The position numbers were made by a program, and so were the translations under genes. A DNA stretch of 64,000 nt from Sorghum bicolor (taxonomy: Eukaryota; Streptophyta; Magnoliopsida; Poales; Poaceae), in assembly GCF_000003195.3 (NCBI RefSeq), contig NC_012879.2:40350020-40414019 (forward strand), given 5' to 3'. Of the stretch, positions 1-64,000 are shown in pieces. Every line of letters starts with the position of its first letter. The stretch's first letter is position 1. The notes under the pieces are model-generated. The model saw only the letters and a list, made by a program, of their open reading frames with translations. It was not told the DNA's origin and searched no databases.

Positions 1-1718
1 AAAAAAAAGTCATCCAAAAAACGAAGACGGCAGTCAGCTGATGCTGAGGTGAAAGCCTTACTTTAGTTGGGGGAGAGCACCCCATTTATCAAGCTAAGTG
101 TTCTACTCACGTTTATACTTTACTCAAATAATAAAAAGATGCATAATCATGAAAACCCTAATAAAAATTTTGTGCTTATATCTTTGCTTAGTTTGCTAAA
201 TCAGTAAATAAATAATTAAAGTTTGCTATCAACCCTCATGATAAGCTCTCACATGGAAATGATAAATAGTTGCTTTGCCATGTACCTAGTTTTCAAGTTT
301 GAGCTCTCTCTCAAGTTTAGGCATAACTGTTATAATTTAAACCTGCTCTAAAACCTGAACTTGTGGGAAGAGTACTTGATCTAAAGTCTAAGTCGTTAAC
401 GGATATGATATGGGAAGGTTGAGCTGCTATTTATCTGTTCCTAGAGATGCTAAAAATTCTGGAGAATTTTATCTTTGAAAATCTTTAAAATAACACATGA
501 TGAGTTCCTGTATGATGAGAGTTTAAATTCCTACCACAGCCATATATACATGCTTATTAGACTATGAACCATACAATTACTTTTTACTACTTATGAGCGT
601 TGAGTGTGGTCAACCTGTGTAGACCCTTAGGAGCTTGTCATGCAGTTAAAATCAAGATTCACTTGCACATTCACTCATACATGCTACTTCTACTCCGGAA
701 GTACCATCCACATATATCCACTCATTTCCATCTCCAGAACCACCCAAAAACATTCTACTCCTAATCCGGTAGAGAATGGCCAAAAATATTTCTGTTTTTC
801 CCTGTGAAATAAATGCTCCAGTTATTTTGGTTACTACCACTTGCTGTATTATTTTAGGAGATGAGTGCTCTAGTAAAAAAAATACGAGCAAATAAAAATG
901 GGCAAGTGCCCGGAACCTCGAAGAAAAGAAAGAGTGAGACGAGAGGTAAAAATGGACAAGTGTCCGACAGTAGAATTAGGGGTACAAGATACCCACCTGA
1001 GAGGAAAGAAAAAGAAAATATAGAGCATCTCGTTCTCCTCAAAAGGCTTCAAAGTGCAAGAAAGGTATGTATCCCCTAAAAAGAGCAAAAGTAGAATTAG
1101 ACTTTCATCATTGTTATCACCATCATCATCATACACCATTCACTCGCCACACATGCATATCTTGATTTGACTTATTGACTTGTTTCTCTAGATCCATGGT
1201 TTGACTATGCAATAAATGTCTTGTAAGTATGTATTATCTGTCTCCCACCTATGAGGTCCAGATATCAAAACCTTATTAGAGTAGGGTGAGAGAGAAGGCA
1301 ATGTCACTATGCCTTATATATACAACAAATACTATATACTTTGAGAGAAGGCATATACCATTACTACCTTGGTAAGGATCCAGAAATACCACAAAAGAGA
1401 CATTTGAGAGAGTCATACAAGGAATCTATGAGTTTTATTTAAAAATCTGCAAAAACTCCAGAGCTATAGCTGATCAAGAATAAGAGACATGGTGCTTGAC
1501 ATGACCGTTCTATCTTTTAGCTGCTCAAGACACAAGCGACGGTTGCAAGCCCCATGGTGAAACATAAAATAAGTAAGTTTTAAGTTTTAACAAGTTTACT
1601 CTAACTCAGAGATGAGATCTTGCTTGAACGCATGTGTACTTTTAAGGCATGAAACCACTGCAGAAACTCTTGAGTTCATCCTTGCTCAGGGACGATCAAG
1701 AGGTAAGCTTGGGGGAGT
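1..1718 (+). mobile_element. 3' internal noncoding part of an Athila-like Gypsy element (type B), cut by window edge
   Basis: This stretch precedes the LTR at 1719 and closely resembles the 3' internal region at 8268-10431 and its reverse copy at 52402-54560. It contains no protein-coding ORF of the element: the short frames here do not resemble gag, protease, RT or integrase. A purine-rich tract lies at 67-77 and a second one directly abuts the LTR. The element runs off the left edge, so its gag-pro part and 5' LTR are not visible. Confidence 0.75.
1708..1718 (+). promoter_or_regulatory. Polypurine tract of the type B element
   Basis: A CTTGGGGGAG tract sits immediately upstream of the LTR start TGTTGACGG. 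This is the normal position of the plus-strand primer for reverse transcription. The same tract abuts the 3' LTRs at 10432 and (reverse) 52401. Confidence 0.8.
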
Positions 1719-2946
1719 TGTTGACGGTCCTTAAGTACCAAATATAATCATCAAATAAATAAAGAAAAGGATCCAAATGCAACCAACACCCAGACTTAGG
1801 GTTTTATCTGACAGAATTCCATGAGTTTTGGTGTTTGTCTATTTCTGCAGGGGGTTATCTGGAAATACGGAAGAAAGGCCCACACGTTGGGTTTACATAG
1901 AGATATTAACGTGCCGCGCAATTTTCTGTCATCTAGAAGACTCTAGAAGCCACGGGAACGAACGGGAAGGCGAACGGGCCCGAGGGCAGGGCACCCGCCC
2001 TCCCCCCTTGGGCGCCCGCCCTATCCCAGAGTCCAATCAGGACTCTCTTCGGGGATTACGCTCCACCGACCTAAAGGATCAAGGATAACCGTCCAATCAA
2101 TGTCGGTTTGATCCGACGGCCCAGATTCACTTGAGGGGACTATATAACCAGACCCCCTGGCCCCTGGAGGAGAACAAGTTCATCATAGAGTTGAGAGGAG
2201 CCCTCGAAGGAATACCTCTCCTCTAAATAAATATTTATTTTAGGCTTAGCATCCAATGTGAGTAGAATTAGATCTTCTAGTTTCTACTAGATTGAGCGAG
2301 ATAGAGTAGATGTGTAGATCGGAGGAAGCCCGGCCTATTGGTGTCTACTCCGAGGTTGTACCTGCGGGTTCAAGTCTTCTAACCCGAGGCTTGCTCCTAG
2401 GATTCTTCAGTAATTCGACATCTAATTCTAGTAAGTTCTTGTTTTATTGTTCTTTGGTTTATAACTTTACTTTAATCTCTTCCGGTTGAGTTTAGAGTAA
2501 TCATTGCTAGCGTAAACGTGGTGTTTGGGCTAGGGTACTCATAGATATCCCCAGACTAGCTGGACCGTGGTAGTAGCGAGGAACGTGACATTTCCGAGTT
2601 ACCTTTGCAGACCATATCTCGTTAGCAGGAAGGATAGGGTTTATAGGTGCGGGTCGAACATCCTCCGTGGTGTCTAGATTCGGAGGCTTCCCCAATAGAA
2701 CAGTAGATCATCCTTACGAAGGTTAGAACGAGACTACGGTTGCAGTCTTCTCTATACATCACTCACATCGAGAAACATTCTTTGTAGCCTAAAGGGTAGT
2801 AGCAATAGATTTGGTTAGTCAGATGCACCCTTTCTCCCAGTGGTAAAAATATAAATACGATACTCTGCATAACCTCCCGGGTGAAATGCTCACCGATATT
2901 CGTGCGCTTGCGGATCATTTTCTGATTGCGTTACCAAATATCAACA
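1719..2946 (+). repeat. 3' LTR, Athila-like type B (1228 bp)
   Basis: The LTR starts TGTTGACGG and ends ATCAACA. It matches, in opposite orientation, the 1232-bp LTR at 57976-59207. A TATATA box lies near 2141-2146, followed by a CCAGACCCCCTGGCCCC stretch shared with type A LTRs. Up to about 2175 it resembles type A; from there to about 2835 it differs; the last 110 bases contain a module shared by types A, B and C. It is inserted in, or recombined into, the 3' region of element C. Confidence 0.85.
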
Positions 2947-3808
2947 GCCACCACAGTAAATATTCCTAAGGGGTTTCCATTAGTTAATTCACATGGGGCT
3001 TTGGTATTTATGAAGCAGTAATTAAAGTAGTAAATATTTGTTTGTAATTTGTATTAATATGCCAAGAGAAATAAATATGTTACTAAATGTATTAAAGCGA
3101 ATTTACTAATGCATGCTTTAACTTAACTAGATAACTACCATTCTGACCTTATGGCTAGGGTACGGTATTTAAAGTCTACCGACAGGACTTAGATAGCGGA
3201 GAGAACTTACTCAGTGGGTTCATTGTCTGAGGTAACCTCAGTCAACTCCCCATCTTGTGGTGATGCGGTACGTGCGTCTTCCTTCCATCTTGCTTCTGTC
3301 TCTTTTGCTTCTTGCTTCTCTAGTTCTAACTCTTCAGCTTTGTTCTCCTTTTTCCAGGCTTCTAATTGGGCTAAGATCTCATCTTTCTCTTTCTTGGCAA
3401 TTTGGTCCATCCTTTCAGCTTCTTCGGCCCACTCACTCCATTGCGGTGCTTGTGTGTTCTCTTCTTGCTCAATGAAGCGATCTTCATATTTCATAATCTT
3501 TCCATGAAAGTCTTCCCATCCGCAGTGAGGCTGGGCAGCCTGACGGCGGGCTTGGCGTCTTCTCCTGTTGCGTTGCTTCTTGATCTGCTCATGGTTAACT
3601 TGTGTTCCAAATTGACAGCATACCTTTCTGGTAGGTAGGTTGAAGTTGATATGGCCTGATACGATGTAGATGTGGGCTTTGGCTGTGTAGAGGAACGGTC
3701 TTCCCAAGATGATCGGGGAATCATTGTCTCCCTGCATGTCAAGAACTAGAAAATCTGCAGGTATATATTGTTCTTGAATTCTTACCATGATATCCTTGAC
3801 CACTCTTT
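2947..3808 (-). mobile_element. 3' segment of split Athila-like element C
   Basis: This segment holds the end of the protease gene (3207-3808) and about 260 bases of 3' noncoding sequence. It continues element C after the 11-kb insertion at 3814-14945: the target duplication ATGGG is at 3809-3813 and 14946-14950. The segment ends against LTR B at 2946, so the 3' LTR of element C is not in the window. Confidence 0.8.
3207..3808 (-). pseudogene. Retropepsin-like domain 2, C-terminal half plus basic and Glu-rich tail (element C)
   Basis: The reading frame includes the PIILGRPFL signature of plant Gypsy aspartic proteases at about residue 31, after a segment resembling the region downstream of the catalytic motif in element 1. 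A basic RNRRRRQARR stretch and a Glu/Lys-rich tail ending in NEPTE follow. The catalytic half (CNTGSG) of this domain lies at about 15050, on the other side of the nested insertion. The first visible Met is internal to the original protein. No RT follows the protease. Confidence 0.8.
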
Positions 3809-3813
3809 ATGGG

Positions 3814-5478
3814 TGTTGATGGTCCTTAAATATCAAATTTAATTATCAACTAAACAAAGAAAAGTATCCAAATGAAATCAACATCTAGACTTAGGGTTTT
3901 ATCTGACAGAATTCCATGAGTTTTGGTGTTTGTCTATTTCTGCAGGGGGTTATCAGGAAAGACGTAAGAAAGGCCCACACGTCGGGATTACATAGAGATA
4001 TCAACGTGTCGCGCAATTATCTTACATCTAGAAGACTCCAGAAGCCACGGGAAGGAAGCGGAGGCCAAACGGGGCCTGGCACTGTGCGCCCGCCCAGTTG
4101 ACCTGGGCGCCCGCCCCCTCTCTGAGTTGGATCAGGACTCTCTTTCGGGACTAATCTCCACTGACCTAAAGGATCAAGGATAACCGTTCAATCTATGTTG
4201 GTTTGATCCAACGGCACATATGCACTTGAAGGGACAATAAAACCAGACCCCCTGGCCCCTAGAGGAGAGAGCCTCTCAACCCTAATTCATTATTCCTCAA
4301 GGGAGAAGAAGCCTCTGATCAAGATTAGAGCCACCAGATCAATTAGACATCTAGATTAGCATAGCTACATAGGATTAGAACTAGAAGGAGTCAATCTTCG
4401 ATTGGTTTCTAGATCTGTCAAGAGGATTCTTGGTAATTCTCTAATTGTTCTTCTAATTGTTCTTCTAATCATCTTTGTTCTTCAATATTATGAATATGAC
4501 TTTGTTCTACTTCAATATATTGCTTATGACTTTGCTCTACTTGTTTATATTCAAGATTATATTGTTCTTAGTTTATCATGGTTATATACTTGGCTCAATT
4601 AGATTGGATCTATATACATGCTTAGGATCGTATAGCGTTTATCCATCAGATCCATGGGTAAATGATAGATATTGTGTAGGCGTGGTGCTTATACTGTATT
4701 TATCTGCGATTGTACCCAATATGCCAGATCGTGGGGTAGTTCGTGATAGTGACAGCTTCATTGATTCTTATATAGTCCCCCTCTCGTGTATTGGGCTGAC
4801 AGAGCAAAATTATTACAGGGGAGTGATTGCTATGTTTCTCATTTCTTTTGCTAATATCACTATGCATGGGCATAGTCTTGTCTCGCAATGATTGCTAAGT
4901 ATGCTTGCACTAACTATGATAATGCTAGACTATATAGTTGAGAATAACTTAGGAAATATTCTTGTAGTTCGTTCTAATTCCATGCTAATGACTTTCTAGA
5001 GTATCTAATTGAGGTGCTTATCGTATTTATTATGTGGCTAAGTTATGCTGATCATATTAATTACCTTTGTCACTATTCATTACTTCATATATCTTTTATG
5101 TGACACTTATCCCTATATGAAAGAGTTAGATAAATGTTCTCAATTATACCTGCAGTGATAGATACTCAATCTCATATTCTTTTCTGTAATCAATATTGAT
5201 GATTGTTAATCCCTCCCCAGTGGTAAAAATATAAATAACAATACCTGGAATACTTCCCAGTTAAAATGCTACATCGGTATTAATCTGTGCGCTTGCAGAT
5301 CCCATTCATTATTTATTTAGAAGAGCAATTGCATATTTCAATACCGCGTCTCTGATGTCATGCTGGGGATGGCAACTTGGCTTAAGTGGTGTGAGGGATA
5401 GGTTTGGCATTTTTGGCACCGTTATCAGATTTAGAAAACTAAGTCTACTTTTGGTAATGATGTTAAGAATACCCAACA
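3814..5478 (+). repeat. 5' LTR, Athila-like type A (1665 bp)
   Basis: It starts TGTTGATGG and ends ACCCAACA, eight bases before the tRNA-Asp primer site. Other type A copies are at 10432-12078, 12079-13980 (partial), 14777-14945 (tail) and 50750-52401 (reverse). A TATA-like ACAATAAAACC lies near 4233-4243, before the CCAGACCCCCTGG stretch. It differs from the 3' LTR at many positions, so this is an old insertion. Confidence 0.9.
4490..4891 (+). other. Open frame of about 133 codons inside LTR type A, unknown
   Basis: The frame starts at ATG 4490 and would encode a hydrophobic N-terminus (two likely membrane segments) and a C-terminal part with PDRGVVRDSDSF. Equivalent open frames occur at 11094-11495 and 51335-51736 (reverse). 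A fourth is interrupted by the solo LTR at 12591. I recognise no family. Recent shared ancestry of the LTRs could keep the frame open by chance, so coding status is doubtful. Confidence 0.2.
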
Positions 5479-5486
5479 AGCATTTT

Positions 5487-5504
5487 TGGCGCCGTTGCCG
5501 GGGA
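5487..5504 (+). promoter_or_regulatory. Primer-binding site, tRNA-Asp
   Basis: TGGCGCCGTTGCCGGGGA is the complement of the 3' end of plant tRNA-Asp with CCA. It begins eight bases after the LTR. This primer is typical of the Athila lineage of Ty3/Gypsy elements. Confidence 0.9.
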
Positions 5505-5637
5505 AGGTTGATTACTAATCAGGAATGAATAAAGGATTTTGAGTTATCATCCGCATCACTAATATGATTGAGCTTATCTATTCTCTCATACAGTTTTACC
5601 TCGATATTTTTCTATTTTATCTTATGCAGGGGAATGT

Positions 5638-7019
5638 ATGAATAGAAGACATCTTTCAGGAAATTTTGTTGACAATCCTGAAGCATTATTCAAGAAGACA
5701 AGAGCCAAGCTCAAGAAGAGATCATCAACACTTCAGCAAGAAGCTTCATCCAATCAAGAAGATCACATGAACTTGTCTTCAGAGTTCGAAGCCATGGCGA
5801 ACAAATCAATCCGCGAGTTCTCAGCTCCCACACGGACAACATCTGCACTGGACCTGCTGCAGAGATCGATGGCAACTTTGAGCTCAAGCCTGGACTTATC
5901 AACATGGTGCAATCCAACCAGTTCTGTGGGAAGGCACACGAAGATGCTAGTGCTCATCTCCAACACTTCCTGGAGATATGCAGCACATTCACCATATGAG
6001 GAGTCCCCAGAGATGCTATACTACTTCGCCTCTTCCCATTCTCACTGTTAGGGAGAGCGAAGGAGTGGTTCTACGCTACAAGGAGAAGAATACTACGTGG
6101 GCACTCTGCTCAACAAACTTCCTGGCTAAGTTCTTTCCCATCAAGACCAATGCTCTTCGTGGGAAGATTACAAGTTTTCAGCAACAAAATGATGAATCTG
6201 TTCTAGAAGCATGGGAGCGCTTTCAACACTACATCCTAGAATGTCCCCATCATGGAATGGAAAGCTAGCTACTGATACAGACATTTTATCATGGGCTCGG
6301 CAACAGTGCCCGAGAGACCATGGATGCTGCAGCTGGAGGAGCATTCTTATCACTTACTATACCACAAGCCACAACTCTTGTGGAGAAGATGGCGTCCAAT
6401 CAAGGCTGGAATGAAGAGAGGACCCAGACACGCAAGAGAGGTGGAGGTATGCATCAGCTCAAGGAGGTAGACATGTTGTCTGCAAAGCTAGACCTGCTCA
6501 TGAAGAAGCTCGACGATAGAACTGGAGATAAGAAGGAAGTTATGCACATCTACGACTCTCACATGACTTGTGAGGAGTGTGGAGACACTGGACACTCAGG
6601 CAATCACTGCCTTGAGATGCTTGAGGATGTGAACTACATCAACAACAACTACTACTACTACAACCGTCCTCAACAAAATCAAGGTTGGAATCAACAGAGG
6701 CCTAACTACTCAAGGTAACAATTCTTATAACAATACTAATAATTTTCCACCTTTGAGAGAGTTAGTGTCTAATCAAGAAAAGCTAATGGATAATATATCT
6801 AAAAAATTGGCATGAAATGATAAAATGCTAGAAAATATAAATAATAGAATGGATAATTTCTCTACTGCCATCAAGAATCAAATTAGCTTTAATAAAATGA
6901 TTGAATCTCAGTTAAATCAAATAGCTGCTGCTATTCCTGCTACTAACCCCGGTATACCATCACAACTGGAAGGATTAGAATTTGCAAATCTTGTAGACAT
7001 GTTTGATGCAGGTAATTAG
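5638..7019 (+). pseudogene. Gag of Athila-like element 1 (frameshifted)
   Basis: The frame starts at ATG 5638, just after a TTATGCAG splice-acceptor-like site. It encodes the capsid-like Retrotrans_gag region (GKAHEDASAHLQHFLEIC, RLFPFSLLGRAKEWFYA), a CCHC zinc knuckle (CEECGDTGHSGNHC, about 6566-6610), an Asn/Tyr-rich segment and a coiled-coil-like stretch (MLENINNRMDNFSTAIKNQ). Comparison with the copies at 14139 and 57062 shows single-base losses near 5829 and about 6085, and stops at about 5995 and 6266. The gag frame originally ran straight into the protease region. Confidence 0.85.
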
Positions 7020-8267
7020 AGTAACCCCGTCACTGAATTCACTACTGACCTTCTGCCGGTCAAGAGAGGCGATCCAGGACGCCCCGTCATCCCGATCTCC
7101 ATCGGCATGGTGGACGTCCTAGAAGCACTCTACGACTTTGGCTCCAGCGTCAACATTATACCCAGGGTACTCTATGAAAAATTCTTTACATATCCTTTAT
7201 TAGAAACAACCATGTGTTTGCAGTTTGTAGATCAGGCAATAAGTTTTCCAAAAGGAATATTGAAGAACCTTTTTGTCCGAGTTGGTACCTTGTACGCCCC
7301 AGTAGCCTTCGTAGTGGTAGAGACCGGTAATGATGAGAGGGCACCCATCATCCTAGGGAGGCCATTCTTAAACACCGCAGAAGCTGTCATCTACGCTAGT
7401 GCTGCCAAGATCAGTTTCTACATCAAAGGGAGGAAGGAGACATTTTTCTTCAAGAACAAGACTACACAAATCCCAGATCAATCCACACGTGAATCAAGGA
7501 AGAGGACCAACAGGAGGAACAGGAACAAGCAAGTGTGGACCGAGTCAGCTAAGACGGTCACTGCAGTTCATGGAGGCCAAGATCACCAACTTAAGTCACC
7601 ATTTTTGACCAAGAAGGATGACTCAGGAATGTCAAGCATCTATTGCTCCATAAATGGATATAACTTCTACAAGACGACTTGCGATACTGGATCGTGCGTC
7701 AACATAATGGCCGCAGTCACCTATCAGCTCTTGTTCGGAACCATGACCCTAAAACCAACATACATTCAGCTCCAGATGGCATATCAGACGTTTCAAGAAG
7801 TTAAAGGAACAGTAACTTATGTCCCAATCAAAATAGACGATCATTTTGTCTACACAGACTTTTAGGTTATTGACATGGGAGAAGATGAGCACGATCCACC
7901 CATCATCCTTGGAAGACCGTTCCTCGGCACCGTTAAAGCAATCATCTACATTGGAACCGGAAAAGTCCATATGCACTTCCCCTCAGAAAAGGTACGCCGC
8001 TATTTTACTGACCCTAACTATATCTTTGAAGAATCTAAGCAGGTAAGAAAACGACGCAACCGCAACCAGAGGAGGCAAATCATCAAGGACGGATGGGCAG
8101 ACTACGAAGGAGAAGTGGTAAGATCAGAAGACGTAGAGTTTAAACAGAATTATCCAGAGGAGACCGTAGCACCGAGTTAGGTATGGAAAGAAATGATAAC
8201 TATACATGAAGAGGAGGCGCCGCCGGAAGTACCGACTCTGCCACCCAACGAATTCCAGGACAATTGA
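7020..8267 (+). pseudogene. Tandem retropepsin-like protein, Athila-like element 1
   Basis: Two aspartic-protease-like domains lie in tandem. Domain 1 has the catalytic-type motif DFGSSVNI (about 7137) and flap/C-terminal signature PIILGRPFLNTAEA (about 7350). After a basic linker (RKRTNRRNRNK), domain 2 has CDTGSCVNIM (about 7682) and PIILGRPFLGTVKA (about 7902). A TAG at 7863-7865 interrupts domain 2 and is shared with the copy at about 54970. A second TAG at 8178-8180 corresponds to CAG in that copy. The frame ends near 8267 at the same place in both copies. No reverse transcriptase, RNase H or integrase follows. Confidence 0.8.
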
Positions 8268-10431
8268 GAAAGTGGAGAGTCCCGTTCAGAGGACTTAAAA
8301 ACACCAAACGCCTTGCCAAGAGGTAAACTTGGTAGTTATCCTTTCCCTTTCAATTATTTGAAATAGTCTGCTTAGTTAATCATGGTCGTACTATCCTAAA
8401 AAGAAAATAAAAATGCTAAAAACAGTAAGCCCCATGTGAGTATACGAGTGGCATGAAACCCATAAGTACATTCACTGTGGTGGCATAAAAATAAAATAAA
8501 TATTTCTTTTCTGCTTTATAAAATAAAAATATAAAAATAGAGAGTAATGATTATTAAGGAGTCTCAACATGATAAAGGCTAGATATTTTTGCTAACACTT
8601 AACCAGTTCCACAAGCTTTGTTGCTTATTTGAGCTCCACAGAATTTAAGAATCAAGAAGACTAGCAGACGGAGGACATTCTAATCGCTGTCAGAATGCTG
8701 CTGACTTTCAAATACACCTCTGCCACCTGCTAGCTATATCAAGAGAAATTACGTCAAAATTCAGCTTGGGGGAGAGTACCCCCATTTATCCCGATAAGTA
8801 TTTCTATCTATCTATCTTTATACTTATACTATATTAAAATATAGATATACATAACTATGAAAAATCAAATAAAGATTTTGTGCTTATATATATATATCTT
8901 TTACTTAGTATCCTTAATAAATAAATAAAGTGGCTATGCTAATCTGAATCTTAATAATAAAACTCAAGCATGGATATGATGAATAGTTGCTCTGCCTAAT
9001 TTTTCAAATTTGAAGTTCTCTTTCAAGTTTAGATATAACTGTTATAATTTAAAGCTTGCTCTAAATCTGAACTTGTGGGAAGAAAACTTGATCTGAAGTC
9101 TAAGTTGTTAACGATACGATATGGGAAGGTTGAGCTGCTATTTGTTTGTTCCTAGAGATGCTAGAATTCTGGAGAATTTTATCTTTGAAAAATCTTTAAA
9201 ATATTGCATGATGAGTTCCTGTATAATGAGAGTTTAAATTCCTACCACAGCCATATATACATGCTTGCTATACTTTGAACCACACATTTACTATTTACTG
9301 CTTATGAGCATTGAGTGTGGTCAAGCCGTGTAGACCCATAGGAGCTTGTCATGTGGTTAAAATCAAGATTCACTTGCATGTTCAGCAATATATGCTACTT
9401 CTACTCCGGAAGTACCATCCACATATATCCACTCATTTCCATCTCCAGAATCACCCAAAAATATTCTACTCCTAATCCGGGAGAGAATAGCCAAAAATAT
9501 TTCTGTTTGCCCCTGTGAAATAAATGCTCAAGTTATCGTGTTACTACCACTTGCTATATTATCTCAAGAGATGAGTGCTCTAAAAAAAGAAGAAAGAAAA
9601 AAGTATACGAGGAAATAAAAAGGGGCAAGTGCCCGGAACCTCAAAAGAAAAGAAAAAGTGAGACGAGAGGTAAAAATGGACAAGTGTCCGACAGTAGAAT
9701 TAGGGGTACAAGATACCCACCTGAGAGAAAAGAAAAAGAAGAGCATCTCATTCTCCTCAAAATATTTCAAAAAGCAAGGAAGGTATGTATCCCCTCAAAA
9801 GAACAAAAGTAGAATTAGACTTCCACCATTGTTATCACCATCATCACCATACACCATTCATTCGCCACACATGCACATCTTGATTTGACTTATTGATTTG
9901 TTTCTTTGGATCCATGGTTTGACTATACAATAAATGTCTTGTAAGTATGTATACTTTATCTCCCACCTATGAGCTCCAGATATTAAAGCCTTATTAGAGT
10001 AGGGTGAGAGAGAAGGCAATGTCACTATGCTTTATACCATAAATACCACATATATTGAGAGAAGACATATATCATCACTGCCTTGGTAAGGATCCAGAAA
10101 TATCGCAAAAGAGAGATTTGAGAGAGTCATATAAGGAATCTCTGAGTTTTATTTGAAAATCTGCAAAAACTCCAGAGCTATAGCTGATCAAGAATAAGAG
10201 ACATGGCACTTAACTAGACTGTTCTATCTTTTAACCACTCAAGACAGAAGTGACGGTTACAAGTCCCATGGTGAAAGGTAAAATAAGTAAGTTTTAAGTC
10301 TTGACAGTTTACTCTAACTCAGAGATAAGATCTTTATTTAAAAGCATGTGTACCGTCAATTTTTAAAGTATTGCAGCAACTTCTAATCTATCCTTGCTTA
10401 GGGACGAGCAAGAGGTAAGCTTGGGGGAGTT
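8268..10431 (+). other. 3' noncoding region of Athila-like element 1
   Basis: About 2.2 kb separates the protease end from the 3' LTR. No RT, RNase H or integrase signature is visible in any frame. A purine tract CTTGGGGGAGAG (8765-8776) duplicates the core of the true polypurine tract (10419-10431). The region is AT-rich and is conserved in the copies at 1-1718 and 52402-54560, so it is a standing part of this family and not a local deletion. Confidence 0.75.
10419..10431 (+). promoter_or_regulatory. Polypurine tract of element 1
   Basis: GCTTGGGGGAGTT directly precedes the 3' LTR start TGTTGACGG. It is the expected plus-strand primer. Confidence 0.8.
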
Positions 10432-12078
10432 TGTTGACGGTCCTTAAGTATCAAATTTAATTATCAAATAAACAAAGAAAAGGATCCAAATGAAATCAAC
10501 ATCTAGACTTAGGGTTTTATCTGACAGAATTCCACGAGTTTTGGTGTTTGTCTATTTCTGTAGGGGGTTATCAGGAAATACGGGAGAAAGGCCCACACGT
10601 CGGGATTACATAGAGATATTAACGTGCCGCGCAATTATCTTACATCTAGAGGACTCTAGAAGCCACGGGAAGGAAGCGGAGGCCGAACGGGGCCAGGGAC
10701 TGGGCGCCCGCCCAATTGCCCTGGGCGCCCCCCCTGTTGGAGTCCAAACAGGACTCTCTTTCGGGAAAGATCTCCACCGACCTAAAGGATCAAGGATAAC
10801 CGTTCAATCAATGTCGGTTTGATCCAACGGCCCATATTCACTTGAAGGTACTATAAAACCAGACCCCCTGGCCCCTAGAGGAGAGAGCCTCTCAACCCTA
10901 ATTCATTATTCCTCAAGGGAGAAGAACCCTCTGATCAAGATTAGAGCCACCACATCAATTAGACATCTAGATTAGCATAGCTACATAGGATTAGAACTAG
11001 AAGGAGTCAATCTTCGATTGGTTTCCGGATCTGTCAAGAGGATTCTTGGTAATTCTCTAATTGTTCTTCTAATTATCTTTGTTCTTTAATATTATGAATA
11101 TGACTTTGTTCTACTTCAATATATTGCTTATGACTTTGCTCTACTTGCTTATATTCAAGATTATATTGTTCTCAGTTTATCATAGTTATGTAGTTGGCTT
11201 AGTTAGATTGGATCTATATACATACTTAGTATCGTATAGCGTTTATCCATCGGATCCATGGGTAAATGATAGATATTGTGTAGGCGTGGTGCTTATACCG
11301 TATTTATCTGCGATTGTACCCAATATGCCAGATCGTGGGGTAGTTCGTGATAGTGACAGCTTCATTGATTCTTATATAGTCCCCCTCTCGTGTATTGGGC
11401 TGGCAGAGCAATATTATTACAGGGGAGTGATTGCTATGTTTCTCATTTACCTTGCTAATATCACTATGCATGGGCGTAGTCTTGTCTCACAATGATTGTT
11501 AAGTATGCTTGCACTAATTATGATAATGCTAGACTCTATAGTTGAGAATAACTTAGGAAATATTCTTGTAGTTCGTTCTAATACCATGCTAATGACTTTC
11601 TAGAGTATCTAATTGAGGTGCTTATCATATTTATATGTGGCTAAGTTATGATCAGATTAATTATCTTTGTCACTATTCCTTATTTCATATATCCTTTATG
11701 TGACACTTACCCCTGTATGAAAGAGTTAGATAAATGTTCTCAATTATACATGCAATGATAGATACTCAATCTCATATTCTATTCTGTAATCAATATTGAT
11801 GATTGCTAATCCCTTCCCAGTGGTAAAAATATAAATAACGATACCTGGAATACTTCCGGGTTAAAATGCTACATCGGTATTAATCTGTGCGCTCGCAGAT
11901 CCCATTCATTATTTATTTAGAAGGGCAATTGCATATTTTAATACCGCGTCTCTCATGTCATGCTGGGGATGACAACTTGGCTTAAGTGGTGTGAGGGATA
12001 GGTTTGGCATTTTTGGCACCGTTATCAGATTTAGAAAACTAAGTCTACTTTTGGTAATGATGTTAAGAATACCCAACA
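10432..12078 (+). repeat. 3' LTR of element 1, type A (1647 bp)
   Basis: It starts TGTTGACGG and ends ACCCAACA near 12078. A TATA-type ACTATAAAACC lies near 10850-10860. It is followed, without any primer site, by sequence from the middle of another type A LTR. Confidence 0.9.
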
Positions 12079-13980
12079 AGCCTCTCAATCCTAATTCATT
12101 ATTCCTCAAGGGAGAAGAAGCCTCTGATCAAGATTAGAGCCACCACATCAATTAGACATCTAGATTAGCATAGCTACATAGGATTAGAACTAGAAGGAGT
12201 CAATCTTCGATTGGTTTCCGGATCTGTTAGGAGGATTCTTGGTAATTCTCTAATTGTTCTTCTAATTGTTCTTCTAATCATCTTTGTTCTTCAATATTAT
12301 GAATATGACTTTGTTCTACTTCAATATATTGCTTATGACTTTGCTCTACTTGTTTATATTCAAGATTATATTGTTCTTAGTTTATCATGGTTATATACTT
12401 GGCTTAGTTAGATTGGATCTATATACATGCTTAGGATCGTATAGCGTTTATCCATCGGATCCATGGATAAATGATAGGTATTGTGTAGGCGTGGTGCTTA
12501 TACCGTATTTATCTGCGATTGTACCCAATATGCCAGATCGTGGGGTAGTTTGTGATAGTGATAGCTTCATTGATTCTTATATAGTCCCCCTGTTGATGCA
12601 AAACTGATCTGCAAACACAAAGGGCTAATACCCGATACAAACGTTAAGGCGTGCCAGCCGATTTAACCTTACTATCGGCAAAGGTGGTAACTCGAATACT
12701 TTAGTCCTGACAACAGCGACGTGCCCGGATGTCACGGCTAAGAGGTATTCACGCGGAACTTGAGAACACGCCGAGCTTAAGTCGACGAATTCCTAAGAAC
12801 TCGTAGTAAAAAGGAAAAAGTATGACGAAGTCGTCGAAAAAGTAGATGCTGGAATATGAGTAAAAACGTGTATTTGATTGATTGATAGATGTCCTGATTA
12901 CAAGGTCTTAGGGCTTATATTTATACCCCGCTCAAAGAGCTACGACCAGACACGATTAGAATTCGAATTCCAAATTACACGGAACCCGTATACAAAACGA
13001 TGCGAATAACTAAGGAAATAATAAAACCATCCTTCGTGACAAACCGAAACTCCTCCACATGACAACTGGCAGCTTCCGGACTCCTCCTTCGCGTCATCGG
13101 CAATCCCCTTGCCATAGTCATCGGCAGACCCTTTTACTTGGTCATCGGCACCATATTACTGCCTGAGGACTTAGTCACACTCAACCTTTCCCTCATCGGC
13201 AACCATCCTTACCAGCAACCCGCATCGTACTGCCACCCTATCCTGCCATCCTGGACACGTGCCCAAAAATGGTGTCAACACCCCCTCTCATGTATTGGGC
13301 TGGCAGAGCAATATTATTACAGGGGAGTGATTGCTATGTTTCTCATTTACCTTGCTAATATCACTATGCATGGGCATAGTCTTGTCTCGCAATGATTGCT
13401 AAGTATGCTTGCACTAACTATGATAATGCTAGACTATATAGTTGAGAATAACTTAGGAAATATTCTTTTAGTTCGTTCTAATTCCATGCTAATGACTTTC
13501 TAGAGTATCTAATTGAGGTGATTATCATATTTATTATGTGGCTAAGTTATGCTGATCAGATTAATTATCTTTGTCACTATTCATTAATCCATATGTCTTT
13601 TATGTGACACTTATCCCTATATGAAAGAGTTAGATAAATGTTCTCAATTATACATGCAATGATAGATACTCAATCTCATATTCCATTCTGTAATGAATAT
13701 TGATGATTGTTAATCCCTTCCCAGTGGTAAAAATATAAATAACGATACATGGAATACTTCCTGGTTAAAATGCTACATCGGTATTAATCTGTGCGCTTGC
13801 AGATCCCATTCATTATTTATTTAGAAGAGCAATTGCATATTTCAATACCACGTCTCTCATATCATGCTGGAGATGACAACTTGGCTTAAGTGGTGTGAGG
13901 GATAGGTTTGGCATTTTTGGCACCGTTACTAGAATTAGAAAACTGTCTACTTTTGGTAATTATGTTAAGAATACCCAACA
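12079..13980 (+). repeat. Type A LTR lacking its U3, interrupted by a solo LTR
   Basis: From 12079 the sequence matches type A from about position 4272 of the first LTR onward and ends ACCCAACA at 13980. The U3 with its TATA box is missing. The copy is split by the solo LTR at 12591-13280; the pieces 12079-12590 and 13281-13980 rejoin perfectly after removing the insertion and one copy of CCCCC. Confidence 0.88.
12591..13280 (+). repeat. Solo LTR of another Gypsy-like family (690 bp), target duplication CCCCC
   Basis: The unit begins TGTTGATGC and ends GTGTCAACA, with CCCCC at 12586-12590 and 13281-13285. A TATA-like CTTATATTTATAC lies near 12914-12926, so transcription would run on the plus strand. 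Several ATCGGCA repeats occur near both ends. It has no primer site, polypurine tract or internal domain, so it is a solo LTR left after LTR-LTR recombination. I cannot name the family. Confidence 0.85.
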
Positions 13981-13988
13981 AGCATTTT

Positions 13989-14006
13989 TGGCGCCGTTGC
14001 CGGGGA
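13989..14006 (+). promoter_or_regulatory. Primer-binding site, tRNA-Asp (second unit)
   Basis: The 18-base TGGCGCCGTTGCCGGGGA follows LTR end 13980 by eight bases, identical in sequence and spacing to the site at 5487. Confidence 0.9.
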
Positions 14007-14138
14007 AGGTCGATTACTAATCAGGAATGAATAAAGGATTTCGAGTCATCATTCGCATCACTAATATGATTGAGCTTATCTATTCTCTCATACAGTTTTA
14101 CCCCGATATTTTCTATTTTATCTTATGCAGGGGAATGT

Positions 14139-14776
14139 TTGAATAGAAGACATCTTCCAGGAAATTTTGTTGACAATCCCGAAGCGTTATTCAGAAAAAC
14201 AAGAGCCAAGCTCAAGAAGAAATCATCAACACCTCAGCAAGAAGCTTCATCCAATCAAGAAGATCACCAGAACTTGTCTTTAGAGTTTGAAGCCAAGGCG
14301 AACAAATCAATCCGCAAGTTCTCAGCTCCCACTACGGACAACATCCGCACTGGACCTGCTGCAGAGATCGATGGGAACTTTGAGCTCAAGCCTGGACTTA
14401 TCAACATGGTGCAATCCAACCAGTTCTGTGGGAAGGCACATGAAGATGCTAGTGCTCATCTCCAACACTTCCTGGAGATTTGCAACACATTTACCATATC
14501 AGGAGTCCCCAGAGATGCTATACTACTTCGTCTCTTCCCGTTCTCACTGTTAGGAAGAGCGAAGCAATGGTTCTACGCTACAAAGGAGAAGATTACTACG
14601 TGGGAACTCTGCTCCACGAACTTTCTGGCTAAGTTCTTGCCCATGGGCAAGACCAATGCTCTCCATGGGAAGATTACAAGTTTTCAGCAACAAAATGATG
14701 AATCTGTTCCAGAAGCATGGGAGCGCATCCAAGACTACATCCTAGAATGTCCCCATCATAGAATGGAGAGTTGGCT
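14139..14776 (+). pseudogene. Gag N-terminal part, second Athila-like unit (truncated)
   Basis: The frame is open from upstream through to the break and gives the best-preserved capsid region in the window (KAHEDASAHLQHFLEIC, RLFPFSLLGRAKQWFYATKEK, FQQQNDESVPEAWERI). The start codon used in element 1 is TTG here (14139). At about 14776, inside the segment reading RMESWLL, the sequence switches abruptly to LTR sequence. The zinc knuckle, protease region and polypurine tract are deleted. Confidence 0.85.
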
Positions 14777-14945
14777 ATTATTTATTTAGAAGAGCAATTG
14801 CATATTTCAATACCGCGTCTCTCATATCATGCTGGGGATGACAACTTGACTTAAGTGGTGTGAGGGATAGGTTTGGCATTTTTGGCACCGTTACTAGAAT
14901 TAGAAAATTGTCTACTTTTGGTAATGATGTTAAGAATACCCAACA
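14777..14945 (+). repeat. Terminal 169 bases of a type A LTR
   Basis: It matches the end of LTR type A (from TTATTTATTTAGAAGAGC to ACCCAACA). It is fused to gag and followed by the target duplication ATGGG (14946-14950). It marks the right border of the composite array. Confidence 0.88.
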
Positions 14946-14950
14946 ATGGG

Positions 14951-15974
14951 AACCTTAATGATTGATCCGCCATCTGCAACTGAATATATGTTGGGTATGA
15001 GGTAAATCAAATAATTTATCATGTACATGTTTTGACATTACATTGCATCCTGATCCAGTGTTGCAGACGGTGTGGGGGAAGGTGGTGTTTTTGATTGTGC
15101 ATTCAATGATTGGAATTCCTGGATCACCCCTCTTGATTGGAAATGGCTTGGGTAGCATATGATCATTCTCTGTGTTGAGAGCGGTGATCAATTGAGTTGT
15201 CTTTGTAGGTGCATGCTTGGTCCTCCTCCATCTCCTGTTGTTCCTATTGTTCTTATTCTTTGGCATTGATTGCTGTTCTTGCTTTCCTTGATGGTAGAAT
15301 TGCTTTGGGGCTGCAGGAGCTTTCAGGACGTGGTTTTTGAATGTGAATCTCTCCTTCTTGTCTTTGATGGATAAGACAATCTTGGCATACTCCGCATAGA
15401 TGATGGCTTTTGATGTGCATAAGAATGGTCTGCCGAAAATAATTGGTGCCTTCTCATCTACTCCTGTCTCCATGACCACGAAGTCAACTGGGACATATGA
15501 TTCCCCCACTCTAACGACTACTTCTTCTAGTACTCCCTTAGGGTAGCAAATGGACTGATCTGCAAGCTGCAAACGCATATTTGTGTACAACAAGGGATCA
15601 TTTAATATTGTCTCATAAATTACATTGGGCATGATTTTGACACTTGCACCGAAATCACAGATAGCTTCTGGAAAGCTATGGCATCTTATGGAGATAGGAA
15701 TGACAGGTCTTCTAGGGTCTCCCATCTTCTCTGGTAGAGAGTGGTCAATCCACTGTACAGCTGTAGGCTCAATATGATGTTGGGTTGCAGTGTGAATATC
15801 AATAAGGTTAGCAGTTTCTAAATCTTCTGGTTGGCCTTGAATATTGCCTTTTTCTAATGGAGGAACAACAGCAGCTAATTGAGCTAATTGTGATTCTAGC
15901 ATTTTATTGAAACTATGCTGATTCTTTATAGCAGAAGCAAAAGTATCCATCCTAGTATATATGTTTTCCAAAGT
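14951..15974 (-). pseudogene. Tandem retropepsin-like protein of element C, interrupted
   Basis: Reading leftward: a coiled-coil-like segment (ENIYTRMDTFASAIKNQ), domain 1 with DFGASVKI and PIIFGRPFLCTSKA, a basic linker (KNKNNRNNRRWRR), then domain 2 with CNTGSGCNVM, where the catalytic Asp is Asn. The frame meets the nested insertion at 14950 and resumes at 3808. Domain order and spacing match element 1, although the sequences are clearly diverged. This shows that the tandem arrangement is old in the family. Confidence 0.8.
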
Positions 15975-17215
15975 TTAATCATTTGATGTTAGTTTCCTAG
16001 ACAATTGACTAGCAACTAATTCTCTCAAAGGTGGAAAGTTATTATTAAAATTATTACATTGGTTGTTACCTTGGTAATTACCTTGTCGAGATTGTTGATT
16101 CCATCCTTGATTTTGTTGTGGACGATAGTAGGTGTTATTGTTGATGAAGTTCACATCCTCTTGCAACGTAGGGCAATTGACAACTAAGTGCCCGTAGTAT
16201 CCACATTCTTCACATGTCATATGGGAATCATTGATGTGCATGACTTCCTTCTTCTCTATGTCGAGCTTCTTCATGATGAGGTCTAGCTTGGCAGTGACCA
16301 TGTCAGCTTCTTGAGATGATGGATTCCTCCTCCTTTCTTCTAAGATTGGGTACACTCTTCATTGCATGTTGAATTTGAGGTAATCTTCTTAACAAGTGCA
16401 TTAGTGTCTGAGAGCTTAAGTGATAGGAAAGCTTCCCTAGCTGCAGCATCAATAGACTCACGGGTACTAGAGATGAGCCCGTGATAGAAAGTCTACATTA
16501 ACAACCACTCCTCTATCCCATGACGAGGACAGTCTTCAATGTAATTCTAGAATCTTTCCCATGCTTCAGTGAATGATTCATCATGTTGTTGTTGGAAATT
16601 TGAAATCTTCCCACGCAGAGCATTGGTCTTGGCTGTAGGAAAGAATTTTGCCAGGAAAGCAGTCGAGCAAAGGTCCCATATATTATGTTTGTCTTTGTTG
16701 GTGTAGAACCACTTCTTGGCTTTCCCCAATAATGAGAACAGGAAAAGACGGAGTAAGATAGCATCCTTTGGTACTCTGATTGTGAAGGTGCTGCAGATCT
16801 CTAGAAAGTGTTGTAAGTGTGCACTTGCATCTTCATGAGCTTTTCCATAGAATTGGCCAGTTTGAACCATGGTGATCAGAGCAAGCTTGAGCTCAAATCC
16901 ATTCTCTCTAGTGTTGACTGCTGGTCCAGTCTGAATGTTTGCCATTGTTGGGATAGAGAACTATTGCAATGTCTTCTCAGCCATGTCTACAAACACAGGA
17001 GCTAGGTTTCCTCCTAACTCTTCTGCTTGTTCTTCTATTTGTCCTTCAAATTCCTCTTCCAATGTTGGAGCTGGCTCCTCTGAAGAGCTAGCTTGAGCAG
17101 CAGAGGGTGTTCTTGATGGAGATTCGAATTTGTCCCTTGCTTCTATAAACTTCTTCTTCCTAAGGAGTTTCTCTGGATCTTCAGTAAAGTTTTTTAGAAG
17201 AGCAATACCATTCAT
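15975..17215 (-). pseudogene. Gag of Athila-like element C
   Basis: The ATG is at 17215 in a favourable context after the leader. The capsid region shows KAHEDASAHLQHFLEIC and RLFLFSLLGKAKKWFYTN. The zinc knuckle CEECGYYGHLVVNC is near 16190-16230, followed by an Asn/Gln-rich stretch. Frames change near 16950, 16530 and 16370, and a stop lies just before 15971. The protein is related to, but distinct from, gag of elements 1 and 2. Confidence 0.82.
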
Positions 17216-17344
17216 TCATCACCCTGCATAAGATAAGAAAATGATAACGACGAAGGGTGTACCTGATTGAGTAGAAATTGATTGGTAATATAACTTTATC
17301 CATGAGTATATATGTTATCAATATATCCTAAGTTTATTTTGCCT

Positions 17345-17362
17345 TTCCCGACAACGGCGCCA
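17345..17362 (-). promoter_or_regulatory. Primer-binding site of element C, tRNA-Asp (two mismatches)
   Basis: On the minus strand the site reads TGGCGCCGTTGTCGGGAA. It lies eight bases inside the LTR end at 17371. Confidence 0.85.
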
Positions 17363-17370
17363 AAAATGCT

Positions 17371-19014
17371 TGTTGACATTTACTACCTTCATCACTAAAA
17401 ATAGAGATTAACTCTACCCCTAGCAACAACACCAGAAATGCATGGTATATCATTAACTTGTCAATTTGCAACAAACCACTCTAACATTCCTAGCACAAAG
17501 TAGGTTGTCATCCCTAATTATATTGCTAGGAATTTAATATAGATTCACATAATCAACTGTAACTAGGCAGAGAATAAAAGATATGAATATAGTTATAAAC
17601 TAATGGGTTCTGCAAAGGGACAGATAATTATACTATTGCAGCATTTTACCTAGGGAAGTATCCAGGTTGTCGATTTATATTTATACCAATGGGAAGGCAA
17701 AGTGTTAAACTATATTCTATTATATTGATAAGAAAATTTATAGGATGAATAAAAGATATTACCCGAGTCGTACAGTCTACTCATAACAGGCAGAGGTCAC
17801 AAGATAAATATAGATAAATAATAATGATAGCATAATCATCAAGTATCATAATTAAAGATAATCATGAGAGCATCTAGTCATAATAATAATTAGCCAATGG
17901 ATAAACTAGAGAGTTAAATCTAAGGTAATTCTATAACTACGCCAATGAATAACACTAATTTGTGCAATTACATCTAGAAATCATCGTTAAGTCAACCCTA
18001 TATCATAATTACATGTAAAGAGGTATCAACTAATGAGGGTTTTAAGACACAAGGGTCACCTCTTTCACGACCGCACCCATGCTTGCCCTACGTACGAGGG
18101 GTGGACTACAGAGGAACCAACGCAGCTGTCACCTACTCGGACTACCACATGATCCTGCACATCAACGTGCACTCACAGACAAACAAGATATCTAGACACC
18201 ACTTCTACATATTGTCTATCATCTACCCAACGATCGATTAAGTAAACGCTATACGAGCAATTACATGAATTCAATAAGATCAAACCAACTATCCTAGACA
18301 TATAATCAGAGTAGACAATAACTAATACAATTAAGAACATATAAATCTATTAAGAGTAAAGTCTCCCTAATATACAATTAAATACTATAAAGTAAGAACT
18401 AGATCTATTACCAAACTCTTGCGCACCAGACCGACGCTAGAGGCTCCAGATCCCGATGAAGAACTAGATCTCCTCTACTTCTAATCTAACTAACTAGAAC
18501 TATGAACTAGAAGGCTCTTGATGATCTTGAAGGCGCTTGATGCTTGATGGCTTGAGGCCTTGAAGAAGATGTTGATTCAGGATTGTCTCCAGGGGGGTCT
18601 ACCCAAGTATTTATAGTTCGGTGGGATGCGCGTGCGCCGTAGGATCAAACTGACTTAACCAAGGGCCGAGATGACTCCTCAAAGGCGGTAGAGGAAGCTT
18701 CTAGAAGAGGGGGCCACGGGCCGACGCTAGGGTGGGGCCGGCCGTACCCACCTGGCAGCCGCCAAGCCCCTCGTTGCTCCGGGTGGCTTCTCGATCCTTC
18801 CTGAGTCTTCTTGCGACGTTTCCCATGGCGAATACGTTTTCGTGTTTATTTTGCACTAGATTCCCTCTTTTCAGCTTTCCTGAAATTCACCCTAGAAAAT
18901 TCAAAATATACAAAACTCATGGAAATTGTGAGATAAAACCCTAGACTAGTGTGTTTTCACGTTTTCCTTCAGGTCTAAAGTTGTAATGAAAGTTGACGTT
19001 ATCGATCGTCAATA
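17371..19014 (-). repeat. 5' LTR of Athila-like element C (1644 bp)
   Basis: On the minus strand it begins TATTGACGATCG (probably a mutated TGTTGACG) and ends TGTCAACA. A TATA-type CTATAAATAC lies near 18609-18618. Most of it does not align by eye with types A or B. However, 17610-17695 contains the same U5 module, and a CCCCCCTGG stretch again follows the TATA box. Confidence 0.8.
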
Positions 19015-20221
19015 GTGGCCCGATCTTCACGACAGTAGATCAAGAGAACAAGGATAACTTGCTGCGAATAGCTGGTAACTAGCTTTATACCTAACAAAGG
19101 TTGGATGAGACTAAGCGACGGGGAGAGAGGCACCGAAACCGCGAAGACTTCGACTCAATCTCCGAACGACCGCGGAACCACAATCCAGAAATAATCTACA
19201 TAATACGGCGCAGCCGAATGGAAGCCATAGAGCACGAAGCAGGGGAACCCAGAGGATTCACTTCACAAGTCTAGGAAGAACAAGAAAGAACAAAGGTTGA
19301 GTAAGGCACTCAGCAGCGCGGCCGCAATATCATGTTGTTTATCAAAATGGTCAAAAGGTCCCTAATAGCTTAGAGGTAGGGAATATTTATATAAGGAACA
19401 ACCCTCTTAGATAGGTATGAAAATGACATAGAGTTTCTAAGGGAAGGCAACGTGAAAGCTCCCCTCGGAATGGATTCCCGAACTAGCTTCGCGTGACTGT
19501 TGGCCTCCACCATAAATTCATATTGGGAAGTCCAAATGATGAACCGTTTCTTGAGTGTGAAACTAGACTCAAAGGGATTTCTAGAAATGTATGCCATCTA
19601 GCACGAAACATTGTAGATTGGTACAATTTTACTCGGCAAGTTGTACCAATGTTCTATCACGACAAACTGTTGACCTTCTGAGCAGTCTATACTAATTCTG
19701 GTCTGCAGGCAATATGGGGTATCCAAACTGGTCACCACTAAATTCATTGGAAAGTAGACTCGACAAGCTTTCCAACAAGTCCTCATGGGCCTTCATAGCT
19801 TTTGTGAGTAAAACGTTACAAAGATTTCTTTGCACTGGTACGTTCTTGACTTCTACTGGTCCGTTTTTGACACTTCTGGTCCGTTTTGCTAGTGTCTTCT
19901 GGGACTTGCACTGGTCCATTCTTTAGGGTCTGATTCATCCTTCTCTTCTTCTACATACCTGAGTATAATCAAGGTACAACACTTAGGTAGTATATAATTC
20001 TTAGTAATGTTAAAATGAATCTCACAAAGTAGCGCGTGGACCTCTTGTTGTAGCTTTTTTGCACGACTACGTATAATCGTTCCATCAAAGACTTGGGATG
20101 GTGTTCGTGTAGGTAAAACTTGAGTGGTTGTAGTTTGACTTGGAGCTTGTGACTTATTGTTTGCGGGCGTGACACTTGGGAGATGTTCAGGTTTCTGAGG
20201 GTCCGACGTGATGCCGTGCAC
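19015..20221 (-). mobile_element. 3' remnant of a different Gypsy element (end of pol, then LTR)
   Basis: The minus strand shows the tail of a polyprotein (20221-19889) followed by LTR-like sequence with a TATA-type TTATATAAATATTCC near 19386-19400. The LTR is interrupted at 19014 by element C. The upstream body of the element is missing at 20221, where CACTA-type sequence begins. The exact LTR start could not be fixed. Confidence 0.5.
19889..20221 (-). pseudogene. C-terminal tail of a Ty3/Gypsy polyprotein
   Basis: The frame contains GTIIRSRAKKLQQEVHALLC followed by NYILPKCCTLIILRY. From recall, this resembles the conserved tail of many plant Gypsy polyproteins downstream of integrase. No catalytic domain remains, so the assignment rests on this tail and on the LTR-like sequence downstream. 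Confidence 0.45.
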
Positions 20222-20627
20222 GAAACTTTCTCAAAATTTATCCACAAGCTACACATGAGATGTGATGACACCTCATAAAGTTTTGCGATTTTCTGAACAA
20301 GTTTGGATTTTCTATAATTTAAAACATATTCCGCACCGTCTCAAAAGTCAGGGTTTGCGAATGAAACGTGCGAGAGCTAGGGTGTTTTTGTGCACACGGC
20401 CTTGAATTAGCGTAAGTACCATGAATATCGACATTTCGTGCATAGAAACGCGTGATTTCGTGCACTTGAAGTTCTGACCTATATTTTTCAACAAACTCAC
20501 TTAAACGAAAAAAGCAAGAAATATAGCAAAATATCTACAAACTAATCCATACTCTGACGTGTTGTCACAGTAGGTGTAAGAAGGTCAGAGAAAAAGTTTG
20601 GTCGATAAAAACAAAAAAAAGGAATTT
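20222..20627 (+). other. CACTA 1 left flank or subterminal sequence, no gene
   Basis: AT-rich sequence with no credible ORF lies between the Gypsy tail and the first subterminal repeat. It is probably part of the CACTA 5' region, but I see no terminal repeat in it. Confidence 0.4.
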
Positions 20628-20762
20628 TGCCGAGAGCCCTTGCCCTAGCTCTCGGCAAATACACCTCTTTGCCGAGAGCTGAGCCCTTGCTCTCGTCAAA
20701 GACACAAGTCAAAAAAAAATCATTTGCCGAGAGCCGTGTCGATCTAGCTCTCGGCAAAGGGC
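20628..20762 (+). repeat. CACTA 1 left subterminal inverted repeats
   Basis: Three TTTGCCGAGAGC units pair with inverted GCTCTCGGCAAA (or GCTCTCGTCAAA) units to form short hairpins. Such arrays are the usual binding sites of the TNPA-type protein in CACTA elements. The same motif recurs at the right end. Confidence 0.85.
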
Positions 20763-22186
20763 GGTCCATTTGACGCGCCCAGACACGCCTGTCGCAAAAC
20801 ACAAACGCACACACACACTCACACGCCGCGCCACCACCCGCCGCGCCGCCACCCGCCGCCCCCTTCCGGCCGCCACCCGCCGCCCTCTGCCTCCGTGCCG
20901 GCGGCCTCCACCCGCCTCCCGTCCCGCCACCCACCGCCCCAACCCCGCCCCCACCTCGCCCCCTCCTCGACGCCACCCTGCCCGCAACCCGTGTCCGGGC
21001 CGGCGGCGTCCACCCCGCCGCTCCCCGCTGCCACCCACCGCCACAAACCCTACCACCCAGCTCGCCCCCTACAGCCCACCCCCGTCGACCTCCCACCCGC
21101 CCCCACCAACCCCCCACCCGCAGTGCCCGCCGCCAGCCCCCCACCCGAGAGGGAGGAGACAGAAGAGGAAGAGGAAGGGAGGAGCAGGCAGAGGAAGGAG
21201 GGAGGAGGAGGAAGAGAGTGGAGGGGACTCCACCGCCAGAGCTCTTCGTCATCGGCGGCCATCCGTGTCGTCGCCGGAGCACCGCGTCGGCCAACTACAC
21301 CGCCACCAAGGTAATGGTTAGTAGTGTTAGTACTAGTGTGTGTAGTGTTAATAGTAGTAGTTAGTACTAGTTAGTGTTAGTAGTAGTAGTTAGAGTAGTT
21401 AGAGTAGTTACTAGTTAGTAGTTATAATAGTTTTTAGTTTTATTAGTTAATAGTAGTTAGTAGTTAGTAGTGACTTGATATACATGTGGTGTTAGTGTGT
21501 TGATGATGGTGGATGGTGTCGGCCTTCGTGCCTTTTTCGGTTGATATGATTTGTGGTTACCGGCCATCGCGTCGTTGCTTTTGCAGGATTTGCGTTCCTC
21601 TCCACGCAGGGGAGGTGCTGCCAAAAATTTGACCTTAAACGTGGTGTTTCATTTTGCAGAGAGGTGTGTGCATAGGAGCGGAGCCGGAGTGTCTCTGCTA
21701 CACCTTCGCACTAGGTATACCCTCTCGTCCCGCATCTTCTACTTTTCGTGCATTCTTTTTTAGGGTTTAGGGTTTCTTGTCGTAGATCACGTGACCCAGT
21801 TAGGCGTCTCCTGTCCGAAATAGGTACGGTTGGAGGTATGCAGATTACTACATATCTCTCTGACCGTATCAGTTTCGGATTGTCCACGTTCTTTGCACAG
21901 CCCGCGTATGCGTCGTAGGGTTAGTTTCCATGGTTTGCTCATATCCGAGATAGAGTTTTGGCATCACCTCCACGTTGTTCATTGGATACACACTCTCCAT
22001 GCCAGGACGTGTATCTGGAGAACAGCGGGGAGGTGCTGTCGAAATTCTGTCTCAGATCAGAGCAGACTATGGAAACTAACCCTACTACGCATAAGCGGGT
22101 GGGATTAGGACCTATCCTATCCTATTAGATGTTAGGTACACCTTTTATCTGCAAGTCACATTACTCGTCGCTATATATGTTAGAGG
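20763..22186 (+). other. CACTA 1 leader: GC-rich tract, then TAGTAGT-rich intron-like sequence
   Basis: Bases 20810-21310 are extremely GC-rich and open in several frames on both strands (Pro/Arg-rich or Gly/Arg-rich), which is a base-composition effect. A donor-like AAG/GTAATG lies at about 21312. It is followed by a degenerate TTAGTAGTAG repeat (21315-21475) and an acceptor-like TTTTGCAG near 21585. The region most likely contains noncoding leader exons of the transposase gene. Confidence 0.45.
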
Positions 22187-23071
22187 ATGGATGATCGTCA
22201 GTGGATGTACACAGGCCGTAGAAGTCAGACTGATTTCACCAATGAATGGTTCACGATGACTGAGGCTTTTTTGGAGAGTGCATTTGGACCGGCTATGAAA
22301 GGAAGCATTAGAGTGTTGTGTCCCTGCATGAAATGTGCAAATAGGAGATGGCAAGACAAGATAAGAATGGGTCAACACCTTCTAAAGAATGGATTTATGC
22401 CGAACTATACTCGGTGGGTCTACCATGGTGAAGCCCATCGGACAAGAGAGGAGGTCGTGAGACCATGCATCGAGCATGTTGATGATGATGCCGGGGTCGC
22501 AGACATGTTAGATGACTATCAGCAGGCACAGTTCTTTGATGGACGTGCAGATGAGGAGACCGAGGAATGTGCAAAGGCGTTCTACAACATGTTGTCTTCA
22601 GCACAGAAACCTCTTCACAGTCAAACTGACATTTGTCAGCTCGATGCCATCGGACGCTTGATGGCGTTTAAGTCTGATGCTAACATGAGTCGAGAATTCT
22701 TCAATGTAATGCTGACTGTGGTTGGTAGCCTGCTGCCAACTGACCACGTTCTGCCAAAGAACTGTACGAGTGCCAGAAACTCCTTGCTGGACTTAAGATG
22801 CCCTACGAGCAGATACATGTCTGTCCAAAAAACTGTGTTCTATTTAGGAAAGATTACAAGGATGCAAATTACTGTCCAAAGTGCAACTCCTCCAGATATC
22901 TAGAGGCTGACTCTAGGGATGGCCAGAAGAAACAACTTGCGATCCCTGTCAAAGTCCTACACCACCTCCCGTTCATTCCGAGGATCCAACGGCTATACAT
23001 GAGCGAGACATATGCGAAACAGATGACATGGCATAAAGAGGGCAAACGATACAATCCTGATAAGCTGGTGC
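22187..23071 (+). pseudogene. TNP2-type CACTA transposase, N-terminal part (frameshifted, interrupted)
   Basis: The start is the ATG at 22187 (MDDRQWMYTGRRSQTDFTNEW). A transposase-associated zinc-binding region follows (CPCMKCANRR, H..LLKNGFMPNYTRWVYHGE), then an acidic linker. Near 22758 one base is missing: the frame of LPKN continues as LYECQKLLAGL, followed by CPKNCVLFRKDYKDANYCPKC, a second cysteine cluster. At 23071, just after NPDKL, the gene is broken by the 4.9-kb LTR. It resumes at 28018 with HPADGEAW. Confidence 0.88.
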
Positions 23072-26000
23072 TGTAACACCCCATGTGTTTGTCACTTGCT
23101 AAGTACTAGGTTTGAGTTCAAATATGACAAGTTCAATGGTAATAAAGAGGTCAAAGTCAATCTATGAAAGTAAACCCCAACTTGGGCTTGGTGGATGCAA
23201 CCTTGCTTGCATATATTCCTTTTTAAAAGGTATACTTTGATGATGCTAATGGAACCTTTTTCATGTGTCCTATATCCATCCCAATCTATGTTGGTCTCTG
23301 GAAAGGTTTGGTTAAGTTTGGAATCAAGAAGTCACATGAAATGATAAGTTATATCATTGTTGGAATGGCTCTATTAAGAAAATAGAATCATGGGTCATGA
23401 ACCAACCATTGCAAACTTGCTCATATGACTCTTGATGAATTATACAACAAAAGTCATGAAGGGTTCATGTTGAGCTTATGTCAAGAAAATGCTTCAATTG
23501 GCCTAAAATCCTATTTGGAGCTTTATCGGGTTACTACTTTGACCAAAGTGAAAGATTGACTTCTGTTGCAGTTATGATGTTTAACCCTAAATGAAAGTTG
23601 TAGTTTTGCTTGTGTAGAAGAAACTTTATTCAAGGGTCAAGAACCAAATCAGCATGAAAATAGTTGAAACAGAGGCTCCAAGTTCGAATCAGCTGCTGCT
23701 TTTTAGCCCTGAGAAATAATTCTGTCTCGGAAAGTGACAGCAGCAAGATAGTTTCTTTGTGACATTTTAGCATCCAAATTCATATAGTAACTCAATTATA
23801 TTCCTTAATATGAATTGGAGTACTCTTCTTGATAAAACTAATGGATCAAGTGTTATCAAATTTGGAGTTCATTTGGATATCTAAAAGTAGCTCCCAAAAC
23901 AGCAAAAAAATATTTTATCGCTAAACGGAGATCGACCGGTTGGCATGCCGCGTTCTCGTGTTTTTGTTAAGCAACTAAAGTTGGTCCAAGAATAAAAGTT
24001 GTGGATAATTGTTTGGAGAAGACTATGCAAAAAGTTGCATCAAGTTTGACATGGTTTGGACAATCAATTCTTGGTTTTGCTAATCACCGTCAATACGTTG
24101 ACACTTGTGACTTGGTATCTAATTATCTCCTAATCTGTTGGCCTAATGACTGAGCACCCTTAATAAAAGTTGGAGAGCAGGCTGTGGTGAGGAAACTTCG
24201 TTTTTGGCCCATCTTCAAATTCGGCCCAGAAGAAGCCCAAAATCGCCTCCTACCTGAGCCACACCGTCGCGTGCCACGTGCTCGACGAATTGCCTACGCG
24301 GCGTCCATGCGCGAGAGCACTCCCACCATGGCTGACACGCGCTCCTGCTCGTCTAAAGTGGACAGCAAGCCACGCCAGACGCTCCTCACACACACCAGCA
24401 CGCTCTGCACTGCCCTCCCATCCTCCACTGGCCTTCTTCTCTCTCCAGCTCTCTCCCATCTGTCGCCGTCGCCGGTGCTGCTCCTCTGGTGCGCTGCTGC
24501 TGCCTCAGCCCGGCCAGGAGATTGGCGTGGCTATGGTTGGCCGTGGCAAGGAGCGGGCAGGCCTCCCACGACCGTAGCTGGTGACCATTCGGCCGTGAGC
24601 CTCGAGCTTGAACGTCCTGCCGGCTGCCGGCTTCTCTGTCCGTAAAGAAGAAGAGAAGGGACCTCGTGTTAGAATATAAAACAACTCAGGGTTCCAGATG
24701 CGAAGCCAGGACTCATATGAATAGTGTTACTGGGCTGTGGCGTGATTCTTGGAAAAACTTAGGGTTCCTGTTGCAAAGTCGTTTTCTTTTATCTTTTGTT
24801 TTTGCAGATTTCGTGTATCAACTTTGGAAATGCATAGTAAATTGTAGACAAATCGTAAAATAGCAAATATGGACTTTTTGGAATCTTTTTGAAATTCTCT
24901 ATGCAGTAGATCTATAATATGGTATGCTTTAGTTTGAAGTTTTAGTTGTAAAAATAGATTTATGCAGTTAGGTTTTAATTGCTTGTTATATTTGTATTTT
25001 TCATAACTGCTGTGTTATTGCCCAAATAAATGTGAAAATATTTTGAAATACTTTTCATATGAGAGTTGATGTCTGATAAAAGTTGCATGAATTTAGGAGT
25101 GATATATTAAGAGTTATAAAAATAACAAATGCCCTGTGTTGCTTTGCTCCTATTCTGAGTGGATCTGCATGTTTGTATTGTTTGGCTCAGTTAAGTTGTG
25201 AATCTTGCCAGGATGAAAATATATAAGTTTTATTACTTTTCATAATATTTCCAAAAATATAAATAGCACAATTTTTAGTTAAGCACATATTTAGTTATAG
25301 TGGTTTAAATTACTGTTCCAGTTTCTGTCTAAACTCAGACAGGATTGCATTGTTTGTAATGTAAGACCTTTTTAGTTTTAGATTTAGCTATAAATGTTTA
25401 TAATAAAGTTGTTCACAATTAATTAAGGTTTCTAGAAAGTATATAACCATAATTTATGGACATGTGAAACTCAAGTTATGGGTGTTTAATTTAGCATGAC
25501 AGATTCTGTCTGTGTTTTGGATAGAGATATCTTCATGGGATTAATTGACCTTGTTAACTGTAGATTCATATTTAGATGATAATAAGAAAGTTGTAGGTAA
25601 CTTTATAAGCTTTCCAAAAATATAAGAATTATGTTTGCTGGAGGTCTACAACTCTAGTTATGCTGCTTTGAATTGCCTATCAGTTTTCTGTGTAATTGTA
25701 CCCCTACTGTTTGGCAGCATGAGCAGTTTTATTTATGCAATTAATTCCATGATATAAATGATGTTTGCTGTGAAACATGTATATATAAAAGATGTAGATA
25801 ACTTATTAATATATCTTGTGGTAAAGTTTCATATCATTTGTCTAAGTGGTTTGTGAGTTACAGTAGTATGAATTTCATCCTATAAAATACTTGTTCTCTG
25901 GAAATTCCTGGACCAGATTCTATGGTTATGCATGTTTGACTTGGTTAACTTGTTAATCATACTGAGATGATTAAAGATGAATTGTAGATAATTTTATATT

Positions 26001-28017
26001 CTTTCCAGAATATCCTGGAGCTGTGTAGCTCTAGTTATGATTTATTTACTGAGTTGTTGCATGTATGTCCAGAATTGCTGAAAATGCATGAATGTTTGAT
26101 TGCTTTAATTGGTGTGTGCTAACTGTGATTCATGTCTTTAATGGTGATTAAGTAATACACTTGTAACCTTGTAAAACTTGTGTCATGATTGATATGTTTG
26201 CTCTATATAATTGGTTGTGTGATGTAAGCTAAATAACTTTAGATACCTATGTCTTGCATACTTTTATGTGATGCATGTTGTGTTATTATTCCGCATATTC
26301 ATGCACTTGCATCTTGCATCTCATCTAGGTGCGGTAGATGTATCACGTGAAGGACTTGGTGTGGGAACAAACCCGAAGATGGTGTTGGGTGGACCCATCC
26401 CGAAGGTGGAAGGACTAAGCAAGTGTTGCGACCTAAGATGCCATCAAGATGGAGCAACTAACTGAACTGACTCAGTGTTGATCCCAGGCAAGCCCCGGAG
26501 CATTATAAGTCTCCCACTACTTTTGAATGCAATTGAGAATATATGTTATATATGTATTGTTGCATTAAGTATAGGAGTTGGGTGAAACCCTTGCTGCATA
26601 TAACACTCCTTGTCCAGCAAATATACCTATAACCCTATGTAGATTCAGGATCGAATCTAAATGCTTAGTCATGCTTAGATCGGTAGAAGCCACGTGATGC
26701 CCTGTCACCTGAGCGAGATAGGTGGATACCTGAAAAGGTTGGCTATATATGCTATCATGGAAATAACCAAGTGATAAGGATGAATAATTGGAGACCGGGC
26801 GGGACGATGATAGAGAAGTAACAAGACATGGAGGTCTTGGGTGCCTACCTATCCCTGCCTGTGTCGATTAAGGACCGATCGTTGACGGCCCTCTTGTCAT
26901 GTTGAACGCATGCCCCACACTTATCTGGAAGGACAAGTCGTTCCGACCGCGAAGCCTGAACACTATCCAGGCCGGAACTCGAGCCGCCATGCGCTGTATT
27001 GGTGATGGTTGAGGAGAACGACGAGGGCGCGGCGCGCAACCTTGGTATACCTTGGATACCTCGGTCGCCGGAACGGTCCTCGGGTACTGGCGGTGCCTGC
27101 TGAACCCGCGAATTGGTCCTGGATAGTGCAATATGGTGACCTGTAGCTCACTTGATCAGTGAGTGTGGTTTGTGTGGGGAATAACTCGCCAGCTGGTCAG
27201 AAATCGATTCGAATCGCCATCGCTCCTGGATAGTGAGCACTTGACTTGAGCTTCGTCATCGTAGTAATGTTTATGGAACACTTGGATGGTTATGGTATGA
27301 TGATGATGTTGGAAATGCCACATCAAATATGGGTACTATGGTTGTATCTTAATCAAGTGATTGCTTTAGTACAGGTGCTAATCTAGATGACAGGTTAATG
27401 ATTATTAACTTGAGCTAAATACCTGAAAGGTTACTTAGTTGCAACTTAAGCTTTTTATGCAAAAAGTGTTGTCAAGCTAGCTCCACCAATAAAGCCTTGC
27501 ATACTCCTTGGTGTCATATTATTTCTAGTTTATGACGAGTAAGTCTAGCTGAGTACCTTCTCGTACTCAGGGTTTATTCCCACTTGTTGCAGGTTGTGAT
27601 GTATCATGGCTACTGCAAGAGTTGGATGACTCCTACCATATTAGAGGAGTAAGATCATGGGCATGATCCTTCTTAGTTACCTCATCTATGTTGCTTTTGT
27701 TGGAGTTGACCTGGATACTGGCATGTATTTGAAATAAGGGCAATATTAGTTTCAAATTACTTTGCTTCCGCTACTTTTCAACTCAAGTTGTAATAACTAT
27801 CTTGAACTCCGATGTATATCAAACTACTTGTGAAATGGATGTAACATGTGACTTGTTATGTTGAATCACTACGATCTTTGCTTGTATGATGGTTGGTTTG
27901 AAATCCCTCGTGATTTCACGGACTACCGGGTTTATGAGAGTTCGATTATGTTAAAGCAAGTGCTTTGGCGGGAGTTTTTCATAGTTGATCTCTTGTAAAT
28001 TGGGCGGTTTTGTTACA
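23072..28017 (+). repeat. Long noncoding LTR (4946 bp), TGTAACACC family, probably a solo Tekay-like LTR
   Basis: The ends are TGTAACA and TGTTACA. The host sequence CTGGTGCATCCG is split, with GTGC duplicated (23068-23071; 28018-28021). Bases from about 27500 to 28017 resemble, in reverse, the LTR end at 63676-64000, which belongs to a Gypsy element. A TATA-type AATATAAAAC lies near 24671-24680. No gag, pol, primer site or polypurine tract is seen inside. The visible short frames (for example 24184-24645) lie in GC-rich U3 and look non-coding. The insertion disrupts the transposase. Confidence 0.7.
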
Positions 28018-30665
28018 GTGCATCCGGCTGATGGTGAAGCATGGGTCCACTTTGATAAAATTCACCATGACAAAGCAGAAGAGGCTCGTAATGTGCGTGT
28101 TGCGCTGGCAACAGATGGGTTCAATCCCTATGGATTGATGGCTGCCCCATACTCATGTTGGCCTGTGTTCGTTATCCCACTCAATCTCCCCCCCGGTGTC
28201 GCCTTTGACTTGAGCACATATTCTTGTCGTTGATAATTCCTAGGCACCCAGGGAAACATATGGGTGTGTTCATGGAGCCTATGATTGATGAATTAATCAG
28301 TGCTTGGAATGAAGTGGTATGGACATATGATCGGGCTACACAGAAGCCCTTCAAAATGCATGTTTGGTACCAGTACTCCATACATGACTTACTAGCGTAC
28401 GGGATATTCTGTGGCTGGTGTGTTCACGGTAAATTCCCATGTCCATTATGCAAGGATCATGTGAAGTTCATCTGGCTCAAGAAGGGTGGCAAGTATTCGT
28501 CTTTTGACCAACACCGTCGATTCCTCCCTATTGACCATCCATTTCGGCATGACATTAAGAACTTTAGGAAAGGTGTCGTAGTGACAGATCCTCAACCGCA
28601 GATGTTCACTGGTGCTGAGGTTTATGATCAGATAGAGGCTCTCATGCCTGAGGAAGGAGTTGATTGTTTGGAAGGGTATAATGAGCATCATATGTGGACT
28701 CATAAGTCGGGCTTGACGAGGCTCCCCTATTATAAGGATCTTCTTATGCCACATTACATTGATGTAATGCACACAGAAAAGAATGTCGCCGAGGCACTGT
28801 GGGCAACCCTAATGGAAACTGAAAAGTCAAAGGACAACCCTAAGGCTAGAGTGGACCTGGCAACTTTATGCGATAGGCCAACTCAAGAGATGCGGCCTCC
28901 TGCAAACGGAAAGAATTGGAAACGACCGAAGGCTGATTATGTCTTGACCGCCAAACAAAGGAGGGAAGTCCTTCATTGGATTCAGACGCTAATGTTCCTT
29001 GATGGGTATGCAGCGAATGTGAGGAGGGGAGTGAACATAACTACTCTAAAAGTCAACGGAATGAAGAGTCATGACTTTCACGTATGGATTGAGCGGCTTC
29101 TTCCGACAGCTTCTTCTTCCGACAGCTTTGTGCCAAAGAAATATCTCGGGCCGTGATTAAAGACTTAGAAAAAGCGGCACCTGTCTTGCTTTGTAAGCTA
29201 GAGAAGATCTTTCCACCCAGCTTCTTCAATCCGATGCAACATTTGATATTGCACCTTACGTATGAGGCACGAATGGAGGGGGGCCTATGCAGGGCCATTG
29301 GTGCTATACAGTCGAGAGAACACTCAAGACTGTTCGCAAAAAATGCAGAAACTAAGGCAAAATTGAGGCTTCCATTGCAAGTGCATTCGTTTTGGAGGAG
29401 GTTTCAAACTTCACAATGTTGTACTATTCTGAGATTCTTCCAAGCGTGCATAATCCAACCCCTCGTTACAATGAAGACGGAAATGAATCGACCCTAAGCC
29501 TTTTTAGAGGGCAACTCGGAAGGGCAAGTGCACCAACCACAAAGAAATTGACGATGAAAGACTGGCGTTGTATCATGCTATATGTCTTGACCAACCTTGA
29601 CGAGGTGGACTCATACATTGGGTAAGTTCTTAATAGACTAGTTTCAATAATTCCTTAGTATTCTCCTTCTAACCTCGATTCTCGTTACAGGGAATTTCTT
29701 CATCATTACTGGCAACAAGCAAGGGACCCTACCCCGCAAGAATTAGATACCCTTCTCTCAAAGGGTGCGGGGCCAGGGAGCCCTGATTTCATTGGTTGGT
29801 TCAAAACCAAGGTACTGTTGAAAATACCACTTTTTATTCAGTACCTCGTATGTTCAACTAATAGAGCGATCTATCCTGCTTGAACTTGCAGTCCCGCACT
29901 GATGCGTGTATGAGTGATGAGCTCAGACAGGTTGCCGGCGGCCTAGCCTTTAAGGTTAAGTCATATACCAGTTATGATGTCGATGGGTATCGATTTCACA
30001 CATCAACATATGAGCGGAGTCGGCCCAATCGAAGAACCACAAATAGTGGAGTTTTGACGCCTAGCACTGATGGCCTAGACTATTATGGAAGAGTTGAAGA
30101 AATGTTTGAAATTTCATTCTATGGACGCACAAATCTTCGTGCTGTCATATTCAAATGCCATTGGTTTGATCCTACAATAACAAGAAAGACCCCTCATCTC
30201 GGCCTTGTCAAAATTCGACAGGATTCTACCTATCTAGGAGAAGATGTGTATATTGTGGCGTCACAGGCCACATAGGTTTATTATCTCTCCTATGCTTGCC
30301 AAACCAATGATGATATCAAGGGTTGGTACATTGTGCACAAGCTATCGCCACACGACCGACTACCTATACCAAACGATGAAGATTAAAACTTCAACCCAAA
30401 CACATATGAAGGAGAGTTCTTTCAAGAAGAGGAGCTAGAAGGGAGGTTGGTGATAGACTTAACTGAAGCGATAGGAATGGACGTGGTTGTGGTTGATGAT
30501 GATGATGCAGCTAATGAGGTGCGAAATGCAAAGGACTTACTAATGCTTGATCGATTACATGAAGGCAAGGACAACGACGACGACACTTCTACTTTGGATA
30601 ATGATGATTACTTCGATAATGTTGATAGTGATAATGAGAGTTATTATGGTACATGTACTTTCTAA
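28018..30665 (+). pseudogene. TNP2-type CACTA transposase, catalytic core and C-terminus (frameshifted)
   Basis: The core continues from HPADGEAW, through ATDGFNPYG and HPGKHMGVFMEPMIDEL, to GYNEHHMWTHKSGLTRLPYYKDLLMPHYIDVMH. It then gives the C-terminal region KIFPPSFFNPMQHLILHL. A frameshift lies near 28200, and further breaks near 29155 and 29330-29400. Two intron-like gaps with GTAAGT...CAG and GTACTG...GCAG borders are at about 29623-29690 and 29812-29891. The last exons encode a DUF4216-like region (MSDELRQVAGGLAFKVKSY, KCHWFD) and an acidic tail ending at 30665. A stop at 30273 interrupts this tail. The element cannot supply its own transposase. Confidence 0.88.
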
Positions 30666-30780
30666 TTTAGTTGTACATGCAAATACTTTATAATTTTGTA
30701 ATACATGTCATACTTTATTTATTATGAATGTATATCTAATTGCTTCTTTATTCCTTTGAACTGCAGGTCATTGAACAAAG

Positions 30781-32950
30781 ATGGTGGGCGGCCATCAGAG
30801 GAGCGTGGCGTCGCTCTTTCAAAGGACGCGTCCTGTAGTTGAAGAGGACGTTCTAGAGCCGTCTCAGAGGAGGCGTGGACGCAGGAGTCGCCAGGCGGTG
30901 TCGCCTCCTCTTGTGACGCCTCCTGTAGAGGAGGAGGAGGAGGACGAGGTGGAGGAGGAGGCAGGTGCTGAGAGGGTCCAGGAGGAGGAGGAGGAGGAGG
31001 AGGAGGCAGGGGCCAAGGGCAGGACTGGAGGTAGCACTTCCTCGACTACGTCATGTGTCTACTTGCGAGGACCTGCGTCCCTCCCTCAGCCACCACACCC
31101 AGCCCTACGCGCTGTGATTCATCTCGAGGGGACTAAGTAAGTTACTTCCATACTATTACTGCTTCCTATGGTATGTTGATCATGGAGATATAAACTTAAA
31201 TGTTTTCTTAATGACTTTTGCATGAACTGGACTATTGTGTCAGGGGCACGCGGTGGCACTCGCCATGTCAACAGCATCCTAGGTCTCTTGTGCAGGGAAC
31301 ACTTCCCTGGAATTGTCAAGTTTGCGGGGAAGGAGGAGCCGGCCTACACGTTTGCTCACTACGCGGCCGCCACCGACACGTAAGAAGGCAATGTGGCCAA
31401 TAGGGTTATCAAGGAGTTCTGGGTAAGTCTTCCTCGCACTACAAGTCACAATACACTGCATCTTTGGTCTATCATTGCAATAATGCCATGTCTATATGCA
31501 GCGCCACTTCAAACTCGAGGATGGAATTGACCAGGACTATGCCGACACCGTGGTTGCCGCGTCTGCAAGGACGCGCGTCAGTGAGATGCACTACGACGTG
31601 CGCGTCCAGACCGTCATCAACTACTATGCGACGAGGCTTGGACAGAGGAAGACCAAGGCGGAGGCAAGGGAAATAGATTTGACCCGTGAGCAGTACATGG
31701 ATGAAGAGGTAGATTCTCATATTGATTCCTTAGCCTGTTATCAGTGCATTGTTTCATATTCTTATATGTAACATACTTGATGTGAAGATGAGGGCCTGGT
31801 GGTGCGCTAACTGTCCTGACGCCTGGGAGGCGATGGTGGACAAGTGGCTGGCCCCCATGTTTCGTGAGGCGCACAGGGCGGCCCAGGAAAGGCGTCGACA
31901 GATGCCTGGTGTAGCACACCATCAGGGGAACCGCAGCCTCTCTGGATACGCACAAGCATGGGTACATGGTAATGTTTAAATTCATTCAATTATGCTTCAT
32001 TTGTAACCCTGTTGCTATCTTTCTCGCAGTCGGCGGCACACGGGAGACAGCCTTGCTCCTTATTTGCCGCATATGGCATGTCCCACAAGGGCCCGGCGTC
32101 GTCTAACGTCTCCTTCAGCGTGGACAACCTGCCCGAGACGTACACCAACACGGGCATCTATGACAAGGTCACCGCCTACGCGCAGGCGGCAAGGCAGGTC
32201 CATGGCCCGGACTACGATCCATCCACCGATGACATTGATGGAGACCTTGTCATGAGGATAGGAGGCGGCAAGAAGCATGGGCGCTACTAGATTGGCAACA
32301 GCGTCATCGACAGGTCAACTACTCCCACCCTCTCCCAGATCCGAGCATCGACCACGAGCATGAGCAACCGCCCGCCCATACGCCCACGGCCGGAGCCAGC
32401 ACAGCACCGGGTCGACGCACTCCAAGTTGTTCATCATTTTTTAATAGTTCTACTTTGCATTGCTTTTGTTACCTTTGCATTACTCTAACATTTGATTTCC
32501 TATGTTGTAGGCTGAGCTCATAGCATCAAGGGCCGAGCAGCAAAGGATGGCTGAGCGGTTCGAGGCTCAAGAGCGCCAGCGAGAGGCCGACCAGCTTGCC
32601 CATCAGCAACAGATGGCAGAAATGATAGCATTCCTACAGTCGATTCGGGCCCAAACGGGTGTAGCCCTGCCAGCTACGCTACTGGCTCCACGACAACCCT
32701 CTGATGTATTTACTACTCCTATTAATACTCTTGTGAGGAAACTCAATGACACAAGTAAGTCCTAAACTAGTTATTGTCGTCATCTTGTCTAATAAACTAT
32801 GTTCTCCTTTGTGCAGCCTCCATCAGCGGGTTCAAACGCGGCACCTGGCATTTCTCCAACACGTGGCATCTCGCCGACACCTCCAGATGATGGCTCTCCT
32901 GCGGTACGCAGCCAAGGTGTCCCTCGTATCAATTGGGGGCCTTCACAGTG
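30781..32950 (+). pseudogene. Second CACTA gene, TNPA-like or plant transposase 24-type (multi-exon)
   Basis: The ATG is at 30781. Exon 1 encodes a basic segment and long Glu runs. Intron-like gaps with canonical borders follow at about 31137-31241, 31422-31500, 31709-31787, 31968-32029, 32428-32510 and 32754-32816. Exons encode IVKFAGKEEPAYTFAHYAA, ARTRVSEMHYDVRVQTVINY, WLAPMFREAHRAAQERRRQM and a Gln/Glu-rich coiled coil (32511-32753), ending in NWGPSQ at 32950. Stops at 31381 and 32288 (TAG, expected W or Q) disable it. Its likely role is binding of the subterminal repeats, by analogy with En/Spm TNPA. Confidence 0.72.
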
Positions 32951-33341
32951 AGTCAGGTCGACCTAGCTTTTGATGCAGTTAGTTTGGAGTATGTGGACTA
33001 TGTGGTGATGGATTTATTTTGTTTAAACATGTGAACTTTGTGGAATGTGGTTATTGAACATGTTGGACTTAGTTTGGATGTATGTGAACTTAGTTTGGAG
33101 TATTTGAACTTGTTACGATGGACAAAGTGATGGAAATAATCATTTATGTGGATTATGTGGTATATATTGTCATCGATGTCGATTATGTGAGCTATAGGCT
33201 CTTGGATGTGAAATATGTGATTTTCTAGAAATATATGTGTCATATGATCATCTCAGTGGAAATTGGACAAAAAAAACAAAAAAAATATTTTGATCGATTT
33301 GCCGAGAGGGGCTCTCGACAAAGCTGAAAAATGGTTGATTT
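32951..33341 (+). other. CACTA 1 3' region up to the Copia insertion
   Basis: TGTGGA/TTTGGA-rich noncoding sequence is followed by the first right-side subterminal repeat (TTTGCCGAGAG, 33299-33321). It ends with the target pentamer GATTT (33337-33341). Confidence 0.7.
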
Positions 33342-34883
33342 TGAAAGAGCATCTAGGCCCCGAGTGATTTTGGTGATTAATGACAATGTTGATTACTATG
33401 ACTAACGTGTGTTTTGCAGAGGCAAAGTCATAGGTAAGGTCATGGTAATAGGTACTCGATGGACAGGGACGTACATGCCTACTTAATAGTGGAAATCGTT
33501 TTGGTTTTCAAAGGATGGATGGACTTCGTCAAGACTAGACTAGGTCTAAGTGCCATATGGTGAAGAAGGGCACTTAGAGTAGTTTAGGACTTTGTTTTCC
33601 TTTGACCGTACTATTAAGAGGGGCTTTGATCTAGTAGCTTGACTTAGGCAAGGCTTTAGGTTTAGGTGTGGTGCACACTTGGTAAACCTAGCACTAGGCA
33701 GCTCAGAGATAGTCCTTAGATCGAGAGGAACCAACTTCGTTTTGGAGTGATCGCGTTTCGACGAAGTTAGGGTGCCCAAGAGGGCACCGGACGCTGCACC
33801 AGACGCTCTGTGAGTGCGTCCAGTGAGGTCCTTAGCCGTTTGGAGTTCTCGGTGCTTAGGGTTAAGCACCGGACGCTGGCATCGGACTCACCGGACAGCG
33901 TCCGGTCCCATACCCAGGGAGGTTGTAAACCTGCCCCGAGGACCGGACGCTAGCACCGGACGCACCGGGTAGCGTCCGGTCCCATGCGCAGGGAGCATGT
34001 AAAGCTCCCCGGAGCACCAGACGGTGCACCGGACGCTGAGAGTTAGCGTCCGGTGACCTGTCAGACGCAAGTACAGTTAGCCGTTATGGAGCACCGGACG
34101 CTCGGTGTAGAGCGTCCGGTGCAACATAAAGAGCGTCCGGTTACCCCGTTTTCAGTGGAAAACGGTTGGCTGACCTTTGGACTTCGTGGGTAGTATTTAT
34201 ACTCCACCTCGTCCATGAGAGGTCTCTTGCCCATTTGAACATCTGAGAAACTTGTTGTGGAGCAAGAGAACAGTAAGAGCCTAGAGAGGATTGAGATTTG
34301 AGTGATTTCTTGAGAGAATCCTTCTTTAGTGAGTTCCAAGAGTCAAGTGTGCATCCGCCACTCTCTAGAGCCTTGTTTGGGTCAAGTGAGAGTTCTTTGC
34401 TTGTTACTCTTGGTGATCGCCATCACCTAGACGGTTCGGTGGTGATTGGAGGCACGAAGACCGCCCGGAGTTCTTGTGGGTGGCTCGTGTCAAGCTTGTG
34501 AGCGGTTTTGGGCGATTCAACACGACGGAGTGTCGAAGAATCAGCACGTAGAGAGCACTTGGTCCTTGCGCGGACCAAGGGGGAGCAAGGCCCTTGCGTG
34601 GGTGCTCCAACGAGGACTAGTGGAGAGTGGCGACTCTCCGATACCTCGGCAAAACATCGCCGAGCACTTTCTTGCACTCTCCTTTACATTCTAGCATTTA
34701 CTTTGTGTTTTTACATTCTTAGAATTGCCTTGCTAGAATAGGATTGCAACTAGGTTGCAAAACTTTTATCCGGTAGCTCTCTAGATCACACTAGGCACAA
34801 AGGGTTGAATTGGAGCTTATAGGTTGCTTAAATTTTTAGAGAAGCCCAATTCACCCCCCCTCTTGGGCATCTTGATCCTTTCA
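33342..34883 (+). repeat. 5' LTR of the SIRE-type element (1542 bp)
   Basis: It begins TGAAAGAGC and ends GATCCTTTCA. Bases 33785-34145 carry many copies of CACCGGACGCT and inverse AGCGTCCGGTG, able to fold into hairpins. A TATA-like GTAGTATTTATACTCC lies near 34190-34205. Confidence 0.93.
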
Positions 34884-34885
34884 AT

Positions 34886-34898
34886 TGGTATCGGAGCC
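34886..34898 (+). promoter_or_regulatory. Primer-binding site, initiator tRNA-Met
   Basis: TGGTATCGGAGCC lies two bases after the LTR. It matches the usual Copia primer site TGGTATCAGAGCC with one difference. Confidence 0.85.
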
Positions 34899-34936
34899 TA
34901 GTGCTCATTATTTAGGCTTCACCACCTAGAGAAAAG

Positions 34937-37357
34937 ATGTCTAACGGGGATGGACCGCCACCCATGTTCGATTGGGATGACTTCCCGTATTGGAAAATAC
35001 GGATGGAGTTATACCTTGAGGCATGCGATGTAAAGTGCCTAAAAGCCGCGACCGAACGGTTTACCCCTCCGACAAAAGACACCGCTCTTACTCCACAAGA
35101 GCAAGAAAATGAAAAGTGGAATGCGAAGGCCAAAAACCACATCTTTATAGGCCTTTGCAAAGAGGTGTTCAACCGCGTTAGGAGCCACAAAACCACCAAT
35201 GCTCTTTGGAAGGAACTTTGTGCGCTCCATGAGGGATCAAAGAGTGAACGCGAGGAACGCTATCACTTAGTGATGAACAAGCTTAATATATTTGAAATGC
35301 TTCCTAAAGAAAATGCTAATGAAATGTATTCTCGCTTGAATGCCATTGTAGAGGAGCTAAATGGACTTGGGCTCACTCAAATGAGTGCGGCGGATGTAGC
35401 AAGGAAGATACTATGTGTGCTTCCCAATGAGAAATATGGGCACATAGTAACGGTGCTTCATCAAGGCGATCTCTCCACCGCTACACCAACCGCCATATTG
35501 GAGAAAATCAATGCTCATGAAATGTACATTCACATGAACCCCCAATATGGCTCCTCATCGGCCAAGAAGGAAAAGAAGGACTTGGCCCTCAAAGCTTCTC
35601 ACAAGGGCAAGGCCAAGAAGATTGAAGTTGAGTCATCAACTTCAAGTGATGATGATGCATCCATTTCCCTCTTGGTGAGAAGAACCACAAAGATGTTGAA
35701 GAAGCTCAACAAGAATGGAGTCAACTTTGACTCCAAGAAGAAGAAGTTCTTCACAAGTAGCAAGAGAAAGCCCATCTCCGAGATGGATTGCTACAATTGT
35801 GGTGAGCTTGGCCATCTTGCTCATCAATGTCCAAAGCCCAAGAAGGACAAATACAAGAAGAAGAACAAAGAGCAAGATGATTCAAGTGATGATGACAAGA
35901 ATGACAAGAAGCAATACAAGAAGAAAGGTGGCAAAAAGAAGGAGCACTACAAGAAGAAGAATGGCGAGGCTTATATTGTTGGTGATTGGCTCACCGACAT
36001 TGAGAGCTCAAGTGGTGACTCCTCCGGCAATGAGAGTGATGATGAGAAGGTTGCCGCCATTGCCATCGATGCTTCATCACCATCATCTTCACCACCATCT
36101 ACATCCTCTACACACCTATGCCTCATGGCTAAGGGTGACCGGAAGGTACAAAGTGAGGATGAGAGTAGTGAAAGTGATAGTGAATACGAATCACCTTCTT
36201 ATGATGAACTTGTAAAATTGTTTAACAAGTACACTAAAGTCATAAGAAAATCTAGAAGTGAAAATGAAAAACTTGAACTTGAAAATGAAACACTTCTAGC
36301 AAAGCTTAAGTCTAGTGATGAGCTTAGAGACCAAAATGAGATCACCACTAAACTCAAGGAGCTCAAACTCTCTTTAAAAGAGCTCAAAGAAAAACATGAT
36401 AAACTTGAGAGTGTTCATGATGAGCTTATCACTAGATATAGAGCAATGAAAGAAGAGCTAAGAACTCTAAAAGCAAACTATGACAACCTTGAGATAGCTT
36501 ATGAACTTGCAATTGATGAAACACATGTTGCTACTAACAATGTTGCTAAGCTTCATGTAGCCACATCTTGTGATGACTTACTTGTGGAGAGCACAAGCAA
36601 ATGTGTTGATTGCAAGGGCAAGAAAGTGGTAGTGGCCGAGAGCTTTGAGGACACTATCAAGCTCAAGGATGAAATTGTCATGCTCAAGAAAGAGTTGCAA
36701 GAACAAGCCAAGCACAAGACCATTGTGATTGAGTCACTTGATCAAGACAAGAAGCTTGCATATGAGAACAAGTTGCTCAAGGAAGAAAATCAATATCTCA
36801 AGCTTGGTTTGATGTATGACAAGCAAGAAGAAGATGAGACATTCATCTTGGATGAGTTAGCTAGCAACAATGACCCAATCATCAAGAAGCTAACTCAAGA
36901 GAACAACAAGCTCAAGAAAGAGAAGGAACACCTAACCATGGGGTTAGCAAAGTTCACAAAAGGGAAGGACCTTCAAAGTGAGCTTTTTATGAACACCATC
37001 ATGAAGATGGACAAGAGTGGAATTGGCTACAAGGCTCATCAAACAAAGCTCATCAAGTCACTAGCCACTCATGATCAACCAAGCAAGCCAAAGCCAAAGA
37101 GATGCTTTGAGTGTGGTCAAGAAGGACACTATGCTCATGAGTGTAAGGCACCACTACCACCACCCTTGCCCAAGCATGCAAGAACATTTGCCTTCAATGC
37201 TCACTACATTGTAAGGAAAGACAAGAATGGCAAGGTCAAGGTTAGCTTTATGGGGCCGCCCAACAAACAAAGGCCAAAGAAAATTTGGGTGCCAAAGCAA
37301 CTAGTGGAGAAGGTCAAGGGCCCTAAACAAGCGTGGGTCCCTAAATCTCAAGCTTGA
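34937..37357 (+). CDS. gag: Gag of the SIRE-type Copia element (806 aa, open)
   Basis: The ATG at 34937 opens MSNGDGPPPMFDWDDFPYWK, the usual Copia gag N-terminus, with a UBN2-type capsid region to about residue 190 (ERYHLVMNKLNIFEML). A basic Lys-rich stretch and zinc knuckle CYNCGELGHLAHQC follow at about residue 284. Then come a Ser/Asp-rich segment, a long coiled coil at about residues 410-690 and a second knuckle CFECGQEGHYAHEC at about residue 722. This long gag with two separated knuckles is characteristic of SIRE/Maximus elements. The frame is intact and ends in TGA at 37355, in a different frame from pol. Confidence 0.92.
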   Translation: MSNGDGPPPMFDWDDFPYWKIRMELYLEACDVKCLKAATERFTPPTKDTALTPQEQENEKWNAKAKNHIFIGLCKEVFNRVRSHKTTNALWKELCALHEGSKSEREERYHLVMNKLNIFEMLPKENANEMYSRLNAIVEELNGLGLTQMSAADVARKILCVLPNEKYGHIVTVLHQGDLSTATPTAILEKINAHEMYIHMNPQYGSSSAKKEKKDLALKASHKGKAKKIEVESSTSSDDDASISLLVRRTTKMLKKLNKNGVNFDSKKKKFFTSSKRKPISEMDCYNCGELGHLAHQCPKPKKDKYKKKNKEQDDSSDDDKNDKKQYKKKGGKKKEHYKKKNGEAYIVGDWLTDIESSSGDSSGNESDDEKVAAIAIDASSPSSSPPSTSSTHLCLMAKGDRKVQSEDESSESDSEYESPSYDELVKLFNKYTKVIRKSRSENEKLELENETLLAKLKSSDELRDQNEITTKLKELKLSLKELKEKHDKLESVHDELITRYRAMKEELRTLKANYDNLEIAYELAIDETHVATNNVAKLHVATSCDDLLVESTSKCVDCKGKKVVVAESFEDTIKLKDEIVMLKKELQEQAKHKTIVIESLDQDKKLAYENKLLKEENQYLKLGLMYDKQEEDETFILDELASNNDPIIKKLTQENNKLKKEKEHLTMGLAKFTKGKDLQSELFMNTIMKMDKSGIGYKAHQTKLIKSLATHDQPSKPKPKRCFECGQEGHYAHECKAPLPPPLPKHARTFAFNAHYIVRKDKNGKVKVSFMGPPNKQRPKKIWVPKQLVEKVKGPKQAWVPKSQA

Positions 37358-37371
37358 TCTCTTGTGTGTAG

Positions 37372-40124
37372 GTGAACTACAAGACCGGTGGATCACATTG
37401 GGTAATTGATAGTGGTTACACTCAACATATGACCGGAGATCCCCGGTTGTTCACCTCTCTTGATGAAGATGTTGACAACCAAGAGAAGATCACATTTGGT
37501 GACAATTCAAAAGGCAAGGTCAAGGGACTAGGAAAAGTTGCTATATCAAATGACAACTCCATCACCAATGTGCTCTATGTGCAATCATTGAGTTTCAACT
37601 TCCTCTCGGTTGGACAACTTTGTGATCTTGGATTTGAATGTCTATTCAAGAAGAAGGAAGTAATTGTGACTAAGGAAGATGACAATGAAGTGATATTCAA
37701 AGGCTTCCGACACAACAACCTATATGTGGTTGATTTCTCATCCGATGAAGTTGATGTCAAGACTTGCTTATTCACCAAGACTTCACTTGGGTGGCATAGA
37801 AGGTTAGCACATGTTGGAATGGGCACACTCAAGAAGTTGATGAAGAAAGAATTGATTAGAGGCTTGAAGGATGTGACATTTGAGAAGGACAAGCATTGTA
37901 GTGCATGTCAAGCCGGCAAGCAAGATGCAAACACTCATCCAACCAAGGCCTATCTCTCTACTTCAAGAGTGCTTGAGCTACTTCACATGGATTTATTTGG
38001 ACCAACCACATATGCTAGTCTTGGAGGCAACAAATATTGCTTGGTCATAGTTGATGATTTCTCACGGTACACTTCGACATTCTTCTTGCAAGACAAGGCC
38101 GAAGTTGCATCAATATTCAAGAAGTTTGCAAAGAATGCTCAAAATCAATTTGATGTGAAGATCAAGAAGATTAGAAGTGACAATGGCAAAGAGTTTGACA
38201 ACACCAACATTGAAGAGTATTGTGATGAAGTGGGAATCAAGCATGAGTTCTCATCAACATACACACCACAACAAAATGGCGTTGTAGAAAGAAAGAATCG
38301 GACATTGATTACCTTGGCAAGAACAATGCTAGATGAGTACAACACTTCAGAGAAGATGTGGGCCGAGGCAATCAACACCGCATGCTATGCTTCAAACCGG
38401 CTCTTTCCTCACAAGTTCCTAGAGAAGACACCATATGAGTTGCTCAATGGGAAGAAGCCCGATGTCTCATTCTTTAGAGTGTTTGGGTGCAAATGCTACA
38501 TCTACAAGAAGCGCCAACACTTGGGAAAGTTCCAAAGAAGATGTGACATTGGCTACTTGTTTGGCTATTCATCAAAGTCCAAGGCTTATAGGGTCTTTAA
38601 AAATGCCACAAACATGGTTGAAGAAACATTTGATGTTGAATTTGATGAAACTAATGGCTCCCAAGGAGCAAGTGATAATCTTGATGATGTAGGTGGTGAA
38701 CCATTGAGGGATGCCATGAAGAACATGCTGGTAGGAGACAACAAGCCAAAAGAAGGTGATGATGATGTGCAAATTATTGAGCCACTATCCACCTCACATG
38801 TTCCACAAGATGAAGACAAGGATGTGAGAGATGCTCATGAAGACACTCAAGTCACTCATGAACAAGCAGTGGCACAAGCACAAGATGTTGATGCTCCTCA
38901 ACCAACCCCTCAAGTGGCACCAAGAAGAACATCACATCTCCTCCAAGATCACTCTCAAGATCTCATCATCGGGAGTCCATCACGTGGTGTAACTACTCGT
39001 TCTAGACATGCTTTATTTATTGAACATCACACTTTTGTGTCTCTTGAAGATGAACCAAAGACCATAGAGGAAGCTCTTCGTGATGCGGATTGGATCATGG
39101 CCATGCAAGAGGAGTTGAACAATTTCTCTCGCAACCAAGTATGGACACTTGAAGAGCGACCCAAAGATGCAAGAGTGATTGGAACAAAGTGGGTCTTCCG
39201 GAACAAGAAGGATGATCAAGGCAAAGTGGTGCGCAACAAGGCAAGGCTCGTGGCAAAAGGCTTTTCACAAGTGGAAGGTCTTGACTTCGGTGAAACCTTT
39301 GCACCGGTGGCAAGACTTGAAGCTATCCGTATCCTACTGGCATATGCATCTAGTCATGATATCAAGTTATTTCAAATGGATGTGAAAAGTGCCTTTTTGA
39401 ATGGATATATTAATGAGCTTGTCTATGTTGAGCAACCCCCCGGTTTTGAAGACCCTAGGTACCCCAAGCATGTCTACCTGTTGTCTAAGGCTCTCTATGG
39501 TCTCAAGCAAGCTCCTAGAGCTTGGTATGAGAGGCTTAGGACTTCCTCATTGAGAAGGGTTTCAAGATTGGGAAAGTTGACACAACACTCTTCACCAAGA
39601 AAATGAATGGGGAAATCTTCATTTGCCAAGTTTATGTTGATGATATTATTTTTGGCTCTACTAATGAAGATTTTTGCAAGGAATTTGGTGATTTGATGCC
39701 CAAGGAGTTTGAGATGTCCTTGATTGGCGAGCTATCCTTCTTCCTAGGTTTTCAAGTCAAGCAAATGAAGGAAGGAGTCTTCATCTCTCAAGAGAAGTAT
39801 ACTCAAGATCTTCTCAAGAGGTTCAAGATGATGGATTGCAAGCCAATCAAGACTCCCATGGCATCAAATGGGCATCTCGACTTGGATGAGGGAGGTAACC
39901 CAATTGACAAGACTCTCTATCGCTCCATGATAGGAAGTCTACTCTACCTCACCGCATCTAGGCCCGATATCATGTTTAGTGTGTGTATGTGTGCTAGATA
40001 TCAAGCAATGCCTATGGAATCTCACTTTATTGCCGTCAAGAGAATTCTTAGGTATCTAAAATACACACCTTGCCTAGGTTTGTGGTATCCCGAAGGTGCA
40101 AGATTCCAACTTGACAAGCATTAG
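37372..40124 (+). pseudogene. pol: Copia Pol: protease, integrase, RT; RNase H missing
   Basis: Protease motif DSGYTQHMTGD is near 37406. Integrase has HRRLAH...CSACQ zinc residues (about 37794-37905) and the catalytic set in MDLFG (37987), RSDNG (38173) and VERKN (38287). RT shows FQMDVKSAFLNG (39372) and YVDDIIFGS (39633). One base is missing near 39540, shifting the frame just before YVDD. Pol ends at 40124 right after GLWYPEGARFQL; the RNase H domain that normally follows is absent. The first in-frame codon (GTG) is not a true start, because pol should be made as a fusion after gag. Confidence 0.9.
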
Positions 40125-41285
40125 TTTACTTTCAAGTATTTGCATTTCACCTCATATCATATGCATGCTTGTTAGTTGACCGTTTCTTTTCGGTTAGTCT
40201 TTGAGCATCTGCTATGTTCGTCCATAGATAGGGGGAGCATTCAAAGCTCATTGTGATTGAAACCCCTAGCTTTATGGCCATATGATGCTCCTTGGTGATT
40301 TCTCGAATTGTTTTCATAAAAACTACTAAGCCTATGGCTAAATATTTGTGAAAATTTGATGGATTGAGAGAGATCACTCATACCAGTTCCATTTTGGTGT
40401 TTATTTGTGTGTCTTTGAAGATGGAACTTGGTTGGGTCAAAGTCGGGCGCAGAGCTAAATCGAAAAAGGACTCAGAGGAGCACCAGACGCTGTCTCGGTG
40501 CGTCCGGTGCGGTGAGTGTGCCAGACTGCACTCACCAGACACAGGAACAGTGTCCCTGCAGCGTCCGGTGATGTGCGTCCAGTGCTCACCACGCGTGCCC
40601 TAGGGCACCGGACGCTAAAGCCAGCGTCCGGTGGCCATCGTCCGGTGTGATGCCGTTTTGAAAACCTCTCTGCGCATTAGTCCGGTGGTCACCGGACGCG
40701 TCCGGTGACCCCGCGGCGGGCGCATAAAGCCCGCGCTCGAGGGTTGTCTGCGGGTAGGTTTCTCTTTTCCTACACCCGCGACGCCGCCTGCGCCCGTGCC
40801 CTAGAATCGCCGCCGCCGTCACGCTCTGGAGATCTCGGCGAACTCGGCGTCCTCCCCCGCGGCCAGATCCTCCCCTGGTTTTCCTTCTCCTCTTCCTCGC
40901 TCGTGATCCTTTTCCTGCAGGAAGTTAGGGTTTTGGGTGAGTTATTTGAACCCTGCCCACAAGGTGCTTGTTCATATGTGCCAAAGGATTCAATTGAGCT
41001 TTCTGATCTCGATCTCTTTTGTCTCTATCGTGTAGCACCTTGAGGAGAGGATTCGTGTTCTCTGGCAGCCTTCGATCGCAACATCACATCCGGAACGCGT
41101 CTTGTCCTTGGATCGTAAGCCGTTCGCGCTTGTTTCTTATCTATTCTTGCGATCTATAGGGTTTTCCCACCTCTAGTCGTTATGTTTGCTTATATATACC
41201 CAATCTTGTCAATTTTCTGCAGCGTGTTGATCTCCTTTGTCAGTTGATTATTTGTCGGCCGTTCGATCAGTCAGTAGTTCTTGCA
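40125..41285 (+). other. Region between pol and env-like ORF, with ACCGGACGC repeats and a leader-like segment
   Basis: Bases 40478-40705 carry CACCGGACGC/GCGTCCGGTG repeats like those in the LTR U3. Then come ATAAAGCCCGCGC, a GC-rich CGCCGCC leader-like segment, donor-like and acceptor-like sites (TCCTGCAG near 40920; TTTCTGCAG near 41222) and the ATG of the third ORF. I see no coding frame here. It may act as a promoter and spliced leader for the third ORF; this is inference. Confidence 0.5.
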
Positions 41286-43970
41286 ATGGCACGTTGCAAG
41301 AACGTCAGTGGTCCTGCAGCTGGCACTGGCGGTTCCTCTGGCGGTGATGGTGGAGGTGATCCTCCCCATCGCCTATCAGCGGCAGAAAAAGGCAAGGGCA
41401 AGAAGCTAGCCACCAAGAAGCACAAGGCTAGTGAAAGAGAGGCAGAGGTGGCAGAGGCTGTTGCAGCAGCTGCTGAGGCAGCTGAGAGAGGCGGACGCTT
41501 AGGTGCTCTTAGGATCGGGGATGACCTCACGCCATAGCAGCGGCGTGCAGTTCTTCTGACAGAGCCACTCCATGGATCCCCTCCAGGCACAGTCATGATA
41601 GGGGGTCAGCGGGTCAGGATTGTGGTCAGAGATCCAGCTCAGGAGGATCCAGATACAGAGACAGAGGCCCAGGCAGAGGGTCTAGCTGAGGCACAGGAGC
41701 AGCCCCTCAGGAGGTCGACTCACGCACGTACCCAGGCCACTCCTCGGACTGGTACGCCAGGCCAGTCTACCTCCACTGCTCGTGCTACACCAGCTAGAGG
41801 CACACCAACTCCTCGTCAGGGGCCAGTGAGGATACACAGGGACCTTACCCTTGTGTCAGCTAGAGAGATCCAGCCCTTGTGTCAGCTAGAGAGATCCAGC
41901 AGCTGCGGTTTGTTCCCTTTCCCATTTGGTTTCCAGCGGCTAGGGATCCACGAGCCGGTGCCAGGTTCTACACAGTCGTCTAGGAGGACATCTACGAGGC
42001 ACTAGTTCGCTCTCAGTCTCAGTTCAGGGAGCACAGAGTGATCGACCTTGAGATACTGGGGAACGTGGTTGGGGCAGATATCCATCAGTACTTCACCTAC
42101 CTCCACGGCCTCCCAGAGTTGCTACCTCTCCCTGGTACTTACTGTGAGCAGTGGGTCAGGGAGTTCTACGCGTCAATATGGGTCTCTCCAGATCATAGTT
42201 ACATCCACTACGCGCTGTCAGGCACAGACTAGAGAGTGACAGCATAAAGGGCCCGAGAGGTACTTGGTTTGTGAGCCTACTCCACCAGGATTCACCAGCT
42301 CTGCTACGGGAACTTCGAGCCTCCCAAACGTCCTCACGGTGGTGAGATACCACCGGTTGACTTTGTGGCTCCTTGTTTCCGTCCACCTTTTGGAGAGGGC
42401 TCCAGCAGGACAGTGGGAGACTTGACACGCCCAGCCAGGATCCTCGACTTTGTGTTGAGGAAGACCCTTCTTCCCAGGACAGGCTACAGAGATGGATTCA
42501 CTCGGATTCAGCAGTGGCTAGTTGCTCATCTCATCTCGCAGACACCTTTTGACTTGTGGGATCTGATAGTCTCAGAGATCTAGGACACCATCTCAAAGAG
42601 CTTCAGGGGACGGCGTCAGTTGCCGTATGCACATTGGATCACTCTTCTTATTCTTCGTGCTAGGCCCGTGCCCCTGCCAGCTCACCTGCAGAGGGAGTTG
42701 ACCGACTCAGACACCGTCTTCCCCCACTACGACCCCAGACAGATTTTGAGAGCGCACCACGACCTCCGAGCTACACCACCTCCTCGTGCACCACGTGGAC
42801 CGGTGCCCCCACCATCTCCTAGGGTTACTCGCAGTACAACAGCAGTATCAGAGACTGAGGAGCAGCAGGACATAGCCATTGGGGCTGTGGCAGATGCAGA
42901 GGCTGAGGGGGAGTTTGATTTTGCCTCAGACAGCTCAGATGATGACTATCAGCCTCCAGTGTCAGACCTTCCTCCTAGAGCGCACGACCATGAGGCAGGA
43001 GGCTCTTCGGGTGCTTCAGACCCCGCTTTGCTTGCTATCTTAGAGGGTATGAGGGTAGATCAGCGCCGAGCAGCTGAGGAGCAGGCGAGGAGAGACACGG
43101 ACTAGGCTGCCATAAATGCAGCAGTGCAGGCTAGGCAGGATGAGCTCTAGCGACAGTTTCTGACCTTTCAGGAGCAACAGCTTGCATTCCAGGCCCAGCA
43201 GACAGCGATGATGGCCGCTCTCATGGCCGCCTCAGGGATTCAGATTGCACACATACAGCTCCCAGGCACTTCGACTGTCAGCCACCCACTCCAGCGCCTG
43301 AGACTCAGAGTCAGTCTCAGCAGCCCCCCAGCTACCCGCTCAAAGTCAGCCGTTCTCGACGCCTCAGCACCAGGTCTCCCAGGGCGCTATCTCCTCTGGC
43401 TTTGAGCAGGTACCACAGTTTACACCTCTCCGCTCTAGATTCACTCCACAGTCAGCGTCAGCGTCTCAGCTTGTGTTGGACACGTCGACAGACCCGCACC
43501 TCAGCTTCACTTACAGTGCTCTGACTGGTGACCCTACGCCTCCACCTCTGCAGGCTCCTGCAGCCTTTACGGCGCCAGTCACCACTACTGAGCGTCTGTC
43601 GTCGTCAGCAGCGTCGTCCGAGCAGCTCGCACCGTCTTCTATCGTGCCAGAGACGTCAGCTACAGCGACCGAGTCCGGGCCAGCTTCGTCAGCAGGACTC
43701 GAGCAGCCCGCACAGCCAGTGACAGCTTCAGCTCCTCCAGAGCAGACCCGAACCACTTCGCCAGCCCGTGCAGCTTCAGAGGGCCACTCCACCTCCTCCG
43801 CCTCGACGGCCAATGGTTTAGACGATGCAGCTCGCTTTGAGGCCGTGCCGACTTCTTCACCATATGCACCTCCTCCACTGCTTCGCCTCCTCCACCGACT
43901 TCTTAGGTTTTTGGCGCTTGATGCCAAAGGGGGAGAGAGGGTTGTGAGTATGAGAGTTAGGGGGAGCTAG
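41286..43970 (+). pseudogene. Env-like third ORF of the SIRE-type element (decayed)
   Basis: The ATG at 41286 (GCAATGGCA context) opens a low-complexity Gly/Ala/Lys N-terminus. The middle contains YTYLHG-like and CEQWVREFYASIWVS segments (about 42090-42170) typical of the so-called putative plant transposon protein region found in SIRE/Opie-type third ORFs. A Ser/Asp-rich and Gln-rich C-terminal part follows. Stops at 41535, 41981, 42230, 42581, 43103 and 43148 are all TAG, and frameshifts occur near 41900 and 42290. No convincing signal peptide or membrane segment is seen, so env-like is a positional label. Confidence 0.7.
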
Positions 43971-44346
43971 AGAGGCTACAGAGGGTCTTTATGCTTTTGA
44001 TATACTCTTTTGTGTGCTACTCCATCATGCATCACGTTTATCTTTATGTATTACATTTGTGTGAGATACACTTTGGTTGTGAGACATGACTTGTGGTTAA
44101 TGTGATAACTTTTTGTCATGTGCTTTCGCTCATATTACCCTTGCTTCCGCGTTTTACTCTGATGTACTTATGAGCCTTGTTCTTATATCCTGTCGTATAC
44201 CACTCACATATTTGAATGCAGGATGTTGGACTTGGTTGATATAAGCATGCCTAATCCCTTTGTTCTTATTGTATCATGCTTATTGAAACCAAGTCATTTG
44301 AAAACCTCAACTCTTTTCATACTCGAGGTTATTGTCATCAATCACC

Positions 44347-44360
44347 AAAAAGGGGGAGAT
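44347..44360 (+). promoter_or_regulatory. Polypurine tract of the SIRE-type element
   Basis: AAAAAGGGGGAGAT directly precedes the 3' LTR start TGAAAGAGC. It is the typical Copia plus-strand primer. Confidence 0.88.
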
Positions 44361-45891
44361 TGAAAGAGCATCTAGGCCCCTAGTGATTTTGGTGATTAAT
44401 GACAATGTTGATTACTATGACTAACGTGTGTTTTGCAGAGGCAAAGTCATAGGTAAGGTCATGGTAATAGGTACTCGATGGACAGGGACGTACATGCCTA
44501 CTTAATAGAGGAAATCGTTTCGGTTTTCAAAGGATGGATAGACTTCGTCAATACTAGACTAGGTCTAAGTGCCATATGGTGAAGAAGGGCACTTAGAGTA
44601 GTTTAGGACTTTGTTTTCCTTTGACCGTACTATTAAGAGCGGCTTTGATCTAGTAGCTTGACTTAGGCAAGGCTTTAGGTTTAGGTGTGGTGCACACTTG
44701 GTAAACCTAGCACTAGTCAGCTCAGAGATAGTCCTTAGATCGAGAGGAGCCAACTTCGTTTTGGAGCGATCGCGTTTTGACGAAGTTAGGGTGCCCAAGG
44801 TGGCACCGGATGCTGCACCGGACGCTCTGTGAGTGCGTCCGGTGAGGTCCTTTGCCGTTGGGAGTTCTCGGTGCTTAGGGTTAAGCACCGGACGCTGGCA
44901 CCGGACTCACCGGGCAGCGTCCGGTCCCATACCCAGGGAGGTTGTAAACCTGCCCCGAGGACCGGACGCTAGCACCGGACGCACCGGGTAGCGTCCGGTC
45001 CCATGCGCAGGGAGCATGTAAAGCTCCCCGGAGCACCGGACGCTGAGAGATAGCGTCCGGTGACCTGTCAGACGCAAGTACAGTTAGCCGTTATGGAGCA
45101 CCGGACGCTCAGTGCAGAGCGTCTGGTGCAACATAAAAAGCGTCCGGTGACCCCGTTTTCAGTGGAAAATGGTTGACTGACCTTTGGACTTCGTGGGTAG
45201 TATTTATACTCCTCCACCTCGTCCATGAGAGGTCTCTTGCCCATCTGAACATCTGAGAAACTTGTTGTGGAGTAAGAGAACAGCAAAAGCCTAGAGAGGA
45301 TTGAGATTTGAGTGATTTCTTGAGAGAATCCTTCTCTAGTGAGTTCCAAGAGTCAAGTGTGCATCCACCACTCTCTAGAGCCTTTTTAGGTCAAGTGAGA
45401 GTTCTTTGCTTATTACTCTTAGTGATCGCCATCACCTAGACAGTTCGGTGGTGATTGGAGGCACGAAGACCGCCCGGAGTTCTTGTGGGTGGCTCGTGTC
45501 AAGCTTGTGAGCGGTTTTGGGCGATTCACTGCGACGGAGTGTCGAAGAATCAGCCCGTAGAGAGCACTTGGTCCTTGCGCGGACCAAGGGGGAGCAAGGC
45601 CCTTGCGCGGGTGCTCCAACGAGGACTAGTGGAGAGTGGCGACTCTCCGATACCTCGGCAAAACATCGCCGAGCACTTTCTTCCACTCTCCTTTACATTA
45701 TAGCATTTACTTTGTGTTTTTACATTCTTAGAATTGTCTTGCTAGAATAGGATTGGAACTAGGTTGCAAAACTTTTATCCGGTAGCTCTCTAGGTCACAC
45801 TAGGCACAAAGGGTTGAATTAGAGCTTATAGGTTGCTTAAATTTTTAGAGAAGCCCAATTCACCCCCCTCTTGGGCATCTTGATCCTTTCA
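44361..45891 (+). repeat. 3' LTR of the SIRE-type element (1531 bp)
   Basis: It begins TGAAAGAGC and ends GATCCTTTCA, followed by GATTT. It carries the same ACCGGACGC array as the 5' LTR (44802-45150), with one copy lost. Confidence 0.93.
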
Positions 45892-45895
45892 GATT

Positions 45896-46392
45896 TGCCG
45901 AGAGGGGCTCTTGGCAAAGCTGAAAAAATGGTCGATTTGCCGAGAGCCAGGGCCAATGGCTCTCGGCAAAGGAGCCATCTGCATGGCCAAATAGCCAGCT
46001 TTGCCGGGAGCCCTCCTGGAGGCTCTCGGCAAAAAGGTTTCCAAAAAAAAAATTATTACTTTGCCGAGAGCCCTCCTGGAGTCTCTCGGCAAAGACATTT
46101 TCTAGAAAAAAATAAATTTCTTTGTCGAGAGCTTGGTCAGGTAGCTCTCGGCAAAATCGCCGTCATCCGTCAATAGCCGTAACGGCTACTTTTTTTTGCC
46201 GAGAGCTAGGTTTTGCTCTCGGCAAAGCCTTTGCCGAGAGCCCGATGAATGGCTCTCGGCAAAGACCTCTTTGCCGATAAAAGATGTGCTGATAGGCCTT
46301 TGCCGAGAGCTACTCTCGGCAAAGGCTTTGCCGAGAGCAAGACTGCCTTTGCCGAGCGTCTGAGGCTCTCGGCAACCCTGTATGCAGTAGTG
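45896..46392 (+). repeat. CACTA 1 right subterminal repeats and terminal repeat
   Basis: About a dozen TTTGCCGAGAGC units alternate with inverted GCTCTCGGCAAA units. The last unit is followed by the terminus CCCTGTATGCAGTAGTG (46376-46392). Its first bases duplicate the sequence on the other side of the Copia insertion. The three bases after the end are ATA. Confidence 0.88.
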
Positions 46393-46499
46393 ATATTTGT
46401 CATATAAAAATGAAAATGTTATAGTGTCAAAATTCAAAAAAAATTAGGATGTAAATAAGACCTTGTTAAACAAAACAAGAGACACGGGCATGTACATAC

Positions 46500-46638
46500 T
46501 GCCTCGCGTATCCACTCGGACGGATGCAGTACAGAAGCCCGACACGCCGGCAGCCAGCATGATGGCGTCAAACAAAATGGAAAAGCCCACGAAGAATCCA
46601 AGATTCATCATCTTTTCGCCCCCTTTTCTAATGAGCAT
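46500..46638 (-). CDS. Possible first exon of an unidentified host gene (partial)
   Basis: In the only non-transposon stretch, the minus strand has ATG at 46638 (or 46611, AAAAGATGATG) followed by a hydrophobic segment MNLGFFVGFSILFDAIMLAA. It then reaches a good splice donor, GAGGCA/GTATGT, at 46500/46499. Upstream sequence is CT-rich like a plant 5' UTR, with a MITE just beyond. The continuation would lie under or beyond CACTA 1. I do not recognise the protein. The exon call is inference from signals only. Confidence 0.3.
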
Positions 46639-46697
46639 TTGTTTCTTCGGGGAGGGAGAGTAGAAGATATGCGACGGCGAGGGGGCACGGCGCACTA

Positions 46698-46917
46698 AGG
46701 CCTTGTTTATTTGGTAAAAAATTTTGACCTTAGCAATTTTATTTGTATTTGATAACTATTATCTAATCATAGAACTAATTAGGCTTAAAAATGTGTCTCA
46801 CAAATTAAAGATGAATTGTATAATTAATTATTTTTTTATTTATATTTAATGGTCTATATATGTGTTGGAATATTTGATGTAATAAAAAAATTTAAAAAAT
46901 TTTGGGATAAACTAGCC
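46698..46917 (+). mobile_element. MITE-like element, GGCCTTGTTTA type, degenerate
   Basis: It begins AAGGCCTTGTTTATTTGG and ends in a diverged inverse (GGGATAAACTAGCCTAAG). Internal AT-rich arms AAAAAATTTTGACC and AAAAAATTTTGGG are inverted. This resembles the abundant short grass elements with GGCCTTGTTTAGTTC ends. The superfamily is not certain. Confidence 0.6.
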
Positions 46918-46921
46918 TAAG

Positions 46922-47318
46922 CTACGGTGCGCGAGAGGCGAGCTCGTCATCATGGCTGCCGTGCGCCGGGGCTCATGATACGCCTCAGGGCTGATGGCGG
47001 GAACCACTATAGGCAGACAGCCCTCCTGCCTCACCAGGGAGGATCGGCCCGGATCGGGGGCAAAAAGCGCAGGCATCATTGCCTACGGAGAATGTGTCAT
47101 TCGCCCATGTTTCCAGCACGTTCTGCGTGTGGGATCGTCGTCTTGTGGTCGTCCCTGACCACGGCCAAATCTGTTGGAATTGTTGGATTAGTTAACCAAG
47201 GCTCACACATTGACAGTTTGACACGTACGAGGAGGGTAGAAGTAATATGCTTTGTTGTGGTCCTGTAGAACATGTTTTCCTAGTACTCTTGTTCTTCGCC
47301 TATCGATTATCAAAATTC
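46922..47318. other. Unique sequence, no supported gene
   Basis: Mixed-composition sequence without recognisable repeats. A plus-strand frame (46927-47268) is open but has no recognisable motif and no gene-like context. Confidence 0.4.
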
Positions 47319-47610
47319 AAGTCCTCATTGGCTGTGCAAGCGCGGAGACAGAAGCCATGGCGTGTGCAGACCAAGTTCATCTTGCGACCGAATGGTGCCG
47401 GAACCGATTACTGTTAAATCGGATTGCTCCATGATCATCAAAATTCTGAGATGCAAAGAGGTGGATACAGTATACATAAGCCAACAGATATCTATAGCGC
47501 TGTGCGGGCTTTGTTACTGAGAAGACGAAGGAAATGACTAGGACCTTGGTATATTGGCGATTGCCAGGATCAGCAGAGTAATTTACTTGTTCCATCTCAT
47601 AAAGCGAGTT
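47319..47610 (+). pseudogene. RNase H-like (RVT_3 type) relic
   Basis: One frame gives AETEAMACADQVHLATEWC. After a shift the next gives ITVKSDCSMIIKILR, together resembling the AEAEAL...A..W......ESDC..VI pattern of plant RNase H-like domains found in non-LTR element relics and small gene families. Frameshifts and stops follow. The match is short. Confidence 0.35.
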
Positions 47611-47744
47611 ATTTTAGAAGTTGTGAGAGATATCGATGCTACTAGAAAATAACTAAACATTCTTATAAAAAGTTAGCCTAGTATATCTTCACTACTAAGA
47701 ATGAGGCATTGGTCGATGTCTAGAATCGCCAGAAACTTCGGTCT

Positions 47745-48020
47745 TTTTGCGGCCCGGAGTTAAAGGCCCCTTTAACACCGGTTCGTAACACGAACCGGGG
47801 CTAAAGGGTCCTGCCCAACGGCTACTGACAGGTGCTGTCGGGGTAGCGACTCTTTAGCACCGGTTCGTGTTACCAATCGGTGCTAAAGGGTCCCCTTTAG
47901 CAACGGCCAGTGCCATGGGTCGAGCCAAAGCCTTCAGCACCGGTTTGTAACACAAACCGGTGTTAAAGGGTGACCCTTTAGCACCGGTTTGTGCCCTGAA
48001 CCGGTGCTAAAGGTCCGGTT
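47745..48020 (+). repeat. CACTA 2 subterminal repeats
   Basis: Repeated TTTAGCACCGGTTCGTG-type units and their inverses (CGAACCGGTGCTAAAGG) occur about eight times. They are typical of grass CACTA ends. Confidence 0.82.
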
Positions 48021-48278
48021 TATAGGCCGGCTACCTCCTCCCCTCTCCCATTTGAAACCGAGAGCACCATTGTTGCTTGGAGCTTCTTCTTGCTTGGTCT
48101 TCCTTTGTTCTTCATCTCCGACGTCCATCGTTGATCTTCTTCGACTATATCATCGTCTCTTCGTGCTTGGAGGTGACTACCTGCATCCTTTCTTATCTTT
48201 GTCATGTTATTTTTTGCTTGTGATTTTCCTATTATTTTTAGCTCAAATCCACTTTATTATTTTGAATCATTCACTTGA

Positions 48279-48302
48279 ATATATATATATATATATATAT
48301 AT
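48279..48302. repeat. (AT)n microsatellite
   Basis: Twelve uninterrupted AT units lie in an intron-like part of CACTA 2. Confidence 0.95.
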
Positions 48303-48569
48303 CATATTTCATGACCTAGTATTAATGTAGTTTGCAAGAATGAATTATAGTATCTTTTTATGATCTTAGAAATTAGGATAGTTCAAATTAATTGGTTTGT
48401 TAATATCACTAGATTTATTTTTATTACTACATAATGTCCATTGTATAATTAAAAAGATTTGTTGAAGTAACTAGTCAAATAAAGGACATTATTAGGTTCT
48501 TCTTTAATCATACATATTTACTAGTAAATGTTGAATTTATAATTGTTTAAAACTGAGTATGGATAGTAG

Positions 48570-49091
48570 ATGGCAACCGTGACCGGGTCTTCGGTCTCTC
48601 AACGGGTTCAAAAGCGATACCGGCCGGAACTCCCTCTCATTACTTGTGGCAAGTGTGGGCAGAAGATTGTGATGGAGTACAAAGTGTCGAAAGAGGGAAT
48701 AAACAAGGGTCGTATATTCTACAAGTGTCTGGATCGTAATGTGAGTTATTTCCAGACATTTTCTTATATCTGTGCTTATTTTTTTAATGATATTAATTAA
48801 ACTTTTGATTCTTTCTTTTATTTTTAGTGGGACGGTACCGGCGGATGTACAGGTTGGTACTAGGAGGAAGAATACATTGAATACATCAAGAAATCTTTTG
48901 CACAGGTCGTTGAGGCTGAAGGAGATGAGGCAGTGAGCTGGCGAAAGGAGTTCAATGATGTCGATCAAGAGAATGATCTATCTATTACAGTTGGGATCAG
49001 ACGCGAACTAATTATGTTGCTTAAGTGCATTTTAGTTTTGGTTTTTCTAGTGCTAGTTGCAATTGTATTTGTTGTAGCCAAGCTTGCTTGA
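48570..49091 (+). pseudogene. GRF-type zinc finger protein with C-terminal membrane segment, in CACTA 2
   Basis: Exon 1 (48570-48738) encodes a GRF finger (CGKCGQKIVMEYKVSKEG, GRIFYKCL). An intron with GTGAGT...TTTTTAG borders spans 48739-48827. Exon 2 completes it (WDGTGGCTGWY) and ends with a coiled-coil-like segment and a strong hydrophobic anchor (CILVLVFLVLVAIVFVVAKL). A TAG near 48861 replaces the expected Trp. The gene lies between the subterminal repeats and the transposase in the same orientation. Its role in the transposon is unknown. Confidence 0.7.
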
Positions 49092-49186
49092 ATTAATCAA
49101 CTATGTGTGTTAGACATGTTGTGCACTAAGATGAGAAACTATATGTGTGCATGGTTTTCATAATATATATGTTATATTTAATGCAG

Positions 49187-50749
49187 ATGGTAACACGTAA
49201 CTGGATATATAATGCCAATCGGCGCTCCGAAGAGTTCATTAATGGCGTGCACTATTTCTTAAGTGTGGCCGAGACAAATAAGAGGGACGGTTTCATGTGT
49301 TGTCCATATGTCGTGTGCAAGAATTTGATGGAATATTCTAACTCAAGAACTCTTCATTCGCACTTATTAAAGTCTGGTTTCGTACCAAACTATATTTGTT
49401 GGACCAAGCATGGAGAAAGCAGGATTATAATGGATGAACGTGAAGAAGAAGAAGAAGAATTGGACCACACCAACATTATTGCTAAGTACGGTGGCTTCAA
49501 TGATGTTGTAATGGGAGGAGATAATGAAGAAGAGGTAGCGGCAGAAGATGATCGGGGCGATGATGCTTTTGGTGATGCCATCTGTGATGCACAAAGATAA
49601 TGTGAAGTGAGAAAGAGAAAGCCAAGTTTGAGCGCATGCTAGAGGACCACAGGAAATCGCTATATCCCACCACTGAAGAGGGGCAAAAAAAGCTGGGTAC
49701 CACACTGAAATTGCTACAATGGGAGGCAAAGAATGGTACATCTGACAAGGCATTTGGGCGGTTATTGAAGATCATAAAAAAGATGCTTCCGAAAGGCAAC
49801 GAATTGCCTACCACTACGTATGAAGCAAAACAGGCTGTCTGCCCTTTGGGATTAGAAATCCACAAGATACACGCATGTCCTAATGACTGCATCCTCTACC
49901 GTGGGGAGGAATACGAAAATTTGGATGCATGTCCAGTATGTAAGGCATCGTGGTCTAAGATCAGGCGAGATGATTCTGGCGATGTTGAGGGTGAAGAACG
50001 TCATAGGAAGAAAATTCCTGCCAAGGTTACGTGGTATGCTCCTATAATACCACGATTAAAACGTCAAACAAGGACAATGCAAAGTTGTTGTGGTGGCATA
50101 AAGAAGACCGTAAGATAGACAATATGCTGAGACACCCTGCCGATGGAACCCAGTGGAGAGCGATAGACAGAGAATTCCCAGATTTTGCAGATGATGGTAG
50201 AAACTTGCGGTTCGCCTTAAGTACAGATGGTATAAATCCTTTCGGTGAGCAGAGCAGTAGTCACAGCATTTGGCCAGTTACTCTATGTATCTACAACCTT
50301 CCTCCATGGCTATGCATGAAGCAGAAGTTTATTACGATGCCGGTGCTTATCCAAGGACCGAAGCAATCTGGCAACGACATCGATGTCTACCAGAGGCCAT
50401 TAGTTGAGGAACTTCAACTTTTATGGACCAAACCAGGAGTTCGCGTGTGGGATGAGTACAAACAAGAGCACTTTGACCTGTGAGCATTGCTGTTTGTAAC
50501 AATCAATGATTGACCAGCTCTGAGTAATCTTTCAGGCCAGTCAAACAAGGGATATAATGCATGCACACATTGTTATGAAGACCTTGACTGTGTATTTTTG
50601 AAAAAATGTTGGAAGGTCGTGTACCTTGGCCACCGTCGGTTTCTTCCTGTGAACCACCCAGTACGAAACAAAGGCAAGCATTTTAAAGGCAAGGCAGACC
50701 ACCGGACCAAGCCTCTCAATCGAACCGAGGATGATGTACTCGGAATGCT
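49187..50749 (+). pseudogene. TNP2-type transposase of CACTA 2, N-terminal part (frameshifted, truncated)
   Basis: The ATG at 49187 follows an acceptor-like ATGCAG. The N-terminus carries the transposase-associated region (CCPYVVCKN, H..LLKSGFVPNYICWTKHGE), then an acidic stretch. Stops or shifts lie near 49598, about 50070 and 50480. The core continues with HPADGTQWRAIDREFPDFADD, STDGINPFGEQ and NLPPWLCMK, then CEDLDC-like and GHRRFLPVNHPVR segments. It ends abruptly in the LTR at 50750. It belongs to a different TNP2 lineage from CACTA 1. Confidence 0.86.
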
Positions 50750-52401
50750 TATTGGGCATTCTTAACGTCATTACCAAAAGTAGACTTAGTTTTCTAATTC
50801 TGATAACGGCGCCAAAAATGTCGAACCTATCTCCCATGCCACTTAAGCTAAGTTGTCATCACCAGCATGACATAAGAGACGTGGTATTGAAATATGCAAT
50901 TGCTCATCTATATAAATAACAAATGGGATCTGCAAGCGCACAGATTAATACCGATGTAGCATTTTAACCAGGAAGTATTCTAGGTATCGTTATTTATATT
51001 TTTACCACTGGAAAGGGATTATTAATCATCAATGTTGATTATAGAATGGAATATAAGATTGAGTATCTATCATTGCATGTATAATTGAGAACATTTATCT
51101 AACTCTTTCAGACAGGGATAAGTGTCCCATAAAGGATATATAAAATAATAAATAGTGACAAAGATAATTAATCTGATCAGCATAACTTAGCCACATATAA
51201 ATATGATAAGCACCTCAATTAGATATTCTAGCAAGTCATTAGCATGGAATTAGGACGAACTACAAGAATATTTCCTAAGTTATTCTTAACTATACGGTCT
51301 AGCATATCGTAGTTAGTGCAATTATACTTAGCAATCATTGTGAGATAAGATTACACCCATGCATAGTGATATTATCAAGGAATATGAGAAACATCGCAAT
51401 CACTCCCCTGTAATAATGTTGCTCTGCCAGCCCTATACACGAGAGGGGGACTATATAAGAATCAATGAAGCTGTCACTATCACGAACTACCCCGCGATTT
51501 GGCATATAGGGTACAATCACAGATAAATACAGTATAAGCACCACGCCTACACAATATCTATCATTTACCCATGGATCCGATGGATAAAAGCTATACGATC
51601 CTAAACATGTATATAAATCCAATCTAACTAAGCCAAGTATATAACTATGATAAACTAAGAACAATATAATTGCGAATATAAACAAGTAGAGCAAAGTCAT
51701 AAGCAATATATTGAAGTAGAACAAAGTCATATTCATAATATTGAAGAGCAAAGATGAACAATTGAAGAACGATAGAGAATTACCAAGAATCGTCTTGACA
51801 AACCCGAAAACCAATCGAAGATTGACTCCTTCTAGTTCGAATCCTATGTAGCTATGCTAATCTAGATGTCTAATTGATGTGGTGGCTCTAGGCTTGATTA
51901 GAGGCTTCTTCTCCCTTGATGAATAATGAATTAGGGTTGAGAGGTCCTCTCCTCCAGGGGCCAGGGGGTCTGGTTTTATAGTCCTTCTAAGTGAATATGG
52001 GCCGTCGGATCAAGCCGACATTGATTGAACGGTTATCCTTGATCCTTTAGGTCGGTGGAACATAATCCTGAAAGAGAGTCCTGATTGGACTCCAGAGGAG
52101 GGCGGGCGCCCTGGTCCCTAGGGCGGGCGCCCTGGGCCAGACTCCGTTCTGCCTCCGCTTCATTCTCGTGGCTTCTAGAGTATTCTAGATGTAAGATAAT
52201 TGCGCGGCACGTTAATATCTCTATGTAATCCCGACGTGTGGGCCTTTCTTCCGTATTTCCTGATAACCCCCTGCAGAAATAGACAAACACCAAAACTCGT
52301 GGAATTCTATCAGATAAAACCCTAAGTGTGGATGTTGATTTCGTTTGGATCCTTTTTTTGTTTATTTGATAATTAAATTTGATACATAAGGACCGTCAAC
52401 A
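50750..52401 (-). repeat. 3' LTR, Athila-like type A (1652 bp, reverse)
   Basis: On the minus strand it runs from TGTTGACGG (52401) to a mutated end GCCCAATA (50750). It contains the same TATA/CCAGACCCCCTGG block (near 51955-51985) and U5 module (near 50925-51020) as the plus-strand type A copies. Confidence 0.9.
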
Positions 52402-54561
52402 AACTCCCCCAAGCTTACCTCTTGCTCGTCCCTGAGCAAGGATAATCTCAGTGCTGGATCAGAAGTTATTGTAACGCCTTTAAAAATTGACGGTACACAT
52501 GCTTTTAAATGAGGTCTCGTCTCTGAGTTAGAGTAAACTGTCAAGACTTAAAACTTACTTATTTTACCTTTCACCATGGGACTTGTAACCATCACTTCTG
52601 TCTTGAGTAGTTAAAAGATAGAACAGTCTAGTCAAGTGCCATGTCTCATATTCTTGATCAGCTATAGCTCTGGAGTTTTTGCAGATTTTCAAATAAAACT
52701 CAGAGATTCCTTGTATGACTCTCTTAGATCTCTCTTTTGTGGTATTTCTGGATCCTTACCAAGGCAGTGATGGTATATGCCTTCTCTCAAGTATGTAGTA
52801 TTTGTGGTATAAGGCATAATGACATTGCCTTCTCTCTCATCCTACTCTAATAAGGCTTTGATATCTAGAGCTCATAGGTGGGACATACTTACAAGACATT
52901 TATTGTATAGTCAAACCATGGATCCAAAGAAATAAGTCAATAAGTCAAATCAATATGTGCATGTGTGGCGAATGAATGGTATATGGTGATGATGGTGACA
53001 ACAATGGTGAAAGACTAATTCTACTTGTGCTCTTTGAGGGGATACATACCTTCCTTGCTCTTTGGAACTTTTTGATGAGAATGAGATGCTCTATCTTTTA
53101 TTTTTCCTCTCAGGTGGGTATTTTGTACCCCTAATTCTACTGTCGGACACTTGTCCCTTTTTACCCCTCGTCTCACTTTTTTCTTTTCTTTCGAGGTTCT
53201 GGGCACTTGCCCCTTTTTATTTCCTCGTTTCTTTTCTCTCTTTTTTTAGAGCACTCATCTCCTGAAATAATATAGCAAGTGGTAGTAACCAAGATAACTT
53301 GAGCATTTATTTCACAGGGGAAAACAGAAATGTTTTTGGCTATTCTCTCCCAGATTAGGAGTAGAATATTTTTGGGTGGTTCTGGAGATGGAAATGAGTG
53401 GATATATGTGGATGCGTACTTCCGAGGTAGAAGTAGCATGTGTGAATGAACGTGCAAGTGAATTTTGATTTAACCACATGACAAGCTCCTAAGGGTCTAC
53501 ACAGCTTGACCACACTCAATGCTCATAAGTAGTAAAAAGTAAATGTGTGGCTCAAAGTCTAGCAAGCATGTATATATGGCTGTGGTAGGAATTTAAACTC
53601 TCATCATACAGGAACTCATCATGTAATATTTTAAAGATTTTTCAAAGGCAAAATTCTCCAGAATTCTAGCATCTCTAGAAATAGATAAACAGCAGCTCAA
53701 CCTTCCCATATCATATCCGTTAACAACTTAGACTTCAGATCAAGTTTTCTTCCCACAAGTTTAGGTTTAGAGCAAGCTTTAAATTATAACAGTTATGCCT
53801 AAACTTGAGAGAAAACTCAAATTTGAAAATTAGGTAGAGCAACTATTCATCACATCCATGCTAGAGTTTTATTATTAAGATTCAGCTTAGCATAGCCACT
53901 TTATTTATTTATTAAACACACTAAGCAAAAGATATATATATATATATAAGCATAAAGTCTTTATTTGGTTTTCCATAGTTATGTATATTATATTTTAATA
54001 TAGTATAAGCATAAAGATAGGTTGAAATACTTAGCGGGATAAATGGGGGTGCTTTCCCCCAAGCTGAATTTTGACGTAATTTCTTCTGACATAGCTAGCA
54101 GGTAGCAGAGGTGTATTTGAAAGTCGGCAGTATCCTGACAGCGATTAGAATGTCCTCCGTCTGCTAGTCTTCTTGATTCTTAAATTCTGTGGATCTCAAA
54201 TAGACAACAAAGCTTTGTGGAACTGATTAGGTGTTAGCATAAATATCTAGCCTTTATCATGTTGAGCCTCCTCAATAAATATTACTCCCTATTTTTATAT
54301 TTTCATTTTATAGAGCAGAAAAAGAAATATTTATTTTATTTTTATGCCACCACAGTGGATGTACTTATGGGTTTTATGTCACTCGTATACTCACATGGGG
54401 CTTACTATTTTTTAACATTTTTATTTTCTTTTTAGGATAATATAAACACGATTAACTAAGCAAACTGTTTAAATGATTGAAAGGGAAAGGATAACTTCCA
54501 AGTTTACCTATTGGCAAGGTGTTCGGTGTTTTTAAGTCCTCCAAACAGGACTCTCCGTTTT
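52402..54561 (-). other. 3' noncoding region and polypurine tract (reverse copy)
   Basis: It corresponds to 8268-10431. The polypurine tract is at 52402-52414 (minus AAGCTTGGGGGAG). A second such tract lies at 54052-54065. No pol domain is present. Confidence 0.75.
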
Positions 54562-55789
54562 CTAGTTGTCTTGGGATTCGTTGGGTGGCGGAGTCGGTGC
54601 TTCCGGCGACGCCTCTTCTTCGTGTATAGTTATCTTCTCTTTCCACACCTGACTTGGTGCTACGGTCTCCTCTGGATAATTCTATTTAAACTGTATATCT
54701 TCAGATCTTATTACTTCTCCTTCGTAGTCTGCCCATCCGTCCTTGATGATTTCCCTTCTCTTGTTGCGGTTGCGTCGTCTTCTTCTTGTCCTGACCTGCT
54801 TAGAGTCTTCAACGATATAGTTAGGATCAGTAAAATAGCGGCGTACCTTTTGTGAGGGGAAGTGCATGTGGACTTCTCCAGTTCCAATATAGATGATTGC
54901 TTTAACGGTGCTGAGGAACGGTCTTCCAAGGATGATGGGTGGATCGTACTCATCTTCTCCCATGTCAATAACCTAAAAGTCTATGTAGACAAAATGATCG
55001 TCTATTTTGACAGGGACATCAGTTACTATACCTTTAACCTCTCAAAATGTCTGATCTGCCATCTGGAGCTGAATGAATGTTGGTTTTAGGGGCATGGTAC
55101 CGAACAAGAGCTGATAGCTGACTGCGGCCATTATGTTGACGCCCGATCCGGTGTCACAAAACGTCTTGTAGAAGTTGTACCCATTTATGGAGCAATAGAT
55201 GCTTGGCATTCCTGGGTCGTCATTCTTGGTCACAAACGGTGACTTAAGTCGATGATCTTGACCTCCTTGAACTGCAGTGACCATCTTAGCTGACTCGGTC
55301 CACACTTGCTTGTTCCTATTCCTCCAGTTGGTCCTCTTCCTTGGTTCATGTCGAGATTGCTCTGGGATTTTTGTAGTCTTGTTCATGAAGGAAAATGTCT
55401 CCTTCTTCCCTTTGATGTAGAAACTGATCTTGGCAGCACTAGCGTAGATGACAGCTCGCGAGGTGCCCTCTCATCATTACCGATCTCTATCACCCCGAAG
55501 TCTGCTGGGGCGTACAAGGTACCAACTCGGACGCAAAGGTTCTTCAATATTCCTTTTGGAAAACTTATCATCTGATCTGCAAACTGCAAACACATGGTTG
55601 TTTTTGATAAAGGATATGTAAAGAATTTTTCATAGAGTACCCTGGTCATAATGTTGACACTAGAGCCAAAGTCGCATAGTGGTTCTGGGAAGTCCACCAT
55701 GCCGATGGAGATGGGGATGATGAGGCGTCCTGGATCGCCTCTCTTGACAGGCAGAAGGTCAGTAGTAACTTCAGTGATGGGGTTACTCT
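54562..55789 (-). pseudogene. Tandem retropepsin-like protein (reverse copy)
   Basis: Domain 1 carries CDFGSSVNIM. A deletion near 55455 removes part of the PIILGRPFL motif of this domain. The linker is RKRTNWRNRNK. Domain 2 carries CDTGSGVNIM (near 55150) and PIILGRPFLSTVKA (near 54930). A TGA lies near 55040 and a TAG at about 54970-54974; the TAG is at the same codon as 7863 in element 1. The final stretch keeps CAG where element 1 has TAG at 8178. Confidence 0.8.
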
Positions 55790-57062
55790 AGTAGTTACCA
55801 GCATCAAACATGTCTACAAGATTTGCAGATTCTAATCCTTCCGGTTGTGATGGTATACTGGGGTTAGTAGCAGGAACAGCAGCAACTATTTGATTTAACT
55901 GAGATTCAATCATTTTATTAAAGCTAATTTGATTTTTGATGGCAGTAGAGAAATTATCCATTCTATTATTTATATTTTCTAGCATTTTATCATTTGATGC
56001 CAATTTCTTAGATAGGTTATCCATTAGCTTTCCTTGATTAGACACTAACTCTCTCAGAGGTGGAAAATTATTAGTATTATTGTAAGAATTGTTACCTTGC
56101 TAATTACCTGAGTAGTTAGGCCTCTGTTGATTCCAACCTTGATTTTGTTGAGGACGGTTGTAGTAGTAGTAGTTGTTGTTGATGATGTAGTTCACATCCT
56201 CAAGCATCTCAGGACAGTGATTGCCTGAGTGTCCAGTATCTCCACACTCCTCACAAGTCATGTGAGAGTCGTAGATGTGCATGACTTCTTTCTTATCTCT
56301 AGCTCTATCATCGAGATTCTTCATGAGCAGGTCTAGCTTTGCAGACAGCATGTCTACCTCCTTGAGCTGATGTATACCTCCACCTTTCTTGCGTGTCTGG
56401 GTCCTTTCTTCATTCCAACTTTGGTTGGATGCCATCTTCTCCATAAGAGCTGTGGCTTGTGATATGGTAAGTGATAGGAATGCTCCTCCAGCTGCAGCAT
56501 CCATGTCTCTCGGGCACTGTTGCCGAGCCAATGATAAAATGTCTGCATCAGTAGCCAACTCTCCATTCCATGATGGGGACATTCTAGGATGTAGTCTTAG
56601 AAGCGCTCACATGCTTCTGGAACGGATTCATCATGTTGTTGCTGAAAACTTGTAATCTTCCCACGGAGAGCATTGGTCTTGCCCACGGGAAAGAACATAG
56701 CCAGAAAATTCGTGGAGCAGAGTGCCCACGTAGTATTCTTCTCCTTTGTAGCGTAGAACCACTGCTTCGCTCTTCCTAACAGTGAGAATGGGAAGAGGCA
56801 AAGTAGTATAGCATCTCTGGGGACTCCTGATATGGTGAATGTGTTGCAAATCTCCAGGAAGTGTTGGAAATGAGCACTAGCATCTTCGTGTGCCTTCCCA
56901 CAGAACTGGTTGGATTGGACCATGTTGATAAGTCCAGGCTTGAGCTCAAAGTTGTCGTCGATCTCTGCAGCAGGTCCAGTGCGGATGTTGTCCATAGTGG
57001 GAGCTGAGAACTCACGGATCGATTTGTTCGCCATGGCTTCGAATTCTGAAGACAAGTTCTGG
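55790..57062 (-). pseudogene. Gag of type A (reverse copy), N-terminus replaced at the fusion
   Basis: Capsid region KAHEDASAHFQHFLEIC and CLFPFSLLGRAKQWFYATKEK, zinc knuckle CEECGDTGHSGNHC (near 56220-56262) and coiled-coil-like MLENINNRMDNFSTAIKN are present. The frame breaks at 56597 (TAG after ERF) and near 56100. The first 40 or so residues of type A gag (RRHLPGNFVDNPEALF) are missing: the sequence joins the type B leader at about 57062. Confidence 0.82.
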
Positions 57063-57424
57063 TAAAGATAGGTTCGAATGGGTCATCAATAGTGGGCATA
57101 GAAGGGGAGAAGATGAGATTGTCTTCTAAATGGCTTCGCTCTCCTTCTATTGCATCACTTAAGATGCCCTCCTTGAGTCTTTCTAGATGTCCATCAGAGG
57201 GATTGGATTTGAGATGCTTTCTAAGATCCCTTCTTAGGAAGGTTCAGACTATATGCACTCAAAGGTCTCTTATGAAGCAAGAAGTTTAAGCTCATCCCAA
57301 AATTAATTTCCAAAGGTAGAATTTCTTCTTCCCTTAGATGATTTTGGAGTACTACTAGTTTGGGTTTGATGGCCAAATCATGGGATTGAAATGTTTGGAA
57401 ATCGGCTATTGAAACTTCCTTTCC

Positions 57425-57853
57425 TCATCTAGGAGATGATTCCTTCTCTATCTCTAGGATTTTTTTATGAAGGCTAGTGCAAGAAGGATGTCCACGAATG
57501 AAGAAATACCTTGCTTTACTAACAGATAAAGAAAGAAAAACTCTACCAAAGGTTACATGATTCAGACCAATGTGAAAATATCGAGAAAAAACATGGTCTT
57601 GTAGGGCTAGGTTTAAACCATAATTTATAGAAAGATTAAAAGATTCCTTAGGTGTAGCTAAAAATTTATTATCTTCTTGATTAAAAGATAGGACCTCAAC
57701 TATAGAAAAGGGTTGGTTTTGACCTACTGCAATCAACTCCGGACACAGATCATAATTAGGGGCAAAGAAAGGACTTGTTGACTCCCATGGTCTATGGCTG
57801 GTCTCCGAAGGTACAAAAAATTCAATAATAGGTGTGGAATTTGAGTTATCCAT
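57425..57853 (-). CDS. Leader ORF of the type B Athila-like element, 142 aa, unknown
   Basis: The frame is open from ATG 57853 to TGA 57425. It begins MDNSNSTPIIEFFVPSETSH and contains NYGLNLALQDHVFSRYFHIG and RGHPSCTSLHKKILEIEKE. It lies about 100 bases downstream of the primer site, in the place where gag would be expected. A similar-length leader ORF is known in some Tat/Ogre-type Gypsy elements, but I do not recognise this sequence. Codon use and intactness hint at coding; only one copy is visible. Confidence 0.45.
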   Translation of the reverse strand: MDNSNSTPIIEFFVPSETSHRPWESTSPFFAPNYDLCPELIAVGQNQPFSIVEVLSFNQEDNKFLATPKESFNLSINYGLNLALQDHVFSRYFHIGLNHVTFGRVFLSLSVSKARYFFIRGHPSCTSLHKKILEIEKESSPR

Positions 57854-57949
57854 AAAGATGGAAAAAATAGAAAGATAAAAGAATAAAAGTATAAAAGTAT
57901 AATACAAGATAATAGCAAGACTCAAAGTTATCTCAGCAAACCGTCTTTC

Positions 57950-57967
57950 TCCTCGGCAACGGCGCCA
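57950..57967 (-). promoter_or_regulatory. Primer-binding site, tRNA-Asp (one mismatch)
   Basis: The minus strand reads TGGCGCCGTTGCCGAGGA, eight bases inside the LTR end at 57976. Confidence 0.88.
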
Positions 57968-57975
57968 GAAATGCT

Positions 57976-59207
57976 TGTTGATATTTGTTAACGCGATCAG
58001 GAAATGATCCGCAAGCACACGGATATCGGTGAGCATTTCACCCGGAAGGTTATCCACAGTATCGTATTTATATTTTTACCACTAGGAGAAAGCGTGCATC
58101 TGACTAACCAAATCTATTGCTACTACCCATTAGGCTACAAACAATGTGATTCGACGTGAGCGATGTATAGAGAAGACTACAACCGCACTCTCGTTCTAAC
58201 CTTGGTAAGGATGATCTACTGTTTTATTGGGGAGGCTTACGGAATCTAGACACCACAAAGGATGTTCGACCCGCACCTATAAACCCTACCGATCCTGCTA
58301 ACGGGATGTGGGCTACAAACGTAACTCGGAAATGTCATGTTGCTCGCTACTACCACGGTCCAGCTAGACAGGGGATATCTATGAGTACCCTAGCCCAAAC
58401 ACCATGTTTACGCTAGCAATGATTACTCTAAACTCAAGCAGAAGAGATTAAAGTAAACTCATAAACCAAAGAACAATAAGAATAAAGAACTTACTAGAAT
58501 TTAGAAGTTGAAATACTAAAGAATCCTAGGAGCAAGCCTCGGGTTAGGAGACTTGATCCTGAAGGTACAACCTCGGAGTAGACACCGACAGGCCGGGCTG
58601 CCTCCGATCTACACCTCCACTCTATCTCTCTCAATCTAGTAGAACTAGTTCTACTCTCACATTGGATGCTAAGCCCTATGAGGTGGGAACCCTAAGGAAC
58701 CTCTCTCTCTGAATCCTCACTAGAAAATATGCTAATGAATAATGAGGATTGCCTCCTCCAGGGGCCAGGGGGGCCTGCTTATATAGTCCCCTCAAGTGAA
58801 TCTGGGCCGTCGGATCAAACTGACCTTAATCGCACGGTTTTCCTTGATACTTTAGGTCGGTGGAGCATAATCCGCGAGACAGGACCTGATTGGTCTCTGT
58901 AGCAGGGCAGGCGCCCAAGGGGGGAGGGCGGGCACCCTGCCCCTGGGCTCGCTCGGCCTCGCGTTCGTTCCCGTGGCTTCTGGACTCTTCTAGATGATAG
59001 AAAATTGCGTGGCACGTTAATATCTCTATGTAAACCCGATGTGTGGGCCTTTCTTCCATATTTCCTAATAACCCCCTATAGAAATAGACAAACACCAAAA
59101 CTCGTGAAATTCTGTCAGATAAAACCCCAAGTCTGGGTGTTGGTTGCATTTGGATCCTTTTCTTTATTTATTTGATGATTATATTTGGTACTTAAGGACC
59201 GTCAACA
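57976..59207 (-). repeat. 5' LTR, Athila-like type B (1232 bp, reverse)
   Basis: On the minus strand it runs from TGTTGACGG (59207) to ATATCAACA (57976). It matches LTR B at 1719-2946 along its length. A TATATA box lies near 58775-58782. Confidence 0.88.
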
Positions 59208-61538
59208 ACCACCATATCCCAGCAGGCCCTTGCAACTGATGCGCTGCATACTCTGCCTTGAGCTCTTCGGTCATTCGAAGGAGACAGAACTTCTGCTCCA
59301 TGGTGTTAATCCATTCATCTGCCTCGAGTGGTTCCAGATCCTCTTTAAAGACCGGTGGTTTGGTATCCATGAAGTCCTTGAAAAAACTATACTGATTTAC
59401 TTCATGGCTGCCTTGGTTATCCCCACGGTGGGTGTTGTCTATGATATTGCGCAAGGATTCTTCCATGTTGCGCTGCATCTGCTCCATGTTGCGTTGGCTC
59501 CCCAGAAACTGCGTGAAAAACACGTCCGCAGTGTACGGAGGAGGACGTGCGAAAGGTCCAAATGGCTAGAGGGGGGGTGTGAATAGCCTATTTAAAATTC
59601 TACAACTTTACTAAACAAGTGAGTTTGTAAAATAAGTGGTGAAGCTATTCTAGCACTAGCACAACTAAGCTATGCAAGCCACCTATACAAGTCTAGCAAG
59701 AGGGCTAAACACTAAAACACAACAACTAGAGAAGGCTACACAACAACACTATACTAACAAGAACTAAGCTACACAAGCTAAACTAACAAGGTAGGCAAGT
59801 ATGTAAAGAGAGGAGAGTGATTGTTATACCGACGTTGTAGAGAAGAGATATATCCAATCAATCACGTACACAATCACAAGAGAGACCTCGGCTCACTTGC
59901 TTCCTGGCAAGCTACTCCTCGTTGTGGCGATACACCCACTTGATGGATCATGAGCTAATTGGCAATCCAAAGCCAAACCCTCAGCGGGTGGCGCACATCC
60001 ACTCACAAGATGGGGATCCTCGAAGCCACGAGCAATCCATTAGAGTAGCCAATTGCGATCTCCCGCGGGGAAGGCTCAAGAACCCCTCACAAATCACTTG
60101 GTGAGGCTCGAAACAATCTCCAATCATGAGCTCAACACAACCGCTGCTCCAAGCCATCTAGGGCGTCGGGAAACACCCAAGAGTAACAAGAAATCTGCAG
60201 CAAACTCAAGAATCAAGTGCCACTAAATGCAACTCTCAAAGCAATGCACTTGATTCTCACTCAATCTCACTAGGATTAGCAAACAAGCAAGGAGATGAGT
60301 GGAGGGAGTGTTCTCTAGCTCAAAGTATGTTCCAAGTAATCAAATGTGCAAGAGTTAGCCTCCCAAAGCTGGCCACCCTCAATTTATAAGTCCCTCAAAG
60401 AAACTAGCTGTTTGCTGTTTTCACTGTGCTGAAAACGAGGGCACCGGACGCTACTAAGTGAGCACCGGACGCTCGACTCCCTACGTCCGGTGCACTGGAG
60501 TTGGCCACGTGTCCGTCCTGAATCTCGCGTGTCAGATCCTAACGGTCACCTGCGGATCACCGGATGCTCTGCAGGTCCACACCGGACGCGTCCGGTGCAC
60601 ACCGGACTCATGCGCACAGAGTTCCGCAAACCTGCGGGTCACCGGACGCTAAGCACCGGTAGCCTCCGGTGCTCACCGGACCCATGCGCAGAGAGGGTCG
60701 CAAAACGCCCGCACACCGGACGCTTCAGAGTGCATTCGGTGCTCAACCCTAGCAGGGTCAAGCACACCGGACTCTGAAGCCAGCGTCCGGTGCCTCCGCA
60801 CTCAGCGTCCGGTGAGTGTTTCTCGATGAGAAAACACTCCCGTGACTTCTCCAAATTTCCCACCGGCGCAATAGAAAATATACACTTATTTTTCTCAAAA
60901 GCCCTCTCAACCCCTCTCAACCCTAGGGAGAGAGGAACCCAAACCCCTCTCAACCCTAGGAACTCCACCTCCTTTGCAAATGTGCTAACAATAACAAGTG
61001 TCCACCACCAAAGTGCATGTGTGTTAGCTTTTCACAAACATTTTCCAAAAGGAGTTAAGTTAGCACTTTACTAGATCCTAATCCATATGCTCAATATGTA
61101 GACCTAGTAGCACTTGATTCGAGAGATAACCGTGATTTCCCCTCTTGATAGTCGGCTATCTATCCTAAACCCGGTCAATCACTTCTCTACTCATCTTATA
61201 CTAGCAAAAGTAAAACCCTATGTTTATACCTTTGCCTTGATCACTTTGCTCCTCATCTATCACCATGATCTTTACTTCATGCTTCATCCCTTTGTGATCA
61301 TGTGGCCACCTTTCCATGCCACCATGTACCTTCATCACATGTGTTGCTATGCCTAACTCAAATCACTTAAACACGAGGCATTAGCAACTTGGTGTCATTA
61401 ATTACCAAAACCAAACTTGGGCTTTCAAGGTGGTGGTGGCGGTGATGGCGCTCTTTCCTAATTCATGCGAGCCCCACCTCCGGAGATACCTTCTCCAAGA
61501 CCGGAGTTGCTGTTACCCCTGCCACGTGTTTGCACCAT
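59208..61538 (-). pseudogene. Gag of the Tekay-like element (two insertions, premature stop)
   Basis: ATG 61538 opens MVQTRGRGNSNSGLGEG, followed by an in-frame TAG near 61472 and a Pro-rich stretch. After the solo LTR (59550-61427) the frame resumes as PPPYTADVFFTQFLG, then FMDTKPPVFKEDLEPLEADE and EYAAHQLQGPAGIWW. It ends at 59208 against LTR B. The zinc knuckle and everything downstream are missing. Confidence 0.8.
59550..61427 (-). repeat. Solo LTR of a SIRE-like Copia family (1878 bp)
   Basis: On the minus strand it begins TGAAAGCCCAAG and ends GGACCTTTCG. Imperfect target copies ACGTG (59545-59549) and AGGTG (61428-61432) flank it. Bases 60435-60815 carry ACCGGACGC/GCGTCCGGT repeats like those in the LTRs at 33342 and 44361, but the rest differs. 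No internal domain is present. Confidence 0.8.
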
Positions 61539-61874
61539 CTACATGCGTCAATGATAAGCAGTCGTTAGGAGTTGCTATCAACTGGTAGACATATGTAGAA
61601 TCATGCCGTACTGAATTTACTGAGGAAATAAATTCACACAATAAATAGAGGCACAACAATTAATTATCCACACACAACATCACTAACGGATTACTTAATA
61701 TTTAAGCAACAGGGTTCGCATACATCCAAAATTGCCGGCATACATACACTGGACTTTCAGCGTTAACACAGCTCAACACATAGAGTCTTACACATTCAAG
61801 ATCCAATAGATTACAAGACATGCCATGCAACGACAACAGTAGAAGAAGAAAGACTAGCTCTAGATCCCTAGCAT

Positions 61875-62074
61875 CTACTCACTATGGTCACTATCCATGC
61901 CGGAGCCTTCCTCGTCCTCATCTCCACTAGCGGCTGCCTCCATCTCTAGATCCTCATCCATCTCATCCTCAGAATCCAACTCAGCTGCTCTAGGCAGGTG
62001 GTGAGGGTGGAGCTGGTTATGCAACTGGTGGATCTCCTCATGCAGGTTCTCATTGTACTCTCAGCATTAGCTAG
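61875..62074 (-). pseudogene. Acidic C-terminal continuation of the pre-gag ORF
   Basis: After the TAG at 62077-62075 and one frame change, the minus strand continues as EEIHQLHNQLHPHHLPRAAE and then a Glu/Asp-rich tail ending MDSDHSE at 61875. Continuity of composition and position suggest it was the original C-terminus of the H3-mimic ORF. Confidence 0.55.
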
Positions 62075-62860
62075 CTACTGCTCAAGCTCTAGTTGTTGGG
62101 CCCTGAGGGTGTCCTCCTCATGCCAGGCTTCATTCGTCTGACCAAGCACATGAACTGCGAGTAGATCCTGACTCAGCTCACCATTCTTCTGGACTGCCTG
62201 GTCCCTCTCCAGAGTCACACGGGCCAACTCTGCCTGCAGCCTCTCAACCTCACTGTCAAATTCCCACTGTAGCTGGCGCTTCTCATCCTGAACTGTCAGA
62301 AGAGACCTAGACAAGCGTCCCAAATAGTGTTCTAGGCCCCCATAGGTCTTCATCAAGGCAAACATAGCACTCATAGCTGTGCTGTCACTGTGCTGATCCT
62401 CATCCGCACTCCTCTCTAGAGCATTCACCTCGGACTGATCCCACACCGAAGTGTAGGGGTCACCTCGGGGAAACACCCCAGCGAAGGCGTGGGCCAGCTC
62501 CTGCGGAAACCTCTCCATGATATCCCTTAGAACCGCAAAAGCAGCTCTGCTGGCACCCTGGAAAGGCATGGTACCTCGGGACTCGTATACCCAACCACCC
62601 CAGGCAGGGTCACCTCCACTGGTAGGGACCACTGCCTCAATCCCCACCAGGGTCCCGTCACCAAGCTGCTCTCTGTTCCAATAGTAGCGAGGTTCCCTTC
62701 CTTCAGGATACCGTATCGAACTGAGCACTCTCCAAAGCAGGGTAGGCATCCGAAACTCCTCTAGGAAAATGCTCTTATGACGCGAGCTCCTAGATGCCAA
62801 CTGATGGCAAGGGGCCCGCCCACCAGTGGACTTGCGAGCGGTGAGCCTAGTGCGTGCCAT
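62075..62860 (-). CDS. Pre-gag ORF with histone H3-tail-like N-terminus (261 codons)
   Basis: ATG 62860 follows an acceptor-like TTTGCAGCAG. The first residues MARTRLTARKSTGGRAPCHQ continue LA and match 16 of 21 positions of the histone H3 tail, including the ARKS motif around K9. A central region of about 100 residues with W/G-rich segments (WGGWVYESRGTMPFQGASRA) follows, then a coiled coil (QDEKRQLQWEFDSEVERLQA). The TAG stop at 62075 is probably premature (CAG to TAG). It lies between the primer site and gag, like the orf0 I recall from rice RIRE3/RIRE8-type elements (not verified). Function is unknown; chromatin targeting is inference. Confidence 0.75.
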   Translation of the reverse strand: MARTRLTARKSTGGRAPCHQLASRSSRHKSIFLEEFRMPTLLWRVLSSIRYPEGREPRYYWNREQLGDGTLVGIEAVVPTSGGDPAWGGWVYESRGTMPFQGASRAAFAVLRDIMERFPQELAHAFAGVFPRGDPYTSVWDQSEVNALERSADEDQHSDSTAMSAMFALMKTYGGLEHYLGRLSRSLLTVQDEKRQLQWEFDSEVERLQAELARVTLERDQAVQKNGELSQDLLAVHVLGQTNEAWHEEDTLRAQQLELEQ

Positions 62861-62881
62861 CTGCTGCAAATAGAATACCAT

Positions 62882-63657
62882 GGGTAAGTCTCAGGATTAT
62901 ATCTAATTGAAATTGGGACATATTTGATTAAGGGGAGGAAGTAAGCAATGATATGGAATGAACATGATGCATGCACGGACTTACGATCTCACAAACTTAG
63001 AAAAGGAAATTAATACTAATCGGTATATGCGGTGGCAAAGAACGTTCTCTCATAACGTAACTAGCGTTCTAGGCGAGAACGTGGTTAGCGTACCTGCAGA
63101 AAACTCATTTCAGCCCAACCACAACATGAACGTGCAGAACAAGAATTTAAAGCTATACACCCTACACACATAGACACCACATCCATGCACATGGTGTGTT
63201 ACTACCCACATCATCGCCCTAGTGACGACATTGCCTCTCAGGACGGAATCTCCCAACATGCGGTACTGTTCCCAGGCACACCAAACATGCGTGCATGACA
63301 CAACACCTAAAATCACTTCCCTAGATCGACAGTGTGTCCGATCATGCTCTCACAGCTCCCACTTACCGAGGCGTAGAGGAAGAATTGATCCATACATTAC
63401 CACTCAGATGAATGGCACTCATACTATTGCACGCCGTATGAGCGACGAAAATAGAAATATGATGCATAACCCCCAAGTCAATACTTAACTGGCCACCTTA
63501 GAGTCCTTAACTGGGCATAAAGGATATGACCATGGCACACCATGTAGTTTTCCAAAAACTCATTTTAACACCTTGATTATCATTAGTTACATAGTTAACT
63601 TTTATTAACCGGTTTAAGTTTAGTTTAGAACGTACTTATGAACAATAACTCGCTAAA
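62882..63657 (-). other. Leader of the Tekay-like element, no supported gene
   Basis: About 780 bases between the primer site and the pre-gag ORF. Small frames exist on both strands but none shows a motif. An intron ending at the TTTGCAG before the ORF is possible. Confidence 0.5.
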
Positions 63658-63673
63658 CCTTGCTCAAATGCCA
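63658..63673 (-). promoter_or_regulatory. Degenerate primer-binding site, tRNA-Met type
   Basis: The minus strand reads TGGCATTTGAGCAAGG two bases after the LTR end. It differs from the usual TGGTATCAGAGC by three substitutions over the first twelve bases, consistent with decay. Confidence 0.55.
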
Positions 63674-63675
63674 GC

Positions 63676-64000
63676 TATAACAGAACTGCCCAAATTATAA
63701 GAGATTAATCCTAACAGTGACCATTTGTACAGTCGAACCATCGAGCTTAAGCCCATATAATCCCGGTAGTCCGTGAAATCTCGAAGGATTTCAAACCACA
63801 ACTCATACATGCAGCCAAGATCGTAATAAGTTCAGCGGTCACCATTCACAATTACATCCAGTTCGCAACATTCATCACATACATCGGAGTTACTTAAAGT
63901 TATTACAAACCAAGTTCTTAAGTAGCGGAAGCATCATAGTTTGAAAATAACACACACATATTCAGTCTGATACAGTGCCATAGTTGATCATTCCCATAAA
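63676..64000 (-). repeat. End of the 5' LTR of the Tekay-like element (cut by window edge)
   Basis: On the minus strand the last 325 bases end GTTCTGTTATA. They align by eye with 27690-28017, sharing blocks such as TTTCACGGACTACCGGG and the terminal GGGCGGTTTTGTTACA-like end. This links the 4.9-kb LTR at 23072-28017 to the same family. Confidence 0.75.

Follow-up and report, generated by a model that had tools for sequence, protein, structure and literature searches.

A histone H3-like N-terminal tail conserved on ORF0 of a high-copy Ty3/Gypsy retrotransposon family in Sorghum bicolor

Histone mimicry is known in viruses and in host enzymes, for example in influenza NS1 and in the automethylation of G9a. 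Transposons can encode anti-silencing proteins, and VANC of the Arabidopsis VANDAL elements, which are DNA transposons, is described in PMC10398659 and PMC5735166 as a sequence-specific DNA-binding protein of this kind. The closest described elements to those reported here are Retrosat2/RIRE3/RIRE8 of rice and their homologues ZMsat2, Sorsat2 and Brasat2, which according to the main text of PMC3485330 have the same plan, namely a 5' LTR longer than 3 kb, then ORF0, and then a single gag-pol ORF. Our element is set beside them by this plan; its inverted LTR ends are TGTAACACCC...TGTTACA and the published ones TGTCACACCC...GGGCGTGACA, with nine of ten positions agreeing at the 5' end and a looser agreement at the 3' end. 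In the same text, which dates from 2012, ORF0 is reported from grasses only, diverges fast (about 10% for Retrosat2 versus Sorsat2) and is given no clear function, while hydrolase-like and other enzyme functions are predicted for it; the words "histone" and "chromodomain" do not occur there. Retrotransposon proteins are also named in the rice acetylome, and the portion of PMC3930695 examined contains no such H3-like tail.

The DNA analyzed here, hereafter the window, is a stretch of 64,000 nucleotides of the Sorghum bicolor genome (NC_012879.2, positions 40,350,020 to 40,414,019). A first-pass annotation, made from the letters alone, had proposed that a retrotransposon pre-gag ORF in it starts with a mimic of the histone H3 tail. 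This ORF is ORF0, the pre-gag extra gene of a high-copy Ty3/Gypsy retrotransposon family. It is located on the minus strand and has 261 residues, with the Met codon at 62860-62858, the A1 codon of the tail at 62857-62855, the K9 codon at 62833-62831 and a stop ending at 62075. The parts of the element found in the window are as follows.

63678..63996, minus strand: inner end of the 5' LTR, continuing beyond the window (86.9% identity to the C6 copy LTR)
62861..63675, minus strand: leader from the 5' LTR to ORF0 (86.5% identity to the C6 copy leader)
62075..62860, minus strand: ORF0 of a fossil copy, 261 aa, 347 aa in full copies (sequence and comparison with full copies)
62795..62860, minus strand: Met and 21-residue H3-tail mimic, including the K9 codon at 62831-62833 (sequence, 16/21 identity, PDB search returning H3)
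62504..62749, minus strand: predicted dsRBD-fold region, about residues 37-118, helix-strand-strand-strand-helix (AlphaFold2 model of a sibling copy, Foldseek and VIA-align; coordinates transferred)
62078..62380, minus strand: predicted coiled-coil part of ORF0, shortened here (model of a sibling copy; coordinates transferred)
61578..61877, minus strand: ORF0-gag spacer (82% identity to the C6 copy)
61429..61575, minus strand: start of gag, interrupted by unrelated sequence (82% identity to the C6 copy)
59208..59544, minus strand: continuation of gag past the interruption (84.9% identity to the C6 copy)

The window tail, ARTRLTARKSTGGRAPCHQLA, is identical to residues 1-21 of histone H3 at 16 of 21 positions, which are exactly the 16 named at first pass. 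When the 23-residue tail was compared with 177,635 distinct PDB sequences, 131 matches at E<=1 were obtained, with a lowest E of 4.6e-6; the best 60 of these consisted throughout of H3s, peptides derived from H3, or centromeric H3. By a binomial estimate with an assumed p of 0.075 per site, the chance of at least 16 identities in 21 at a fixed N-terminus is 1.4e-14. A chance origin, already judged very unlikely in the first-pass annotation, is ruled out by the PDB search, this estimate and the profile alignment of groups A and B given below. ORF0 has no Pfam match at all and so no histone fold domain, and a different fold is predicted for it.

An in-frame ATG is present seven codons upstream of the ORF0 Met in the window copy, and any upstream in-frame Met was found in only two of 32 distinct copies, the window copy being one of them. 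Since many copies also have stops close upstream, it is unlikely that the tail is the interior of a longer protein coded from upstream, while a spliced upstream exon joined to the tail is possible. In groups A, C and E the ORF0 ATG is directly preceded by CAG, frequently with a T-rich stretch before it (window 62861-62875; L002, L003, L004, L006, L050, L054, L055, L057 and L059), and GAG is found there in L005. Because CAG at the start codon resembles a splice acceptor, the mRNA of ORF0 might be a spliced one.

A search of the genome (709,120,108 bases) with the 261-residue window protein, as suggested at first pass, gave at least 291 matches at E<=1e-3; this is a lower bound from a search in which 146 of 2574 first-look candidates were scored. 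Using the group A protein P0011 as query, each of the 123 scored matches starts with the first tail residue, and 104 are free of internal stops, these counts covering the best-scored candidates. The mimic-bearing ORF0 is thus present in many genome copies, and the idea of a single-copy oddity was rejected. In the C6 copy, ORF0 starts from 41329798 between LTRs at 41325019-41328975 and 41335654-41339608, and it is followed on the same strand by a 1504-aa ORF for gag, protease, RT, RNaseH and integrase. The LTRs of this copy are 3957 nt long and have AAAAT on both flanks, and their identity of 99.6% indicates recent activity; LTRs of another copy are 95.7% identical, and therefore the copies differ in age. 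At C7:10700750-10725973, two near-identical ORF0 element units are found in a row, with matched stretches 99.8-100% identical, an arrangement that resembles a tandem LTR-internal-LTR-internal-LTR structure.

The window copy itself is a broken fossil. Its ORF0 has lost an internal stretch and ends at residue 261, versus 347 in full copies, its gag is split by unrelated sequence, and none of the pol pieces used as queries matched. The sequence splitting gag (59545-61428) includes, at 60440-60800, many CACCGGACGCT-like units similar to a 74-base direct repeat at 44884-45031. Elsewhere in the window, 26486-27935 on the plus strand has 74% identity to part of the LTR of the ORF0 element and is perhaps the LTR of a related older element. 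Two direct-repeat families at 51957-52359 and 58762-59164, whose copies share 82% identity at a distance of 6805 bases, enclose gag-like ORF fragments and may represent LTR ends of a further old element.

Relatives of ORF0 were collected from protein databases in sets of 43, 4 and 179 (120 of the 179 listed) and from further families in the same genome, and they are arranged here in groups A to E, names coined in this analysis. The database relatives come mostly from unnamed metagenome sources, for which we infer a plant origin. Group A consists of the window family, P0011 and the short forms P0027-P0039, P0041 and P0042, with the typical start MARTK[RL]TARKSAGG, and group B consists of P0045 and its relatives, with the typical start MARTY[LM]T[PA]RKSTGGRFP. 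Group C ORF0s have about 154 aa and carry the tail MARTRLTARKSTGGRVPRHQLAP or a close variant in all seven loci read. Group E (L057, which belongs to the family of P0024) has the tail MARTKQTARKSTGGRAPRGQLAP, identical to H3 in 19 of 21 residues, and that of P0044 is MARTKQTAHKSTGG. The mimic therefore recurs in groups A, B, C and E. In group D, ORF0 looks intact and the tail is eroded to MT[RC]HLTCRKSVIRF in seven of nine loci read, RKG being found in one other (L068) and no tail in L070; RKS is retained in this group, but the far N-terminus and the GG are not. Group D (L048, L049 and L064-L069), which keeps the predicted dsRBD-coil body, is a natural loss variant.

When group B P0045 was compared with the genome, 65 of 79 rows matched only in the first 24-28 residues and the other 14 only in the body. 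These rows are individually weak (E 0.008-0.76), but we trust them because all 11 of the tail-only rows read (L050-L060) proved to be ORF0s from group A, C or E. In L050, L048 and L049, ORF0 is followed by a gag ORF in the same orientation; gag/Ty3-capsid profiles are matched by the one in L050 and, below gathering scores, by the one in L048. Searches of viral contigs with P0011, P0001 and A3, and of genome contigs with A3, found no relative. In P0121, one 441-aa ORF joins a fragment of a group B ORF0 directly to an RT/RNaseH-like region (PF17919, PF17917), through either a nested insertion or a fusion. A frameshift, judged by eye, seems to have removed the tail from P0063 and P0078.

For residue counts we used 56 tails picked by a pattern that itself favours H3-likeness (identity to H3 at 8 or more of 23 positions, and one of K/R/M/N/T/Q/E at position 9). 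This set includes 39 of the 120 listed database proteins, most of the others beginning further downstream, and P0103, in which K9 is kept and S10 is R, was missed by the pattern. K9 is present in all 56 tails, followed by S10 (55), T6, G13 and P16 (54 each), T3, G12 and L20 (53 each), A1 and A21 (51 each), R2 (49), R8 (43) and T11 (41). Lysine is never found at positions 14, 18 or 23 and is found in 16 tails at position 4, where 38 tails have Y; position 7 is P in 34. Among 32 distinct copies anchored outside the tail, K9, S10 and the start Met are each kept in 30; since these copies were taken, among the fetched loci, from the best-scoring matches, decayed copies are under-sampled. The first-pass annotation had made its proposal depend on conservation of the ARKS segment in related elements, and the relatives keep this segment.

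The profiles of groups A and B can be aligned in the tail only (25 columns, 60% identical, E 1.4e-7). Among nine proteins, the tail is ahead of the rest of ORF0 in all 36 pairs compared: it is 52-90% identical in the 32 between-group pairs, versus 19-54% for the rest, and 57-90% in the four within-group pairs, versus 51-79%. A dN/dS test of the first 21 codons had been recommended at first pass; pairwise NG86 on these codons gave omega of 0.05-0.17 between groups A, C and E, with dS of 0.96-2.68 near saturation. The within-group values for four pairs are 0, 0.11, 0.13 and 0.42, the last resting on one change of each kind. For A against E, the tail has the lowest dN of all parts of ORF0 (0.18), the coil reaches 0.86, and most of the remaining parts lie at 0.44-0.53. 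Judging from these substitution patterns, the tail codons look to be under purifying selection.

The origin of the tail can be discussed from the same data. At the 16-19 residues shared with H3, the tail has the same codons as two H3 genes at only 3-9, versus 18 of 21 between these H3 genes, and thus the tail is no recent copy of an H3 gene; a recent H3 gene insertion was rejected on this ground and by the many copies and divergent groups. Residues absent from H3 are common across the groups (R14 in 50, P22 in 52 and R23 in 42 of the 56 tails), which points to one origin and disfavours an independent capture of H3 by each group. If the tail were an inert leftover from capture of the beginning of an H3 gene, now without function, this would agree with a plausible capture origin, with the low codon identity expected of an old relic and with the loss of most of the tail in group D. 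Against it are the low dN/dS at near-saturated synonymous sites, a tail dN below that of every other part, and the sharing of the tail by groups whose profiles are otherwise unalignable; we give this explanation hardly any chance.

As a tentative reading, to which we assign a likelihood slightly short of even, the ORF0 tail would be an anti-silencing histone mimic acting as a multivalent bait for the host H3K9 methylation machinery. By analogy with H3, the initial Met would be removed to free A1, and the protein would enter the nucleus, where the long coiled coil predicted by modelling would present several H3-like tails together. The tails would then be bound or methylated by SUVH-type H3K9 methyltransferases, or would capture H3K9me readers, and titration of these enzymes or readers off the chromatin of the element would weaken silencing. 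The invariance of K9 and the absence of lysine at positions 14, 18 and 23 in the 56 tails are counted for a K9-directed bait, as are the H3 hits of the tail in the PDB search, the many copies, the recent activity, the recurrence in divergent groups, the low tail omega, the predicted dsRBD fold and coiled coil, and the precedent of transposon-coded anti-silencing proteins in plants. Counted against it are the intact-looking ORF0s of group D with an eroded tail, and a constraint that spans all of A1-A21, more than a K9 site alone needs. The Y at position 4 and the P at position 7 may also be unfavourable to some H3K9 enzymes. ADCP1 contacts R2 and K4 (PMC6318295), and it is therefore unlikely to be a common target of the tails.

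In H3, distinct enzymes and readers are assigned to A1, R2, T3, S10 and the context of position 14. The tail could accordingly address another H3-tail partner with K9 methylation being secondary, such as a PHD/ADD-type reader of A1-R2-T3, an acetyltransferase blocked by R14 in G-x-x-P, a T3/S10 kinase, a histone chaperone or an importin. A1, R2, T3, G13, P16, L20 and A21 are indeed nearly as well kept as K9, and R14 is frequent; but K9 is the sole position without exception in the 56 tails, and group D retains RKS rather than the far N-terminus or GG, and we regard such a partner as unlikely.

The first-pass annotation had also proposed that a methylated tail could be bound by the chromodomain of the element's own integrase. 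A stretch resembling a chromodomain does close the gag-pol ORF: it matches Pfam Chromo with E 0.0067, under the gathering score, the CLR4 chromodomain 1g6z with E 0.0085 and, better, 2m2l with E 7.1e-5, a chain named only "putative uncharacterized protein". However, two of the three methyl-lysine cage aromatics of the group I type are missing: the Trp is kept, the first cage position is not aromatic in an alignment by eye, and the third aromatic of CLR4 and others is H in the printed alignments. Plant group II chromodomains lack Y24 and usually also Y48 according to PMC3350952, and the chromodomain of the element fits this type by its sequence. The chromodomain part of the proposal is supported, the reading of a methylated tail by it is not supported, and we consider self-tagging of this kind very unlikely.

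For the body of ORF0, a dsRBD fold (alpha-beta-beta-beta-alpha) followed by a coiled coil is predicted, together with a disordered tail. The predicted fold matches solved dsRBDs in two divergent ORF0 groups by AlphaFold2, Foldseek and VIA-align, and its best structural matches include plant DRB7.2, DCL4 and HYL1; alignment A1 behind the group A model includes three short forms, whose tails were set mid-alignment by MAFFT. At the sequence level, the Pfam dsRBD profile has no match in the ORF0s searched, inspection by eye shows no KKxAK-type RNA-binding motif where the second helix begins in group A or B, and whole-ORF0 profiles found just weak coiled-coil, low-complexity and unrelated matches among PDB sequences. 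The putative dsRBD may be of a protein-binding type. The enzyme functions proposed for ORF0 in PMC3485330 were set aside as having no Pfam support.

The tail might alternatively be a docking tag: host readers of heterochromatin would bind it in methylated or unmethylated form and keep ORF0 with its cargo (particle or RNA) at heterochromatin, steering integration or nuclear retention. The tail sequence evidence is the same as for the bait, and a cargo could be carried by the predicted dsRBD fold and the coiled coil. Nothing ties ORF0 to the machinery of integration, however, and cage aromatics are missing from the element's own chromodomain, which would be the most obvious reader that it encodes; this explanation seems improbable to us. 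Between the decoy and the tag offered at first pass, our preference for the decoy is a choice made by inference. An extension of the bait reading that we consider rather doubtful is a two-headed anti-silencing protein, in which H3-like tails bundled by the coiled coil, with K9 as their one invariant lysine, would capture the H3K9me2 machinery and a DRB-like dsRBD head would engage the Dicer/DRB small-RNA machinery, hitting both arms of the RNA-directed silencing loop.

A conserved H3 tail gives ORF0 a directly testable function, and natural variants (K, R or Y at position 4, A or P at position 7, and the eroded tail) are available for comparison. Should K9 of the tail be methylated, ORF0 might also turn up with H3K9me2 antibodies and in mass spectra of grass material, with KSTGGR in place of KSTGGK. 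If the bait reading is true, a contest between transposon and chromatin silencing would be visible within one gene family. Histone mimicry, ORF0 as a gene and transposon anti-silencing proteins such as VANC are already known. In the literature searched, mostly without subscription papers, we found no transposable element described as carrying a histone-tail mimic, nor any transposon protein that combines an H3 tail with a predicted dsRBD fold, and the modelled dsRBD fold and coiled coil on ORF0 are a new observation here.

Plant DRB7.2, DRB4, DCL4 dsRBD2 and HYL1 have the same fold as predicted for the ORF0 body, with 6-24% identity in the rows listed. Mimicry of the influenza NS1 and G9a type likewise places a short H3-like, K9-like motif on a non-histone protein; the ORF0 mimic differs in spanning 21 residues at the very N-terminus and in being conserved across a family of transposon genes, whereas those cases are shorter, internal or C-terminal. 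If the bait mechanism is right, ORF0 would resemble VANC by analogy as a transposon-coded anti-silencing protein; where the accessible descriptions of VANC (PMC10398659, PMC5735166) mention no histone-like tail, ORF0 has one that is H3-like.
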